This document shows, piece after piece, positions 1 through 64,000 of a DNA stretch of 64,000 nucleotides (position 1 is its first letter; every line of letters starts with the position of its first letter). Under the pieces are notes generated by a model. The model was given only the letters and a program-made list of their open reading frames with translations. It was not told the DNA's origin and searched no databases. This DNA is from Acidobacteriota bacterium. GTDB taxonomy: Bacteria > Acidobacteriota > Blastocatellia > RBC074. The stretch spans positions 1 through 64,000 of the forward strand of contig JACPYM010000031.1 of the NCBI GenBank assembly GCA_016196035.1, written 5' to 3'. The position numbers and the translations under genes were made by a program.

Positions 1-141
1 GCTGCGAAACGCAATCTTCGGATTGTGCTTGGCCAGCGTCTTGGTGATCGCCGCCGTCAGCGTCGTCTTGCCGTGATCCACGTGGCCGATCGTCCCCACG
101 TTCACGTGCGGTTTACTGCGGTCGAATTTCTCTTTCGCCAT
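1..141 (-). CDS. tuf: Elongation factor Tu, N-terminal fragment (gene runs off left edge)
   Basis: The first 47 codons of EF-Tu are present; the gene continues beyond base 1. The GTPase delivers aminoacyl-tRNA to the ribosome in the cytoplasm. The start ATG is at 139-141 and the translation begins [20 protein letters not shown], followed by the G1/P-loop [10 protein letters not shown] and the start of switch I, which is diagnostic for EF-Tu/bacterial translational GTPases. It lies 49 bp downstream of four tRNA genes on the same strand (Thr-Tyr-Gly-Thr), the order found upstream of tufB in E. coli, so it is very probably cotranscribed with them. Only the truncation by the window edge is unusual. 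Confidence 0.97.
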
Positions 142-190
142 AACGAAATCCTCTTAAAAGTAATCTGTGGATACGCTTTATGAAAGCTGA

Positions 191-263
<73 letters not shown>

Positions 264-273
264 TTAACCTGTT

Positions 274-348
<75 letters not shown>

Positions 349-392
349 TCACTTCGGAATTTCAAAGCTCGCAGCGGAGCCTAACTGCAAAA

Positions 393-477
393 TGCAGGGG
401 GTAGGATTCGAACCTACGTACGGCGTTAGCCGGCCGGGTTTACAGCCCGGTGCCATTAACCACTCGACCACCCCTGC
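393..477 (-). tRNA. tRNA-Tyr (anticodon GTA)
   Basis: Class II tRNA of 85 nt on the minus strand. Acceptor GCAGGGG/CCCCTGC, anticodon stem CCGGG/CCCGG around CTGTAAA (anticodon GTA), a long variable arm (CCGGC...GCCG type) and a T-arm with loop TTCGAAT. The long variable arm is expected for bacterial tRNA-Tyr. CCA is not encoded. Confidence 0.97.
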
Positions 478-491
478 GCAAAGTATTTCAG

Positions 492-564
492 AGCCGGTGA
501 TAGGACTCGAACCTACGACCCTCTGATTACAAATCAGATGCTCTACCAACTGAGCTACACCGGC
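492..564 (-). tRNA. tRNA-Thr (anticodon TGT)
   Basis: Minus-strand cloverleaf with acceptor GCCGGTG, anticodon stem TCTGA/TCAGA around loop TTTGTAA (anticodon TGT), T-loop TTCGAGT and 3' acceptor CACCGGC. Length is 73 nt with the discriminator; CCA is not encoded. It is the first gene of the tRNA-tuf cluster, so its 5' side is where the operon promoter is expected. Confidence 0.97.
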
Positions 565-611
565 TTGAATTATTGCCTAGCTGTCAAAAGAGCCTCTTCA
601 GCAAAGCGGGG

Positions 612-640
612 ATAATAACGGCGAGGGTTTGGTTTGGCAA
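612..640 (-). promoter_or_regulatory. Putative sigma-70-type promoter of the tRNA-tuf operon
   Basis: On the minus strand a -35-like TTGCCA (635-640) and a -10-like TATTAT (612-617) are separated by 17 bp. The element lies about 48 bp upstream of the first tRNA in the cluster, between it and the end of nrdR. Position and spacing fit a stable-RNA operon promoter. The call is by pattern only. Confidence 0.5.
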
Positions 641-679
641 GCCGCTCTGACAATTTTCCTAGTCACGTTTCGATTTCGC

Positions 680-1138
680 TCACTTACGGGCACGAATCAG
701 CCCTTTCAACTCGTCCATAAACTCCGACACATCCTGAAACTCAAGATAGACCGACGCGAAACGCACATACGCCACCTTATCTAGCTCCTTCAGCTTGCGC
801 ATGATCATCTCGCCAATCTTGGAGGTCGCGCGCTCGCGTTCCGTCGAATTCTGGACGTAGGTTTCAATCGCGTCCACAATCGCTTCCAGCTTCGCCGTCG
901 GCACGGGCCGTTTCTCGCAGGCGCGCAACAGTCCGGCCATCACTTTGTCACGACTGAACGGTTCACGCCGCTCGTCTTTTTTGACGACCATATACGGGAT
1001 TTCGTCAATGCGTTCGTAGCTGGTGAAGCGCCGCTCGCACTTCAAGCATTCGCGGCGCCGGCGAATGACATCGCCCTCGCGCGATTCGCGCGAATCCACA
1101 ACCTTATCTTCCAGGTGACCACAGAAGGGACATTTCAT
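680..1138 (-). CDS. nrdR: Transcriptional repressor NrdR
   Basis: NrdR is a nucleotide-sensing repressor of ribonucleotide reductase genes. The 152-residue product has the family length. It starts [18 protein letters not shown] and shows the N-terminal zinc ribbon with two Cys pairs (CPFC near residue 3 and CLKC near residue 31, within an arginine-rich segment), followed by the ATP-cone domain ([16 protein letters not shown] onward). The C-terminal segment [15 protein letters not shown] is typical of the family. Its start codon overlaps the stop of the upstream gene by four bases (ATGA), so the two genes are probably translationally coupled. No ribonucleotide reductase gene is in the window, so its targets lie elsewhere. 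Confidence 0.97.
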
Positions 1139-2193
1139 AACTTGTTATCTTGAATTACTGCTTGGGGGGTTGCAGTGGATGCTTGCGCTGTCATTTCTTG
1201 CGCCAGCATCGCGCGCAATTGACTAATGCGGACGCCGTCACGCATTAGATAAAACAGGCCAACCAGCAGCGGGGAACCGAAGGCAATCAGGTGATAAACA
1301 ATCGCGATTGCCGCCGCCAGATTGTGTTCCAGTCCTAAAAATTCAAATCCTTTTGCTGCGGTGGCATGAAATGCGCCTGCCGCGCCGCCTGGCGTTGGCA
1401 CTAACGAACCAATCAGACCAAAGCCCAAGACAAAGATCACTTGCGAAAGCGCGAAGTGTTGTCCGAAGGCATACAGCACCAACCAAGTGCCTGAGGTTAC
1501 CAGCGTCCAGACGCAGCCGGTATAAAACAGGCTCAGTGCCAGCGCGCGCAAACTGACCAACACAGAAAGGCCGTCAGCAAGATGCTTAACGAGATTCAGC
1601 ACAGGTTGGAACCAGCGATAGGTCAAATGCGCTTCCAGCCAGCCAATAATTTGTGGGGCTTTTAAGCGTAATAACGCCAGGGTCGCGATGCCCAAGACCA
1701 GCCCAATCAACAGGAACAACCCAATGCCGCGAATCGCCGCCAGTTGACGCACGCGCTCGCTGTCCGGGGTCGGCAAGGTGAAAAAAAGCAGATTGAAAGC
1801 AAAAAGTGAGACGACTGCCGCCGTGTCATAAATGCGCTCGATCAGGATCGTGGCCAGCGTTGCGCTCGGCTTCAGATTCTCGCGCATACTCAGCACCAAG
1901 GGGCGAATAATTTCGCTGGCGCGTCCGACGACGAAAAGGCTGCCGAAGCCAATCGCGGTTGCGGCCATCGCGTTATCTAATTTGATCGGTGCAATGGGAG
2001 CCAACAGCACCTGCCAGCGCAAACTGCGCGCCAGCATGGTCAGATTGATAACGATGAATCCTAACGCCAAGGGCCAAAGTTTGACGCCACTCAAATACTT
2101 TCCGACCAACGCCCATTCTGAACTCTTCAGAAACCAGTAAGTAAGACCCGCTGCCAGCAGGATCACGACGAACGCGCGTAACTTCTTAGCCAC
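1135..2193 (-). CDS. YbhN/UPF0104-family membrane protein (lysylphosphatidylglycerol synthase TM-like)
   Basis: A polytopic inner-membrane protein with about eight hydrophobic segments and the glycine-rich segment [20 protein letters not shown] characteristic of the UPF0104/flippase-like family (related to the transmembrane half of MprF). Family members are proposed lipid flippases; the substrate here is unknown. The start chosen is GTG at 2193, which gives [16 protein letters not shown] as an N-terminal membrane segment and has AAGGGGGAAA just upstream. An ATG at 2271 would add 26 residues that do not look membrane-associated. The gene ends in a four-base overlap with nrdR. Function is inferred from family features only. 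Confidence 0.85.
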
Positions 2194-2300
2194 TTTCCCC
2201 CTTGCTAAAGCACCTTGCCACAAGATGTTGTATCTGCCCCGCACACTACGACAAAATCCGCGATGGCGCAAGATTCGTTGCCGCGCCAGCGGTGCCCAAC

Positions 2301-2330
2301 AAAAAGGGCAAGCCCTGGCTTGCCCTTTTG
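2301..2330 (-). terminator. Intrinsic terminator downstream of dnaJ
   Basis: A near-perfect hairpin with AAAAGGGCAAGCC (2302-2314) pairing with GGCTTGCCCTTTT (2317-2329) lies 25 bp past the dnaJ stop on the minus strand and is followed in that direction by a run of T. This is the classic rho-independent arrangement. Confidence 0.85.
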
Positions 2331-2354
2331 CGGTCAGTTTGTTTGCAACCTGAG

Positions 2355-3467
2355 TTAGCCAAAGATGTCTTTGACTTTACTGCTGAAACTCTTGCTTTGC
2401 TCTTTCTGCTTTTCTTCAAGCTGCGCGAACTGCTCCAGCAGGCGGCGCTGCTCACGCGAGAGCCGCGTCGGCGTCACAATGCTGGTGACGACAAACAGGT
2501 CGCCGCGTCCAGGCCCTTGCAGCGAGACAATCCCCTTGCCTTTGATGCGGAAGATCGAGCCGGTTTGCGTGCCTTCGGGAATCGAGAGGGCCTCTTCGCC
2601 ATCCAGTGTCGGCACCGTGATTTCCGCCCCCAGCGCGGCTTGGGCAAAGGTGATCGGCACGTTGACGTAAAGATTGTTGCCCTGGCGCTCAAAGATTTCG
2701 TGCTCTTTGACGTTGACGACGACGTAAAGATCGCCGTGCCCGCCGCCATTCATACCCGCTTCGCCTTCGCCGGCAATGCGCAAACGCGCGCCGGTCTCGA
2801 CGCCCGCCGGAATTTTGATCTCGATGACCTGCTCGCGATTGACGCGGCCCTGCCCGTGGCAGGTTTTACATTGATTGACGATGACGCGGCCCGTGCCACG
2901 GCATTGGTGACAGGTGCGGCTAACCGAGAAGAAACCCTGTTGGAAGCGCACCTGGCCGACACCTGCACAGACATTGCAAACCTGCGCGGACGTGCCGGGG
3001 GCGGCGCCGGTGCCTTTACACGGTTCGCAGCTTTCCAGGCGCGGGATATTGATCTGCGTTTTGTAGCCCGCCGCCGCCTGTTCGAGAGTGATTTCCAGAT
3101 CGAAGCGCAGGTCGGAGCCGCGTTGCGATCCGCCGCGCCGTTGACTGCGTCCGCCAAACAGATCGCCAAAAATGTCGCCTAGAATGTCCTCGAAACCACC
3201 AAAATCGCCCGGCGGCCAACCGCCATCCGAGGCAGCAGAAGTACCCACGCCCGCATGGCCAAAGCGGTCATAACGCGAACGGCTTTCGGTATTGGAAAGC
3301 ACGCCGTAGGCTTCGGCAGCTTCTTTGAATTTCTCTTCCGCTTCCTTGTTCCCCGGATTGCGGTCAGGGTGGTATTGCAACGCCAATTTGCGATAAGAGC
3401 TTTTGAGTTCCTGATCGTTGGCCGTGCGACCGACCCCCAACACCTCGTAATAATCCCGTTTACTCAC
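2355..3467 (-). CDS. dnaJ: Chaperone DnaJ
   Basis: Type I Hsp40 co-chaperone that stimulates DnaK ATPase. The J domain shows [10 protein letters not shown] and the HPD motif in [13 protein letters not shown]. It is followed by a G/F-rich linker ([20 protein letters not shown]) and four zinc-binding CxxCxGxG repeats ([32 protein letters not shown]), then the C-terminal substrate-binding domain. The length of 370 residues is normal. A GTG start at 3465-3467 is preferred because GAGGTGA lies six bases upstream; the longer ATG start at 3482 lies before that Shine-Dalgarno. A strong promoter lies upstream and a terminator follows. The gene is close to hrcA but the two have separate promoters; grpE and dnaK are not here. 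Confidence 0.97.
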
Positions 3468-3571
3468 CGAATCACCTCGCAATTAAGAAATGAAAGTTGT
3501 CATTCGTAGCTCAACTCTTGGCTTGTGGAAAACAAACGCAGTGACTGCCATCAAGCAAAAATAAGACGCGG

Positions 3572-3600
3572 ATTATAGGCACCGCCCCATGACTTTACAA
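3572..3600 (-). promoter_or_regulatory. Putative promoter of dnaJ
   Basis: On the minus strand TTGTAA (3595-3600) and a perfect TATAAT (3572-3577) are separated by exactly 17 bp, about 105 bp upstream of the dnaJ start. The segment 3483-3696 otherwise holds no gene. No CIRCE operator of consensus form was seen next to it. Confidence 0.7.
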
Positions 3601-3696
3601 GATGGCACTCAAGTTTTGTTAGCAATGAGAGCTTAAAGGATGTTCAGGTGGTGGAAATTGTAGCAGGTCAAGCTGGTTGAATGGTCTAGAACAAAC

Positions 3697-4773
3697 TTAG
3701 GCGGCAATGGAATGGTCTTCGGCCAAAGCTTGCTCCAGCAAACGTGCTACATAATTAACTACGCTAATCATCCGTGCGTACTCCATCCGTACCGGGCCTA
3801 CCACGCCCAGACTTCCTTTCACCTGATCACCGAAACCGTAGTACGAAGTGATGACCGCACAACCGCGCAGACTGGGAAGGCTGTTTTCAGCGCCAATGCG
3901 GACGCTGACGGGTTGGGGAATGCTCGGTGCAACACACTCGTTGAGAATTTTGATGAGCCTGTTTTTCTCCTCAAACACTCTCAAAAGTTCGCGAATTTTC
4001 TCTTTGTCGGTAAAATCGGGCTTCGTGACCATATTGGCCGCCCCTTCGACAAAGATTTCCGGCGCCTCTGCTTCGGTTTCGCGCAAACCGCGCTCACAGA
4101 GCAGAATGGCTTTTTGTAAAAGACAGTCGTAAAGGTCTTTTTCTTCCGAAAGCCGCCGCAGCAATTCATTGCGAATCGCCAGCAGCGTCATGCCGCAAAA
4201 ATTTTCGTTCAGATAGCGCGCCGTCGAATTCAAATCGTCCTGCGAAAAGTCCTCATCAATCCTTACGACACGATCTTGAACCAGCCCCGCGCGCGTTACG
4301 GTAATGACGAGAATCCGTTTTTCCGTAAGGCGGACGAAATCAATGTGCTTGATAATGTCCTGGGTGAGCGTCGGCAAGACCACGATTCCAACGCCATCTG
4401 AGAAGTAGGAGAGCAAATGCGAAGCGCGCGACATGAGATGATCCGCACTCACCCAACCTCCCCCGAATAAGCCATGGTGCATAGTTGCTTCATCGGTATC
4501 CGAAAGATGCGTTTCTTCCAGCATCTGATCCACAAAGAACCGGTACCCCTTGTCGCTCGGTACGCGGCCTGCTGAGGTATGCGGCTGTTCAAGGTAACCT
4601 GCTTCTTCCAGGTCGGCGACGGAGTTGCGCACGGTAGCAGGTGAAAGCCCTTGCCGAGTCAGCCTTGAAATTACGCGCGATCCCACCGGCTCGCCCGTGG
4701 CGACATGGGTTTTGATCAGTAGCGCTAATAGCTCGCGGCTACGCTCATCCAGCGTTTCTGTGCTTTTCAGCAT
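3697..4773 (-). CDS. hrcA: Heat-inducible transcription repressor HrcA
   Basis: HrcA represses class I heat-shock genes by binding CIRCE operators and is reactivated by GroEL. The 358-residue protein starts with the winged-helix domain (LDERSRELLALLIKTHVATG, then VGSRVISR and LSPATVRNSVADLEEAGY), contains the family signature QPHTSAGRVPSDKGYR, and continues into the GAF-like domain, ending with GVVGPVRMEYARMISVVNYV. All are typical of the family. It lies upstream of dnaJ on the same strand with 229 bp between the two coding regions. No consensus CIRCE was found here, so its operators are probably near groESL or dnaK-grpE elsewhere. Confidence 0.97.
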   Translation of the reverse strand: MLKSTETLDERSRELLALLIKTHVATGEPVGSRVISRLTRQGLSPATVRNSVADLEEAGYLEQPHTSAGRVPSDKGYRFFVDQMLEETHLSDTDEATMHHGLFGGGWVSADHLMSRASHLLSYFSDGVGIVVLPTLTQDIIKHIDFVRLTEKRILVITVTRAGLVQDRVVRIDEDFSQDDLNSTARYLNENFCGMTLLAIRNELLRRLSEEKDLYDCLLQKAILLCERGLRETEAEAPEIFVEGAANMVTKPDFTDKEKIRELLRVFEEKNRLIKILNECVAPSIPQPVSVRIGAENSLPSLRGCAVITSYYGFGDQVKGSLGVVGPVRMEYARMISVVNYVARLLEQALAEDHSIAA

Positions 4774-4883
4774 CGTTGACTCAGCTTAAGTAGTAGGGAT
4801 GTAATCCGTCGCGTTTCGCATCAGCTTCAGGGAGTGGTGAAGATCGCTAACGCCCTCTCTCGGTCTGTCTGATTTGCGGGCGC

Positions 4884-4913
4884 AAAGTATCACCGCAGCG
4901 GAAAGCGTGTCAA
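4884..4913 (-). promoter_or_regulatory. Putative promoter of hrcA
   Basis: A consensus -35 TTGACA (4908-4913, minus strand) is followed after 18 bp by TACTTT (4884-4889), or after 17 bp by ATACTT. It lies about 110 bp upstream of the hrcA start within the divergent hrcA/blaI intergenic region (4774-5153), which otherwise holds no convincing gene. Confidence 0.5.
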
Positions 4914-5039
4914 GCTGAGCTTTTCGCCTCGTGTTTGCATCGCCGCGCACCGCCGCCTGGCTTCCAAACCGCTTGAGCTGGAACAAGGCTTTTGATTTAA
5001 CCGTAGTGATCACCGGTCTTTCGGCTAAAGTTTTTACTG

Positions 5040-5106
5040 ACTACTAATTTTTTAATTGACAGCATGTAGGGGCCGGGCGTAGGCTTGCCACGAATTCTTT
5101 AGTAGT
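5040..5106 (+). promoter_or_regulatory. Putative blaI promoter flanked by BlaI-type operator half-sites
   Basis: A perfect TTGACA (5056-5061) precedes a weak -10 (TAGGCT, 5080-5085, 18 bp spacing). The inverted octamers ACTACTAA (5040-5047) and TTAGTAGT (5099-5106) flank it. BlaI/MecI repressors bind dyads built on TACTAC/GTAGTA, and the octamers contain ACTA/TAGT cores of that kind. Autoregulation of the downstream repressor is therefore plausible. The half-sites are further apart than in the staphylococcal operator, so the call is tentative. Confidence 0.4.
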
Positions 5107-5153
5107 TCAATTCGCGGCTTACAAACTAGGCCAGCAAAAGGAGGTGACTCACT

Positions 5154-5528
<375 letters not shown>

Positions 5529-5604
5529 CCAAACCATTCAACCATTCAACCAGAAGTTGTTCAAGCAGGGCCTCAACCTTAATTAGGTTTGACAGGAGGA
5601 CTAA

Positions 5605-8316
5605 ATGAATTCAGTGCTTGAAACCCTTGATCCGCTGGCGCGGCTGGCCGTGCAAGCTTTGCTGAATAGTTTGTGGCAAGGCTTGTTGATTGCAGCGCTG
5701 GTCTGGGTGTTGTTGCACGTACTGGGCCGCGTGAGTGCGACGACGCGCCATGCCTTGTGGCTGATCAGTCTCTTGACGATTAGTTTGCTGCCGTTGGCCG
5801 GAATGTTCTGGGCGTACCCGCGCGCGACCAACTTGCCAAAGCCGGAACCGGAGTCAGGCAGACTGACAGTGACGGCGACTGCCCCGATAGCCAGACCGCC
5901 GCAAGTGTTGCCTTTGTCTTCAACCGCAATGCCGTTTCGCAACTCGTCTGTGTCGTTGCCAGCGCAATTGCCCAAAGAATTTGCCGGTGAACCGTTGAGC
6001 TTCAGCGTGACGGCCAGTGCCCCCGTCACCGCCGCGCCTGCCTTGACGCCCGTTGCCGCAACGAAGCCGGGCGTCAGTGGCTGGATAGCCCGATTGAACC
6101 GGCGTTTCTCGAATTGGTTGGCAGACTGGTTCAACGGGCGCACGCCGTTGTGGTTGGCGGCCCTGTGGCTGATGGCGAGTGCGTTGCTGGGCGGGCGCAT
6201 TGCGCGCAGTTATGTGTTTCTTTTCCGCTTGCGCCGCCGGTTGGAACCTGTGTCCGAGGCACTGGCGCAGCGTAAAGATTATTTGGCGGCGCGGTTTGGC
6301 ATTGGGCGCGCGGTCGGTTTGTGCAGTGCCGCAAGCGTCAAGATGCCGCTGACGATTGGCTGGTTACGGCCCCTGATCGTGCTGCCGTCCGATTTGCCGG
6401 AGAGTTTATCGAGTGTCGAGTGCGACAGCGTGATCGCCCACGAATTGGCGCACATCAAGCGGTTGGATTACGTGACGAATTTTGCGCAACGGCTGATCCA
6501 GGCCGCGCTGTTCTTCCACCCGGCGGTCTGGTTCATCAATAAGCAGTTGGTGATCGAGCGCGAATTGGCCTGTGACGATTGGGCCGTCAAGCTCACCGGC
6601 GAACCGCGCCGTTACGCAAGTTGTTTGACGAAATTGGTCGAGTTGTTAAGCGAAAGCAAACCGCTGGCTGCGGCCACGGGAATTCTGTTTGGAAAACACA
6701 TCATCTCAAGGAGGGTAGAAATGATTCTCAATCGTGACCGCAATGCGACGACTTCGGTGTCGAAGCCCGCGTTAGCCTACGCCATCGGACTGGCGTTCCT
6801 GTTCGTTTTTGCGTGTAGCGCGCTCTCGCCGGTGATCGCCGTGCCGCTGGGCCAGAAGCCCGCGAAGAAAGCGCCGGAGGTCAAACCGGCCAAACCCGCG
6901 CCTACCGCGCCGCGTGCCGAAGCCACAACGATTTTGCCCGGCGATATTTTGGATGAGCTGCCCGTGCCCGCACGGATCGAATTTGATGGCCCTGATGGAG
7001 CGGCTATCGTGATTCCCGCGTTGCCGCCCCTGCCCGCGTTCGCCGAATTGCCGGAGTGGGCTGTGGATGCGCCAGTTGCCTTGCAAGATGGCCCGCGCGT
7101 TGCACCAGCCGCGCCGCTTGCGCCGCTTCCTCCTGAAGCTCCGCTCGCGCCATTGGCCTGGGCCGATGCGTTGGGAACTACCATTCCTGCACAAGCCTAT
7201 GCGCCTGCTACGCCAATGGCATTGGCTGGGACCATTCCCTGGGGACAAAACGCTACGGCACAGAGCAAGACGCCCGCGATTCCCGAAGCAGAATTGCTGA
7301 GCCTGCTCACCGACATCGTCAAAAAAGACAGCGACGAGAATGTGCGCCGCGAAGCCCTCCAAGGCATTTACCGCATGCACAACAGCGATGCCGCGATCAA
7401 TTCGCTGATTTCGTTGTATGACAGCATCAGCGATGTCAAAACCAAGAGCGAAATTCTCAATTACCTGATGCGCCGCACCGGCGACAACAGCAAAGCCATC
7501 GCCAAGCTCGTCCAAATCGCCAAGAGTGAGAAGGACGAAAACCTGATGCGCGCCGCGCTGAATCAACTGGCTTATGTCAAAGGCGACGAAGGGGCGGATC
7601 ATCTGATTGCGATTTACGACGGGATGCAAGACCCGAAACTGAAACAACGCGTGATTCGCGCGCTGGCTTACAACAAGAGCAAAAAGGCTGTGGACAAGCT
7701 GATGGCTATCGCCAAGAACGACAGCGATCCGACGGTGCGCACGGCGGCGATCCGCAGCCTTTACGAAATTGACAATCGCCTCTATCTCAATTTCGCCGAA
7801 GGCACGCGCCAGAGCCTGCTGACCGAGCCGAAAGTGCTCACTATTCCGCGCGTCAACCTCGAGCGGATGAATGAGCAAATGCTCGAATTGAAAGACCACA
7901 TGCGCTTCGATTTCGAGGGCAAGAAGTTCGAGTTGAACAAAGAGCAACTCAATGACGCCATGAAAAGGGCGAACGAAGCAATGGAACGGGCGCGCGATTT
8001 GAACGGCAAGCTGCATTTTGAATTCGATGGGAAGGCCTTTGAATTGAACAAAGAGCAATTGCTGGAATTCCAAAACCGCGCGCGCGCAGCACAGGAACGC
8101 GCCACCGAACAAATGCGCGAGTTGCAAGAACGGTTGCGCGACGAATGGCGCGAGGGCGAACCCCGCGTTTACCGGGTGACGCCGGAAGCCCGGCCACCGC
8201 GCAAGGAAGAACGCGACCAGCAGCGCGAAGAGCGCAAGTCGAACCAGGAGCCAAAGCCTGCCAGTAAACCCGCCACAACGCCCAAACCGGCGAGTTACAA
8301 CGCCGCGCGCATCTGA
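5605..8316 (+). CDS. M56 (BlaR1-like) metallopeptidase with HEAT repeats
   Basis: A 903-residue membrane protein. N-terminal hydrophobic helices (residues about 10-65 and 175-205) precede the zinc-protease motif HELAH (about 279-283) followed by the conserved downstream glutamate region ERELACDDWAV. A further transmembrane segment (LAYAIGLAFLFVFACSALS) is followed by a long Pro/Ala-rich linker, then HEAT-type helical repeats (about 560-730) and a charged C-terminal coiled region in which a segment containing FELNKEQL occurs twice. In BlaR1 the extracytoplasmic C-terminus is a penicillin-binding sensor; here HEAT repeats replace it. The start ATG has GGAGG upstream. It presumably cleaves the BlaI protein encoded just before it. 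Confidence 0.88.
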   Translation: MNSVLETLDPLARLAVQALLNSLWQGLLIAALVWVLLHVLGRVSATTRHALWLISLLTISLLPLAGMFWAYPRATNLPKPEPESGRLTVTATAPIARPPQVLPLSSTAMPFRNSSVSLPAQLPKEFAGEPLSFSVTASAPVTAAPALTPVAATKPGVSGWIARLNRRFSNWLADWFNGRTPLWLAALWLMASALLGGRIARSYVFLFRLRRRLEPVSEALAQRKDYLAARFGIGRAVGLCSAASVKMPLTIGWLRPLIVLPSDLPESLSSVECDSVIAHELAHIKRLDYVTNFAQRLIQAALFFHPAVWFINKQLVIERELACDDWAVKLTGEPRRYASCLTKLVELLSESKPLAAATGILFGKHIISRRVEMILNRDRNATTSVSKPALAYAIGLAFLFVFACSALSPVIAVPLGQKPAKKAPEVKPAKPAPTAPRAEATTILPGDILDELPVPARIEFDGPDGAAIVIPALPPLPAFAELPEWAVDAPVALQDGPRVAPAAPLAPLPPEAPLAPLAWADALGTTIPAQAYAPATPMALAGTIPWGQNATAQSKTPAIPEAELLSLLTDIVKKDSDENVRREALQGIYRMHNSDAAINSLISLYDSISDVKTKSEILNYLMRRTGDNSKAIAKLVQIAKSEKDENLMRAALNQLAYVKGDEGADHLIAIYDGMQDPKLKQRVIRALAYNKSKKAVDKLMAIAKNDSDPTVRTAAIRSLYEIDNRLYLNFAEGTRQSLLTEPKVLTIPRVNLERMNEQMLELKDHMRFDFEGKKFELNKEQLNDAMKRANEAMERARDLNGKLHFEFDGKAFELNKEQLLEFQNRARAAQERATEQMRELQERLRDEWREGEPRVYRVTPEARPPRKEERDQQREERKSNQEPKPASKPATTPKPASYNAARI

Positions 8317-8341
8317 CGAAACCTGGACGAAGAGGCGGCCA

Positions 8342-8445
8342 CTGGGTACGCGCGGCTGCCCGCGTGCGGACTTGGCAGGCTGCCTCTTGCAAACCAGCGG
8401 TTCCGGCTTGACGGCCGGCACGCGGGCAGCGCTGCGTACCCTGGG
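8342..8445. repeat. Long inverted repeat, family A (variant loop)
   Basis: Arms beginning CTGGGTACGCGCGGCTGCCC (8342-8369) and their imperfect complement (8414-8445) enclose a loop of about 44 bases. It starts 25 bp after the M56 stop. Compared with the other family A copies (14880-15002 and 49017-49140) the core GCTTCCAGCGTGC is replaced by GCTGCCCGCGTGC in both arms, so pairing is preserved. The rest of 8317-8625 shows no gene. Confidence 0.85.
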
Positions 8446-8625
8446 AAACCGCTGAAATACAACACCGTACTCGCACTGGCCGCGACGCTTTTTGAGACCA
8501 AACAGGTGTCGCAGGTTCAGTAACTACCCTTGCTAATCCAGCCGCTGATAGACGCAGCTTGAACGCTGATCTGTGTTTGGTCGGCGTGTATCTGCGGCAC
8601 AGTTTTGAAACGAGAAGGAGTCTTT

Positions 8626-9849
8626 ATGTTGCGTCAACTCACATTCGTTGGCTTGTTGCTGATCTTGTTTGTCGGTCTGTCCACTGCTCAGACCACCGCC
8701 ACGCGCACCTACACGCGCGCCGATTTCGTCAACGTGGATGGCAGCAGTTTGAATGACAAGCTCGACCGCGCCATTCAACAATTCAAAGCCGCACGGCAAG
8801 GCGATTCGTGCTGGGTCGCCTATCATCCGCCGGTGCGCGCCAATGCCAACTATGGCATGCAAAATTGGACATACAGCGACGGCGACGGCATCCGGTTGGA
8901 ACGGCGCGATGATCCGGCGGGCGCGGCGGTCTTTCTGCTGGCTGACTTGAGCACGGGCAAGACCGTTTACACACGCGTCAAAACGCTCAACGTCAACGAG
9001 CCGTACCAGTTTGAAAACCGCCCGGTCTATTGGCTCGGCAATGTTGACGCCGGGCAAAGCCTGGCGCAGTTGGAAACCCTGCTGCGCGCCAATCAAGCCG
9101 ACACCAGCGAAAAGAGCATTGTGCGCAGCATCGTCCGCGCCATCAGTTATCACGATCACCCGCGCGTCGTCGGCTTGCTCGAAGAGGTCGCGCAAAAAGA
9201 GCAGAGCTTTGAATTGCAGCGTTCGGCGATTGCCAGCCTGGGCAGCATCGGCAGCAAAGAGAGCCTGGACGCGCTCGACAAACTGTTTAACAACGCCAGC
9301 CCGGCGCTCAAAAAAGAAATCGTGCGCGCCTATCGTTACGCGGGCGACCGCGCGAATGAAAAACGCGTGCTCGACCGGCTGACCGCGCTCGCCAAATCGA
9401 ATGAGACCGCCGACATTCGCGCCGAAGCCGTGCGCCGCATCGCCAGTTTTCGCGGCGATGCCGTGGCTGACCGCTTGTTTGAAATCTACGACGCGCTCGG
9501 CGATCAGCAACTCAAACGCGAGATCCTCCAGGCGGTTTCCATTGGCGACAGCGTCAACGAACGGGTCATCAAACGCCTGATTACGATTGCCAAAAGCGGC
9601 AGCGACGCCGAATTACAGCGCGCGGCGGTGCGGCGCTTGGGCGGCGAACGCGGCGACGATCAGCTCGACGCCTTGATCGAGATTTACGACAGCGTCGCGG
9701 TGGACGGCGTGCGCGAAGAAGTCATCAATCGCCTGGCACGCAGCAACAACCGCAAAGCCTCCGACAAGTTATTGAAGATCGCCAAAGACGAACCCAATCC
9801 GCGCTTGCGGCAGGCGGCGATTCGGCGCTTGTCGAGCCGCAGCAGTTAG
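8626..9849 (+). CDS. Secreted HEAT-repeat protein
   Basis: A 407-residue protein with a signal peptide (MLRQLTFVGLLLILFVGLST, cut near AQT). After an N-terminal region of about 140 residues with no recognised domain it consists of tandem alpha-helical HEAT/armadillo-like repeats (for example DTSEKSIVRSIVRAISYH and LRQAAIRRLSSR at the end). HEAT repeats bind other proteins. Its repeats resemble those in the upstream M56 protein, so it may be a partner or a duplicated sensor region that works in the periplasm. The start at 8626 is supported by GAAGGAG eight bases upstream; an in-frame ATG at 8605 lies before that site. It ends seven bases before a palindromic element. Confidence 0.85.
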   Translation: MLRQLTFVGLLLILFVGLSTAQTTATRTYTRADFVNVDGSSLNDKLDRAIQQFKAARQGDSCWVAYHPPVRANANYGMQNWTYSDGDGIRLERRDDPAGAAVFLLADLSTGKTVYTRVKTLNVNEPYQFENRPVYWLGNVDAGQSLAQLETLLRANQADTSEKSIVRSIVRAISYHDHPRVVGLLEEVAQKEQSFELQRSAIASLGSIGSKESLDALDKLFNNASPALKKEIVRAYRYAGDRANEKRVLDRLTALAKSNETADIRAEAVRRIASFRGDAVADRLFEIYDALGDQQLKREILQAVSIGDSVNERVIKRLITIAKSGSDAELQRAAVRRLGGERGDDQLDALIEIYDSVAVDGVREEVINRLARSNNRKASDKLLKIAKDEPNPRLRQAAIRRLSSRSS

Positions 9850-9855
9850 AGAATA

Positions 9856-9944
9856 CGGTACCGCGCGCGTCAGCAAGCGGGGCTGCGGGTTGTCAAGCCA
9901 TTGATCGTTACCCGCTGTGCCGCTTGCTGACGCGCGTGGTACCG
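9856..9944. repeat. Long inverted repeat, family B
   Basis: Left arm GGTACCGCGCGCGTCAGCAA... (9856-9880) pairs with its complement at 9920-9944 with one mismatch over 25 bp, around a 39-base loop. It starts seven bases after the HEAT-protein stop. Related copies lie at 22368-22462 and 54795-54886; the loops differ between copies. Confidence 0.9.
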
Positions 9945-10141
9945 GGAAGATTATCGGCAGGAGAAGGACAATAGACTGAGGCTTGTTGGCGAGCGGATGA
10001 CGCAAGGTCGTCCGCTCATTTTTTATGGCTAAGCGCGTGCTTTGGCAACTGGCCGTTGTCCCATTTCCTCAACTGACCGATCCCAAATTCGAACAGTTTT
10101 GTCCAGTTAAGTGCGGCGAGGCTCATCTATCAAGAGAGGCG

Positions 10142-10232
10142 AAAGAGAGAGTACGGAACAGACGGAAATAACTGAACAAACGGAGCAGCGGCCAGCCAGC
10201 CTGATTTCGCCTGTTCCGTAATCGCTCTCTCC
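10142..10232. repeat. Long inverted repeat, family C, with internal direct repeats
   Basis: An AGAGAGTACGGAACAG-type left arm and a CTGTTCCGTAATCGCTCTCT right arm can pair imperfectly. Inside the left half an 18-base unit beginning CGGAACAGACGGAAATAA is followed by a degenerate second copy. A second family C element lies at 41614-41705. The rest of 9945-10367 contains no gene I can support. Confidence 0.75.
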
Positions 10233-10367
10233 AATGATCCGCCACCGAACCACCGAAAGCCTAGCTGTGCTCTGGTGGTTCTGGCACAATGCTTGACTTG
10301 CATAGCCTGGATTCCGGCCTGTCTGCGCAGGTTGCGGAACGCATCATCACAATCAGAGGACAAAGCA

Positions 10368-12794
10368 ATGACGACATTCTGGCAAGACTTGCGCTATGCC
10401 GTGCGTATGTTGCGCGGCAACCCCGGCGTCACGTTGGCCGCCGTGCTTTCGCTGGCGTTGGGCATTGGTGCGGCGGCGGCAATCTTCAGCGTGGTGGATG
10501 CGCTGTTGTTGCGTCCGCTGCCTTACCCTGAAGCGGGGCGGCTGGTCGTGGTGCGCGAAGTCAATACGCGCGGCGGACAGATGTCGCTGGCCGAGCCGAA
10601 TTACGAAGACCTGAGCGCGCGCAGCCAGAGCTTCAGCACGCTGGCCATGTCGGCAGGCAGCTTTCAGCTTGTCGTGACCGGTGGCAGCGAGCCTAGGCGC
10701 GCGCGCGTTTCGTATGCTTCGGGCAGCTTCTTTGAAGTCATGGGCGTGCAACCCCACGCGGGCCGCGTCTTTTTGCCGGAAGAAACAAAGTACGGCGGGC
10801 CGAAAGCGGCGCTGGTGAGTTACGAATTTTGGCAGCGGCAATTGGGCGCGCGCGCGGATTTGAGCGCGGCGCGGCTCAACGTGGATGGCGCGCTGTGCAA
10901 CGTGGTGGGCGTGCTGCCGCCCGGCTTCGACTATCCGGCGGAAACCGAAGTCTGGGTGACGACCGGGATCGAACCGCCGAACACTTCGCGCACCGCGCAT
11001 AACTGGCCGGTGGTCGGGCGGCTGCGCGCGGGTGTCACGCTACAGCAGGCGCGCGCCGAAGTCAGCGCCATCGGCCAACGGATACGGCAGGAAAATGGCG
11101 CGCAACTGGGCGCCGCGCCGGATTTCGCCATGACGGATTTCGCCTTGACGCCCTTGCAGGAACATCTGACGCGCAACGTGCGCGCAGGCTTGTGGTTGTT
11201 ACTGGGCGCGGTCGGGTTGTTGTTGCTGGTGGCCTGCGCGAACGCCGCGAATTTACTGTTGGCGCAATTGACGGCGCGGCAGCGCGAATTCGCCGTGCGG
11301 GCGGCGTTGGGCGCGGGGCGTTGGCAAATCACACGGCAATTGGTCGTCGAGAATCTGGTGTTGACACTCGCGTCAGCAGGGCTAGGCGCGCTGCTCGCCA
11401 GCTTTGGCGTGGACGTGTTGTTGCAACTCGAACAGGGCAGCTTGCCGCGCCTGAATCCGGTGGGTGTGGATGGGCGCGTGTTGTTCTTCGCTGGCGCGCT
11501 GGCCGTGCTGATCGGCGTCGTGCTGGGTTGTTTACCGGCGCTGCGTTTTGGGCAACAGGATTTGCAGGCGGCGCTGAAAGAAGGCGGACGCGGACAATCC
11601 GCCGGCGCACTCAGTCAACGCTTGCGCGGCGCATTGGTGATCGCGCAACTGGCCCTGACGCTGGTGTTGCTGACGGGCGCGGGCTTGCTAGGGCGCAGCT
11701 TCATCAAGTTGTGGCAAACCGATCCGGGCTTCAAACCGGAGCGCGCCGTAGTCATGCGGCTCTCGCTGCCTTCGACCGTCACGCCGCAAGAGGATGAGCG
11801 CACGCGGCTGTTTTATGTGCAGTTGCTGGCGCGCGTGCAACAACTGACGGGTGTCGGCGCCGTGGGCGGCATCAATTCGCTGCCGCTGGCGGAACGTGGC
11901 GCGAACGGCACGTTCCTGCTTGACGGCGATCCGGCGCAACGCGGCACGGCGGATTATCGCGTGGCGAGCGGCGGCTTTTTCACGGCGCTGGGCGTGCCGC
12001 TGTTGCGCGGACGATTCTTTGACGAGCGCGACACCGTGAATGCGCCGCACGCCGCCCTCATCAATCAAGCGCTGGCCGCGCGCTACTGGCCCAACCGCGA
12101 CCCGCTCGGCCAACGCATTCAATTCGGCAATATGGACGGCGACAAGCACATCCTGACGGTCGTTGGTGTGGTCGGCGATGTGCGCGACGCGCTGGATGCG
12201 CCGGTCGAGCCGACGGTCTATGCCTGTTCGGTGCAGCGCCCGCAATGGTGGCAGGTCTCGCGGTTGGCCGTCGTCGTGCGCTCGCCGCTCGAACCGGCGG
12301 CTTTGATTCCGGCCCTACGCGCGACGGTGCTGGGGCTGCGCGCCGATGTGCCGCTGAATTTCAGCACACTGCCCGAAGTCTTTTCCGCCTCGCTTGATCA
12401 GCGCCGCTTTAGCTTGGTGATCTTCGGCGCGTTCGCCCTCGTCGCGCTGTTGCTGGCGGCGCTGGGCGTTTACGGCGTGATGTCTTATGTCGTCACGCAA
12501 CGCACGCACGAACTCGGCATCCGCCTGGCGCTGGGCGCGGGCGCGCGCGACGTGTTGCGGCTGGTGATCGGACAGGGGCTGCGGCTGGCGTTGGCGGGCA
12601 TTGCGTTGGGACTGCTGGCCGCGCTGGCAGCCACGCGCTTGCTGGCAACGCTGGTGTACGGCGTGAGCACGACCGATCCGCTGACGTTTGCGGGCATCGC
12701 GGTGTTGTTGCTGACGGTGGCATTCCTGGCGTGCTGGTTGCCCGCGCGGCGGGCGGCGCGGGTTGATCCTTTGGTGGCGTTGCGGTGCGAATGA
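10368..12794 (+). CDS. ADOP-family ABC transporter permease (MacB/FtsX type)
   Basis: An 808-residue fused permease of the Acidobacterial duplicated orphan permease type. It starts MTTFWQDLRYAVRMLRGNPG, the family's hallmark N-terminus, followed by a transmembrane helix and the line SVVDALLLRPLPYP. A MacB-like periplasmic core (about 50-245) precedes an FtsX domain (about 270-400), then the whole arrangement repeats with a second periplasmic core and a second FtsX domain ending in ARRAARVDPLVALR. The start ATG at 10368 has AGAGGA upstream; earlier in-frame starts lack both. No ATPase gene is adjacent; the LolD/MacB-like ATPase at 45.2 kb is a possible but unproven partner. The substrate is unknown. 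Confidence 0.93.
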   Translation: MTTFWQDLRYAVRMLRGNPGVTLAAVLSLALGIGAAAAIFSVVDALLLRPLPYPEAGRLVVVREVNTRGGQMSLAEPNYEDLSARSQSFSTLAMSAGSFQLVVTGGSEPRRARVSYASGSFFEVMGVQPHAGRVFLPEETKYGGPKAALVSYEFWQRQLGARADLSAARLNVDGALCNVVGVLPPGFDYPAETEVWVTTGIEPPNTSRTAHNWPVVGRLRAGVTLQQARAEVSAIGQRIRQENGAQLGAAPDFAMTDFALTPLQEHLTRNVRAGLWLLLGAVGLLLLVACANAANLLLAQLTARQREFAVRAALGAGRWQITRQLVVENLVLTLASAGLGALLASFGVDVLLQLEQGSLPRLNPVGVDGRVLFFAGALAVLIGVVLGCLPALRFGQQDLQAALKEGGRGQSAGALSQRLRGALVIAQLALTLVLLTGAGLLGRSFIKLWQTDPGFKPERAVVMRLSLPSTVTPQEDERTRLFYVQLLARVQQLTGVGAVGGINSLPLAERGANGTFLLDGDPAQRGTADYRVASGGFFTALGVPLLRGRFFDERDTVNAPHAALINQALAARYWPNRDPLGQRIQFGNMDGDKHILTVVGVVGDVRDALDAPVEPTVYACSVQRPQWWQVSRLAVVVRSPLEPAALIPALRATVLGLRADVPLNFSTLPEVFSASLDQRRFSLVIFGAFALVALLLAALGVYGVMSYVVTQRTHELGIRLALGAGARDVLRLVIGQGLRLALAGIALGLLAALAATRLLATLVYGVSTTDPLTFAGIAVLLLTVAFLACWLPARRAARVDPLVALRCE

Positions 12795-13014
12795 GTGGGC
12801 TGGAAGGCTAGAGAACGGGCAAGACCGGAGCCGACCAGCGTGGGGTCGTCATCTTTCACGCAGTTGTTTTTCCTCCTTCTTTTCGCGCTCCCAGGGTGGC
12901 GTCTTTTTACACTGCGAGCTTTGTGATTACCGGTCAGTCGTGTAGCCTTACGTCGGCAATCCGCCAAGCACACATCGTCAACTTCATCGGCATCTTCTTC
13001 AGGAGCATCAGGCA

Positions 13015-14877
13015 ATGAAAAACAATTCTCTGCGCGCGTTACTGCTCGTTGGTTTGGTCTGCCTGGGGGCGTTCAGCATTTTGCCCGCAGGCCAGGCGCA
13101 ACAAGAGTCCACCGACATCAAAGCGCGTTACACCAAGAGCGAACATCAAATCGTCATGCGCGACGGCGTCAAGCTGTTTACCTCGGTCTACGTGCCGCAA
13201 GACACGTCGCAAAAGTATCCAATCATGATGCAGCGCACGCCGTATAGCGTCGCGCCGTATGGGCCGACCGTCTATCGCACGCAACTCGGCCCCTCGCCGT
13301 TGTTTCAAAAAGAAGGCTTCATCTTTGTTTTTCAAGATGTGCGCGGGCGCAATATGTCCGAAGGCGACTTCATGTGGATGAAGCCGTTCAAGCCGAACAA
13401 GACCAGTGTTAAAGACACGGACGAAACGACCGATACCTACGACACGATTGACTGGCTGCTGAAAAATATCCCGAACAACAACGGCCGCGTGGGTATGTGG
13501 GGCATCTCGTACCCCGGCCATTACGCGGCGCAAGCCTTGATTGATCCGCATCCGGCGCTCAAGGCCGTCTCGCCCCAAGCGCCGATGGCGGACAATTGGC
13601 TGGGCGATGATATGCACCACAACGGCGCGTTATTTTTGCCGCACGCCTTCAATTTCATCATTGGCTTTGGCCGCCCCCGCACAGGGCCAAGCGTGCCGCA
13701 AGGTGGGCCGCGTTTTGATCACGGGACGAATGACGGCTACAAATTCTTTTTGGAAATGGGCGCGTTGCCCAACGCGCAAAAGTACATGAAGAACGAGATC
13801 AAGATTTGGGACGAATGGATGGAGCACGGCGATTATGATCAATACTGGCAGCCGCAAAACGTGCCGCAGCATTTGAAGAAGGTCACGCCCGCCGTCATGA
13901 CCGTCGGCGGTTTGTTCGATGCCGAAGACGTGCAAGGGCCGCTCGCTATTTACCGCGCCATCGAAAAGAACAACCCACGAGCCTGGAACGTGCTGGTCGA
14001 AGGCCCCTGGTGCCACGGTTGCTGGGCGCGCCGCGATGGCACTGCGCTGGGCGGCGCGAATTTCGGTTCCAACACCTCGGCCTTTTATCAGGAGAACATC
14101 GAGTTCCCGTTTTTCATGCACTTCCTGAAAGACAAGGGCGAGATGAAGCTGCCCGAAGCGTATATGTTTGAGAGCGGCTCAAACACCTGGAAGACCTACG
14201 CCGAATGGCCGCCGAAAAACAGCGCGCCGAAGCAATTGTATTTGCACGCCAACGGCAAACTGGCTTTTACAGCGCCGAGCGACGGCGCAGCCTATGACGA
14301 ATACGTGAGCGACCCGGCCAAGCCTGTGCCGTTTCAGAATCGCATCTCGACCGGGATGAATTACGAATACATGGTGGATGATCAACGCTTCGCCGCCACG
14401 CGGCCCGATGTGCTGGTGTACCAAACCGAGGTGCTGACCGAAGACGTGACGATCAGCGGCGAACTCTTTGCCGATCTATTCGCCTCGACTTCCGGCACTG
14501 ATTCCGACTTTGTGGTGAAGCTGATTGATGTGTATCCCGACCGCGCCGCTGACACCAGCATGAACGGCTATCAAATGCTGGTGCGCGGCGAACCGATGCG
14601 CGCCAAATACCGCAACAGTTGGTCGAAACCCGAAGCGTTGAAACCGGGCGAAGTCACGCGCATCCCATTTGCCATGCCCGATGTGAATCACAACTTCCAG
14701 CAAGGCCACCGGATCATGCTGCACATTCAAAGCACCTGGTTCCCGCTGGTAGACCGCAATCCGCAGAAGTTTTTGAATATCTACCAAGCCAAAGACAGCG
14801 ATTTTCAAAAGGCGACCCAACGCATTTACCACTCGGCGAAGTTCCCAACGAGTTTGAAAGTGAATGTCTTGAAGTAA
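13015..14877 (+). CDS. Secreted CocE/NonD family hydrolase (X-Pro dipeptidyl-peptidase-like)
   Basis: A 620-residue alpha/beta hydrolase with signal peptide (LLLVGLVCLGAFSILPAGQA, cut near AQQ). It has the N-terminal region VMRDGVKLFTSVYVP and FQDVRGRNMSEG, the nucleophile elbow GISYPG (Ser about residue 164), a later Asp region (GGLFDAEDV) and His region (EGPWCHGCW), and a C-terminal jelly-roll domain (VYQTEVLTEDVTISGEL to HRIMLHIQSTWFP). Family members hydrolyse esters, amides or X-Pro peptides. The specific substrate cannot be read from sequence. GGAGCATCAGGCA precedes the ATG. The 220-base gap upstream (12795-13014) has no evident gene. A palindromic element follows three bases after the stop. 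Confidence 0.93.
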   Translation: MKNNSLRALLLVGLVCLGAFSILPAGQAQQESTDIKARYTKSEHQIVMRDGVKLFTSVYVPQDTSQKYPIMMQRTPYSVAPYGPTVYRTQLGPSPLFQKEGFIFVFQDVRGRNMSEGDFMWMKPFKPNKTSVKDTDETTDTYDTIDWLLKNIPNNNGRVGMWGISYPGHYAAQALIDPHPALKAVSPQAPMADNWLGDDMHHNGALFLPHAFNFIIGFGRPRTGPSVPQGGPRFDHGTNDGYKFFLEMGALPNAQKYMKNEIKIWDEWMEHGDYDQYWQPQNVPQHLKKVTPAVMTVGGLFDAEDVQGPLAIYRAIEKNNPRAWNVLVEGPWCHGCWARRDGTALGGANFGSNTSAFYQENIEFPFFMHFLKDKGEMKLPEAYMFESGSNTWKTYAEWPPKNSAPKQLYLHANGKLAFTAPSDGAAYDEYVSDPAKPVPFQNRISTGMNYEYMVDDQRFAATRPDVLVYQTEVLTEDVTISGELFADLFASTSGTDSDFVVKLIDVYPDRAADTSMNGYQMLVRGEPMRAKYRNSWSKPEALKPGEVTRIPFAMPDVNHNFQQGHRIMLHIQSTWFPLVDRNPQKFLNIYQAKDSDFQKATQRIYHSAKFPTSLKVNVLK

Positions 14878-14879
14878 GC

Positions 14880-15002
14880 CCTGGGTACGCACCGCTTCCA
14901 GCGTGCGGTCTTGACGTCAGACGCGATAATGCCGGAGGGGTTTCCTTCGGCATCCGTCCGTCCAATGCCAAGTTTGCACGCTGGAAGCGCTGCGTACCCA
15001 GG
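14880..15002. repeat. Long inverted repeat, family A
   Basis: Left arm CTGGGTACGCACCGCTTCCA... (14880-14908) and its complement (14974-15002) flank a 65-base loop that itself contains a small AATGCCGGAGG...CCTTCGGCAT hairpin. It starts three bases after the hydrolase stop and ends 16 bases before the next start. Arms and loop both match the element at 49017-49140. Confidence 0.92.
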
Positions 15003-15018
15003 TTTGAGGAATCCATTT

Positions 15019-15837
15019 ATGTCACTCCGCATCATCGCGTTCGGCGCACACCCGGACGATTGCGAATTGAAAGCCGCCGGTTCCGCCGCCAAATGGGCCG
15101 CTGCCGGGCACAAGGTCAAATTCGTCGCCACCACCAACGGCGACGTAGGCCATTTTGCTCAGGCAGGCGGGCCGTTGGCGTTGCGACGCACGGCAGAGGT
15201 CACGCGTTGCGCTGAATTGCTGGGCATCACGACGCAGGTGCTGGACATTCACGATGGCGAGTTGCTGCCGACATTAGAAAACCGCCGCACCATCGCGCGG
15301 CTCATCCGCGAATGGCAGGCCGACATCGTGCTGTGTCATCGGACGTGCGATTACCACCCCGATCATCGCTACACCGGCGTGCTGGTCGAAGACGCCGCCG
15401 TGTTGGTGGCTGCGCCGTTCTTTGTGACGGACGTGCCGCCCTGCCCGCGTAATCCGGTGATCCTGTATTACTCGGATGGCTTCAAGAAACCCTACCCGTT
15501 TGATCCGGCCATCATTGTCGGCATTGACGAGGTGATTGAGGTGAAACGCGCCTGCATCGAAGCCATGCCTTCGCAATTCGCCGATGCCGATTCCTGGCAA
15601 GGGCGTTACCTGCCCGGCGTGCCCCAAGGCAAAGATAACGACGAAGGGCGCAAGGCCTTCATCCGCGAATGGCTGATTGCACGCGATGCCGATGTCGCCC
15701 AGCGCTATCGTGCGTTACTGGTCGAGCGCTACGGCGAGGCGCAGGGCAACACGGTGCAATATGCCGAAGCGTTCGAGGTTTGCCAATACGGGCGGCAGCC
15801 GACGGCAGCTGAGTTGAATGAATTGTTTCCGCGCTAA
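15019..15837 (+). CDS. PIG-L family deacetylase
   Basis: A 272-residue metal-dependent N-acetyl-sugar deacetylase (LmbE-like). It begins MSLRIIAFGAHPDDCELKAA, where AHPDD binds the catalytic zinc, and has the second family motif CDYHPDHRYTG near residue 113. Relatives remove acetyl groups from GlcNAc conjugates such as GlcNAc-PI, mycothiol or bacillithiol precursors; the substrate here is unknown. The start at 15019 has TTTGAGGA upstream; an in-frame ATG at 14911 lies inside the preceding palindrome and would add 36 residues encoded by the repeat. The gene is cytoplasmic by lack of signal peptide and is followed nine bases later by another palindrome. Confidence 0.93.
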   Translation: MSLRIIAFGAHPDDCELKAAGSAAKWAAAGHKVKFVATTNGDVGHFAQAGGPLALRRTAEVTRCAELLGITTQVLDIHDGELLPTLENRRTIARLIREWQADIVLCHRTCDYHPDHRYTGVLVEDAAVLVAAPFFVTDVPPCPRNPVILYYSDGFKKPYPFDPAIIVGIDEVIEVKRACIEAMPSQFADADSWQGRYLPGVPQGKDNDEGRKAFIREWLIARDADVAQRYRALLVERYGEAQGNTVQYAEAFEVCQYGRQPTAAELNELFPR

Positions 15838-15845
15838 TGGAACAT

Positions 15846-15934
15846 TTCTCCCACGAAGGCACACGCAGAGAGCACGAAGGAAGAAAGTTTTTTGCCTATT
15901 CTTCATGTCTACTTTGTGTGCCTTCGTGGGAGAA
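15846..15934. repeat. Long inverted repeat, family D
   Basis: Left arm TTCTCCCACGAAGGCACAC (15846-15864) pairs perfectly with 15916-15934. The second copy, at 22506-22585, has GAAGACACAC in place of GAAGGCACAC, with the matching change in its other arm. It begins nine bases after the PIG-L stop. Confidence 0.9.
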
Positions 15935-15981
15935 TGCAGCCGGTTCATCTTTTACTGATACTGATTCGGAGAAAGAACACT

Positions 15982-16806
15982 ATGCAATTACTCGAAGGCA
16001 AAACTGCCATTGTCACCGGCTCCGGTCGCGGCATCGGGCGCGCTGTGGCGGTGATGTTTGCACAACACGGCGCATCCGTCGTCGTCAACGATTTGGACGG
16101 CGAAGTCGCTGAACAAGCCGTCAGTGAAATCAAAGCAGCAGGCGGTAACGCGGTTGCTTGCGTCGGCAGCGTGACCGCGCCCGCATTCCCAGACAAGATC
16201 GTTAAGACCTGCGTCGAAGAGTTCGGCAAGCTCGACATCATCGTCAATAACGCTGGCTACACTTGGGACGCCGTGGTGCAAAACATCACCGACGAGATGT
16301 GGGACGCGATGATCGAAGTGCATCTGACCGCGCCCTTCAAAATCATCCGCGCCGCTGTGCCTTACATGCGCGAAGTCGCCAAGCAGGAAATCGCCGAGGG
16401 CCGGCGCGTCCATCGCAAGATCATCAACGTGTCTTCCACCTCCGGCGTCGCCGGCAATCCGGGCCAGGCGAATTATTCCGCCGGCAAGATGGGCATCGTC
16501 GGCGTGACCAAAACGCTGGCGAAGGAATGGGGCCGTTTCAACATCAACGTCAATGCGGTGGCCTACGGTTTTATCGAAACACGGCTAACGGCGGCGAAAG
16601 AGAATCAACCCACCGCGCACATCGGCGAGAACGAGATTCAACTCGGCATCCCCGAACAGATGCGGCAGATGGCGCAGAAATTCGTCCCACTCGGTCGCGG
16701 CGGCACGCCCGAAGAAGCCGCCGGGCCGGTGTTGTTTCTAGCGTCGCCCCTGTCTGATTATGTGACCGGGCATGTGTTGCTGGTCACGGGCGGGTCGTAT
16801 GTGTAA
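15982..16806 (+). CDS. SDR family oxidoreductase (FabG-like)
   Basis: A 274-residue short-chain dehydrogenase. It shows the Rossmann motif TGSGRGIG (about residues 12-19), acidic residues for cofactor choice in VVNDLDG, the structural NNAG motif, and the catalytic Ser plus YSAGK (Tyr/Lys) triad. The end LLVTGGSYV is also typical. Several insertions relative to FabG (for example the MREVAKQEIAEGRRVHRK loop) suggest a specialised subfamily rather than fatty acid synthesis. CGGAG lies upstream of the ATG at 15982; the longer in-frame start at 15892 falls in the preceding palindrome. The substrate is unknown. Confidence 0.92.
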   Translation: MQLLEGKTAIVTGSGRGIGRAVAVMFAQHGASVVVNDLDGEVAEQAVSEIKAAGGNAVACVGSVTAPAFPDKIVKTCVEEFGKLDIIVNNAGYTWDAVVQNITDEMWDAMIEVHLTAPFKIIRAAVPYMREVAKQEIAEGRRVHRKIINVSSTSGVAGNPGQANYSAGKMGIVGVTKTLAKEWGRFNINVNAVAYGFIETRLTAAKENQPTAHIGENEIQLGIPEQMRQMAQKFVPLGRGGTPEEAAGPVLFLASPLSDYVTGHVLLVTGGSYV

Positions 16807-16836
16807 GTTGATGCCGTGTCAGTAGCCTGACCGTGA

Positions 16837-17126
16837 GGCTTGTCATTACCCAAATCTTTTCAGTTGGGCGCTGAAGGCGCGACGGACATTAGCCAGTGGT
16901 GAAACCACCGGAACCGCGTCGTTATTGGGGTTGCGTCCCGGCAGGGACGCCGGACTCTGATTTATTCGTAAATCAGCTTCGGTCCCAGCGCCCCTTCAGG
17001 GCGCGAAAATGGTGGCATCTTTTCCGGTGGTTCCGCGCAGCGCTTCACCACCGGCTAATATCCACGGCCCTTTCAGGGCCAAAAGCCCGAATCGCTAAAC
17101 GCGAAAGATTTGGGTAATGACAAGCC
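16837..17126. repeat. 290-bp nested inverted-repeat element
   Basis: Perfect 23-bp outer arms (GGCTTGTCATTACCCAAATC..., 16837-16859, and 17104-17126) enclose several inner inverted pairs: ATTAGCCAGTGGTGAA with TTCACCACCGGCTAAT, AACCACCGGAACC with a GGTGGTTCC arm, CTGATTTAT with AAATCAG, and CCCTTCAGGG-type palindromes. It begins 31 bases after the SDR stop and ends 36 bases before the next gene. No protein is supported inside it. The CCCTTTCAGGG core recurs at 21174-21370. Confidence 0.85.
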
Positions 17127-17161
17127 GTGAGGGAGGGCGGGCAATCACAAAGTGAGGTGTT

Positions 17162-17923
17162 ATGTCAGCACAACCAAAACTCGAAGCGGAACAAGAGTGG
17201 ATTCCCAAGCTCGAAGACTTAATCCCGGAGGATGATGAATCCGTGGACAATCTCTTTTCTGAAACCCAGCAACGGCTGTTGACTGAGCCGCTTTACAGTG
17301 CGTGGGTGCAGTCAGGCCAGGAACAGACCTTTTTGGCGGCGGCCAATGTCGGTGTGTATTACATGTTAGGCAGTCCGAGCATTGGGCCGGATGTATTGCT
17401 CAGCCTGGACGTGCAAGTGCCCGCCGGATTTTGGAGCCGGGAGCAGCGCTCTTATTACATTTGGGAGTATGGCAAAGCGCCCGATCTGGTGATTGAGATT
17501 ATCTCGAAAACCGTGCGCGGCGAGGACACGACCAAGAAGGACATCTATGCGCGCATGCGCGTGGGCTATTACGTGATCTTCGATCCGAACGCCTATTTGA
17601 TGCCGGAGGTGTTGACGGTTTATCGCTGGGACAACTTCCGCTATGAATCGCAAGCGACGGCTGATTTTCCTGCCCTCGGTCTCGGCTTGACGCTGTGGGA
17701 AGGCGCATACGAAGGCAAGCGCGACCGTTGGTTGCGTTGGGTGGATGCGGTGGGCAACTTGATTCCGACCGGCCAAGAGCGCGGCGACCGCGAGCAGGCG
17801 CGCGCCGAACAGGAACACACGCGTGCCGAACAGGAACGCACGCGTGCCGACCATGAACACGCGCGCGCAGAGCGCCTGGCGGAGATGTTGCGCCAATTGG
17901 GGCGAGACCCTGGAACTTTATAG
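17162..17923 (+). CDS. Uma2 family (DUF820) PD-(D/E)XK endonuclease-like protein
   Basis: A 253-residue protein with the Uma2/DUF820 fold typical of cyanobacteria and Acidobacteriota. Recognisable pieces are SPSIGPDVLLSLDVQVP, the core APDLVIEIISKT containing the D-x(n)-ExxxK catalytic arrangement, and KKDIYARMRVGYYVIFDP. The C-terminal 45 residues are a charged seven-residue repeat (RAEQEHT, RAEQERT, RADHEHA) predicted to form a coiled coil, which is common in the family. The biological role of Uma2 proteins is not established; they are nuclease-like by fold. The start codon ATG at 17162 follows GTGAGGTGTT. Confidence 0.9.
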   Translation: MSAQPKLEAEQEWIPKLEDLIPEDDESVDNLFSETQQRLLTEPLYSAWVQSGQEQTFLAAANVGVYYMLGSPSIGPDVLLSLDVQVPAGFWSREQRSYYIWEYGKAPDLVIEIISKTVRGEDTTKKDIYARMRVGYYVIFDPNAYLMPEVLTVYRWDNFRYESQATADFPALGLGLTLWEGAYEGKRDRWLRWVDAVGNLIPTGQERGDREQARAEQEHTRAEQERTRADHEHARAERLAEMLRQLGRDPGTL

Positions 17924-17985
17924 CCGCCAAAAGGCCCGTTCTGACTATCACAAACCAACGCAGTAGCCACTTTGGAGAAAATGCA

Positions 17986-20900
17986 ATGCGTCGAATTCAC
18001 CCCGTCGTCTGTTTCGCCTTGTTGCTGGCCGCGTTGTGCTGCGGCCTCATCGCCGATCAACCTTCTCAGGCGCAATCCGCCGGTAACTATGACCAATCCT
18101 TTTTCAACGCGCTCAAGTGGCGCAACGTCGGCCCCAATCGCGGCGGGCGTTCATTGACGGTCGCGGGCAGCGCAAGCCGTCCGTTCGAATACTACTTTGG
18201 CGCGGTCGGCGGCGGGTTGTGGAAGACGAATGATGGCGGCACGACTTGGCGGCCCGTGACCGATGGGCAGTTGAAAAGTTCTTCGGTCGGCGCGGTCGCT
18301 GTTTCAGAATCGAACCCGGATGTCGTTTACATCGGCATGGGCGAGGTCGCGTTGCGCGGTAACATCATGCAAGGCGACGGCGTTTACAAATCCACTGACG
18401 CGGGCAAGACTTGGAAGCACAGCGGCCTGGGCGACACGCAGGCCGTCGCGCGCATTCGCATTCATCCGACCAATCCTGACATCGTGTATGTCGCGGCGCT
18501 GGGCCATCCTTACGGCCCGAACGACGAACGCGGCGTCTTCAAATCCACCGACGGCGGCAAGTCTTGGAAGAAAGTTTTGTTCAAGAGCAACAAGGCAGGC
18601 GTGGTGGATTTGAGCATGGATCCGACCAATCCGAACGTGCTCTTCGCGGCAATCTGGGATGTTTATCGCACGCCGTGGAGCCTGTCGAGCGGCGGCCCTG
18701 ACAGCGGTTTGTTCAAATCCGCCGACGGCGGCGAGACGTGGGCGGAGATCACGCGCAACCCCGGGTTGCCAGCCGGCGGCCTCAATAAAATTTGGGGCAA
18801 GATCGGCGTCAGCGTTTCAGGTGCAGACGGGCAGCGCGTTTACGCCATCATCGAAGCCGAAGATGGCGGCGTGTTCGTCTCGGATGATGCGGGCGCGACG
18901 TGGAAGCGCAGCAGCGAAGACCGGCGCTTGCGGCAACGCGCGTTTTACTATTCGCGGCTGTACGCCGACCCGAAAGAGCGCGACACGGTATACGTGCTCA
19001 ATACCAGCTTTTATAAATCCACCGACGGCGGCAAAACCTATAAGAGCATCAGTACGCCGCACGGCGATAACCACGATTTGTGGATTGCGCCGAATGACAA
19101 CAAACGCTTGGCAAACAGCAATGACGGGGGCGCGAACGTTTCGGTCAATGGCGGCGAATCGTGGACGGGGCAGACGTTCCCGACCGCGCAGCTTTATCAC
19201 GTCGCCACTACTAAAGAGTTGGTTTATCACGTCTGCGGCGCGCAGCAGGACAATTCGACCGTTTGTGTGTCGAGTGAAGGCGCCGGGCGTGGTGGTGGCG
19301 GCGGGCGCACGGCGGCGGTGATGTATGCGGTGGGCGGCGGCGAATCAGGTTACATCGCGCCGCATCCGGCGAATCCGAATCTGTTTTACGCGGGCAGCCA
19401 AGGCGCATTGCTGACGCGCTTTGACCGCTCGACCGGCCACACGCGCGACATCCAAGTCTATCCGCTGTTCTTTTCCGGCATGCCCGCGCGCGATTTGAAA
19501 GAGCGTTGGCAGTGGACGTTCCCGATTGTTTTCTCACCGCACGATGCCAACGTGCTTTACACCTCGTCGCAGCATTTGTGGAAGACGGCCAACGATGGTT
19601 TGAATTGGGAGCGCATCAGCCCCGACCTGACGCGCGGCGATCCGAAGACGCTGGGCGATTCGGGCGGGCCGATCACCAAGGATCAAAACGGGCCGGAAAT
19701 TTACGGCACGATTTTCACGCTGGCTGAGTCGCCCATGCAGAAAGGCTTGCTGTGGACGGGTTCGGACGACGGGCTGATTCATCTGACGCGCGATGGCGGC
19801 AAGAACTGGGCGAAGATCACGCCGCCCGACTTGCCCGAATTCGCCCGCGTCAGCATTATCGAAGCTTCACCGCACCGCGCCGACACGGCGTATTTCGCGG
19901 CGAAGCGGTATCAACTGGATGACCGCGCGCCTTACCTCTATCGCACGCACGATTTCGGCAAGACCTGGACGAAGATTGTCACCGGCATCCCGGCCAATGA
20001 TTACGTCCACGCCGTGCGCGAAGACCCCAAACGCGCCGGGCTGCTTTACGCGGGCACTGAACACGGCATTTACATCTCGTTCGATGACGGCGCGCACTGG
20101 CAATCGTTGGCGCTGAATCTGCCGGATACGCAAGTCAGCGACATCGTGGTCGAAGAGAATGATTTGGTGATCGCCACGCACGGGCGTTCGATGTACATCC
20201 TGGATGACATTGGCGTGTTGCGGCAGATGACGCCAGCGATTGCGGCGGCGGATGTGCAATTCTTTCAACCGCGCACCGTCTATCGCGGCGTGCATCAGGC
20301 GGCGCTTGATTACTATCTGAAAAAAGATGCCGATAAGGTGACGATTGAAATTCTGGATGCCAAAGGCGCGCTCGTGCGCAGCTTCATTGGCACGGCGGAC
20401 GACGACAAGAAGCGGCCTGCCGCTGCTGCCGAGTCCACTGACGAAGAAGGCGGTGGCCCGCCGCGCGCCCGTCCGCCCGCACGAAAGGCGGGGACGAATC
20501 GTTTCACCTGGGATTTGCGCTACCCCGGCGCGTCGGTGTTTGAAGGCATGATTCTGTGGAGCGCGCGCGCCGAAAGCGGCCCGTTGGCCGTGCCCGGCAA
20601 TTATCAAGTTCGCCTGACTGCCAACGGCCAAACGCAAACGCAGAGCTTCATCATCAAGCGCGACCCGCGCCTGACCAACGTCACCGATGACGATCTGGCC
20701 AAGCAATTCGAACTCGCCATGCAGGTGCGCGACAAAACCAGCGAGACGAATGACACGGTCGTGCTGATTCGCGATCTGAAAAAGCAGATCAAGGAACGCA
20801 CCGATAAAGACACCACGCTGGCCGAGGCGGGCGCGGCGCTGGCGGCCAAGCTGAGCGCCGTCGAAGAAGGGCTTTACCAGGTGCGCAACCGCAGCAACCA

Positions 20901-21144
20901 GGACCCGCTGAACTTTCCGATCAAGCTCAACAATCAAATCGCCGCTTTGCGCCGCAGCATCGAAACCGGCGATGGCCGCCCGACCGCGCAATCGTATGTC
21001 GTGTTCAAAGAATTGTCTGACCAGTTGGCGGCGTTGCGCAGATTGTTAGACATTGTGTTGAAAGATGATTTGCCACAATTCAATCAACGGCTGGTGGGCA
21101 AGCAACTCGAAGCCGTCAAGATGAATAAAGAAGCAGGGAAGTGA
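17986..21144 (+). CDS. Secreted sortilin/Vps10-like (BNR-repeat) propeller protein
   Basis: A 1052-residue exported protein with signal peptide (CFALLLAALCCGLIADQPSQA). Residues about 40-750 are repeated BNR/Asp-box motifs such as STDAGKTWKHS, STDGGKSWKKV, SADGGETWAEI, SDDAGATWKRS and RDGGKNWAKI, the pattern of Vps10/sortilin-like ten-bladed propellers annotated as glycosyl hydrolase-like in this phylum. The C-terminal 300 residues include a beta domain (GTNRFTWDLRYPGASVFEGM) and a helical tail. No catalytic residues for glycoside cleavage can be assigned. It stands downstream of the Uma2 gene with 62 bp between them and is followed at once by a repeat-disrupted region. Confidence 0.88.
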   Translation: MRRIHPVVCFALLLAALCCGLIADQPSQAQSAGNYDQSFFNALKWRNVGPNRGGRSLTVAGSASRPFEYYFGAVGGGLWKTNDGGTTWRPVTDGQLKSSSVGAVAVSESNPDVVYIGMGEVALRGNIMQGDGVYKSTDAGKTWKHSGLGDTQAVARIRIHPTNPDIVYVAALGHPYGPNDERGVFKSTDGGKSWKKVLFKSNKAGVVDLSMDPTNPNVLFAAIWDVYRTPWSLSSGGPDSGLFKSADGGETWAEITRNPGLPAGGLNKIWGKIGVSVSGADGQRVYAIIEAEDGGVFVSDDAGATWKRSSEDRRLRQRAFYYSRLYADPKERDTVYVLNTSFYKSTDGGKTYKSISTPHGDNHDLWIAPNDNKRLANSNDGGANVSVNGGESWTGQTFPTAQLYHVATTKELVYHVCGAQQDNSTVCVSSEGAGRGGGGGRTAAVMYAVGGGESGYIAPHPANPNLFYAGSQGALLTRFDRSTGHTRDIQVYPLFFSGMPARDLKERWQWTFPIVFSPHDANVLYTSSQHLWKTANDGLNWERISPDLTRGDPKTLGDSGGPITKDQNGPEIYGTIFTLAESPMQKGLLWTGSDDGLIHLTRDGGKNWAKITPPDLPEFARVSIIEASPHRADTAYFAAKRYQLDDRAPYLYRTHDFGKTWTKIVTGIPANDYVHAVREDPKRAGLLYAGTEHGIYISFDDGAHWQSLALNLPDTQVSDIVVEENDLVIATHGRSMYILDDIGVLRQMTPAIAAADVQFFQPRTVYRGVHQAALDYYLKKDADKVTIEILDAKGALVRSFIGTADDDKKRPAAAAESTDEEGGGPPRARPPARKAGTNRFTWDLRYPGASVFEGMILWSARAESGPLAVPGNYQVRLTANGQTQTQSFIIKRDPRLTNVTDDDLAKQFELAMQVRDKTSETNDTVVLIRDLKKQIKERTDKDTTLAEAGAALAAKLSAVEEGLYQVRNRSNQDPLNFPIKLNNQIAALRRSIETGDGRPTAQSYVVFKELSDQLAALRRLLDIVLKDDLPQFNQRLVGKQLEAVKMNKEAGK

Positions 21145-21173
21145 TAAGGCTGATGAATACGCAGTTATTGTTT

Positions 21174-21370
21174 CATCGCCCTGAAAGGGCTTTATCTAAT
21201 AACCGGGGGCAATGCCTCCGGAACGGCGCGTATATTTCTGCGACCCTGAAGGGGTCGCAGACGGATTCAAATGCGGCCCTTTCAGGGCTGAGGACGCGCG
21301 CGTGCCGTCCCAGGGCGTTGCCTTCGGCTATTGAATCTGTCCCTTTCAGGGACAAGGTTGCGCCCCTTCA
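21174..21370. repeat. Cluster of CCCTGAAAGGG palindromes (REP-like)
   Basis: Four short palindromes share the core CCCTGAAAGGG or its complement: GCCCTGAAAGGGC (21178-21190), GCGACCCTGAAGGGGTCGC (21240-21258), GCCCTTTCAGGGC (21276-21288) and TGTCCCTTTCAGGGACA (21338-21354). Together they fill the interval between the propeller gene and the next protein. An open reading frame runs through them, but its translation there is low-complexity and basic and is more likely repeat than protein. Confidence 0.8.
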
Positions 21371-21377
21371 TCGTCGC

Positions 21378-22328
21378 GTGCAGCTTTTTGGTTTGTGCCT
21401 GTGGCTAGCTTGTTCGTGCATGCCGACATTCGCCCAAGCCGACGCCGAAACCTGGCTGGCGCGTCATGGCGCCGAAGCCGCCAAATACGAACAAGTCTTC
21501 AAAAACCTGTCCGCCGAAGAGACCAAGCTGATGGAGGTCTTCGACGACAAGGGCAACCTGCGGCAGAAACGCACCGTCATCGCCGAGTTGCTGGTGTATC
21601 AATCGGCGCAAGATGAAAACCGCATCGCCGAATTCCGCAACGTGCGCAGCGTGGATGGCAAGCCGGTGGACGGCTTTGAAGAGCGCATGGTTGATCTGTT
21701 CGACTATCTCAGCAAGGTCAAGACGCTGCGCGGCGAGATGAGCAAGCTGCACGACGAGTGGCTGAAATACGACATCGGGCGGCGTTTCTGGGGCTACACG
21801 ATCACCCAGGCGCGGCTGTTCAAAGCGCTGGGGCCGTCGGTGCGGGCGATTCCTTTCGGACGGCAAACTATCGGCGAGCGCGAGACTGTCGTGATCGTCT
21901 TCGAGCAATTGGCGGGCAACCACACTACCAACCGGGCGACCTGGGGTGCCGACCCGGACGATGTGGTGCAAGACATTTCCGGTTTGCGCAACCGCATCGG
22001 CGTCAAGACGCGCTATCGCGGCAAACTCTGGCTGGACAGGGAAACCGGGCAATTGTGGCGGCAGGAAACCGAATTGGTGGCCGACTATCAAACGCTGGCG
22101 CAACCCCAAGTAATGATCCGCTGGGAACAGAGTTATCAAGCGAGCGACTTCGGCATCCTGACACCGAAGCAATTTGTTTTTTCCTGGTTTGCCAACATGG
22201 TGGGGCGCGACACGGCGGCGGCGCGCTTAGAGTTGACCAGCCGCACGACGTATACCTACGGCAAATTCACGCGCTTCGATGTGAGCAGCGATGAGGGGCG
22301 CAAAGAGTTGTTGAACAAGAAGCCTTAG
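21378..22328 (+). CDS. Secreted protein of unknown function
   Basis: The mature part is a clear coding sequence that I do not recognise as a named family: about 300 residues beginning QADAETWLARHGAEAAKYEQ and containing RRFWGYTITQARLF, TRYRGKLWLDRETGQLWRQ and TTYTYGKFTRFDV, a layout seen in uncharacterised exported Acidobacteriota proteins. A signal peptide (LFGLCLWLACSCMPTFAQA) implies export. The start is uncertain: GTG at 21378 gives the minimal signal peptide but has no good Shine-Dalgarno; the frame stays open to GTG 21141, which overlaps the upstream stop, yet that extension is encoded by REP-like palindromes. Insertion of the repeats may have displaced the original start. Confidence 0.75.
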   Translation: MQLFGLCLWLACSCMPTFAQADAETWLARHGAEAAKYEQVFKNLSAEETKLMEVFDDKGNLRQKRTVIAELLVYQSAQDENRIAEFRNVRSVDGKPVDGFEERMVDLFDYLSKVKTLRGEMSKLHDEWLKYDIGRRFWGYTITQARLFKALGPSVRAIPFGRQTIGERETVVIVFEQLAGNHTTNRATWGADPDDVVQDISGLRNRIGVKTRYRGKLWLDRETGQLWRQETELVADYQTLAQPQVMIRWEQSYQASDFGILTPKQFVFSWFANMVGRDTAAARLELTSRTTYTYGKFTRFDVSSDEGRKELLNKKP

Positions 22329-22367
22329 ATCAAATTGCAGATCAGGGTAGGGGGAAAAGCGCCCTCC

Positions 22368-22462
22368 GGGACAGTACCGCGCGCGTGAGCAAGCGGAACT
22401 CAGGGTGTACCGTATGGCACCAGCGTTGCCGCACCGCTTGCTCACGCGCGCGGTACTGTCCC
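22368..22462. repeat. Long inverted repeat, family B
   Basis: Perfect 29-bp arms beginning GGGACAGTACCGCGCGCGTG (22368-22396 and 22434-22462) around a 37-base loop. The arm reads GTGAGCAAGCGG, while other family B copies read GTCAGCAAGCGG; the opposite arm carries the matching change. It lies 39 bases after the unknown secreted-protein stop, between convergent genes. Confidence 0.93.
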
Positions 22463-22505
22463 CGCCGCGCTGCCTGTGCATTCAATTGCAAACTGATCCA
22501 GTTTT

Positions 22506-22585
22506 CTTCCCACGAAGACACACAGCGGGGACACGAAGAGTTGCTGATTCAGCTTCGTGTCCCCTTTGTGTGTCTTCGTGCGAAG
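22506..22585. repeat. Long inverted repeat, family D
   Basis: Arms of 33 bases beginning CTTCCCACGAAGACACACAG (22506-22538) and their near-perfect complement (22553-22585) around a 14-base loop. It ends one base before the M20 peptidase stop codon, so it forms the 3' end of that transcript. The sister copy is at 15846-15934. Confidence 0.92.
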
Positions 22586-22586
22586 A

Positions 22587-23891
22587 CTAGGCGTTTAACA
22601 GTCGTAGCGTCGCCAGCGCCATTGCTTTGCAGGCTTGGATCAAATGTTCAATCTCGCAGTATTCATCAGGCTGATGCGCCAGGTTGAGCAGGCCGGGGCC
22701 ATAGGCGATGCATTGCTCTACGCCCGCCAGCCGCGCGAAATGCTTTTGATCGTAAGTGCCGGGGCTGGCAATCAATGGCGGCGTTTTGCCAAGGGCGGAT
22801 TGGATGGCCGTCGCCATTGTCGCGACCAAGTGCGAATCCGGCGCGGTCATGGTTGGATGCACAATCATCAGGTCGTTCAATTCATAGCGCAAATCCGCAT
22901 CGTGCCGTTGCAAGTCAGCCAGCACGGCGTGAATTTCAGTGCGCACTTCAGCCAAGTTTTCTTCCAGCAAAAAGCGGCGGTCGAAGATGGCGCGGCATAG
23001 ATCGGCGACGCAGGGCGTTTGCGGCGTGTCGAGTGATTGTCCGCCGTGGATGGCGTTGACGTTTAACGTCGCGGCGCGTGCGCCCGGCGGTTCGACGGGC
23101 ATGCGGGTTTGGCGCTGTACCAGCGCAGGTTTTAGCTCGCGTTCGAGTTGCGCGATAAACCGCGCCATCTGCTCAATCGCGCTGACGCCGAGAAAGGGCA
23201 TGCTGCCGTGCGCGGTGCGTCCGTGCATGACGACTTCGAACCAGTACACGCCGCGATGGCCGAGGCAGATGCGGTCATAATCGAGCGGTTCGGTGATGAT
23301 GACGTAATCCAGTGCTTCGCGCCGGAAGATGCCGTGTTGGGCCAGATAGGCCACACCCGCGAAGCCGCCGCTCTCTTCATCTACGGTGGCGCTCTGCTCG
23401 ACCGCGCCGTGTAGGTTGATGCCCGCGCGGCGGATGGCTTCGACGGCGAAGATGGATGCCGCAATGCCAGCTTTTTGGTCAGTAACGCCGCGTCCGTAAA
23501 TGCGTCCATCACGAATCACGGCGGCGAAAGGCTCAACCGTCCAGCCCGCGCCCGGCGGCACGACATCGAGATGGCCGTTGAAATGCAACGTGGGCCACGC
23601 CGCCAACCCGTTCAACCGCCCAATGACATTGACGCGCGGATGTTGCGGCGTGCATTCGGGCAACCCTTCCGCCGTGACGTACTGCGTTGCATAGCCGAAC
23701 TCGCGCAGCTTGTTGCCGATCAACTGGGCGCAGTCGGCGTAGTTTGCGCCGGGCGGATTGACGGTCGGGATGCGGACGAGCTGTTGCAGGAAGACGATCA
23801 GTTCGTCGGCTAGGCCGTCAATGCGGGCGAGTACGGTTGTTTCGGTTGGGGTCAGCATAATCGCTTGGTTCGCGGCAGGCGCATTTTCCAT
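22587..23891 (-). CDS. M20 family metallopeptidase (ArgE/DapE-like)
   Basis: A 434-residue zinc aminoacylase/deacylase-type protein. Metal-binding and catalytic motifs are visible: HFNGHLDVVPPG (His and Asp), GRGVTDQKAG (bridging Asp), VDEESGG (catalytic and ligand Glu) and a C-terminal TYDQKHFAR (His). The central lid domain for dimerisation contains HGRTAHGSMPF. The family includes acetylornithine deacetylase, succinyl-diaminopimelate desuccinylase and carboxypeptidase G2; substrate cannot be assigned. The start is uncertain: ATG 23891 lies at the edge of a heptanucleotide repeat array and has no Shine-Dalgarno; ATG 23858 (MLTPTETTV) is an alternative. A palindrome touches its 3' end. Confidence 0.9.
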   Translation of the reverse strand: MENAPAANQAIMLTPTETTVLARIDGLADELIVFLQQLVRIPTVNPPGANYADCAQLIGNKLREFGYATQYVTAEGLPECTPQHPRVNVIGRLNGLAAWPTLHFNGHLDVVPPGAGWTVEPFAAVIRDGRIYGRGVTDQKAGIAASIFAVEAIRRAGINLHGAVEQSATVDEESGGFAGVAYLAQHGIFRREALDYVIITEPLDYDRICLGHRGVYWFEVVMHGRTAHGSMPFLGVSAIEQMARFIAQLERELKPALVQRQTRMPVEPPGARAATLNVNAIHGGQSLDTPQTPCVADLCRAIFDRRFLLEENLAEVRTEIHAVLADLQRHDADLRYELNDLMIVHPTMTAPDSHLVATMATAIQSALGKTPPLIASPGTYDQKHFARLAGVEQCIAYGPGLLNLAHQPDEYCEIEHLIQACKAMALATLRLLNA

Positions 23892-23920
23892 TTGAGATTT
23901 GAGATTTGAGATTTGAGATT
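23890..23920. repeat. Tandem heptanucleotide array (ATTTGAG, four copies plus)
   Basis: Four exact copies of ATTTGAG followed by ATT abut the putative start codon of the M20 gene (CTCAAAT units in its 5' leader). The unit length of seven is shared with three other arrays in this window. Confidence 0.92.
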
Positions 23921-23954
23921 GTGGGTGGCCTTTGCTTCGGGCAGTCAGGTCAAG

Positions 23955-23996
23955 CAATGACAAATGAACAATGAACGATGACAAATGAACAATGAC
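23955..23996. repeat. Tandem heptanucleotide array (CAATGAC/AAATGAA type, six units)
   Basis: Six consecutive seven-base units of the forms CAATGAC, AAATGAA, CAATGAA and CGATGAC lie between the M20 gene and the next SDR gene, only 34 bases from the other array. Together they occupy most of the 135-base gap. Confidence 0.88.
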
Positions 23997-24026
23997 AAAC
24001 CAAACTCCGCGCCCTCGCGTGAGTCC

Positions 24027-24806
24027 TTACAACGGCGGTGCGAAGCGTCCATCCGCCGCTGTCCATCCGCCATCCACAAATAAGACTGAGCCGGTGACGT
24101 AGCTGGCCGCGTCGGAACTCAAATACACAATCGCGCCCGCCATTTCATCCGGCCGCGCCCAGCGGTTAAAGACGCTTTTGGCGGCATACGCGCCGTACCA
24201 GTCGGGATTGTTTTTGATCGGCGCAGTGAGGGGTGTTTCGACGACGCCGGGGGCGATGGCATTGACGCGCACGCCGCGTGGCCCCAATTCGGCGGCGAGG
24301 GCGCGCACGAGTTGGACGATGCCCGCTTTGGTCGCGGCGTAAACGCCTTGGCCCGGCTCGACGACTTGCGAACGGATCGAAGAGATGGCGAGCAGGCTGC
24401 CGCTGCCTTGGGCGGCCATCAAACGGCCTGCTTCACGAAAGACGATGAGGGTGCCTTTCAAATTGACGTTGATGACGCGATCGAATTCATCGTCGGTGTA
24501 TTCGAGCAGCGGTTTACGCACGTTGATGGCGGGCGTGGTTACCACTGCGTCGAGCTGCCCACGTTCAGCGAGCACGGTTGCAAACAGCGCGCGCACACTG
24601 ACGGCATCAGTCACATTCACTGCCAGCGCCGTGCCTTGCGGCAGCGTTTGGACAGTGGTCTGGGCGGCCTCCAAACGGTTGTCGGCGCAATAGACAAACG
24701 CGCCTTGCGCGGCCAGGGCTTGTGCGCCGGCCTGGCCGATGCCGGAACCCGCGCCGATGACGACGGCAGTGCGGTTGTCCAGCCGAAAGAGGGTTTCAAA
24801 ATTCAT
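24027..24806 (-). CDS. SDR family oxidoreductase
   Basis: A 259-residue short-chain dehydrogenase. It has the cofactor motif IGAGSGIG (about residues 17-24), an acidic ADNRLEA segment, the catalytic Ser in AISSIRS, and YAATK (catalytic Tyr and Lys), with a standard C-terminus VTGSVLFVDGGWTA. The usual structural NNAG after strand beta-4 is replaced by TTPAINV, an unusual substitution that keeps only the following residues. Such changes occur in some sugar or polyol dehydrogenase subfamilies but could affect stability of the active site. The gene is monocistronic in appearance, with a repeat-filled region downstream. Confidence 0.9.
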   Translation of the reverse strand: MNFETLFRLDNRTAVVIGAGSGIGQAGAQALAAQGAFVYCADNRLEAAQTTVQTLPQGTALAVNVTDAVSVRALFATVLAERGQLDAVVTTPAINVRKPLLEYTDDEFDRVINVNLKGTLIVFREAGRLMAAQGSGSLLAISSIRSQVVEPGQGVYAATKAGIVQLVRALAAELGPRGVRVNAIAPGVVETPLTAPIKNNPDWYGAYAAKSVFNRWARPDEMAGAIVYLSSDAASYVTGSVLFVDGGWTAADGRFAPPL

Positions 24807-24882
24807 GTGTTGCGTCCTTATGGAAGAGAAATGGTTGGGGCGGACTTTAACATAAACAGATGCGTTTGAGCGGAGGACAAAG

Positions 24883-24919
24883 AAAAAGGGCGTGTCGCAA
24901 TTGTTTGCGACACGCCCTT
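24883..24919 (-). terminator. Intrinsic terminator of the giant secreted-protein gene
   Basis: A perfect 15-bp stem (24886-24900 with 24905-24919, core GGGCGTGTCGCAA) and four-base loop lie 25 bp downstream of the stop at 24945 and are followed on the minus strand by TTTTT (24883-24887). Confidence 0.93.
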
Positions 24920-24944
24920 GGCAATTGAGTGATGCGGCCCGTTG

Positions 24945-27900
24945 TTACAGCGGGCGAATGAACACCCGCCCATCATCCGTGGCCGCAAACAGCTTCGTGG
25001 TTTGCCCGCTGTTGGCCAGCGACGTGATGCGGCTGAACGGGAGGCAATCGTTGAGCAACCCCCAGGTGTCGTTTTGCGCATTGAAGCGGAAGACGCCGCT
25101 ATCGGTCGCCGCATAGAGATTGCTGCCCGCGAAGTGCAGATCGTTCACGGTCTGGTTATCCAACCCGATGTTGATCGAACTCCAGTTGGCGGCGCCCAAC
25201 AACGTCGTGCGATAGACGCCGCTGCCGTTGAAACCCGCAAACAGTGTGTTGCCATCCGGGCTGACTTCGAGCGCCTGCACGCGGGTTGTCGGCAGGCCCG
25301 CACCGACCGCCGCCCAGGTGGGGCTGGCGCCGCCCAGATCGCTGACCAACAGCGTGTAAACGCCATTGGTTTCAGTGCCCGCATAAATGCGCGCATTGTT
25401 ATCAGTGCCCGCCGCCGTTAAGGCGTAAATGCCCAGATCACCCAGGCCGCCATTGACTTGCGCCCAACTGGTGCCGTCATTGGTGGTGAAGAAAATACCG
25501 CCGCCCTGGGTACCCGCGAACACCGTGCCGTTACTGGCTACCGCCAATGAACGGACAAAGCTGTTGCTCAGCCCATTGTTGACCTGCGTCCAGTTGATGC
25601 CGTTATCGGTGGAGCGATAGACGCCACCGCCCGGTGTGCCCGCAAAGAGCGTCGTCGTGGTGCCCGCCGTCTTCACTACTAGCGCGCGAATTTCAGTGCT
25701 GGTCAGGCCCATCTGGTCTACGCGCGGCCAGGTTTCGCCATTGTTGGTCGAGAGGTAGAAGCCGCCGCCCGCCTGCCCGGCATACAGGTTCGTCCCGTTG
25801 TTGAGCAGGGTGATGACGGTGCCTTGTTTCGGCAAATTGGTGGGTTGCCAACGCGCGGGCGAACTGGGGATCGTCAACGAGAGATTGACGGTCTTGGTCA
25901 TGGCCAGCGCATTGCAATTGCCGGTGGCGGTAAAGGTGACCGTGAAAGTGCGCGCTTCGTTGAACACACTCGGTGTCCAGTTAAACGTGCCCGCGGCGGC
26001 CGCTCCGCTGGTGTTGGTTTGCGTGAAGGTCGCGCCGGACGGCAAACCTTGCGCGGTTAGGGTAATGACGGAATTCGCGTTGGGATCGGTCGCCGTGACG
26101 TTGAAGGTCACCGGCTGGGCGACCGGATTGGTCGCGCAATCCTGCGGAATCGTCAGGTTGATCGTTTGATTCGCCGGCACGGTCAGCACCGGCGCTTGGC
26201 AAACGGAGGTGACGCCGATTTCCACCGTCGCGGCGGGGCTGTCCACCTTGCCGTCATTGACTTTGAAGGTGAACGAGTCGGTGCCGCTGAAATTGTTCGC
26301 TGGCGTATAGCTCAGATTCGGCGCGCTGCCCGACAGCGAGCCGTGTTGCGGCGTGGTGAGGACGGCGAACGAGATGGTGTCGTTGTCGGGATCGCTGCCC
26401 GTCAACGTCACGTTGACCTGCGTGTTTTGCAGCGTCGTGACGCGGCCCGTGCCGGTTTGCGGATTGGCGACCGGCGCGCGATTCACATCGGCGATGCTGA
26501 TCGAAACCGTCTTGGTGTCGTTTTGCTGCGCCGGCGAACAGTTGTCGGTCACGTTGAAGCTGACGGTGTAACTGCCCGCTTGGTTGAACGCCGGTGTCCA
26601 GTTGAACGCCTGTTGAATCGTGCCGCTCGTGCTGGTGGCAACCGGGAAGGTTGCGCCCGCCGGCAGATTGGGCGAGGTCAAGGTCAGCGTTTCGCCCGTG
26701 TCCGGATCGGTCGCCGAGACATTGAACGTCAACGGTTGACCTTCGCTGCCGTTGACCGTGCCCAGCGGTACCGTCAAGACCGGCGGACGGCAGACGTTGG
26801 CGACGATGATGCGCACGACCTTGTTGGCCGTCACCCCGCGTGTGGCGGTGAAGGTGATGTCAAAGGTGCCCGCCTGCGAGAAGTCCGGCGTCCAGGTGAA
26901 GGTCTGACTGATCGAAGAGCCGTTGCTGGTTTGCGCGGGGAAGACCGCGCCCTGGGGCAAGCCCGCCGTCGCATTCAGCGTGAAGGGTTGTCCCTGTGTG
27001 CCGCCCGCCGCCGACACCGTGAAGCTCACTTGCTGATTCTCGGTGGCGTTGAGCTGGCTGGGCGCGTCAATCGTGATGTTCGTCGTTTGCGGACTGACAA
27101 CGATGGTCACGGTATTGGTTGCGCTCAGCATGGGCAGTCCGTTGTCCCTGACCGCGAAGGTCACGGTGAAGCTACCCGCTTGCGCTTCGGTGGGCGTCCA
27201 GGTGAATTGACCTGTCGTCGCGTTGGTTTGCGTGAAGGTCGAACCGGCTGGTGTGTTGGTCGCGGTCAGCGTCAGCGTGTCATTCGCGTCAACGTCGGCG
27301 GCGGTGACCGTGAAGCTGACCGGTTGGCCGGTGATGACGCTTTGCGGGCCGGGCACGGTAATGGTCGGCGCATCGTTCACCGACGTGACGATGATGCCGA
27401 TGACGGCCTCATTGCTGTTGGTCTTGCCATCGCTGGCGCGGAACCGGACTTCATCCGTGCCGAAGAAGTTCGGGTTGGGCGTGTAAATCAGATTCGGCGC
27501 CGTGCCGGAAAGCGTGCCATTGCTGGGTTGTTTGGTGATCGTGAAGGTGAGCGGGTCACCATCTACATCACTTGCCTGCAAGATGAGATTGCCCGGCGCG
27601 TCTTCGCTGATCGCAATGTTGGAGCCTTGCGCGACCGGCGCGTCGTTGACCGGCGTGACGGTCAGCGACACGGTGGCGATGTTGCTGTCGAGCCGCCCGT
27701 CATTGGCCTTGAAGGTGAACGCATCCGGGCCGTTGAAATTGGCGGTCGGATTATAGGTCACATTCGGCGGCGTGCCGGTCAGCGTGCCGTGTTGCGGCGC
27801 TTGCAGAATGCTGTAGGTCAGCGTCTGGTTTTCAGGATCGCTGGCCACCAGCGTGAGCGCCTTGGGCGTGTCTTCGTCGAGCGTGACCGTTTGCGAGGCC

Positions 27901-30900
27901 GCCAGCGGCGCGCGATTGGCCGCGACGGTGATCATCACCGGGCGCGTGATCACACGCGGCGGCGTGCTGTTGTCCGACGCCGCAAAGGTGATGGTGTAAG
28001 TCGCCGCTTCGCCGATGTTGGGCGTCCAGTTGAATTCGCCGGTTTGGGCGACAAAGGTGGCCCGTGGCGGCAAATTGGTTGCGCTCAGCGTGACCGTTTG
28101 TCCCGGACATTTCGGCGCACCCAGCACAGTGAAGCTGACGGGCAGCCCTTCGACCGCGTTCACGATGCCCGGCACGGTCAGCAGCGGATCGCACTCGCCG
28201 CTGACAATGATGATGACCTGACGGCTGACCGTGCGTTGCGGCTGGCCGTTGTCGGTCGCCGTGAAGGTCACGGTGAAGTTGGTCACCTGCGCAAAGTTCG
28301 GCGTGAAGGTGAGCGTGCCCGTCGCCGGATTGCCCGGCGCGGTGTTGAACGTTGCGCCCGCCGGCACGCCCGCCGCCGTCAGCGTCACGGTTTGACTGGC
28401 GTCCGGATCGGTCGCGCTGACGTTGAAGATCAGTTGCTGGCCGACGTTGACGGTCAACGGCGTCGCCGGGGCGTTCACCTGGGGATCGAGGTTGAAATCC
28501 ACCACATTGATCGTCACCAGCTTGGTTGAAATCGCGTTGGCGTCGTTCCCATCCGCCGCCGTAAAGGTGATCGGATACGTGCCCGATTGCGTGAAGTTGG
28601 GCGTCCAGCGGAACTCGCGCGAAACACGCGGGCCGTTCTGAACCAGTTCGCCCAACACCGAGCCGGACGGCAGATTGCCTGTGTTGATGGTCAGGTTCTG
28701 ATTGGGACAGCCTTGCAAGGCCGTGATGGTGAACACGACCTGCTGGCCTTCAGAGATGTTGTAGGTGTCCTGCGGCGTGCTCACCGTGGGTGGCACGCTG
28801 ACGTTGTTGACCGTGATGGCCAGGGTGCGCGTTTCACTGCGCGCCGGATTGCCGTTGTCGGTCGCCGTGAAGCTGGGCAGATAGCCGCCCGCTTGCGTGC
28901 AACTGGGTGTCCAGGTGAATTGGCCGGTGCTCGCGGTGAAGTTCGAACCGGCAGGCAGATTGGCCGCCGACAGCGTCACGGTGTTGCCCTCAGGATCAAC
29001 CGCCGTGACGGTGAAAGCGAGCGTCTGTCCTTCATTGACCGTGGGCGGCGCGGGCAGGATCAGCGACGGCGGACAATTGTCTTCGGTGACGGTGATCTGC
29101 ACCGTCTTGGTGTCGCTGAGCGGAATCGGGCTGCCGCTATCCACCGCGACGAATGTCACCGTGTAACTGCCCGCCTGCCGGCAATTGGGCGTCCAGGTGA
29201 AGCGGCGCGTGGATTCGATAAAGCTCGCGCCTTCCGGGCGCGCGGGCGCGGTGATCGAAACCGTCTGGCCCGTATCCACATCGGTGGCCGAAACCTCAAA
29301 AGTCAGGTTCGTGTTCTTCTTGACCGTTTGCGGCCCCGGCACAATCAGCACCGGCGGGTCATTGACGGGGTTGACCGTGATGGCGACGACGGCGGTGTTG
29401 CTATCGGCCTTACCGTCATTGACCTTGAACGTGAAGTTGTCCGTGCCGTTGTAATTCGGATTAGGGGTGTAAATCAGATTCGGCGCAACTCCGCTGAGCG
29501 TGCCGTTCGACGGCTGCGTCAAAACATAGCGGATCGGATTGCCGTCCGGATCACCCGCTTGCAGGAAGATGACTTTCGTCGTGTCTTCATCCAGCGTCAC
29601 GCTTTGCGATGTTGCTGACGGCGCGCGATTGGCGGGCGACGACAGCGAGGCAAAGAACAGATCGGGCGTCAGCGCCGTCACGCCGCCGAGTTTGATGACG
29701 CCGCCGCTGACCGTGCGCAAAACGCTGTCCGCGCGTCCATCGGGCCGCAGCAGACGCGCCTCGACCATCAAACTATCGTTGCTGGAATTCACCGGCACAT
29801 AGCGAATGACAAACGCGCCATCGCCATCGGTATACCCCGCCTGGCCGCGCACCTGTACCATCGCGCCGATCACCGGCAGGCTCACCGTATCGCTGATGCG
29901 TTCGACCACGCGGCCCGTCACGCTGGTCATGTTTGAGGTGGAGAGGGCGACGAAATAAATGCCGCCTTCCGTAATGGCGCGGAAGCCCGTTTCAATGCGC
30001 GGGCCATTGACGGTCGCCGTGCCCGCTTCGATAAACGAACCGAGCGTCGGACTGTCGCTGCGCTGATCCAGCCGGTAGAGCGTCAGTTGCGTGCCGCCCG
30101 CCAGGTTGTCGGAATTCGGGAAGCTCAATTGCCCGCCCGGATTCAAGCGCGTGCCCAGCGGCGTCAATTGCACGATGCGCGAACTGTAGATGCTCGCAGG
30201 CAGCGGTTTCGGCGTGCGGCAATTCTGGATTTGCGAAAGCGTGATTTGATTGGTGAGCGCATCGTTGGGGAATTGCGCCGCCGCGCCCGCTTCCAAGGTG
30301 AAGATGACATCCCCCGCCGTGGCGTTTTGATCGCCGCCGCACGGGAAAACCGGCAGCGTGAGCGTGATGGCATTGCCCAGGCCGCTGCTGCGGCCATTGG
30401 GCGAAGTCAGCGAAATGGGCGCGGCCAGGCGGTTGTCCCGCTTCGTGTTGACCTCGACACGCTGGGAGATCGAACCGTGGGTTTCAAATCCGCGCACACC
30501 TTGGGGCGTGATGAGCAGCGTCGTGAAAAACGTATTCGGCGGCGTCGTCAGATTGATCGGCAGAATGAACGAGCCGTCTGGTTTGGTGGTGGTTTGTTCG
30601 TTGGTGACCAGCGCCTTGACGAGCACGCCGCCCAGGGGCTGCCGGTCGCTGGTTTCGACAATGCCGCTGACCGAAGTGCCGACCTGCAATTGATTGGTCG
30701 AAGTCGCCTCGCCGCTCGGCGTATTGACGGTGATCCGGCCCGTTTGAATGCCGAAGGGCAGTTGCACGGTCAACCGATCCGTCGCCGCCGAGATGACCTG
30801 CGCCTGCTGGCTGCCAATGCGCACGCGATTGTCCACCAGATTGCCTGCGAGGAAAGGCCCGCCCGTGATGACCACATTCTGACCGGCCAGGAAGGTTTGC

Positions 30901-31976
30901 TGGGTTGGTTCGCCCACCGTCGGCGGCGTGGTTAGCCGCAACCCGGCAATTTCGACTTCGGCTGTGTTGGAAAGCTTTTGCGTGCCGGTGGTCGGATCAA
31001 TCACCGCGAGCGAGAAATTGACCAGCCCGCGTCCGGCCAGCCGCGTGCGCACGTCGCCGCGATTGATGGGGCCGATGTTGATTTGATCTACGCCGACCAG
31101 CGTGCCCTGCGCTTGGGCAAAAGTGACTGGCAGATTCGGCGCGCCTTCCAAACCGCCCAGCCGCACACTCACATCGTTGACGCTGGCGCGGCCCCGCACA
31201 CCCGTGGCAAACATAATAATGAAGACCTGTTCGGCCTCCGTGCCCAAATCAATCGGTTCCGGCACAAAGCGGTTTTGATCGGGTTCAAAGCGGGCCAGGC
31301 GCTGCGTCGTCTGGGTTCCATTGGCCGCCACGCGCAGGATAATGGCCGCTGGCAAGCCCTTGCCTGAAGCATTGGCCGTGAAAATGCCAGGCGACACACG
31401 CGCAATTTGCAAGCGGCCCACCGAAGTGATGCCTTCGCCTGTGATGATCGTAATGGTCGCTTCGCCCTGGGTCGTGCCGGTCGGAATGACGAAGTTGACT
31501 TGGGTCGGCGCCACAAAGAAAAGCTGCGCGAACCGTTCGGTATTTTGGCTATCGCGTACACGCACGGTCGTGCCCGCCAACGAAGTCGGCAGCGGCACCG
31601 AGGTACCCGTTTCAACGCGCGTCGCCAAATTCGCGCCAAATGCCGCGACGACAGAATCCGCCGCCACTGCGCCCGCCTCGAACGTCGCCGCCGAGACGGC
31701 AACCAAGGGCTGTATCTGAAAAGCGGCTTTGGCGGATAGAGAAGCTGGCCCTGCGTTCGTGCCGGCTGCCAAATCTGGTTGTATCGCTTGAGTTAACGCT
31801 GGTTGCGTAGACAGGCTGATGGACGGTAAAAGCTTGCTGCGGTGCGCCCCTACCGAGGGCAGTACGCTTAAGCACAGCGCGCAAGCAAACAAACCAACCA
31901 GCAGCGCCGCACGGCGATTCACGAATAGAGCATTGAACAGTTGCACCAAAGAGAGGCCGCGATTGGGCAACGACAT
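24945..31976 (-). CDS. Giant secreted multi-Ig/cadherin-like protein with TIGR03437 and BNR domains
   Basis: A 2343-residue exported protein. After a signal region (AALLVGLFACALCLSVLPSV) comes a TIGR03437 domain (about residues 92-340; signatures AAFGANLAT, APTQVNFVIPTGT, GKGLPAAIILRV). A carboxypeptidase-regulatory-like beta sandwich (GIVETSDRQPLGGVLVKAL) and further beta segments precede at least four VCBS/Big_9 tandem units (for example TLDEDT...YTPNPNYNGTDNFTFKVND) alternating with He_PIG-like Ig domains with the recurring phrase GQFTWTP. The last 330 residues are BNR/YCF48-like repeats (STNNGETWPRV, STDNGINWTQV, TTNDGTSWAQV). The architecture suggests a surface adhesin or matrix protein. 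No sortase or T9SS signal is evident at the C-terminus, which ends DDGRVFIRPL. A terminator follows. Antisense frames over it are shadows. Confidence 0.9.
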   Translation of the reverse strand: MSLPNRGLSLVQLFNALFVNRRAALLVGLFACALCLSVLPSVGAHRSKLLPSISLSTQPALTQAIQPDLAAGTNAGPASLSAKAAFQIQPLVAVSAATFEAGAVAADSVVAAFGANLATRVETGTSVPLPTSLAGTTVRVRDSQNTERFAQLFFVAPTQVNFVIPTGTTQGEATITIITGEGITSVGRLQIARVSPGIFTANASGKGLPAAIILRVAANGTQTTQRLARFEPDQNRFVPEPIDLGTEAEQVFIIMFATGVRGRASVNDVSVRLGGLEGAPNLPVTFAQAQGTLVGVDQINIGPINRGDVRTRLAGRGLVNFSLAVIDPTTGTQKLSNTAEVEIAGLRLTTPPTVGEPTQQTFLAGQNVVITGGPFLAGNLVDNRVRIGSQQAQVISAATDRLTVQLPFGIQTGRITVNTPSGEATSTNQLQVGTSVSGIVETSDRQPLGGVLVKALVTNEQTTTKPDGSFILPINLTTPPNTFFTTLLITPQGVRGFETHGSISQRVEVNTKRDNRLAAPISLTSPNGRSSGLGNAITLTLPVFPCGGDQNATAGDVIFTLEAGAAAQFPNDALTNQITLSQIQNCRTPKPLPASIYSSRIVQLTPLGTRLNPGGQLSFPNSDNLAGGTQLTLYRLDQRSDSPTLGSFIEAGTATVNGPRIETGFRAITEGGIYFVALSTSNMTSVTGRVVERISDTVSLPVIGAMVQVRGQAGYTDGDGAFVIRYVPVNSSNDSLMVEARLLRPDGRADSVLRTVSGGVIKLGGVTALTPDLFFASLSSPANRAPSATSQSVTLDEDTTKVIFLQAGDPDGNPIRYVLTQPSNGTLSGVAPNLIYTPNPNYNGTDNFTFKVNDGKADSNTAVVAITVNPVNDPPVLIVPGPQTVKKNTNLTFEVSATDVDTGQTVSITAPARPEGASFIESTRRFTWTPNCRQAGSYTVTFVAVDSGSPIPLSDTKTVQITVTEDNCPPSLILPAPPTVNEGQTLAFTVTAVDPEGNTVTLSAANLPAGSNFTASTGQFTWTPSCTQAGGYLPSFTATDNGNPARSETRTLAITVNNVSVPPTVSTPQDTYNISEGQQVVFTITALQGCPNQNLTINTGNLPSGSVLGELVQNGPRVSREFRWTPNFTQSGTYPITFTAADGNDANAISTKLVTINVVDFNLDPQVNAPATPLTVNVGQQLIFNVSATDPDASQTVTLTAAGVPAGATFNTAPGNPATGTLTFTPNFAQVTNFTVTFTATDNGQPQRTVSRQVIIIVSGECDPLLTVPGIVNAVEGLPVSFTVLGAPKCPGQTVTLSATNLPPRATFVAQTGEFNWTPNIGEAATYTITFAASDNSTPPRVITRPVMITVAANRAPLAASQTVTLDEDTPKALTLVASDPENQTLTYSILQAPQHGTLTGTPPNVTYNPTANFNGPDAFTFKANDGRLDSNIATVSLTVTPVNDAPVAQGSNIAISEDAPGNLILQASDVDGDPLTFTITKQPSNGTLSGTAPNLIYTPNPNFFGTDEVRFRASDGKTNSNEAVIGIIVTSVNDAPTITVPGPQSVITGQPVSFTVTAADVDANDTLTLTATNTPAGSTFTQTNATTGQFTWTPTEAQAGSFTVTFAVRDNGLPMLSATNTVTIVVSPQTTNITIDAPSQLNATENQQVSFTVSAAGGTQGQPFTLNATAGLPQGAVFPAQTSNGSSISQTFTWTPDFSQAGTFDITFTATRGVTANKVVRIIVANVCRPPVLTVPLGTVNGSEGQPLTFNVSATDPDTGETLTLTSPNLPAGATFPVATSTSGTIQQAFNWTPAFNQAGSYTVSFNVTDNCSPAQQNDTKTVSISIADVNRAPVANPQTGTGRVTTLQNTQVNVTLTGSDPDNDTISFAVLTTPQHGSLSGSAPNLSYTPANNFSGTDSFTFKVNDGKVDSPAATVEIGVTSVCQAPVLTVPANQTINLTIPQDCATNPVAQPVTFNVTATDPNANSVITLTAQGLPSGATFTQTNTSGAAAAGTFNWTPSVFNEARTFTVTFTATGNCNALAMTKTVNLSLTIPSSPARWQPTNLPKQGTVITLLNNGTNLYAGQAGGGFYLSTNNGETWPRVDQMGLTSTEIRALVVKTAGTTTTLFAGTPGGGVYRSTDNGINWTQVNNGLSNSFVRSLAVASNGTVFAGTQGGGIFFTTNDGTSWAQVNGGLGDLGIYALTAAGTDNNARIYAGTETNGVYTLLVSDLGGASPTWAAVGAGLPTTRVQALEVSPDGNTLFAGFNGSGVYRTTLLGAANWSSINIGLDNQTVNDLHFAGSNLYAATDSGVFRFNAQNDTWGLLNDCLPFSRITSLANSGQTTKLFAATDDGRVFIRPL

Positions 31977-32709
31977 AAGGCACCTCCAGATAAACCGAAA
32001 TCTATCTTCTGATCCAAGTCAGGTGATTCAGGTCAGGTCGTTGGGGGGAGGACTGTACGGGCAGCCTTCCACGTCAAACATACGCTGGACATAGGCTGGA
32101 TAAACAGCTATGCCCAGTGTGCAAATAACAAGTCCGGATTACTGGGCTGGTGAAGCGCTTCGTGAATACCGGGAAAAGAAGCTATGGCTGGCCGCCGCAC
32201 GCGGCTGCCGAGCACAGCGAATGAATGGAAAAATGCGATAGGGTGATAGCGAGCAGTTAAACATCGCGCGGCAACGGTGCGCCCTTCACCGACCTCAACC
32301 AAAAATACTCTGATAGGGAATTGCGAACAGACTTCAAAACGGGCGAATTCGGCTAATAGATTGAATTATTGCACCAGGGGTCTTGATTGGAATCACACAA
32401 AGCTAGTGGAGTTAGGGATCGTCATATGCCCTGGGAACGCTGGAAACCTCTCAGGCAGGGCGGCGTCAATCTAATGCTCTGTGCGCTTGGCAGTCAACAA
32501 AAATTTCTTTCCAGTGGTTTTACTGCAATAACTTAGCAGTGCGGAACGTTACGGGGCTTGTGGTTTTTGGGGTACTGCAACTGAAACGACGGGCCTTTGA
32601 TACCATCCCCTTGGGTTGGGTTGCTTGAACGCTTTACAAAGCTGAGCCACTCCTCCAAAGGCGTCACAAACCGAACCTTGCTGCGGTGTGCGCGTTAATA
32701 AAAGACCCG
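31977..32709. other. 733-base intergenic region without a supported gene
   Basis: The interval separates two minus-strand genes. Only short frames with no family resemblance were found on either strand, and no tRNA, hairpin array or long inverted repeat was seen. The base composition is somewhat richer in A/T than the flanking genes. It probably carries the promoter of the giant gene, which I could not place with confidence. Confidence 0.5.
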
Positions 32710-33543
32710 CTACTTCCGTTGCGCCTTGACCGTCTCCCAAGCGATTGCTTGCAACAGACTTGCCTCAGCCATGTTCAAGCGTGCCAATTCGCCGGGCGGT
32801 CCTTCTTTCGCTTTGCCAGTGGTTTCAATCAAGGCGCCTGTCACCGCGTTTGGCAAACCCGCCGGCGTGCGGCCAGACAACGTCGCGTAAAACACACAGG
32901 CGGCTAGATACGTCCCCACTGCCGTTGGGTGGCTCTTGTCCGCAATATGCAGCGCCAGCTCTGGCCGTTTCTGCAACGCCGCTTCCCAGGCCAAGCCGAC
33001 CGGCACGAGCAGCGCGTTCAACTCTTTAGCAATGGATGTGTAGGCCGCTGTTAACTGCGCCTGTGTTTCCGGCGCGTTCTGCCGCGCCCAGGTCAGATAG
33101 AAAACCGTTTGTGCCCCCGCCTTTTTGATCTCGGCGTCGAACAGCCGCGCATATTCGTGAAAGGTTTTCGGGTCGGCAATCTGCGGCTTGCCATCCACGA
33201 TTGGAGCGTTGCCGAGCGTGCTTTGCTCTTGCAAGACGACATAATTCCAACCGCCTCGTTTAATCGCGGCGAGCGCCTGGCCCTCTTCCCATAAGCGTTT
33301 CAGCGTTGCTCCGCCCACCGTCACCATTTCCGCTTCCAGCGGTTGCGCAGGCTTGGCCGCTTGCGCCAAGCCCACCAGCATCTGTGGCAGGTTGTTGAAA
33401 TAGGTGTAGCTATTGCCAATGAATAGCACGCGGCGGACAGGCACAGCCTTTTGCGCAGCCTGCTGCGTCGTGACGGGCACAAGCACGGCCAGCAGCGTGA
33501 AGGCCAACAAGTAAAGTTTGGAGAGCGGTTTTAAGTAGCGCAT
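32710..33543 (-). CDS. Secreted SGNH/GDSL-like hydrolase
   Basis: A 277-residue exported protein with signal peptide (LYLLAFTLLAVLVPVTT). The block I nucleophile region is VLFIGNSYTYFNNLP (Ser about residue 45, GNS in place of GDS). The catalytic Asp/His pair lies in HIADKSHPTAVGTYLAA (block V) near residue 205. Block II/III elements are TVGGATLKRLW and VVLQEQST. Such enzymes act as esterases or deacetylases, often on polysaccharides; the substrate is not known. It starts four bases after the stop of the AlkD-like gene on the same strand, so the two are probably cotranscribed even though their functions look unrelated. Confidence 0.88.
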   Translation of the reverse strand: MRYLKPLSKLYLLAFTLLAVLVPVTTQQAAQKAVPVRRVLFIGNSYTYFNNLPQMLVGLAQAAKPAQPLEAEMVTVGGATLKRLWEEGQALAAIKRGGWNYVVLQEQSTLGNAPIVDGKPQIADPKTFHEYARLFDAEIKKAGAQTVFYLTWARQNAPETQAQLTAAYTSIAKELNALLVPVGLAWEAALQKRPELALHIADKSHPTAVGTYLAACVFYATLSGRTPAGLPNAVTGALIETTGKAKEGPPGELARLNMAEASLLQAIAWETVKAQRK

Positions 33544-33547
33544 GTAA

Positions 33548-34360
33548 TCAACCTTTCCGAATCGTTCGTAACGCCTTGTTCACAATATACGCCGTCTCTT
33601 TGGTCGGCGAAGTTTCAGCCCAATGAGTGCAAACATCTTCTACCCAACCAGGCTGCGATTTACTGGCGTCGTTCAGCCAATTCGCCACCGAATCGCGCAC
33701 GTATTTGGCCGGATCGCTGTGCAGCGGTTCCAGGATCGGATAGCCAAGTTCAGGATTCTTCTTCAGCGCATCAATGTGTTTGCACCACACGCCGCGCGGG
33801 CGCGTCGCCTCGCTGGCAAAGCGGCGGATGTTTTCGTCCGCATCCGTCGCCCATGCGCTCAGCCCACGAATCGCCGCTGACAGTTCACGCGCCAGCGCAT
33901 CGCGCACCGCCATCCAGGCGATTTCGCGCACGCCGAAATGCGCATCGGCGGCAAACGGGCGAATGGCGTCGAGCTTTTGCGCGAGCGGCAATTCCGCATC
34001 GCCGCCGACCACGTGACAGGCCCAACTGCGCACCACATCCGACGGATGAGCCGCCAGCCCGGCAAAGCTGGATTTACGTTTGGCTTGCGCTTTGACCACC
34101 GGAAGCAAGGCGCGGCCAATCACCGGAATGAGTTGCGCCGCGCTTGGCTTTTTGAGCCGCGCAATGGCCGCCAGTGTAGCGGGAATGGCCGCCTGCAAGC
34201 CAAGCTCCGGCAGTACTGCCTGCAACAACAGCCTTTGATCCAGCGCCAGCCACTCGACCAAATTGGCCGTCGCCAACTCGCCCCGGTTCAATTGCGCCAG
34301 GACGTCGGGCGGGATTTCGTTGATGCGGCGTGCGCCTTTGCGTTTCGGTGAATCGGTCAT
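33548..34360 (-). CDS. DNA alkylation repair protein (AlkC/AlkD-like HEAT fold)
   Basis: A 270-residue all-helical protein resembling the DNA alkylation repair family, which removes alkylated bases using HEAT-like repeats. Typical stretches are AAHPSDVVRSWACHVVGG, FAADAHFGVREIAWMAVRDA, DENIRRFASEATRPRGVW and the C-terminal YVRDSVANWLNDASKSQPGWV with NKALRTIRKG. The segment RPRGVWCKHIDALKKNPELG matches the region that carries active-site residues in relatives. The gene lies directly upstream of the SGNH hydrolase. Glycosylase activity is inferred from the family, and non-enzymatic homologues exist. Confidence 0.85.
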   Translation of the reverse strand: MTDSPKRKGARRINEIPPDVLAQLNRGELATANLVEWLALDQRLLLQAVLPELGLQAAIPATLAAIARLKKPSAAQLIPVIGRALLPVVKAQAKRKSSFAGLAAHPSDVVRSWACHVVGGDAELPLAQKLDAIRPFAADAHFGVREIAWMAVRDALARELSAAIRGLSAWATDADENIRRFASEATRPRGVWCKHIDALKKNPELGYPILEPLHSDPAKYVRDSVANWLNDASKSQPGWVEDVCTHWAETSPTKETAYIVNKALRTIRKG

Positions 34361-34444
34361 ACTTTTTTGCCCGCCGCATTTTTCGTGTCTATGCCTTATG
34401 CGTCAAGCTCGCGCCAAGAATGCTCTATAGTCAAAACCATCAAG

Positions 34445-34570
34445 GCGCGCAGTGCCGGAACGGTACCGCGACAGTGATGGAGCGGCGGTCGTGTGCCACG
34501 ATATTGTTCCGGTAGGTTTGCTGCCCAAGTTTCCGCTCCATCACTGTCGCGATACTGTTCTGCTGCGCGC
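34445..34570. repeat. Long inverted repeat, family E
   Basis: Arms containing TACCGCGACAGTGATGGAGC (left, within 34445-34486) and its complement (within 34532-34570), closed at the base by GCGCGC on both sides. The loop carries a second partial copy (CACGATATTGTTCCGGTA) of the arm's inner sequence. It lies between the AlkD-like gene and the stop of the Roco-TIR gene, 36 bases from the latter. Confidence 0.85.
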
Positions 34571-34605
34571 TTCTGCCGGGGACTAAGCTTGGGCTTCGAC
34601 ACAAA

Positions 34606-37134
34606 TCAGCGGCGTGCTTGCTTCTGCTTCCATAACTCGCGGGCAACTTTCTCGATCCCATCCGCTACATTGCGCCAAGCTGAATCTTTCTTCAGCCACA
34701 AATCCACTGGCTTGCCGTCTTTTGGCAACGCTTGCAGCTTGGCGAACAGCGCGTCACGCCAATTGACATCACGAATGATGATCGGAATCACGCGCGCCTC
34801 GCCTTTCTCATGCCGTTCCAGCGCGCGTTTCAATTCAACTTCAACGCAATAATCCGAAGCCATAAAGTCCACGCTTACCAGCAACAAGATTATTTTCGCT
34901 TGTTCCAGGTTAGCATCTATAACGTTGGCCCACTCCGCGCCAGGTTTGATCAAGCGGTCATGCCAAGCTGTGATCAGCCCTTGCTGTTGCATGATTTTCA
35001 AATACGGGTCCAGTTTTAGGCGGAACCGCTGCTCATCTTTGTGTGCGTAGCTGATAAACACGCGGATGGATTCCTCGCGCATTTCCGCCAAGGCTTCACG
35101 CCGGGATTCGCGGCGGCGCTTGCCTTCGAGGTCTACGCCATTGAGCAGTTGTTGCACATCTACCTCGATCACTTCATCACCAATGACTTCAGTAAAGTTG
35201 GCGACCCCTTTCTCCTCCAAGACTTGCAACTTCCTGTATGGCACTGAGAAGTCAGGATGGGAAGGCAAGGGAACCAGTTCGGTTGGTTTGAACTTCAGGT
35301 CGTTGTGGATGCGCTCAAAGTCCGAACGAATAATTCCCAGCAAGCGCCGCCGCGCTTCCGCCCTGCCTGTCACGTGAATGAAGACTTTCTTGTCCACCAC
35401 ATCGGCCTTGACCAGAGCGCGGCCTTCTTCAAAGCGCAGAATTACGCCGGTGCGCCAGCGGTGTTCGTCTTCGATCAAGCCGTGCGTGCGCACGATGAAG
35501 CGCGGCAGCAGGCCTTCGGGCAGCACCTCGTATTCGTAGCGGAAGTTCAGACATTTGGCCGGATCAAATTCGCTCGCCGCTTCCGGCTCCTGAATGTCGA
35601 GCAGTTCGGGGATCAGGTAATGCGTGTCACTGTCGGGGAAGGTGAAACACAGCTCGAACTTCTTCATCAAATCCATCACGAAGCCGTGCATGTTCACCGG
35701 GTATTCTTTGGCGGGCAGGATGCGTTGCAGATCGCGCAAGCGCAGTTCGCCTTTCTGCCCGGCCAGCAGCGCTGAATTGAGGATCGTGTAAATCCCTTCG
35801 GTCACCCACTGTGGTTTCAGCACGTGTGTATCGTACAAGCGTGCGTCCTCGCGGAAGTTGAGCATCACACCCAGATCGTGCAGGTAACGCCCCAGCAGGT
35901 TCTGCTCGGCTTCGGATTTCACCTTCCAGCGGCGGCAGGCTTTGCGGTATTCGTCAAAGCTGATGAAGCTCTTGCGCGTCCGGGGCAGCTTGTCTTTGAC
36001 CTCGAACCATTCCGCCGGGAAGCCATCGCGCAAATGCGGCAGCGCGTTGATCTCTTCGCAAATGCGGCGCTGCAATTCGTCCAAGCCCAGCCGGTCGGCG
36101 CAATCGGTTTTGATAAAGCCTTTGATGAACGGATATTTGCCCTGCAACTGGCGCTGGTTCACGTCGAAGAGATGTTCGTGCTGTTTGTTGAGCACAACCA
36201 GCACGGGCGACGCGCCGCCGAAACTCTCAATCAGCTTCAACCAGTATTCGGCGTCCTGATCCTCTGTGCCCCCGCGCCCGCTCAACACCAGCAAGTACAG
36301 GCTGCGACGCGTCAGAAAGAACTGATGCGTCGCGTGCATAATCTCCTGCCCGCCAAAATCCCAGACGTTCAGATGCGCCTGGTCTGGGCAGTGCGGCAGC
36401 GGCACATCCCAGCGCGTAATCTTGATGCCATCGGTCTGTTGCTCTTTGCCGAAGGTGTTGTGAATGAGGCGATTGATCAGTGAGGTTTTCCCGACTTCGC
36501 CGCGTCCGACAAGGATAAGTTTGGATTCGAGCAGCGGACGTTTGGGACGGAAGTAGTAGTTGAGGATTTCTGCTGGGTTTGCAGGTGGCCCTTGGTGTAG
36601 GAAATGAACTGTCACCCACGTTGGCCCCAGAATCTCTCTTGGAATACCTATATCAGGATTTCCATGTAAGTAGAGTTCCGTCAACTTAGTGCACTCTCCC
36701 AGCGTGGCAGGAATTTCGTTTAGTTCATTGTCGCTGAGATAGAGAGTTCGAAGCTCCTGTAACTTGCCTAGTGATCCTGGAATTTTCCCAATTGGATTCC
36801 CACTCAATACAAGATGTTGAAGTTGCCGTAACTCGCCCAACCAAGTAGGTATTTCTCTCAATAGATTCACGCTCAAATCAAGTGCTTCAAGATGACGAAA
36901 TCCGCGTAGTTCGTTGGGAACCTTTTGGAGATGGTTGCTATTGAGGTAGAGGCCTCTAAGGTGTCGTAATGATCCAAGCGCGGCAGGTACTTTTGTTAAT
37001 TTGAGACCAGCCAAATTCAACTCAGTGGTTTTCTGCTTAACAGCCTCAGCAATCCGCCTTTCCGCTTCTGCCATCAGAGCGGACGTAGCTGTACTAGCGG
37101 AAGGTTTGGTCTGGCGGGTGGTCTTTTTCGGCAT
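34606..37134 (-). CDS. Roco-family LRR-Roc GTPase-COR-TIR protein
   Basis: An 842-residue cytoplasmic protein. N-terminal leucine-rich repeats (about residues 35-170; LxxLxLSxNxLxxIP units such as LRTLYLSDNELNEIP) lead to a Roc GTPase: P-loop GRGEVGKTS (about 209-217), switch II WDFGGQE (about 258), and VVLNKQHE near 316, an atypical NKxD. A COR dimerisation domain follows (FDEYRKACRRWKV to about 660). The C-terminal 150 residues are a TIR domain (VFISYAHKDEQRF, DRLIKPGAEW, ASDYCVEVELKRALE), with Glu in the last motif at the position of the NADase catalytic glutamate. Bacterial LRR/GTPase/TIR combinations are candidates for immune or cell-death effectors; activity here is inferred. The LRR-coding part has a different base composition from the rest. 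Confidence 0.92.
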   Translation of the reverse strand: MPKKTTRQTKPSASTATSALMAEAERRIAEAVKQKTTELNLAGLKLTKVPAALGSLRHLRGLYLNSNHLQKVPNELRGFRHLEALDLSVNLLREIPTWLGELRQLQHLVLSGNPIGKIPGSLGKLQELRTLYLSDNELNEIPATLGECTKLTELYLHGNPDIGIPREILGPTWVTVHFLHQGPPANPAEILNYYFRPKRPLLESKLILVGRGEVGKTSLINRLIHNTFGKEQQTDGIKITRWDVPLPHCPDQAHLNVWDFGGQEIMHATHQFFLTRRSLYLLVLSGRGGTEDQDAEYWLKLIESFGGASPVLVVLNKQHEHLFDVNQRQLQGKYPFIKGFIKTDCADRLGLDELQRRICEEINALPHLRDGFPAEWFEVKDKLPRTRKSFISFDEYRKACRRWKVKSEAEQNLLGRYLHDLGVMLNFREDARLYDTHVLKPQWVTEGIYTILNSALLAGQKGELRLRDLQRILPAKEYPVNMHGFVMDLMKKFELCFTFPDSDTHYLIPELLDIQEPEAASEFDPAKCLNFRYEYEVLPEGLLPRFIVRTHGLIEDEHRWRTGVILRFEEGRALVKADVVDKKVFIHVTGRAEARRRLLGIIRSDFERIHNDLKFKPTELVPLPSHPDFSVPYRKLQVLEEKGVANFTEVIGDEVIEVDVQQLLNGVDLEGKRRRESRREALAEMREESIRVFISYAHKDEQRFRLKLDPYLKIMQQQGLITAWHDRLIKPGAEWANVIDANLEQAKIILLLVSVDFMASDYCVEVELKRALERHEKGEARVIPIIIRDVNWRDALFAKLQALPKDGKPVDLWLKKDSAWRNVADGIEKVARELWKQKQARR

Positions 37135-37209
37135 GGCTTCTGGCTTCCTCCTGTTGCGGTGGACGGTCTGGGCGTTTCCGCTGGATGTGTAGGCAACTGC
37201 TGGCCGGTA

Positions 37210-37626
37210 TCAACGCTCAACGACAGGCCAGCCGAAAATATGAACCAGTTCACTGGCGACGTTGTAATACTGCACGCCGCGCTGGCTGACCAAGGCGACT
37301 TTGCCCATCCTCGTGCGTTTGGTTTTGAATTCGGCAAGTTTGAACAAGCGCCGCAGCAAGTGCTGTAACTCGGCAGTTTGGTCAGCCGTGAGTTTCACGC
37401 AAAGCATGCAGAAGGCCGTTTCGGCAGCGGCCCGCCGCCAGAAATCGCTGTGATTGATCGTGACAAACGTCGGGTGTTTGGCTTGGCGTAAGAGCGCGGG
37501 AATGGCTTCGTCTTTGATGATCGTGCCGGGCCGCAGAGCTTTGATGAGAACGACCGGGCCGCGATACCAGGTTGAGATGGCGGCTTCCAATCCCAGGCCC
37601 TGCAACTCTTCATCAAGGACGATCAT
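37210..37626 (-). CDS. DUF5615-like PIN-fold protein (putative toxin of a DUF433 pair)
   Basis: A 138-residue protein starting MIVLDEELQGLGLEAAIS, with acidic residues at the N-terminus and near KDEAIPALLRQAKHPTFVT followed by INHSDFW, the pattern of PIN-like/Mut7-C-like domains annotated DUF5615. Its ATG (37624-37626) overlaps the stop of the upstream DUF433 gene by four bases, so the two are translationally coupled. DUF433-DUF5615 pairs are widely treated as toxin-antitoxin-like modules; RNase activity of this member is not shown. The remaining C-terminal half (LTADQTAELQHLLRRLFKLAEFK) is longer than in minimal family members. The Roco-TIR gene begins 75 bp downstream on the same strand. 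Confidence 0.75.
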   Translation of the reverse strand: MIVLDEELQGLGLEAAISTWYRGPVVLIKALRPGTIIKDEAIPALLRQAKHPTFVTINHSDFWRRAAAETAFCMLCVKLTADQTAELQHLLRRLFKLAEFKTKRTRMGKVALVSQRGVQYYNVASELVHIFGWPVVER

Positions 37627-37907
37627 GCTTGTGCGGCCAATTCCTTGCTTTGTTGGTCGAAGGCTTTGGCCGCCAATGCCAAAGCTTCTTTCACCGCTGC
37701 CACGGGAACTTGATAGCCTTCGGCGACTCGCTCCACCGTGCGCCCCGCAGCCAACAGCTTCAACGCATGTCGCACATCGATCCGCGTGTACTTGAAGGTC
37801 GGACGCCCGCCGCATACACCCGGCGCCATCACAATATGACGGCTGACCGCGTAGTATTCATACAGCTCGCCGCCCACCATTTCACGAATCAGTTTCTTTG
37901 CTTTCAT
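37623..37907 (-). CDS. DUF433 domain protein (putative antitoxin)
   Basis: A 94-residue protein with the DUF433 core: IVMAPGVCGGRPTFKYTRIDV followed by a helix-turn-helix-like ALKLLAAGRTVERVAEGYQVPVAAVKEALALA. The G-RP-x-TR motif is typical, although a Lys-Tyr replaces the usual 'I-GTR' spacing. It begins an operon with the PIN-like gene through a four-base ATGA overlap. The likely role is DNA binding and neutralisation of its partner, as for other DUF433 antitoxins; this is inference from context. Confidence 0.85.
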   Translation of the reverse strand: MKAKKLIREMVGGELYEYYAVSRHIVMAPGVCGGRPTFKYTRIDVRHALKLLAAGRTVERVAEGYQVPVAAVKEALALAAKAFDQQSKELAAQA

Positions 37908-37966
37908 AGCGCACGCATTCTACCGATGAATTTGATCTTTGACCACGACAGTGAACCTACACCACT

Positions 37967-39388
37967 TCACGCCAATAACTTCTGCACCACATTTCCATGC
38001 ACATCCGTCAACCGATACTCACGCCCCTGAAACTTGAACGTCAGCTTGGTGTGTTCGATGCCCAACAGCCGCAAAATCGTCGCGTGCAAGTCGTGCACAT
38101 CCACGGGGTCAACGACCGGGTTGTAGCCAATTTCATCCGTTTCCCCGACCGTGACGCCGCCCTTGATGCCGCCGCCGGCGAGCCACATGGCGAAGGCGCG
38201 CGGGTGGTGGTCGCGGCCCAGCAGTTTGGAGCCGCTGCGGCCTTCGTTCATCGGGGTGCGCCCGAATTCGCCGCCCCAGATGACGAGGGTTTCGTCGAGC
38301 AGGCCGCGTTGTTTGAGGTCGGTCAGCAGCGCGCCGATGGGTTTGTCTACTTCGCGGCAGAGGCGCGGGAGCTTGGAGACGATGTCGGTGCCGACGCTGT
38401 TGCCGTGCGTGTCCCAGCCCCAGTGATACAACTGCACGAAGCGCGTGCCGCGTTCGACCAGCCGCCGCGCCAGCAGGCAGTTGTTGGCGAACGAGGTCTC
38501 GCCGGGCCGTGTGCCGTAGGCTTCGTGAATGGCTGCGGGTTCCTTACTGATGTCGGTCAGTTCGGGCACGCTGGTTTGCATGCGGAAGGCGAGTTCATAG
38601 GCCGAGATGCGTGTGTTGATTTCGGGGTCTAGGGTTTCCTGCTGTTGCAGTTGATTCAAATCGCGCAACGCATCTAGCGTTTGCCGCCGCGTCGCGCTCG
38701 ATACGCCGTCGGGATTGCTGACGTAAAGCACCGGCTCGCCTTTCGAGCGGAACTCTACGCCCTGATGTTGCGTCGGCAGGAAGCCGCTGCCCCAACAGGT
38801 CTTGCCGCCGTCGGGGTTGTTTTCGCCGCTGATGAGCACGACGAAGCCGGGCAGGTCGCGGTTCTCGCTGCCCAGACCGTATTGCAGCCACGCGCCCATG
38901 CTCGGACGGCCCGGAATCTGGTGGCCGGTGTTCATGAAAATCTGCGCGGGCGCGTGGTTGAATTGCGTCGTGTGCATGGTGCGGATGATCGCGATTTCAT
39001 CCGCGTGGCTCGCCAGATGCGGCAACAGGTCAGAGATTTCCTGTCCAGACTTGCCGTAGCGTTTGAAATTGAATGGGGAACCGAGCAGCTTCGGCGTGCC
39101 TTGAATGAAGGCGAAGCGTTCGCCTTTGGTGAACTCTTCGGGGCAGGGCTGGCCGTCGTATTTGCGCAGCACCGGTTTGTTGTCGAACAAATCAATCGTC
39201 GAAGGCGCGCCCGCCATAAACAGGTAAATCACGCGCTTGGCTTTCGGTGCAAACTGCTGAATGCGCGTTTGCGCGAACAGCTTTTCATCCAGCAGCGACG
39301 ACAGCGCCATTGCGCCGAGGCCGAAGCCAGTCTGTTTGAAAAAGTGGCGGCGCGTGCTGCGCCGCAAGGTTTCGAGCGTCTCATTCAT
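37967..39388 (-). CDS. DUF1501 family protein with Tat-like signal
   Basis: A 473-residue protein of the DUF1501 family, related to the alkaline phosphatase/sulfatase superfamily and usually paired with PSCyt1-DUF1549-DUF1553 proteins. A twin-arginine-like leader ([23 protein letters not shown]) suggests folded export. Family segments are [75 protein letters not shown] and [17 protein letters not shown]. Metal-binding residues of the superfamily are plausibly the Asp/His in DTHG and GRDHH. The PSD1 partner on the same strand lies 2.3 kb upstream, separated by GNAT, acyltransferase and DUF1080 genes. Catalytic function is unknown. Confidence 0.92.
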
Positions 39389-39411
39389 AGCTTTTTCTCC
39401 GTTGCATCTCT

Positions 39412-39603
39412 AATGCGGTACAGGGAGCGGTAGCGGCCTGGCGCTTCCGACTCGCGCGCACGCGGAGGTGCCAAGTCGCTTGTATGTTCGACAAGCTGCC
39501 AGCTTGTCGAAGTTCCGGCTGTCAACCTAATGGACTAACGACCACGCTTCGACAAGCTGCCAGCTTGTCGAACAACCCGGTCGCTACCGCTCCCGTACCG
39601 CAT
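39412..39603. repeat. Compound inverted repeat overlapping the GNAT 3' end
   Basis: Outer arms ATGCGGTACAGGGAGCGGTA (39414 side) and TACCGCTCCCGTACCGCAT (ending 39603) flank two identical 25-base hairpins with core CGACAAGCT-GCC-AGCTTGTCG (39488-39510 and 39549-39571). The right half overlaps the last codons of the GNAT gene, whose stop is at 39535. Confidence 0.88.
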
Positions 39604-40161
39604 GAATTCATCCGGCAACAGCGCAAACAGCAGCGTCGTGCGCAACGCGCCGTCCGCCGCAATGCGTTCGTTGCGCAGCGTCGCTTCCAACCGATAATCC
39701 GCGCGTTCGGCCACCCGGCGGCTGCGCACGTTGCGCGCGTCGCAGCAAATCTGGATACGATTGGCTTTCAATGTCTCGAAACCAACGCGCGTGAGGGCGC
39801 GCACCGCTTCGGTCACCAGCCCGCGTCCTTGCGCTGACGTGCGACACCAATAACCGATCTCGAATTTTGGCACCGCCCAATCGTGCACGAATAAATCTGT
39901 CGCCAGCACGAACGTGCCGGACTCTTTCAAAAAACCAAAGAGCGGAAAACCCGCGCCGGTTGCAAACGTTGCTGCGGCTTCCTGGCAAAATGCTTCCGTC
40001 TCCGCTTCACTTGGCAACACCCGCGCCCACGGCATCCATTGGTGCAATTCGGCGAACGACTCGCGGATGGCAGCGTTCACTGCGACACCGTCGCCGGCTT
40101 GCGGCGCGCGCAACAGCAAGCGTTCGGTTTCGATGGTTGCGGGGAAGACATTGGCGCTCAT
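39535..40161 (-). CDS. GNAT family N-acetyltransferase (RimJ/RimL-like)
   Basis: A 208-residue acetyltransferase. It opens with TIETERLLLRAPQAGDGVAV, typical of RimJ/RimL-type enzymes, and shows FEIGYWCRTSAQGRGLVTEA, the acetyl-CoA pyrophosphate-binding motif A, then FETLKANRIQICCDARNVRS and RRVAERADYRLEATLRN. The natural end of the fold would be near LLFALLPDEFM; the last 20 residues (from RYGSGSDRV) are encoded by a palindromic repeat, so the original stop has probably been lost. Substrate is unknown. It sits one gene away from DUF1501 and directly downstream of a PlsC-like gene with five bases between them. Confidence 0.92.
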   Translation of the reverse strand: MSANVFPATIETERLLLRAPQAGDGVAVNAAIRESFAELHQWMPWARVLPSEAETEAFCQEAAATFATGAGFPLFGFLKESGTFVLATDLFVHDWAVPKFEIGYWCRTSAQGRGLVTEAVRALTRVGFETLKANRIQICCDARNVRSRRVAERADYRLEATLRNERIAADGALRTTLLFALLPDEFMRYGSGSDRVVRQAGSLSKRGR

Positions 40162-40166
40162 TGCTC

Positions 40167-40730
40167 TTACTTATGTCGCGTGAATGGCGCGTAGAACGCG
40201 CGAATCTCCGCCATATCCTTTTCGATGTCGCCCGTCGGCGTAAAGGTCGGCCCGAAGCCCGTCACCTTATTTTCGTAATCAAAAAAGCCCAACACAATTG
40301 GCACCTGCGCTTGCGCGGCGATGTAATAAAACCCGGTCTTCCAGTGCGTCACTTGCCGGCGTGTGCCTTCGGGCGGGATGCCCAGGATGAGCGCATCGTG
40401 ACGGCGGAACTGCTCGACGCTTTGCGCAACCAGGTTGTGGTTGGCTGAACGTTCGACCGCGATGCCGCCCAGCCAGCGCGCGATGCCGCCCAGGGGCCAA
40501 CGAAACAGCGTGTGCTTACCCAGCCAATACACTTTGAAGCGAAAGGCGAAAGCCACGCCCATTGCTAACAGGAAATCCCAATTCGACGTATGCGGTGCGG
40601 CGATGATGATGTACTTCGGGCATGCCGGCAGCGCTCCTTCCAAACGCCAGCCGCAGAGTTTGAACAAGCTGTGCGCACTGCGTTGCAACAGCTTGTTCAA
40701 AACGGGCGTGTCGAAGATGGTCGTGCGCAT
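40167..40730 (-). CDS. Lysophospholipid acyltransferase-like protein (PlsC superfamily)
   Basis: A 187-residue acyltransferase-fold protein. It has the catalytic HX4D motif in AAPHTSNWDFLLAMG (about residues 46-51) and the acyl-acceptor motif GIPPEGTRRQVTHWKTGFYYIA, with a final block VPIVLGFFDYENK. Length is at the short end of the PlsC superfamily and matches a group annotated 1-acylglycerol-3-phosphate acyltransferase. It likely acylates a lysolipid at the membrane. Its ATG overlaps the DUF1080 stop by one base (TAATG), so the pair is translationally coupled although no shared pathway is obvious. Confidence 0.88.
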   Translation of the reverse strand: MRTTIFDTPVLNKLLQRSAHSLFKLCGWRLEGALPACPKYIIIAAPHTSNWDFLLAMGVAFAFRFKVYWLGKHTLFRWPLGGIARWLGGIAVERSANHNLVAQSVEQFRRHDALILGIPPEGTRRQVTHWKTGFYYIAAQAQVPIVLGFFDYENKVTGFGPTFTPTGDIEKDMAEIRAFYAPFTRHK

Positions 40731-41554
40731 TACAGCGGGCGCACCCAGATGTTACGGAAGCGCGTCGGATTGCCGTGATCCTGCAATTTGATTGGGCCTT
40801 TGGGGCCATGCGGGATGTATAGCGGCGCGCGATCGTTATAGGTTTCGCCGTAAATTTGCACGTTGTTTTGCACCAGCACGCCGTTATGAAAAACGGTGAC
40901 GCGCGCGGGCCGCGTGACGTTGCCGATTTCATCAAAGCGCGGCGAGGTGAAGATGATGTCGTAGGTCTGCCATTCGCCCGGTTTGCGCGAAGCGTTGACC
41001 AGCGGCGCGTGTTGTTTGTAAACCGCGCCCGCCTGGCCGTGGAAGTAGGTCGGGTTTTGGTACGAATCGAGCACCTGCACTTCGTAGCGGCCCATCAGGA
41101 AGATGCCGCTATTGCCACGGTTTTGGCCATCGCCTTTGACTTCGGCTGGCGTGGCCCATTCGATGTGCAATTGGTAATCGCCCCATTCGCCTTTGGTGAC
41201 GATGTCGCCCGTGCGCGGCGCGACTTGCAGATAGCCGTCCTGCACCGCCCACTTCGCTGCGCCGCCGTCGCGCAGGCTTTTCCAGTTCGATAGGTCTTTG
41301 CCGTCGAAGATGATGATGGCGTCCGAGGGCGGATCGCCGGGTTTGGCGCCGGGCGTGACGACCGCGGGTTCTTTTTTGGGCGCTTCGTGCGGCGGCAAGA
41401 GCAGGCCCATCTCCAAGGCTTTTTTGCGTACTTCTTCGATTTGCTGCGGGGTGTATGGCGCGGGCTGTTGTTGGGCGCTGGCGCAGGCCGGAACCAACAC
41501 GATCAGTGCGATGGCCGCAAAGGCCAGCCAGGGGCGCGTATTCAGTTTCTGCAT
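40730..41554 (-). CDS. Exported DUF1080 (3-keto-disaccharide hydrolase-like) protein
   Basis: A 274-residue exported protein of the DUF1080 family, a concanavalin-like beta-sandwich. It has a signal peptide ([18 protein letters not shown]) in which VPAC could serve as a lipobox, making it a possible lipoprotein. Family blocks are [63 protein letters not shown] and the end [21 protein letters not shown]. Relatives act on keto-glycosides or bind sugars. The start at 41554 is supported by CGAGGAGAA upstream. It is followed by the overlapping acyltransferase gene. Confidence 0.92.
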
Positions 41555-41613
41555 GGTTGGTGTTCTCCTCGATTGGGTTGAGTGATCGAAAGTCACGAAA
41601 GACTGAAGCCAGG

Positions 41614-41705
41614 GAAGAGATTACGGAACAGACGGAAATAACGGAACAGACGGAAGAAACCAGTTAGGTCAATCAATCTTTTCTGTTTGTTCCGTAACCT
41701 CTTTC
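41614..41705. repeat. Long inverted repeat, family C, with internal direct repeats
   Basis: AGAGATTACGGAACAGACGG at the left and TTGTTCCGTAACCTCTTTC at the right can pair. The left half holds two 18-base units, CGGAACAGACGGAAATAA and CGGAACAGACGGAAGAAA. The second family C element is at 10142-10232. It ends 13 bases before the PSD1 stop. Confidence 0.82.
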
Positions 41706-41718
41706 AACCTCCGCTTCC

Positions 41719-44898
<3,180 letters not shown>

Positions 44899-45067
44899 AG
44901 GTGCTGTCCGATGCTGGTTTGAAGTTGCTGTTATGAATGCTGGCGCAGCCAGCGGGGAATCAAAAGCGCGGGAAAGATAGCACAGACGTTTTGGGAAGAG
45001 TAGGCAGATGCAAGCCGAGGCGATCCGGCGCTTTTGGCGGGAATGAAGTTACAGGCAGTTTAGTCAA

Positions 45068-45176
45068 AGTAGCGCAACCCGCCGAGGTTGCGCTGTTTTA
45101 TCAAGCGTGCCACCGCGCCAACTGCAACCAATTTTGGAGTTGATGAAGCCGCGCAACCTCGGCGGGTTGCGCTACT
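45068..45176. repeat. Long inverted repeat, family F
   Basis: Perfect 26-bp arms beginning AGTAGCGCAACCCGCCGAGG (45068-45093) and their complement (45151-45176) around a 57-base loop. It lies 22 bases past the stop of the ABC ATPase gene. Confidence 0.93.
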
Positions 45177-45198
45177 CTGGCGGCGAATTCTGCTCGGC

Positions 45199-45888
45199 TC
45201 AATGCTCGCGCACGATCTTGCCGTCCAGCATCTTGACGCGCCGGTCGGCCAGATGCAGAAAGCGTGTGTCGTGCGTGACCAGGCAAATTGTCGTGCCCGC
45301 CGCGTGCAGTTCTTTCAACAGCTTCATCACGGCCTCGCCGCTGGCCGAATCGAGATTGCCGGTGGGTTCGTCGGCGAGCAGGATGGCCGGTTTGCACACG
45401 ATGGCGCGCGCGATGGCGACCAGTTGTTGATGGCCGCCCGAAAGCTGCCCCGGGCGCATGCGCGCGCGGTCGGCGATGCCGACACGTTCGAGCGCGCCCG
45501 TGACGCGCTCTTTGCGCTCGCTGCCTTTGACGTTCATGTAACTGAGCGGCTGTTCGATATTCTCAAACACAGACATATCGCCGATCAGGTTGAAGCTTTG
45601 AAAAACGAAGCCGATGTCCTGGTTACGCAGCCGTGCGCGGTCGGCCAGTTTCAGGCTTTGCACCGGCTGGCCGCGAAAGCAATAGACACCGCCCGAAGCT
45701 GAATCGAGCAATCCCATAATCGCGAGCAGTGTGGATTTGCCGCACCCGGAAGGGCCGTGGACGGCGACGAATTCGCCGGGCTGAATCGCCAAGTCAACGC
45801 CGGTCAACACGGGGGTTTCGACACTGCCGTTGCGAAACGCTTTGGTCAGGTCTTCCATCATCACAAAAGGCAAGCCTTCAACAGTCAT
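45199..45888 (-). CDS. ABC transporter ATP-binding protein (LolD/MacB type)
   Basis: A 229-residue ATPase. Walker A is GPSGCGKST (about residues 44-52), the Q-loop region is GFVFQSFNLIGDMSV, the signature is LSGGHQQLVAIARAI, Walker B is AILLADEPTGNLDS and the H-loop is VTHDTRF. This is the LolD/MacB/FtsE subfamily, which partners with FtsX-type permeases to drive periplasmic or lipoprotein transport rather than classic import. Glu-to-His replacement in the usual LSGGQQQ signature (GGHQQ) is noted. No permease is adjacent; an ADOP permease at 10.4 kb lacks its own ATPase, though linkage is unproven. The gene is monocistronic in appearance. Confidence 0.95.
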   Translation of the reverse strand: MTVEGLPFVMMEDLTKAFRNGSVETPVLTGVDLAIQPGEFVAVHGPSGCGKSTLLAIMGLLDSASGGVYCFRGQPVQSLKLADRARLRNQDIGFVFQSFNLIGDMSVFENIEQPLSYMNVKGSERKERVTGALERVGIADRARMRPGQLSGGHQQLVAIARAIVCKPAILLADEPTGNLDSASGEAVMKLLKELHAAGTTICLVTHDTRFLHLADRRVKMLDGKIVREH

Positions 45889-46132
45889 AGTTTTGCTGTG
45901 CTCCTATCAAGTTCGGTTTTCATGGGCGGCAGTATGTGACGTTGCGACGGTCTACGTTTCAAACTACTAAATAGTTCGTACTTTGTTTTTTGAACTTGGC
46001 AATGGTTGACGGCAGCCGCAGCCATCGCGCACAATCCGCACGCTTTTTAACACCCCTGAACGTTGCTCATCCCTCACGGCTTTTCCTCAATGCATCCCCC
46101 GCAGACACCTTCATCTTTTTAGGGAGCGTTTC

Positions 46133-49015
46133 ATGGCTATTGCTTTGGTCACCCGCGGCAAACGTTTGTTCATCTTGCCGGTACTGCTCGCCACGATGTT
46201 TGGGTTTCACTGGTTCATACGCGGAATCGCCCCGGCGGGGGCGCAAAATGATTTGCCCGCGATCATGTTTGTGACCCAGCCGCCCTTTGGCGCCGATTTC
46301 ATCTCGGTCAACGCCGTCTTTGGCAATCATCTGCCACGCACCCAACTGGCGCCGCGCGGCGGCGATTTGTGGATTCGCTACAGCGATGGCGCGCTGCGCA
46401 ATCTGACGCAGGAAGCGGGCTTGGGCACGAAGGCGGGCGAAGAGATCATCGTGCGCGAACCGAGCATGCATTGGTCGGGCGTAAAAGCGCTGGTCGCCAT
46501 CGCTAGCGGCGGCACGACCAAAGACGACTATTCAGCGGTCTTTTATCAGCTTTACGAAGTCACGGGCTTCGGCAAAGGCGAAGCGGTCAAGTTTACGCGC
46601 CTGCCGCAACCGGCGGACAACAACAACGTCTCGCCGCTTTACGGTACCGACGACCGCATCATTTTCACCTCGGATCGCCCGCGCAATGGCGACAAGGCCA
46701 GCTATCCGCAACTCGACGAATACGAATCGCAGGCGACTAACACCGGCATTTGGTCAATGAACTCCGACGGTTCGGATGTGCGCTTGCTGGATCACGCGGT
46801 GTCGGGCGATTTCACGCCGAGCATCGCGGCGGATGGGCGGCTGGTCTTTACGCGCTGGGATCACCTGCAACGCGACCAGCAAAACGAGTACGACCCTGAC
46901 GTATACAAGCCGTTCAATTTCACTTCGGAAAACAGCGACGAAAAGCTGAGCAGCGCGCCGGAGGTTTTTCCCGAACCGTTGCGCGTGCCGAGTGGCAGTT
47001 ACAATCACCGCCACACGATCAACCAGTTTTTCCCCTGGCAGATGAATGAAGACGGCACCGAACTGGAAACGCTCAATCACATCGGACGGCACGAATTGCT
47101 GAGCTACTTCGATGCATCGCACGACGGCCTGCCGGAGTTCATCGCGGCTGAAACGCGCCGCACCTCCGCCAGTTTTTTGCAGATCAAAGAAGACCCGCTG
47201 CGCCCCGGCTATTTCATCGGCACGAACGCGCCCGAATTCGCCACGCACGCCGCCGGGCAGATCATCGCACTCAACGCGCCCAAAACGGCCAATGCCGAGC
47301 AGATGCAATTTGAATATCTGACCGACCCGGTGACGCGCTCCTACGTTGCCGACGCCCAACAGCCGCCGCTCAATCACGTGGGCCTCTTTCGCAACCCGAC
47401 GCCGCTCTCGACCGGCACGTTGATCGCCGTGCATACGACTTCAACGTATGCCGATAAAACCGCCGGACAGCCGCTCAGTTCGCGCTACAACTTTCGGCTG
47501 GTGCGGATGACGCGGCCCGCGCAGGGCGGTGGCTATTGGTTACCGGGCGAACGCCTGCTGCCCAACGGCATCAACAAGACGATCACCTACTGGGACAATC
47601 AGACTTACACGCAACTCAATTTCAGCGGCCAACTCTGGGAACTCGACCCCGTCGAAATCCGCGTGCGCCCGCGTCCCGCCAAGTTGCAGACGCCCTTGCC
47701 TGAGATTGAAGCCAACATCCTGCAACAGGAACTCGGTGGACAGGCGGGCATTGACCAATTCAAAACCTTTCTGGAAGCGCGCAATCTGGCGCTGGTCGTC
47801 AGCCGCAACGTCACGCGCCGTGCCGACAAACAGCAGGATTACAACCTGCGCGTCGTGGGCGGCGTGCAAACCGCCGAAGCGAACGCGACGCCGGTGGACG
47901 TGCAGTACATTCAATTCCTGCAAGGCGATTTGGTGCGCGGCTACAACGGCTACACGCGCGGACGGCGGCCCATCGCGCAAATCCAGCACGACAGCCCGTT
48001 GCCGAATGTGCCCAACGCGCCGTTCGGCAGCGTGCAGGTTGCCAGCGACGGCAGCATCGCGGCTTTCGTTCCCGCACGGCGCGCATTGTCCTGGCAACTC
48101 ACCAAACCCAATGGCGAAGGCGTCGTGCGCGAACGGTACTGGCTAACCTTCCAACCGGGCGAAATGCGTTCGTGCACGAATTGCCACGGCTTGAATACGA
48201 CTGACGTGGTGCTGCATCAGCCCGCGCCGACCAATCCGCCGCAAGCCTTGCGCGACCTGTTGCGCTGGTATCGCACTGCGTTCCCGACGCCGGTCAAACG
48301 CGCGGCGCATCTATCCGCCGCCAGTTACAGCGAAGCCTTGCTGGCCGCCGAATCCATCGTCGCGGCGTTCGGCGGCAATCTGGCGAATACGACCGCTTCG
48401 GCGACCGCCGCGTTGCCGACGACCTTGGGCGGTACCTCGGTCAAGGTGAAAGACAGCTTGGGCGTCGAGCGCGCCGCGCCGCTCTTTTTCGTCTCGCCCA
48501 CGCAGGTCAATTACCAAATTCCGGCGGGCACAGCGCGGGGGTTGGCGACGATCACGATCACCAATGCCAGCGGCGAAACCAGCTTGAGCACGGCGCAAAT
48601 CGGCACGACTGCGCCGGGCCTATTCACCGCCAACGCGACGGGCAAAGGCTTGGCTGCGGCGGTGGCGTTGCGTGTCAAAGCCGACGGCTCGCAGAGTTAC
48701 GAAGCCATCGGCCAATTCGACGCGCAGCAAAACCGGTTCGTGCCGCGCCCGATTGATCTGGGCGCGGCCAGCGATCAGGTGTACTTGGTGATGTTCGGCA
48801 GCGGCTGGCGCGCGCGGGCAGCGCTGGACAATGTCGAAGTAAAAGTCGGTGGTGTGAATGCGCCGGTGAATTTTGCGGCAGCACAGGGCGGATTGATTGG
48901 TGTGGATCAACTGAATGCGCGCTTGCCGCGTGCGCTGCTTGGGCGTGGCGAAGTCGAAATCACTGTGTTGGTGGATGGAAAGGCGGCGAATGTGGTGCGC
49001 GTGAGTATCAAGTAG
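46133..49015 (+). CDS. Exported heme-motif propeller protein with C-terminal TIGR03437 domain
   Basis: A 960-residue exported protein with a signal anchor (RLFILPVLLATMFGFHWFI). The N-terminal part resembles PD40/WD40-like propeller and hydrazine synthase alpha-subunit-like regions (DDRIIFTSDRPRNGD, TNTGIWSMNSDGSDVRLLD, SIAADGRLVFTRWDHLQRDQ). A c-type heme motif CTNCHG lies near residue 680 after LTFQPGEMRS. The C-terminal 230 residues are a TIGR03437 domain (AAFGGNLANT, SPTQVNYQIPAGTARG, GKGLAAAVALRV) like those in the giant protein and at the window's right end. AGGGAG precedes the start. It is probably a periplasmic or surface cytochrome; only one CxxCH is present, so anammox-type hydrazine chemistry is not implied. 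Confidence 0.85.
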   Translation: MAIALVTRGKRLFILPVLLATMFGFHWFIRGIAPAGAQNDLPAIMFVTQPPFGADFISVNAVFGNHLPRTQLAPRGGDLWIRYSDGALRNLTQEAGLGTKAGEEIIVREPSMHWSGVKALVAIASGGTTKDDYSAVFYQLYEVTGFGKGEAVKFTRLPQPADNNNVSPLYGTDDRIIFTSDRPRNGDKASYPQLDEYESQATNTGIWSMNSDGSDVRLLDHAVSGDFTPSIAADGRLVFTRWDHLQRDQQNEYDPDVYKPFNFTSENSDEKLSSAPEVFPEPLRVPSGSYNHRHTINQFFPWQMNEDGTELETLNHIGRHELLSYFDASHDGLPEFIAAETRRTSASFLQIKEDPLRPGYFIGTNAPEFATHAAGQIIALNAPKTANAEQMQFEYLTDPVTRSYVADAQQPPLNHVGLFRNPTPLSTGTLIAVHTTSTYADKTAGQPLSSRYNFRLVRMTRPAQGGGYWLPGERLLPNGINKTITYWDNQTYTQLNFSGQLWELDPVEIRVRPRPAKLQTPLPEIEANILQQELGGQAGIDQFKTFLEARNLALVVSRNVTRRADKQQDYNLRVVGGVQTAEANATPVDVQYIQFLQGDLVRGYNGYTRGRRPIAQIQHDSPLPNVPNAPFGSVQVASDGSIAAFVPARRALSWQLTKPNGEGVVRERYWLTFQPGEMRSCTNCHGLNTTDVVLHQPAPTNPPQALRDLLRWYRTAFPTPVKRAAHLSAASYSEALLAAESIVAAFGGNLANTTASATAALPTTLGGTSVKVKDSLGVERAAPLFFVSPTQVNYQIPAGTARGLATITITNASGETSLSTAQIGTTAPGLFTANATGKGLAAAVALRVKADGSQSYEAIGQFDAQQNRFVPRPIDLGAASDQVYLVMFGSGWRARAALDNVEVKVGGVNAPVNFAAAQGGLIGVDQLNARLPRALLGRGEVEITVLVDGKAANVVRVSIK

Positions 49016-49016
49016 A

Positions 49017-49140
49017 CCTGGGTACGCATCGCTTCCAGCGTGCAGTCTCGGCGTAAGACCGAGTAATGCCGGTAGGGTTTTCCTTCGGCATCATTCCGTC
49101 TGTTGCCGAGTCTGCACGCTGGAAGCGCTGCGTACCCAGG
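49017..49140. repeat. Long inverted repeat, family A
   Basis: Arms beginning CCTGGGTACGCATCGCTTCC (from 49017) and the complement ending at 49140, with a loop containing AATGCCGGTAGGG...CCTTCGGCAT. It starts one base after the upstream stop and ends one base before the convergent amidohydrolase stop, so it fills the whole intergenic gap. Arms and loop match the element at 14880-15002. Confidence 0.93.
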
Positions 49141-49141
49141 G

Positions 49142-50806
49142 TTATTGCCGAGGCGCTGCCGTCGTGCCATTGCCGCTGGCGGGCGCGTTCTTTTCCGTCG
49201 CCTTGGCCGTCGCGACCATCTTTTCGACATCGGCCAGTAGCTTCTTGGCGTCATACACGATGCCGTCCTTGATCGTGTATTTCACGCCGCCGACGCGCTC
49301 GACTTGGCCGGTCTGGTCATTCAGCTTGATCGCGCCCGTGCCATAGAGCACCTTCAAATTCGCCACCGGGCTTTCCGGCACCAGAATCAAATCGGCCAGC
49401 TTGCCAGGACGAATCACGCCAAATTCCATCGGACGGTTTTGCTGTTGCGACAGCAACTCAGCGCCGTTGAAGGTCGCCGCGCGGATGACTTCGAGCGGAT
49501 GGAAACCAGCTTCCTGCAACAGCTCCAATTCGCGGATGTATTCAAAGCCGTAAGTTTTGTAGATGAAGCCGGAATCAGAACCCGTTGTGACGCGCCCGCC
49601 GCGATTTTTGTACTCATTCACAAACGTCATCCAGAGCCGATAGTTGTTCTTCCATTCGATTTCGTCCTGCGTCGTCCAGTTGAACCAGTAAGAACCGTGG
49701 GCCTCGCGGCTGGGCGTGTAAAAGCGCCAGAGCGAGGGCAGTGTGTAACGGTCGTGCCATTCGGCGCGCATGGCCCGCATCAGGTCGCGGCTGGCTTCGT
49801 AAATCGTAAAGGTCGGATCGAGCGTGAAGTTGAGTTTGATCAACTCATCCATGATCTCGTTCCACTTCTTGCTGCCCGGGGGCGCGGCCTGTTTCCACAA
49901 ACGCCCCGCCTGGCCGAAGCGGTGCGATTCGTCGTTGTAGTTGTAATCGAGCGGGAAGTCCTGCACCTGACGATCTGCAAACAGCGATTCGGGCAGACCG
50001 TACCAATGCTCCATCGAACCCATGCCCATGCGCGCGGCCTGGATGACGTTGGTGCGCACGACGCCGGTTTGCGCCATGTGCGTGGTCGAACCCATCTGCT
50101 GTTTTTTGGCTTCGTCGAGCAGCGCGCTCAGGATTTCGGGGTCGAAGATTGCATCGCCGCCGATGATCTTGAATCCATCCGCGCCTTTCTGTTTGGCCCA
50201 GCGCACATATTCGCGGGCCTTTTCAGGCGTCAGGATTTGGCCGCCTTCCCAATTCATGCCGGGGCGCACATAGACGAAAATGCGCGGCGCGACGATTTTG
50301 TTTTGCGCGCTGCGTTCGCGTTCCTTGAGCGTCCAGTCAATGCCGTTGCCCGAACCCGGATCGCGGACGGTCGTGACGCCGTGCGCCAGCCAGAGTTTGT
50401 ACACATATTCGGCGGGCGTGCCTTGGGCGACACCACCAATGTGCGCGTGGCAATCCACCAGTCCGGGCAGCAGGAACATGCCCGTGGCGTCAATCTCCTT
50501 TGTGCCTTTGGCGGGGCGACTGGCTTCGCGGATGGGGACTTTGGGGTAACCGACGCTGCGGATTTCGCGGATGCGGTTGTTTTCGATGACCACATCCATG
50601 GGGCCGAGCGGCGGCGCGCCCGTGCCGTCAATCAAGGTCGCGCCGCGAATGACCAGGCGGTCAAAGGGGCCTTCGCCTTCGTCAGCACGGCGGTCGGGGG
50701 CAGGGGTGATCGAACGTGTTGCTTGAGCGATTGCCAGCGTGGCGAAAAGCGCCATTACCAGCCACGCCAGTGTGCAAGAAAACAACAAAGAAGCACGGGT
50801 TCGCAT
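49142..50806 (-). CDS. Exported amidohydrolase family protein
   Basis: A 554-residue metal-dependent amidohydrolase with signal peptide (LLFSCTLAWLVMALFATLAI). The N-terminal beta domain (LVIRGATLIDGTGAPP) leads to the metal-binding GLVDCHAHIGG (HxH, about residue 118). Further ligands are plausible in GFKIIGGDAIFDP (Lys), STTHMAQTG and MGSMEHWYG (His) and TTGSDSGF (Asp). The C-terminal part returns to the beta domain (RPGKLADLILV). Relatives are imidazolonepropionase-like and dipeptidases; substrate is unknown. The start at 50806 has CAGGAGACGA upstream; an ATG at 50854 would lie before it. It is convergent with the heme-motif protein across a family A palindrome. Confidence 0.92.
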   Translation of the reverse strand: MRTRASLLFSCTLAWLVMALFATLAIAQATRSITPAPDRRADEGEGPFDRLVIRGATLIDGTGAPPLGPMDVVIENNRIREIRSVGYPKVPIREASRPAKGTKEIDATGMFLLPGLVDCHAHIGGVAQGTPAEYVYKLWLAHGVTTVRDPGSGNGIDWTLKERERSAQNKIVAPRIFVYVRPGMNWEGGQILTPEKAREYVRWAKQKGADGFKIIGGDAIFDPEILSALLDEAKKQQMGSTTHMAQTGVVRTNVIQAARMGMGSMEHWYGLPESLFADRQVQDFPLDYNYNDESHRFGQAGRLWKQAAPPGSKKWNEIMDELIKLNFTLDPTFTIYEASRDLMRAMRAEWHDRYTLPSLWRFYTPSREAHGSYWFNWTTQDEIEWKNNYRLWMTFVNEYKNRGGRVTTGSDSGFIYKTYGFEYIRELELLQEAGFHPLEVIRAATFNGAELLSQQQNRPMEFGVIRPGKLADLILVPESPVANLKVLYGTGAIKLNDQTGQVERVGGVKYTIKDGIVYDAKKLLADVEKMVATAKATEKNAPASGNGTTAAPRQ

Positions 50807-51285
50807 AGGTCGTCTCCTGAGCATGAAGTTTGGAAGCGGATTTAGGAGGGCCAAGACTACTCTGGCAGAATGCCTGAGTAAAGATTGCCTTGAAGAGTGC
50901 AGGCCGATGCACCATATCGTTCAGACCTGCCTACCGAATCGGGCAAACCGCCTTGCGCAACTGTGCCGCTTGGTTTGGACGGATTGAAATAACTCAAGCG
51001 ATACCGTGTGTTAGCCCGTCTGCCGGGATTCGCGATTCATCTGGCACATTCATTGCTCTAAGCCGTCACGAGAAAGAAAGGGCTGGCAGCAGCAGCATTG
51101 AAGTTGCGCGCGCCAAGTCTTGGAAAGTTTGCTAAGATCGCTGCGGCTTGATCGCGGCGCGCAACACTGAGAAGGAAACGCAAGCAGCGGACGTCCCCTT
51201 GCCCGCGATTCCCCGGCAACTCAATAACGGATTGCCGGGCTGTCATTTGAGGCTACGAAACGCAAGTGGGGCAGGGGAGGTAACT
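50807..51285. other. 479-base divergent intergenic region without a supported gene
   Basis: The interval separates the minus-strand amidohydrolase from the plus-strand small exported protein. Short frames are present on both strands but none has family resemblance or a good ribosome-binding site. Promoters for both flanking genes are expected here; I could not identify them with confidence. Confidence 0.5.
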
Positions 51286-51519
51286 ATGATGAATGTATGC
51301 AAAATTCTGGTCGGTTCGTTTTTGCTCAGCGCGCTGCTCACGGTGGCGAGCGTGGCCCAGCCGGTCAGGCTGGCGACGAACGAGTGGACGGTGCTGCAAA
51401 AAGACAAGCAGAAGGTGCCAGAGCGGCCCGTCGAACGCGACAAACCGAAAGACGACCGTGATAAGCCGCGCGATGAAAAAAAAGATGACAAAAAGAAAAA
51501 GCCGGATGAGCAACGCTAA
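51286..51519 (+). CDS. Small exported lysine/aspartate-rich protein
   Basis: A 77-residue protein not recognised as any family. It has a convincing signal peptide (ILVGSFLLSALLTVASVAQP) and a mature part of about 55 residues that is almost wholly charged, with KD/RD-rich motifs (VERDKPKDDRDKPRDEKKDD and a following KKKKPDEQR). GGGGAGG lies six bases before the ATG, and an intrinsic terminator follows 65 bases after the stop, so it is probably a real monocistronic gene. A highly charged, likely disordered exported tail may bind metal ions, DNA or the cell wall; that is inference. Confidence 0.75.
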   Translation: MMNVCKILVGSFLLSALLTVASVAQPVRLATNEWTVLQKDKQKVPERPVERDKPKDDRDKPRDEKKDDKKKKPDEQR

Positions 51520-51583
51520 GCCGGTTCGCTTGCGCCCAAAAAAGATTCAAAGCTACTTAAAACTTTTCTCTCTCCTTACCTAT

Positions 51584-51620
51584 AACCCGCTGTTACCAAC
51601 GTAGCAGCGGGTTCTTTTTT
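51584..51620 (+). terminator. Intrinsic terminator of the small exported-protein gene
   Basis: Stem AACCCGCTG (51584-51592) with CAGCGGGTT (51605-51613), a 12-base loop, then CTTTTTT (51614-51620). Confidence 0.92.
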
Positions 51621-51664
51621 CTTTGCCAGCCAAGGGGCCTTGGCTGGCAATCTTGAAAAAAACC

Positions 51665-51795
51665 CTTGCTGTAAATAATGCGGGGCTGGCAAGGGCGCAA
51701 ACGTTCAGAGTTCACGCTGTGGCGTGTTTGCGGGCCGCCATACACACGCTGTAGCGTGAACTCTGAACTTCTCTCATCGAATTTTTTACAGCAAG
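51665..51795. repeat. Nested inverted repeat
   Basis: Outer 11-base arms CTTGCTGTAAA (51665-51675) and TTTACAGCAAG (51785-51795) enclose an inner element with perfect 15-bp arms TTCAGAGTTCACGCT (51704-51718) and its complement (51753-51767), continuing through partly paired GTGGCGTGT. It fills most of the gap between the small-protein terminator and the second PSD1 gene. Confidence 0.82.
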
Positions 51796-51934
51796 AAAAA
51801 TCCTATTCATCCAGTCGAATTGTTTTCGGTTCTTCAAAAGAGGTCAGACCAATTGCTTGACTGCCGCGCGCGGCGCAGTTATACAGGCATCTCCGATCGA
51901 ACTCTTTTTCACACACAGGCGAGCATGTAGAACT

Positions 51935-54793
51935 ATGCGGATGAACATTCGGCAGTTGAAACTTTTCGTGCTGACGTTGAGCGCCGGTTTGGCGTTGGCG
52001 GGAACGTTGGTGCGCTTACGTCCGGTGGCCGCGCAAAGCAGCGATCCGGCTGAATTTTTCGAAAAACAAGTCCGGCCCGTGCTGATCGCCAATTGCGCCA
52101 AGTGCCATAACGCCAAAGCACAAGTGGCCAAACTTGATCTGACCTCGGCGGAAGGCTTCGCCAAGGGTGGCGAGAGCGGCCCGCTGATCAACCAAGAGCA
52201 GTTCGCAGAGAGCCGCTTGCTGAAAGTCATCGGCTATAACGAAGCGCTGAAAATGCCGCCTTCGGGCAGACTCAAAGACGCTGAGATCAATGCCATCGCT
52301 ACTTGGGTGAAAATGGGCGCGCCCTGGCCCGCTGCCGGTGCCGTCGCCGCTGCGCCTGGCGAAACGAAAGCCGCGCCGAAGAGCACGCGCGAATTCACCG
52401 AAGAAGAAAAAGCCTATTGGGCCTTTCAGCCGTTAGCCAAAACCACGCTTCCCACGGTCAAAGATACGGCTTGGGTCAAAGCGCCGCTTGATGCTTTTGT
52501 GCTGGCGAAGCTGGAAGCCAAGAGTGTCAAGCCCGCGCCGCCTGCTGACAAACTGACGCTGTTGCGCCGCGCGACGTATGACCTGACCGGCTTGCCACCG
52601 ACCGAAAAAGAGATGAGCGATTTCCTGGCTGACAACGCGCCCGATGCCTTTGCCAAAGTCGTTGAGCGTTTATTGGCGAGCCCGCGTTATGGCGAAAAGT
52701 GGGGACGCCATTGGCTGGACGTGGCGCGCTATGCCGATTCGACCGGCAATGACGAAGACCATCGCTATCCGCACGCCTGGAAGTACCGCGATTATGTGAT
52801 CAAGGCCTTCAACGATGACATGCCCTACGATCAATTTACGCGCGAGCAGATCGCCGGTGATCTGCTGCCTGCTCCTGATGGTGGCGAAGTGAACCGGCGT
52901 GGCATCATCGCCACCGGCTTCCTGGCGCTGGGCGCGAAAGCCATTGCCCAGCAGGACAAAATGAAGATGCTGTATGACGTGTGGGATGAGCAGGTGGATG
53001 TCACGTCCAAAGCCTTCCTGGGCATGACGCTGGCCTGCGCGCGTTGCCACAACCACAAGTTCGATCCGATTCTGACCAAAGATTACTATGCGATGATCGG
53101 CATGTTCGCCAGCACGCGCAGCTTCACCAATCCCGATTCGCATGTTTCGGTCGTGCTCGAAAAACCGTTGGTGCCCAAGGCCGAATGGCAGCAATACCAG
53201 GCGGCGAAAAAGGCGCACGGCGAAAAAGAAAAACGCCTGCGGCTGGCGCTGGATGAGATCAACGATGCAGTGAAAGACGCGCTCGTCAAAGCGAACGGCG
53301 CACGCTTGGCCGATTACATGCTGGCGGCGCGGCAGGTTTATCAGGATGGCGAAAAGGTGGAAGCCGTGGTGTTGCGCACCAAACTCAACCTCGCTTTGCT
53401 GCAAAAGTGGGTCAGCTTCCTGAAGCCTGATCCGGCGAAAGTGCGCGGTTATTTGAATGAATGGAACGCTGCGTCTTTAGATAAACAGGCCGAAGTCGCC
53501 GAAGGCTATCAAACGCGCTTCCTGAAACAACTTGAAGAATGGAACGCGACGCTGGCGGCGTGGCGGCCCAAGTATCAGGCGGCGCTCGCCGACAATAAAA
53601 CCCTACCCGACAAGCCCAAGTTTGAAGACGGCGATGACCGCTTTTTCAACGATGTTTATATTGACGCTGGCCCGTTCGGTGTTTCTGACAAAGACAAAAA
53701 GGTTTTCAACGCTGAGCAATGGACGGCGCTTGAGAAGCTGCACAAAGAGCAGGCAGAGTTAAAGAAGCTTGCGCCGCCCGAACCCGAACTGGCTTGCGCC
53801 GTAGAAGAAGACACGCCCGTCACGCAACCCGTGCTGATTCGCGGTGATTACAACAACAAGGGCGAAGAGGCCCCGCGCGCGTTCCCGGCAATCCTGGCGC
53901 GCTATGACACCAAGCCGCAATTCGCCGGCAGCGGGCGTTTGCAATTCGCCGACTGGCTGACGAGCGCGGACAATCCGGTGCCCAAACGCGTGCTGGTCAA
54001 TCGCCTTTGGCAATGGCATTTTGGCGAAGGCATAGTGCGCACGCCCGACAATCTGGGCAAGATGGGCGAACGCCCCACGCACCCGGAATTGCTGGATTAT
54101 CTGGCCGAACAGTTCGTCAAGCATGGTTATTCGATCAAGGCGATGCACCGCCTGCTGATGCTGTCGAGCACCTATCAAATGGCTTCGGAGAACCCTGCGG
54201 CGTTGGAAACCGATCCTGACAACCGCCTGCTCTCGCGCTTCAACCGCCGCCGTTTGAGTGTCGAAGAAATGCGCGATGGCTTGCTGGCGATTGACGGCAC
54301 GCTTGATTTGACGATGGGCGGTTCATTGCAAAGCGGGCGCGGCACCGATGGCGAAACCAGTCAGGGCCGTTTGAGCATCAATCCTGATAAGCAGAAACGC
54401 CGCACGGTTTATTTGCCGCTGCGGCGCGCCAATCTGCCGACGCTGTTGAACCTTTTCGATTTTGGCGATGCCACGACGATGAACGGCAAACGGCAATTGA
54501 CCAACGTCGCGACACAGGCCCTGTTCTGGCTTAACAGCGAATTCCTGACGGAGCGTTCGACCGATCTGGCAAAAGCGTTGCTGGCGGATGCGGCCGAAGA
54601 TGACGCGGCGCGCCTGGCTGCGGTTTATCGGCGCATCCTGAATCGCCCGGCCAGTCAGGACGAATTGGCCGCCGGGTTGAAATACATCACGGGCTACCAG
54701 CAGAAATTCGCAGGCGCGCGCGCCGCGCAGAAAGCCTGGCAAAGTTATTGCCGTGTGCTGATGGCGTCGAATGATTTTTTGTACTTGGATTGA
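51935..54793 (+). CDS. PSCyt1-DUF1549-DUF1553 (PSD1) cytochrome protein
   Basis: A 952-residue exported protein of the same family as the gene at 41.7-44.9 kb. Signal peptide (LKLFVLTLSAGLALAGTLV) is followed by the heme motif CAKCHNAKA (about residue 54). DUF1549 shows DAFVLAKLEAKSVK, LLRRATYDLTGLPPTEKE, HWLDVARYADSTGNDEDHR and MTLACARCHNHKFDP (second CxxCH near 371). A coiled region (residues about 420-560) precedes DUF1553 (RVLVNRLWQWHFGEGIVRT, GERPTHPELLDYLAEQFV, TYQMASENPAALE). The start at 51935 omits a non-signal-like extension from an earlier ATG. It heads a group with DUF1569, Rpn-like and DUF1501 genes on the same strand. Confidence 0.93.
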   Translation: MRMNIRQLKLFVLTLSAGLALAGTLVRLRPVAAQSSDPAEFFEKQVRPVLIANCAKCHNAKAQVAKLDLTSAEGFAKGGESGPLINQEQFAESRLLKVIGYNEALKMPPSGRLKDAEINAIATWVKMGAPWPAAGAVAAAPGETKAAPKSTREFTEEEKAYWAFQPLAKTTLPTVKDTAWVKAPLDAFVLAKLEAKSVKPAPPADKLTLLRRATYDLTGLPPTEKEMSDFLADNAPDAFAKVVERLLASPRYGEKWGRHWLDVARYADSTGNDEDHRYPHAWKYRDYVIKAFNDDMPYDQFTREQIAGDLLPAPDGGEVNRRGIIATGFLALGAKAIAQQDKMKMLYDVWDEQVDVTSKAFLGMTLACARCHNHKFDPILTKDYYAMIGMFASTRSFTNPDSHVSVVLEKPLVPKAEWQQYQAAKKAHGEKEKRLRLALDEINDAVKDALVKANGARLADYMLAARQVYQDGEKVEAVVLRTKLNLALLQKWVSFLKPDPAKVRGYLNEWNAASLDKQAEVAEGYQTRFLKQLEEWNATLAAWRPKYQAALADNKTLPDKPKFEDGDDRFFNDVYIDAGPFGVSDKDKKVFNAEQWTALEKLHKEQAELKKLAPPEPELACAVEEDTPVTQPVLIRGDYNNKGEEAPRAFPAILARYDTKPQFAGSGRLQFADWLTSADNPVPKRVLVNRLWQWHFGEGIVRTPDNLGKMGERPTHPELLDYLAEQFVKHGYSIKAMHRLLMLSSTYQMASENPAALETDPDNRLLSRFNRRRLSVEEMRDGLLAIDGTLDLTMGGSLQSGRGTDGETSQGRLSINPDKQKRRTVYLPLRRANLPTLLNLFDFGDATTMNGKRQLTNVATQALFWLNSEFLTERSTDLAKALLADAAEDDAARLAAVYRRILNRPASQDELAAGLKYITGYQQKFAGARAAQKAWQSYCRVLMASNDFLYLD

Positions 54794-54794
54794 A

Positions 54795-54886
54795 GGCGTA
54801 CCGCGCGCGTCAGCAGGCGGCGCTCGACTGATAGCCTAACCGCGCTGCTTGCGATGACTCCGCTTGCTGACGCGCGCGGTACCGTC
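54795..54886. repeat. Long inverted repeat, family B
   Basis: Left arm GCGTACCGCGCGCGTCAGCA... (54795-54820) pairs with 54860-54886 with few mismatches around a 39-base loop. It starts one base after the PSD1 stop and ends 10 bases before the DUF1569 start. Confidence 0.9.
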
Positions 54887-54896
54887 TCAAAGACTG

Positions 54897-55355
54897 ATGA
54901 AGAGTCTCAATAACTTTGCTGACTTAAATGAAATCCTGACGCGCTTGAGCAAGCTGCGTCCCGATAGTCCGCGCCAATGGGGCAAGATGACGCCGCACCA
55001 AATGCTGTGTCATCTGAGTGATTCCTATCTAATGGGCTTAGGCGAGCGGGACTCGACCTGGCGGGGCAATTGGTTCACCAAATACGTGATGAAATGGTTG
55101 GCGCTTTCGTTACCACTACAATGGCCGCACGGCATCAAAACGGTCCGCGAGGCTGATCAAGAACTGGATGGCACGCCGCCGGCGGAATTTGAGCAAGACC
55201 GCCAAAAGCTTGAACGATTGATCCGGCGCTTTGCCATGCCACCGCCTGCGTTCCAACCCGGACGGCACTCGATGTTCGGTGTGATGAGCGAAGCGGAGTG
55301 GCGGCGTTGGGGATACCTTCACGCCGATCATCATTTTCGTCAGTTTGGCGAATGA
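54897..55355 (+). CDS. DUF1569 (DinB-like) family protein
   Basis: A 152-residue four-helix protein of the DUF1569 family, related to DinB/YfiT metal-binding proteins. The diagnostic segment is RQWGKMTPHQMLCHLSDSY, with a His in the conserved position, and HADHHFRQFG at the C-terminus offers further His ligands. DinB-like folds bind a metal through three His; biochemical activity is usually unknown. The start at 54897 follows the palindrome and lacks a clear Shine-Dalgarno. The Rpn-like gene begins 23 bases downstream. Confidence 0.88.
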   Translation: MKSLNNFADLNEILTRLSKLRPDSPRQWGKMTPHQMLCHLSDSYLMGLGERDSTWRGNWFTKYVMKWLALSLPLQWPHGIKTVREADQELDGTPPAEFEQDRQKLERLIRRFAMPPPAFQPGRHSMFGVMSEAEWRRWGYLHADHHFRQFGE

Positions 55356-55377
55356 GCGGTTCCACAGGCGATTGCCG

Positions 55378-56457
55378 ATGAAAAACAGCCCGCCCAAGCC
55401 AGTCGAACCCGTGAAAGGCGCGCCGGATGATCAGGACAGCGCCTGGAAGGAATTGTTGGACGCGTGTCTGCCCGACTTTTTGGCGTTCTTCTTCCCGGAA
55501 ATCGCAGGCGCGGTGGATTGGACGCGACACTATGAACCGCTGGACAAGGAGTTGGCGCGACTCAAACCGGAGCTACGAGGCGGGAAGTTATATGCGGATA
55601 AGCTTTACAAAGTCTGGCTCAAGGATGGGCAGGTCAAATGGCTGCTGATTCATATCGAAGTGCAGGGCCGTGCGCTGCGTGGTTTTGCGCGGCGGGTCTT
55701 TGATTACCATTACCGTATCAGCGCCAAACATCCCGGCACCGAGGTCGTCAGTCTGGCCGTGATCACCGAGACAAAACGGCGTGTCGAAGCGCGCTATGCC
55801 GTCTCGAATTGGGGCTGCTCGTTGTCCTTTACGTTTCCGTGTGTGCAATTGGCCAATTACCATGCGCGCTGGGCGGAACTGGAAACCAGCCAGAATCCGT
55901 TTGCAGTTGCGGTCATGGCTCAGTTGAAAGCGTTGGCGACGCGCGGCGATAATCAGGGCCGCTTCGCGTGGAAGCGGCAATTGGTGCGGAGCTTGTATGC
56001 ACGCGGCCACCAACGCCGCCAGATTGTGGCGCTGTTTAAGTTTATGGATTGGGCGATGCGCCTGCCGGCAGAGTTGGAAGCAGAAATCAAACAGGAAATC
56101 CATGCAATCGAGGAGGGTCGCAAGATGCCGTATGTCACTTGGATTGAACGAATGGGAAGACAGGAAGGTTTGCAGGAAGGTTTGCAACAGGGTTTGCAAC
56201 AGGGCTTGCAACAGGGCTTGCTGATCTCTGTGATGTTGCAGCTTGAGCAACGCCACGGCGTGTTGAGCGCTGCCGCGCGCGCCAAACTGCAAAAACTTTC
56301 GGCAGAACAGTTACGCGCGCTGGTGATCGCGGTGCCCGACTTCAAAACCAAAGCTGCATTGCTGTCCTGGCTCAAGCAAAATCCACCCAGGCAGGTTGCC
56401 GCTACGCCCCGCAACGGTAAATCCACTAAGAAAGCAGGCAAGAAAGCAGGCCAATGA
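55378..56457 (+). CDS. Rpn family PD-(D/E)XK recombination-promoting nuclease/transposase-like protein
   Basis: A 359-residue protein of the Rpn/PD-(D/E)XK transposase-like family. The nuclease core is DKLYKVWLKDGQVKWLLIHIEVQG (split motif D...ExQ), followed by FARRVFDYHYRIS. An Asp near the N-terminal LLDACLPDF is conserved in relatives. A hydrophilic linker holds four-residue repeats (GLQEGLQQGLQQGLQQG, about 263-280) made by a 12-base tandem unit at 56166-56220, before a C-terminal DUF4351-like helical part. Rpn proteins cleave DNA and promote recA-independent recombination in E. coli. The stop overlaps the DUF1501 start by four bases, an odd position for a mobile-type gene. Confidence 0.88.
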   Translation: MKNSPPKPVEPVKGAPDDQDSAWKELLDACLPDFLAFFFPEIAGAVDWTRHYEPLDKELARLKPELRGGKLYADKLYKVWLKDGQVKWLLIHIEVQGRALRGFARRVFDYHYRISAKHPGTEVVSLAVITETKRRVEARYAVSNWGCSLSFTFPCVQLANYHARWAELETSQNPFAVAVMAQLKALATRGDNQGRFAWKRQLVRSLYARGHQRRQIVALFKFMDWAMRLPAELEAEIKQEIHAIEEGRKMPYVTWIERMGRQEGLQEGLQQGLQQGLQQGLLISVMLQLEQRHGVLSAAARAKLQKLSAEQLRALVIAVPDFKTKAALLSWLKQNPPRQVAATPRNGKSTKKAGKKAGQ

Positions 56458-57944
56458 ATAATTTGACGCTCAACGCGCTACAGCAAATTTATCGCCGTAC
56501 TGAAAACCCCGTTTCGCGCCGCGCCTGGTTGCGCGCCGCTGGCTTAGGCTTCGGCTCAATCGGCCTAACGGCCATGCTGGCCGAAGAAGCGCAGCTTTTT
56601 GCCGCGACCAATCCGCAATCCGCAATCCGCAATCCGCAATCGGACAATCCGCTCGCCCCGCGTCAGCCGCATTTCGCACCGAAAGCCAAGCGCGTGATTT
56701 TCCTGTTCATGCATGGCGGCCCGTCTTCGATTGATTCGTTCGATCCCAAAGAACGGCTGATCCGCGACAACGGCAAACCGCTGCCGATCAAACGCCCGCT
56801 GGCCTTTGCCGATGGCAAGATGGGCCCGTTGATGAAACCGCTCTGGGATTTCAAACCGGGCGGCCAGAGCGGCATTCCCGTCAGTGACCTCTGGCCGCAC
56901 GTGCGCGAGGTTGTAGATGATCTATGCATGATCCGCTCGATGGTTGGCGAGGGCGTAGACCACGGCGCAGCCCTGTTGCAAACCTTCACCGGCAGCTCGA
57001 CCTTTGTGCGGCCCAGCATGGGGTCGTGGGTGGTGTACGGGCTGGGTACTGAAAATCAGAACCTGCCCGGCTTCATCACGATCAAACCGGCGCTTTCGCA
57101 CGGTGGCGCAAAGAACTGGTCTTCGGCGTTCCTGCCCGGCGCGTTTCAGGGCACGGCGATTGGCAATTCGGGCTTAAAGGTCGAAGAGATTCAAAAAGAG
57201 CCGATTGAATATCTGTTGAGCAAACACCTGTCGGGCGATGAGCAGCGCTACGAATTGGACATGCTGCAAGCCATCAATCGCCGCCATCAGGCGCTGCACC
57301 AGCAAGACCCGCAACTCGAAACACGCATCCAAACCTTCGAGATGGCCTTCAAGATGCAGTCGCAAGCGCCCGAAGCCTTCGAGGTCAACAAAGAATCCGA
57401 CGCGACCAAAAAGCTCTACGGTTTGGATGACCCCATGACCGCCGATTTCGGCTGGCAATGTTTGCTGGCGCGTCGTTTGGCCGAACGCGATGTGCGCTAC
57501 ATTCAATGCACGCACAGCTACAAATGGGATCAGCACAGCGATCTCTATAATCTGCACACCAAAAACTCGCGCGAAGTGGACAAGCCGATTGCCGGGCTGA
57601 TCAAAGACCTCAAAGCACGCGGCCTCTTGAAAGACACACTCGTCATCTGGGCCGGTGAATTTGGCCGCACGCCGGTCAGCGAGAGCGGCGACGGGCGTGA
57701 CCACAATCCTTACGGCTACACGATCTGGATGGCGGGCGGCGGCGTGAAACCGGGCTTTATTTACGGTGCGACCGACGACATTGGTTACCACGCGGTCGAA
57801 GATCGCATGCACATTCACGACTTCCACGCGACGGTGCTGCACCTGCTGGGTTTCGATCACGAACGGCTGACGTACCGGTACAGCGGACGCGATTTCAGAT
57901 TGACCGATGTGGCGGGCGTGGTCGCACACAAGATCGTAGCCTGA
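56454..57944 (+). CDS. DUF1501 family protein
   Basis: A 496-residue paralogue of the DUF1501 gene at 38 kb, with a Tat-like leader (SRRAWLRAAGLGFGSIGLTA). Family blocks are AKRVIFLFMHGGPSSIDSFD, GVDHGAALLQTFTGSSTF, NWSSAFLPGAFQGTAI, YIQCTHSYKWDQHSDLYN, GEFGRTPVSES and GRDHNPYGYTIWMAGGG. It is the natural partner of the PSD1 gene upstream, with DUF1569 and Rpn-like genes between them. Residues about 52-63 (NPQSAIRNPQSD), directly after the leader, are encoded by a heptanucleotide array. The start overlaps the Rpn stop (ATGA). Function is unknown beyond superfamily likeness to sulfatase/phosphatase folds. Confidence 0.92.
   Translation: MNNLTLNALQQIYRRTENPVSRRAWLRAAGLGFGSIGLTAMLAEEAQLFAATNPQSAIRNPQSDNPLAPRQPHFAPKAKRVIFLFMHGGPSSIDSFDPKERLIRDNGKPLPIKRPLAFADGKMGPLMKPLWDFKPGGQSGIPVSDLWPHVREVVDDLCMIRSMVGEGVDHGAALLQTFTGSSTFVRPSMGSWVVYGLGTENQNLPGFITIKPALSHGGAKNWSSAFLPGAFQGTAIGNSGLKVEEIQKEPIEYLLSKHLSGDEQRYELDMLQAINRRHQALHQQDPQLETRIQTFEMAFKMQSQAPEAFEVNKESDATKKLYGLDDPMTADFGWQCLLARRLAERDVRYIQCTHSYKWDQHSDLYNLHTKNSREVDKPIAGLIKDLKARGLLKDTLVIWAGEFGRTPVSESGDGRDHNPYGYTIWMAGGGVKPGFIYGATDDIGYHAVEDRMHIHDFHATVLHLLGFDHERLTYRYSGRDFRLTDVAGVVAHKIVA
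56609..56643. repeat. In-frame heptanucleotide array (CAATCCG) inside the DUF1501 gene
   Basis: Four exact copies of CAATCCG and one variant (CAATCGG) lie just after the signal peptide coding region and are translated NPQSAIRNPQSD. A further CAATCCG occurs at 56645-56651. The unit length of seven matches the other arrays. Confidence 0.92.
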
Positions 57945-58076
57945 GTTGGCGGCACATAAGTTCAGCAGTTACAGGACGGAATGGACGAGAGTTTTTCTCG
58001 TGCCCATTCCGTTCTTTTTCTTTCTTCACTACAATCACGCCCCCACACAAACAGGACAGCGCGGAGTGAGTTGACG

Positions 58077-58673
58077 ATGACAGCGGCGCATACATTGACG
58101 CAATTACTCAAGGACTGGAATGCAGGCGATCAAGCCGCGCTCGCGCAGTTGGCTCCCTGCGTTGACAGCGAGTTGCGGCGCTTGGCGGGCGCATATATGC
58201 GGCAGCAACAGCCCGACCACATCTTGCAAACGACGGCGCTGGTTAATGAAGCGTGGGTGCATTTGATCGAATGGCGCGAAGTCTCCTGGCAAAACCGCGC
58301 GCATTTCTTTGGATTGGCCGCGCAAGTGATGCGCAACATCCTGGTGGACGAGGCGCGCCGCTGCCGGGCGCAAAAACACGGCGGCGCACACTTACGCGTT
58401 TCGCTCAGCGACGCGGCCAACGAAACCATTCGCAATGATCCCGATCTGGTGGCGCTCGATGATGCGCTCAACACCCTGGCGCGCTTCGACGAGCGTCGCA
58501 GCCGCATCGTCGAGTTGCGCTTTTTTGTCGGCCTCAGCGTCGCGGAAACCGCCGAAGTGTTGCAGGTCTCGCCGCGCACTGTCGCGCGCGAATGGCAGTT
58601 GGCGCAAGCCTGGCTTTATCAGGAACTCAGCAGCGCGTACCCAGAAGAGGGCTTGAACGATGAACAACCGTGA
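58077..58673 (+). CDS. ECF-type RNA polymerase sigma factor (acidobacterial SigK-like group)
   Basis: A 198-residue ECF sigma factor. Region 2 contains ELRRLAGAYMRQQQPDHILQ, ALVNEAWVHLIEW and RNILVDEARRCRAQKHGG; region 4 contains ERRSRIVELRFFVGLSVAETAEVLQVSPRTVAREW. The start at 58077 has GCGGAG upstream. Its 3' end overlaps the kinase gene by 14 bases, making a tightly coupled pair. In this group the partner kinase is thought to regulate the sigma factor in place of an anti-sigma factor; that coupling is inferred from context. Confidence 0.93.
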   Translation: MTAAHTLTQLLKDWNAGDQAALAQLAPCVDSELRRLAGAYMRQQQPDHILQTTALVNEAWVHLIEWREVSWQNRAHFFGLAAQVMRNILVDEARRCRAQKHGGAHLRVSLSDAANETIRNDPDLVALDDALNTLARFDERRSRIVELRFFVGLSVAETAEVLQVSPRTVAREWQLAQAWLYQELSSAYPEEGLNDEQP

Positions 58674-61600
58674 AATGACTGCCGGACGTTGGCGCCAGAT
58701 CGAAGCCGTTTTTGACGCCGCGCTCGACTTACCCACACGCGAGCGCACCAACCTGTTGGCCGCGCAAGAAGCCACGTTGCGGCGCGAAGTCGAAGCCTTG
58801 CTGACTGCGCGCGCTCAGGCCGAGGGCTTTCTCTGTCAGCCCACCATGCAATTGCCCGCAGCCCTTGCCGTCAACGGCCACGGACAAGCCAATGAACATG
58901 TCGGCCCCTACCGGCTCATCCGTGAACTGGGGCGCGGCGGGATGGGTGTGGTCTGGCTGGCCGCGCGCGCCGACGGGCAGTTCGAGCAACAGGTCGCGCT
59001 CAAACTCGTCAATTCCGGCGCGGGCAACGTCGAGATCAAGCAGCGCTTCCACCACGAACGCCAGATTTTGGCCGGACTGAATCACCCCAACATCGCGCGC
59101 TTGACCGATGGCGGCGCGACTGAGGACGGGCGGCCCTTCTTCGTGATGGAATACGTCGCGGGCGCGCCGCTCGACGAGTATTGCCGCGCGCGCCAACTCG
59201 GCGTGCGTGAACGGCTGCAACTGTTTTTGCCGGTCTGTGCGGCGGTGCAATACGCGCATCAACATCTGGTCATTCACCGCGATCTCAAACCGGGCAACAT
59301 TTTCGTCACCGATGACGGCGCGCCGAAGCTGTTGGATTTCGGTATCGCCAAACTCTTGCAACCCGACCTGACGCAAGCGCAGAACACGCTGTCGGGCGCG
59401 CAACCGATGACGCCTGCTTACGCCAGCCCCGAACAGGTGCGCGGCGAGAAGCTCACCACCGCCAGCGACGTTTACTCGCTCGGCGTCGTGCTTTACGAAT
59501 TGCTGACCGGACGCAGCCCGTATCGTTTGCAAAGCACGACCTTCGGCGAATTGACGCGCGCCATTTGTGAGCAGGAGCCGCTCAAACCGAGCGAAGGGAT
59601 GAAGGATGAGGGCGGAGGGATGAAGAATAAAACTCATCCCTCCGCCCTCATCCTTCATCCCTCTGTCCTGCGCGGCGATCTTGACAGCATCGTGCTGATG
59701 GCGCTGCGCAAAGAACCGGCGGCGCGTTACGGTTCGGTCGAACAACTGGCCGAAGACCTCCGGCGTTATCTCGCCGGGTTGCCGACGCTGGCGCGGCGCG
59801 GCACCTTTGGCTATCGCGCACTCAAATACGCGCGCCGCAATCGCGTGCCGCTCGCCGCCGCCGCGCTGGTCGTGCTCGCGTTGCTCGGCGGCCTTGGCGC
59901 GACGCTGCGGCAAGCGCGCATCGCCCTGGCCGCGCAAGCGCGCGCTGAACGCGAACAGGCCCGCGCCGATACGCAACGCCAACGCGCCGAGCACGCGCTG
60001 GACACGGCGGAAGAGCGCCGCCAGCAAGCCGAAGCTGCGCGCGGCGAGGCCGAGCAGCAACGCACTGAGGCCGAAGCGCAACGCGCACAGGCCAATGAAC
60101 AGCGCGCCTTGGCCGACAGTCAGCGCGTGCGCGCCGAGACGCAAGAGTTGTCGAACCGCCGCCTGCTTTACACCTCGCGCATGGGCTTGGCGCAACAAGC
60201 CTGGGATGAAGCCAACGTCGGGCGGATGCACGATCTGCTCAACCCCTATCTGCCGCAGGCGGGCGCGCCGGAGTTTCGCGGCTTCGAGTGGTACTACCTG
60301 TGGAAGCTGAGTCATCAGGAAGAGCAAACGTTGCCGTTTCCGTCTCAAATGAACAACAACGATAGCGTGGCCTTTTCCGCCGATGGCAAACAACTGCTGA
60401 CGGTCGTGCTGAAACGCGAGCGAGCGCCAGCGGCGGTGGTGACGGAAGTGTTGTTCCGCGAGGCGGCGACCGGGCAGGTGCGGCAGCAACTCAGTTTGCC
60501 TCCCGCCTCGATCACTGCACTGACGCGTGATCGAAACACGTTGGCACTAGCGCTCCACAATGGCAAAGAGATCAGCCTGGTGTCGCTGCCCGCTGGAAAA
60601 GAATTGAGCAAGCTCGCCGGATTGCAAAGCGGCCTCAGTTGCCTGGACTTCACCCCGGACGGCAAACAGATGGTCGCGGGGTTTTTCGATGGCTCGATTC
60701 GTCTGCTTGATGTGGCGACAGGGCGAGAAGTTTACCAAGTCAAACAGCATACGCAGCGCGTCTTTACTGTAGCGGTCGCGCCGGATGGGCAAAAGTTTGT
60801 CTCAGGCGGTGATGATCGAACCGTGCGGCTGTGGGCGCTGGCTGCGGGGAAAGAGTTATTCACCCTCGGCCAACGGCTGAACTTTCCGAATAATTCACTC
60901 TTTTCTCCCGATGGCCGGGTCGTGGTGGTATCGGGCAGCGGCTTGACGACCGCGTGGGAAGTCGCCAGCGGCAAGGAACTCGCGCGACTCAAGAACAAAG
61001 GCCGGCGCATGGTCTTCACGCCCGACAGCCGCACGCTGATCATCGGCGGCGAAGACGCGGAGCGGCAGTCGGAGATCACTTTTTTAGACACAGCCTCGTG
61101 GCAGGATATGGCCGTGCTGCGCGGGCACGGCAACTGGATTCTTTCATTGGCGCTGACTCCCGATGGTAAGCAGCTTGCTTCCGGCAGCAGTGATCGAACG
61201 GTCAAGCTCTGGGACTTGAACCGCGCACGCGAAGCCTCGTTCATTGATGACTACGCCAGAAAATGGGGCGGCTTCAAACAGGCTGTCCTGACGCCTGATG
61301 GGAAGAGATTGTTGATTGGGCAGGGAGATCAATCAGCAACTGTCTGGGAGGTCGCTACGCGGAAAGAAATCATGACGCTACGAGGGCACACACCACTGCC
61401 AGCTTACCGTGATTTCGGGTTTGCCATCGCGGTTTCAGCCGATGGTCAGTGGTATGCGACGGGCGGCAGCGTGGACGCCCAAGTAAAGATTTGGGAAGCG
61501 GCGACAGGAAAGGAACTCAAGAGCTTCAAAGCTGCTGGGCCGATTGAGTCGTTGAGCTTCTCGCCGGATGGCAGCACGCTGGCGGCAGGCTGTGTTAATC

Positions 61601-62166
61601 AGGTGCAACTGTGGGAAGTGAGCAGTGGCAAGGCGCTGGCAACGCTCTCCGGTCAGCGTGGCAGAATCAACGCACTCAGTTTTTCGCCGGACGGAAAGAC
61701 TCTCTTCGGCGCCAGTGCGGACAGCACGGTCAGAGCCTGGGAAGTCTCGACCGGCCAACTGCGCAAGGAATATCGCTGTGGCGATTCAGCCATCCTGTCT
61801 TTTGCACTCGCGCGCGCTGGCCGCTTTTTCGTAACGGGAAGCACTGATGCGACAGCCCGCCTGTGGGAGGTGCAGACCGGACGAGAGGTGTTTGTGTTCA
61901 AGGGCCATTCGGCGCCCGTCTGCGCGGTGGCTTTTTCGCCGGACGGCCACAGATTGGCGACGGGTAGCCAGGACAAGACGGTCAGGCTTTGGGATGTGAC
62001 GACCGGCGAAGAGTTGATCACCCTGAAAGGACACAGGGGCTGGCTCGCCAACAACGCCCTCGGTTTTTCGCCGGATGGCGGACTGCTGTTTACGGCTGAT
62101 CACTCAAGGATGGTGAAATTTTGGCGCGCGGCGACGGAGCCGGAAGTGGTGGCGCGGCGGCGGTGA
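58660..62166 (+). CDS. Transmembrane Ser/Thr protein kinase with WD40 repeats
   Basis: An 1168-residue PknB-type kinase. The P-loop is GRGGMGVVW (about residues 90-98), the VALKL lysine follows, the catalytic loop is HRDLKPGNIF (about 207) and DFGIAK is near 226. A transmembrane segment (about 398-416, LAAAALVVLALLGGLGATL) and a charged coiled coil (about 420-500) lead to at least ten WD40 units (WD-type ends such as TVRLWALAAGKEL, TVKLWDLNRAREA, TVRLWDVTTGEEL). The product would sense or scaffold outside the membrane and phosphorylate inside, probably acting on the ECF factor. Residues about 313-335 are encoded by a palindrome inserted in the C-lobe; the frame is kept. The gene starts 14 bases before the sigma-factor stop. 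Confidence 0.95.
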   Translation: MNNREMTAGRWRQIEAVFDAALDLPTRERTNLLAAQEATLRREVEALLTARAQAEGFLCQPTMQLPAALAVNGHGQANEHVGPYRLIRELGRGGMGVVWLAARADGQFEQQVALKLVNSGAGNVEIKQRFHHERQILAGLNHPNIARLTDGGATEDGRPFFVMEYVAGAPLDEYCRARQLGVRERLQLFLPVCAAVQYAHQHLVIHRDLKPGNIFVTDDGAPKLLDFGIAKLLQPDLTQAQNTLSGAQPMTPAYASPEQVRGEKLTTASDVYSLGVVLYELLTGRSPYRLQSTTFGELTRAICEQEPLKPSEGMKDEGGGMKNKTHPSALILHPSVLRGDLDSIVLMALRKEPAARYGSVEQLAEDLRRYLAGLPTLARRGTFGYRALKYARRNRVPLAAAALVVLALLGGLGATLRQARIALAAQARAEREQARADTQRQRAEHALDTAEERRQQAEAARGEAEQQRTEAEAQRAQANEQRALADSQRVRAETQELSNRRLLYTSRMGLAQQAWDEANVGRMHDLLNPYLPQAGAPEFRGFEWYYLWKLSHQEEQTLPFPSQMNNNDSVAFSADGKQLLTVVLKRERAPAAVVTEVLFREAATGQVRQQLSLPPASITALTRDRNTLALALHNGKEISLVSLPAGKELSKLAGLQSGLSCLDFTPDGKQMVAGFFDGSIRLLDVATGREVYQVKQHTQRVFTVAVAPDGQKFVSGGDDRTVRLWALAAGKELFTLGQRLNFPNNSLFSPDGRVVVVSGSGLTTAWEVASGKELARLKNKGRRMVFTPDSRTLIIGGEDAERQSEITFLDTASWQDMAVLRGHGNWILSLALTPDGKQLASGSSDRTVKLWDLNRAREASFIDDYARKWGGFKQAVLTPDGKRLLIGQGDQSATVWEVATRKEIMTLRGHTPLPAYRDFGFAIAVSADGQWYATGGSVDAQVKIWEAATGKELKSFKAAGPIESLSFSPDGSTLAAGCVNQVQLWEVSSGKALATLSGQRGRINALSFSPDGKTLFGASADSTVRAWEVSTGQLRKEYRCGDSAILSFALARAGRFFVTGSTDATARLWEVQTGREVFVFKGHSAPVCAVAFSPDGHRLATGSQDKTVRLWDVTTGEELITLKGHRGWLANNALGFSPDGGLLFTADHSRMVKFWRAATEPEVVARRR
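59595..59662. repeat. In-frame 29-bp-arm palindrome within the kinase domain
   Basis: Perfect 29-bp arms (59595-59623, containing AGGGATGAAGGATGAGGGCG, and 59634-59662) around a 10-base loop. It is translated EGMKDEGGGMKNK then THPSALILHPSVL, which does not match kinase C-lobe sequence, while the flanking ICEQEPLKPS and RGDLDSIVLMALRKEP do. The insertion adds about 25 residues between helices aG and aH without a frameshift. Confidence 0.93.
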
Positions 62167-62167
62167 T

Positions 62168-62272
62168 CTGGGAGCGTAGCGCATCCCTGCCTGCGGGTTT
62201 TGGCAAGTCGCGCTTTTCTCTTCAAAGCGCCGCTTCACAAGACCCGCAGGCAGGGATGCGCTACGCTCCCAG
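62168..62272. repeat. Long inverted repeat, family G
   Basis: Perfect 31-bp arms beginning CTGGGAGCGTAGCGCATCCC (62168-62198) and their complement (62242-62272) around a 43-base loop. It starts one base after the kinase stop and ends eight bases before the convergent gene's stop. Confidence 0.94.
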
Positions 62273-62280
62273 AGGGCAGC

Positions 62281-64000
62281 TCACTTAATCGCAAGCGTCC
62301 CGCTGTTGCTCGTTACGCCGCCGCGCGTGATCGTCAGCGTATACGTGCCCGTCGTGATGTTCGCGGGCAACTGCAGATTGAATTGATTGAGGCCCGCCAG
62401 TCCTGGCGTAGTACCGGCGTAAAGTGTCGGGACAATCACTCCGTTCAGTCGCGTTGTGACACTCGCGTTAACATTGCCGCTCACATCGGTTGCGTCGCTT
62501 CCCAAACCCGTGCCGAAAACCGCAATGATATTCGGCTCGCCGTTGGCCTGCTTCGCGTCGAAAGGGCCGAGAGTGAATCTGAGCGCGTCGAGCGCCGCCG
62601 CCGCGCCCGCGCCGGTCGCATTGGTTGTGAAGATGGCGGGCGCCGTGGCTCGCACCTCCAACACCCCAGACACGCTGACGCCCGCGCCGTTGGTGATAGT
62701 CACGGTCGTCGTGCCATTGGCCGTGCCAGCGGGGATTTGATAGTTGATCTGTCCCGCTGAAACGAAGAAGAGCGGCGCGGGGCGCTCAGTGCCGTTGGTG
62801 TCCCTGACTTTGACCGATGTGCCTGCCAGCGTCAGCGGCAAAGGCAGCGCAGTGGCTGCGGCAGTACTTGTCGCCAAAGCCGTGCCGAAGGCCGCGACGA
62901 TGGTCTTATCGGCAATCGCGCTCGGGCTGAAGCTCGCGGCGGAAACCGTCGCGAAAGCCGAAGTATCGTCCGGCTGAAAGAAGACGCCACTGCCCTGCGA
63001 AGCCAACACGACGCTGTTGCCGCTGACGGCGATCCGGCTGACCAGGCCGAACAGCCCGTCGTTATTGGCCTGCCACGTCGCGCCGTTGTCTTTGGACGAA
63101 TAACAACCAGCTCCCGTGCCCGCCACATAAAGCGTGCCGCCGCTGCGCGCGATGCTGTCATAAGCCGCATTGGTGAGCACGCGCGTCCACAGCCCGCCGC
63201 TGTCGGCGGAGCGGTACACGCCGTTGCCGCTGGTGAGAAAAAGCATGTCGCCAGCCACTTGCAAGCTGCGTGTAGTTTGCGTGGTCAGCCCCGTGTTGAT
63301 CGCCGTGAAGCTATTGCCGCCATCCATCGAACGAAACGCGCCTGCGCCGTTGGTGGCAACAAAAACGGCATTGTCGCGGAAGGCCAGCGACCAGATGTAG
63401 GCAGTGCCCGGCAAGCCGCTGGTTACTGGCGCGAAGTTCTCGCCGTTGTCCGCTGAGAGCCACAACCCTTTCGAGTCGAAGCCGAGATAAAGCTTGCCGC
63501 CGTTCGCGGCCAGCACGGTTGGGAAAGAATTGAAGTCAGCGGGCGGCAACCCTTTGCCCGCCGGCGTCCACGTTTCGCCGAAATCGGTCGAACGATACAA
63601 GCCAAAGGGCTGGTTCGTTGCAGTGTAAAGCGTGTTCCCGACTGCGCTCACGGCGCTGACGAAGGCGAAATAAGGCAAGCCGTTTTTCAACTGCCGCCAA
63701 GTCGCGCCGCTATCCGCCGTCACCCACAGACCGCCGCCGAGGCTGCTGACAAACACGCGGTTACCGAGCACGGCCACGTCGCTGGATGAGTATGACGAAC
63801 GCAGCCCTTTGTTTTTGAACTCGAGACTTGCGCCGTTGTCGTTCAGGCGAAGGACGCCGCCCGGCGTGCCTAGAAAGACGGTCGGGCCTTCGGCCAGCAG
63901 GTCGTAGATGATTTGCGAAAACGGCAGCCGCATTTTCTGCGTCCAGGTCGCGCCGTTGTCGGTCGAGACATAGAGTGTGGACTCAGCGTCCGGCGCAGCC
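62281..64000 (-). CDS. BNR-repeat protein with C-terminal TIGR03437 domain (5' end beyond window)
   Basis: The reading frame is open to the right edge, so the N-terminus and signal peptide are missing; the ATG at 63933 is internal. The visible part is 573 residues. The N-terminal two thirds are Asp-box/BNR (YCF48-like) repeats (STDNGATWTQ, TADSGATWRQL, STDFGETWTPA, SADNGENFAPV, SMDGGNSFTAI, SKDNGATWQAN). The C-terminal 230 residues are a TIGR03437 domain (VSAASFSPSAIADKTIVAAF, SAGQINYQIPAGTANGTTTV, ATGAGAAAALDALRF). It is probably a secreted or surface protein. It is convergent with the kinase gene across palindrome family G. Confidence 0.88.
   Translation of the reverse strand, partial: AAPDAESTLYVSTDNGATWTQKMRLPFSQIIYDLLAEGPTVFLGTPGGVLRLNDNGASLEFKNKGLRSSYSSSDVAVLGNRVFVSSLGGGLWVTADSGATWRQLKNGLPYFAFVSAVSAVGNTLYTATNQPFGLYRSTDFGETWTPAGKGLPPADFNSFPTVLAANGGKLYLGFDSKGLWLSADNGENFAPVTSGLPGTAYIWSLAFRDNAVFVATNGAGAFRSMDGGNSFTAINTGLTTQTTRSLQVAGDMLFLTSGNGVYRSADSGGLWTRVLTNAAYDSIARSGGTLYVAGTGAGCYSSKDNGATWQANNDGLFGLVSRIAVSGNSVVLASQGSGVFFQPDDTSAFATVSAASFSPSAIADKTIVAAFGTALATSTAAATALPLPLTLAGTSVKVRDTNGTERPAPLFFVSAGQINYQIPAGTANGTTTVTITNGAGVSVSGVLEVRATAPAIFTTNATGAGAAAALDALRFTLGPFDAKQANGEPNIIAVFGTGLGSDATDVSGNVNASVTTRLNGVIVPTLYAGTTPGLAGLNQFNLQLPANITTGTYTLTITRGGVTSNSGTLAIK

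Follow-up and report, generated by a model that had tools for sequence, protein, structure and literature searches.

A probable chimeric MITE with IS50-like ends and a Y1 transposase-linked core in an Acidobacteriota genome

A 290-nt nested inverted repeat in the genome of an Acidobacteriota bacterium (lineage Blastocatellia; RBC074) is very probably a non-autonomous chimeric MITE, in which Tn5/IS50-like ends of the IS4 family enclose a gene-less, REPIN-like core linked to Y1 transposases. The repeat lies in a window of 64,000 nucleotides (GCA_016196035.1, contig JACPYM010000031.1, positions 1 to 64,000), which is the whole stretch of DNA that was analysed. Observations that support this reading, all made by sequence comparison, are multiple copies, defined ends, target-site duplications, the identity of the ends to those of an intact insertion sequence, matches between the core and the flanks of Y1 genes, a separate core for each subfamily, occurrence in other phyla, and a locus (L305) where similar ends enclose a Y1 gene. 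If the reading is correct, the element exemplifies a type of MITE whose ends and core come from unrelated transposases, one an IS4-family DDE enzyme and the other a Y1 HUH enzyme.

Structure and boundaries

A preliminary description of the region reported perfect 23-bp outer arms around at least four inner inverted pairs. The nested palindrome is real: the outer arms (16837-16859 and 17104-17126) pair with no mismatch, the inner pairs are present (Table 1), and the left half is complementary to the right half beyond the individual inner pairs. As RNA, the 290 bases are predicted to fold with an energy of −150.3 kcal/mol, as compared with an average of −98.8 for shuffled sequences (z = −9.4; 0 of 200 shuffles). 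The extent given in that description requires a small correction. The two outermost GG/CC pairs are part of an exact 8-bp duplication, CCGTGAGG, so the ends are trimmed from 23 to 21 bp and the element proper is 286 bp long. Its boundaries were set from the TIRs, the target duplications and the range over which other copies match, which for most of those in the same genome is positions 3-288 of 290. The element has the properties of a MITE: it is short, multicopy and without a transposase gene, with perfect TIRs and a target duplication. Upstream is a gene ending at 16806 that we take to encode an SDR-type oxidoreductase, and downstream an ORF from 17162 presumably encodes a protein of Uma2-type nuclease appearance.

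Table 1. Features of the element and of a related palindrome cluster in the window
Feature	Position	Strand	Basis
Target-site duplication CCGTGAGG, left	16831-16838		identical to 17125-17132
Probable chimeric MITE, 286 bp	16839-17124		copies matching 3-288 of 290, TIRs, target duplications
Left TIR CTTGTCATTACCCAAATCTTT, IS50-subgroup type end	16839-16859	+	51 genome sites; 7/7 IS50 end consensus (PMC2266710)
Core, inverted doublet of Y1-associated hairpin arms	16868-17080		both flanks of L289; TIR-less homologue C111:19171
Sub-threshold match to Rfam RF01687 Acido-Lenti-1	16867-16911	−	27.1 bits, cut-off 37, E 0.0042
Hairpin 1, left arm	16868-16880	+	sequence; 98% of cells paired
Hairpin 2, left arm, ATTAGCC box just before	16893-16911	+	98% of cells paired
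Hairpin 3, left arm	16933-16950	+	93% of cells paired; two pairs changed on both sides
Central stem-loop where a Y1 gene would be; copy-variable	16957-16976		alignment
Hairpin 3, right arm	16988-17004	−	weakest stem, 67% of cells paired
Hairpin 2, right arm, then GGCTAAT box	17024-17054	−	99% of cells paired
Hairpin 1, right arm, includes CCCTTTCAGGG	17066-17080	−	12-sequence alignment, stem pairing
Right TIR	17104-17124	−	genome-wide end sites; duplication
Target-site duplication CCGTGAGG, right	17125-17132		identical to 16831-16838
Related TIR-less REP doublet	21160-21385		80% over 182 bp to L274, E 2e-39

Copies, duplications and target sites

Copies of the element were counted by sequence searches of its own genome (9.59 Mb, 139 contigs). 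Three other copies share 95-98% identity with the window copy, at least six more share about 70-73%, and partial copies are also present. The 21-bp end occurs at 51 sites with at most three mismatches, as compared with none for a reversed control pattern, and paired ends are spaced 285-315 bp apart. Many of these pairs are flanked by exact duplications of 8, 9 or 10 bp, e.g. GGTTGAAAAC, GCTGGCAGC and CTGTTTACC; allowing one mismatch, 17 elements carry a duplication of 8-10 bp, against 0.17% (0.0017) at random positions. The elements fall into three subfamilies, A, B and C, with common ends and different cores, and the window copy belongs to A. Copy numbers are probably underestimated because many contig ends fall within or beside such elements (C12, C42, C58, C67, C77, C102, C108, C110 and C131). 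Single-copy status, which the preliminary description had named as evidence against its own reading, is not what the genome contains. The suggestion of a non-autonomous mobile element is borne out by the copies, by their ends and duplications, and by the intact IS4-family partner described below. A search of relatives for an orthologous empty site found none; the matches obtained were confined to diverged versions of the downstream gene and lacked the flank adjacent to the element.

The target sites are often palindromic. Perfect inverted repeats with arms of at least 7 bp are found at 8 of the 17 target sites in this genome and at 12 of 20 in other genomes, where 4.6% would be expected by chance; many of the sites in other phyla are not independent, since they repeat a single type of target within two Hydrogenedentota genomes. 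Several of the targets in this genome are hairpins of other Y1-linked arms, and one of these, CCGTGGGTTGAAAACCCACGG, stands uninterrupted beside a Y1 gene (L282). The target of the window copy is only weakly palindromic.

Terminal repeats and the IS4-family partner

When 84,980 genomes were scanned for the 21-bp end, more than 100 stretches were found, in Cyanobacteria, Planctomycetota, Verrucomicrobiota, Hydrogenedentota, Acidobacteriota and other phyla. In a Pyrinomonadaceae MAG (L150), an intact 1455-bp insertion sequence has these ends directly at a 466-aa transposase gene. The transposase matches NCBIfam IS4_3 (E 4.5e-95) and Tn5 DNA-binding and dimerisation domains, and has a DDE spacing of 99/139 and a YREK motif, as in the IS4 family (PMC2266710). 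De Palmenaer et al. (2008; PMC2266710) give the IS50-subgroup end consensus as CW------Y---CA-A--W-, to which the window element and L150 each conform at 7 of 7 positions. The single IS4-type copy in the window's own genome, the two parts of which apparently sit at the ends of contigs C108 and C77 and which has CTTGTCATTACC ends, conforms at 5 of 7; its first 12 terminal bases agree with those of the window element and the sequences then diverge. No intact IS4 element with the exact ends of the window element was seen in that genome. The 8-, 9- and 10-bp duplications compare with 8-9 bp given for the IS50 subgroup, and other subgroups of the family, IS4Sa among them, are given as having 10 bp (PMC2266710). 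Taken together, these similarities suggest that an IS4-family enzyme would be the mover of the element.

Other pairs of such ends enclose different contents. By eye, L158 (Limisphaerales) and L184 appear to have IS4 genes with internal deletions between such ends. Elements of 453-456 bp in a Kuenenia MAG (L149, L167) have a different core, rich in GGCTTCA(C/T)GCCGG. A TIR-bracketed stretch at L206:34-1040 contains a degenerate array of CGATAC-type hexamers between hairpin units; it was rejected as a carrier of a Y1 gene, its 208-aa frame being the repeat array. A 1452-bp stretch with the same ends in an Armatimonadetes MAG (L116:5582-7033) was rejected as an autonomous partner, as it consists of an IS481 element (405-aa transposase) nested in an CTTGTCATTACCCA-ended MITE, with a 9-bp duplication, CCTTCGGGG. 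A stretch of 2235 bp (L101) was taken to be a chance pair of ends.

The core and Y1 transposase genes

Beyond the ends, the core is an inverted doublet in 22 of 22 elements from this genome and in 38 of 48 others. The genome has 14 matches to Y1 transposases; several have inverted hairpin arms on both sides, and some of the arms match the Rfam family Acido-Lenti-1. With the ends removed, each subfamily has its best match in the flanks of one Y1 gene: L289 for A (6 of 6 elements), L284 for B (8 of 8) and L285 for C (4 of 4). Scores do not exceed 41 bits for the next-best Y1 gene or 35.6 bits for shuffled flanks; the shuffles in this comparison and in the doublet test were of two-base blocks rather than strictly dinucleotide-preserving. 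The window copy itself scores a modest 49 and 40 bits against the two L289 flanks, so its assignment leans on its sibling copies. TIR-less doublets that match nearly the whole core are present at C111:19171 and in a congeneric genome (G001).

The same association is seen elsewhere. Elements with these ends have cores that match the flanks of local Y1 genes in two Hydrogenedentota genomes (G118, G125) and in the Planctomycetota genome G122; the match is weaker in another Planctomycetota genome, G119. An element from Acidobacteria RBC074 resembles the B type. For the Cyanobacterial elements with the same ends, no tie to a Y1 gene was obtained.

Six Y1 proteins were scanned against family models. 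All pass the IS200/IS605 model NF033573; the RAYT model NF047646 (cut-off 80) gave 20-30 bits where it matched at all. HUH and Y---Q--HH motifs are present in L289, L284, L285, L305, L312 and L301. Judged by Y---Q--HH, DH[IV]H, WQ and a length of about 148 aa, the core-linked proteins are of the TnpA_Y1 subclass 1.2 kind, Y---Q--HH being characteristic of that subclass (PMC6006769).

The preliminary description also noted that CCCTTTCAGGG is common to the element and a palindrome cluster at 21174-21370. This likeness reflects true kinship, the cluster being a doublet that lacks TIRs and is of the related Acido-Lenti-1 kind. It lies inside the apparent 5' part of an ORF (21141-22328), the true start of which is probably further downstream. 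Elsewhere, at L266-L269, other ends (GGTAGTGGTAAAAATGTAATGC...) enclose doublets like the arms of the Y1 gene L282, so that cores of this sort may lie within other TIRs as well.

Origin of the chimera

The palindromic targets suggest a simple way in which the chimera could have arisen. IS50-like elements would insert into hairpin palindromes until two IS ends came to flank one hairpin doublet, and the bracketed doublet could then have been amplified and spread as a single unit. The core is read as a gene-less inverted pair of the arms that normally surround a Y1 (HUH) gene encoding a protein of the TnpA_Y1 subclass 1.2 kind. An IS4-family transposase would act in trans, binding the 21-bp ends and excising the element, which would be joined to a target cut with an 8-10-bp stagger, preferably a palindrome.

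The reverse order of events is possible, though on balance unlikely: a Y1 gene with its arms would first have been cargo within IS4-type ends, and the window element would derive from it by loss of the gene inside the TIRs. Evidence in support of this order came from L305 (Hydrogenedentota), where IS4-type ends, CTTGTCATT(G/A)CCCACA, lie 862 bp apart and enclose a Y1 gene with its arms, and from L332, where a Y1 gene has a single such end close by. However, the TIR-less doublets at C111:19171 and in G001 are also gene-less, so gene loss need not have occurred inside TIRs; moreover, none of the Y1 genes in the window's own genome was seen to be TIR-bracketed, and L305 is the sole clear case in the other TIR-bearing genomes (57 loci, some duplicated). 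A broader and doubtful proposal is that Tn5-like ends have repeatedly enclosed Y1 subclass 1.2 cassettes in at least three phyla, forming a class of two-transposase elements in which the partnership benefits both. If so, an example of the benefit would be single-strand copying by the Y1 enzyme combined with cut-and-paste spread by the IS4 enzyme.

Acido-Lenti-1 and other readings of the hairpins

The preliminary description also suggested a structured RNA. A functional sRNA of the Acido-Lenti-1 kind, carried or spread by the element, would account for the strong fold and for the single match in an Rfam scan of 16000-22000. That match is below the cut-off, as are those of two sibling copies (C35 and C90, 34.7 bits each). 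Covariation in an alignment of 12 subfamily A sequences is modest, with eight doubly changed pairs as compared with 3.6 in shuffles; five of the eight are in the TIRs, and the hairpins are mostly invariant, such that their structure is neither supported nor excluded. A promoter-like site was looked for and not found.

The distribution of Acido-Lenti-1 bears on the same question. The genome has 118 matches, 72 of them over the cut-off, and 14 control genomes have none. Fifty-six of the 118 form 28 opposite-strand pairs, all minus-then-plus and spanning 170-200 bp, an arrangement typical of REPIN-like doublets. Matches over the cut-off also lie on both sides of two Planctomycetota Y1 genes (L303, L311), and matches of 40 and 35 bits surround an Acidobacteria Y1 gene (L299); Rfam miRNA matches were below cut-off and were set aside. 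Because its copies are numerous, often in inverted pairs, and bracket Y1 genes, we read Acido-Lenti-1 as a DNA repeat of a Y1 transposase rather than an sRNA. With inverted pairs, both strands would have to be "the RNA". A functional RNA is highly improbable as an explanation of the window element, none of the observations calls for one, and the suggestion in the preliminary description is not upheld. Reinterpreting Acido-Lenti-1 in this way bears on genome annotation, given a 2026 paper that proposes a possible role for Acido-Lenti-1 ncRNAs in the regulation of protease genes close by (PMC13298647).

It is scarcely credible that the element is a plain MITE of an IS4 element with a core that resembles Y1 flanks by convergence: hairpin-rich sequences of like composition can share short chance matches, but the matches here reach 116 bp and 122 bits, above the shuffled maximum, each subfamily matches its own Y1 gene specifically, and boxes and hairpins have the same order on both sides.

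Comparison with known systems

The window element shares with the IS50 subgroup of the IS4 family (PMC2266710) its terminal bases and a partner transposase with DDE and YREK motifs. It differs in lacking a transposase and in having a foreign hairpin core. The duplications, of 8-10 bp, overlap the range of the subgroup and in some cases, at 10 bp, exceed it. The core has the same order of hairpin, CUA box and hairpin as Acido-Lenti-1, which Weinberg et al. (2010; PMC2864571) described as a probable RNA, in contrast to the sub-threshold match and the DNA-repeat reading here.

There are also parallels with the REPINs and REPtrons of RAYTs (PMC3116915; PMC3733652), where an inverted pair of hairpin repeats is likewise tied to a low-copy Y1 gene. 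The window element has the two inverted REP hairpins but not the GTAG tag at the hairpin foot, with ATTAGCC instead; in addition, the Y1 proteins fail the RAYT model, and DDE-type ends surround the core. Di Nocera et al. (2013; PMC3733652) described TIRtrons, in which long inverted repeats flank Y1 (TIRYT) genes, including in Acidobacteria, and gene-less copies occur as dimers. The part of that paper drawn on here makes no mention of bracketing by IS4 ends, and TIRYT proteins mostly belong to subclass 2.1 (PMC6006769), whereas those linked to the window element are 1.2-like. The proteins themselves resemble those of TnpA_Y1 subclass 1.2, with about 150 aa, DH[IV]H, WQ and Y---Q--HH motifs and low copy number in common. 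The published survey gave no associated repeats for this subclass (PMC6006769), in contrast to the inverted hairpin arms and doublets found here, which now provide DNA repeats for proteins of this kind.
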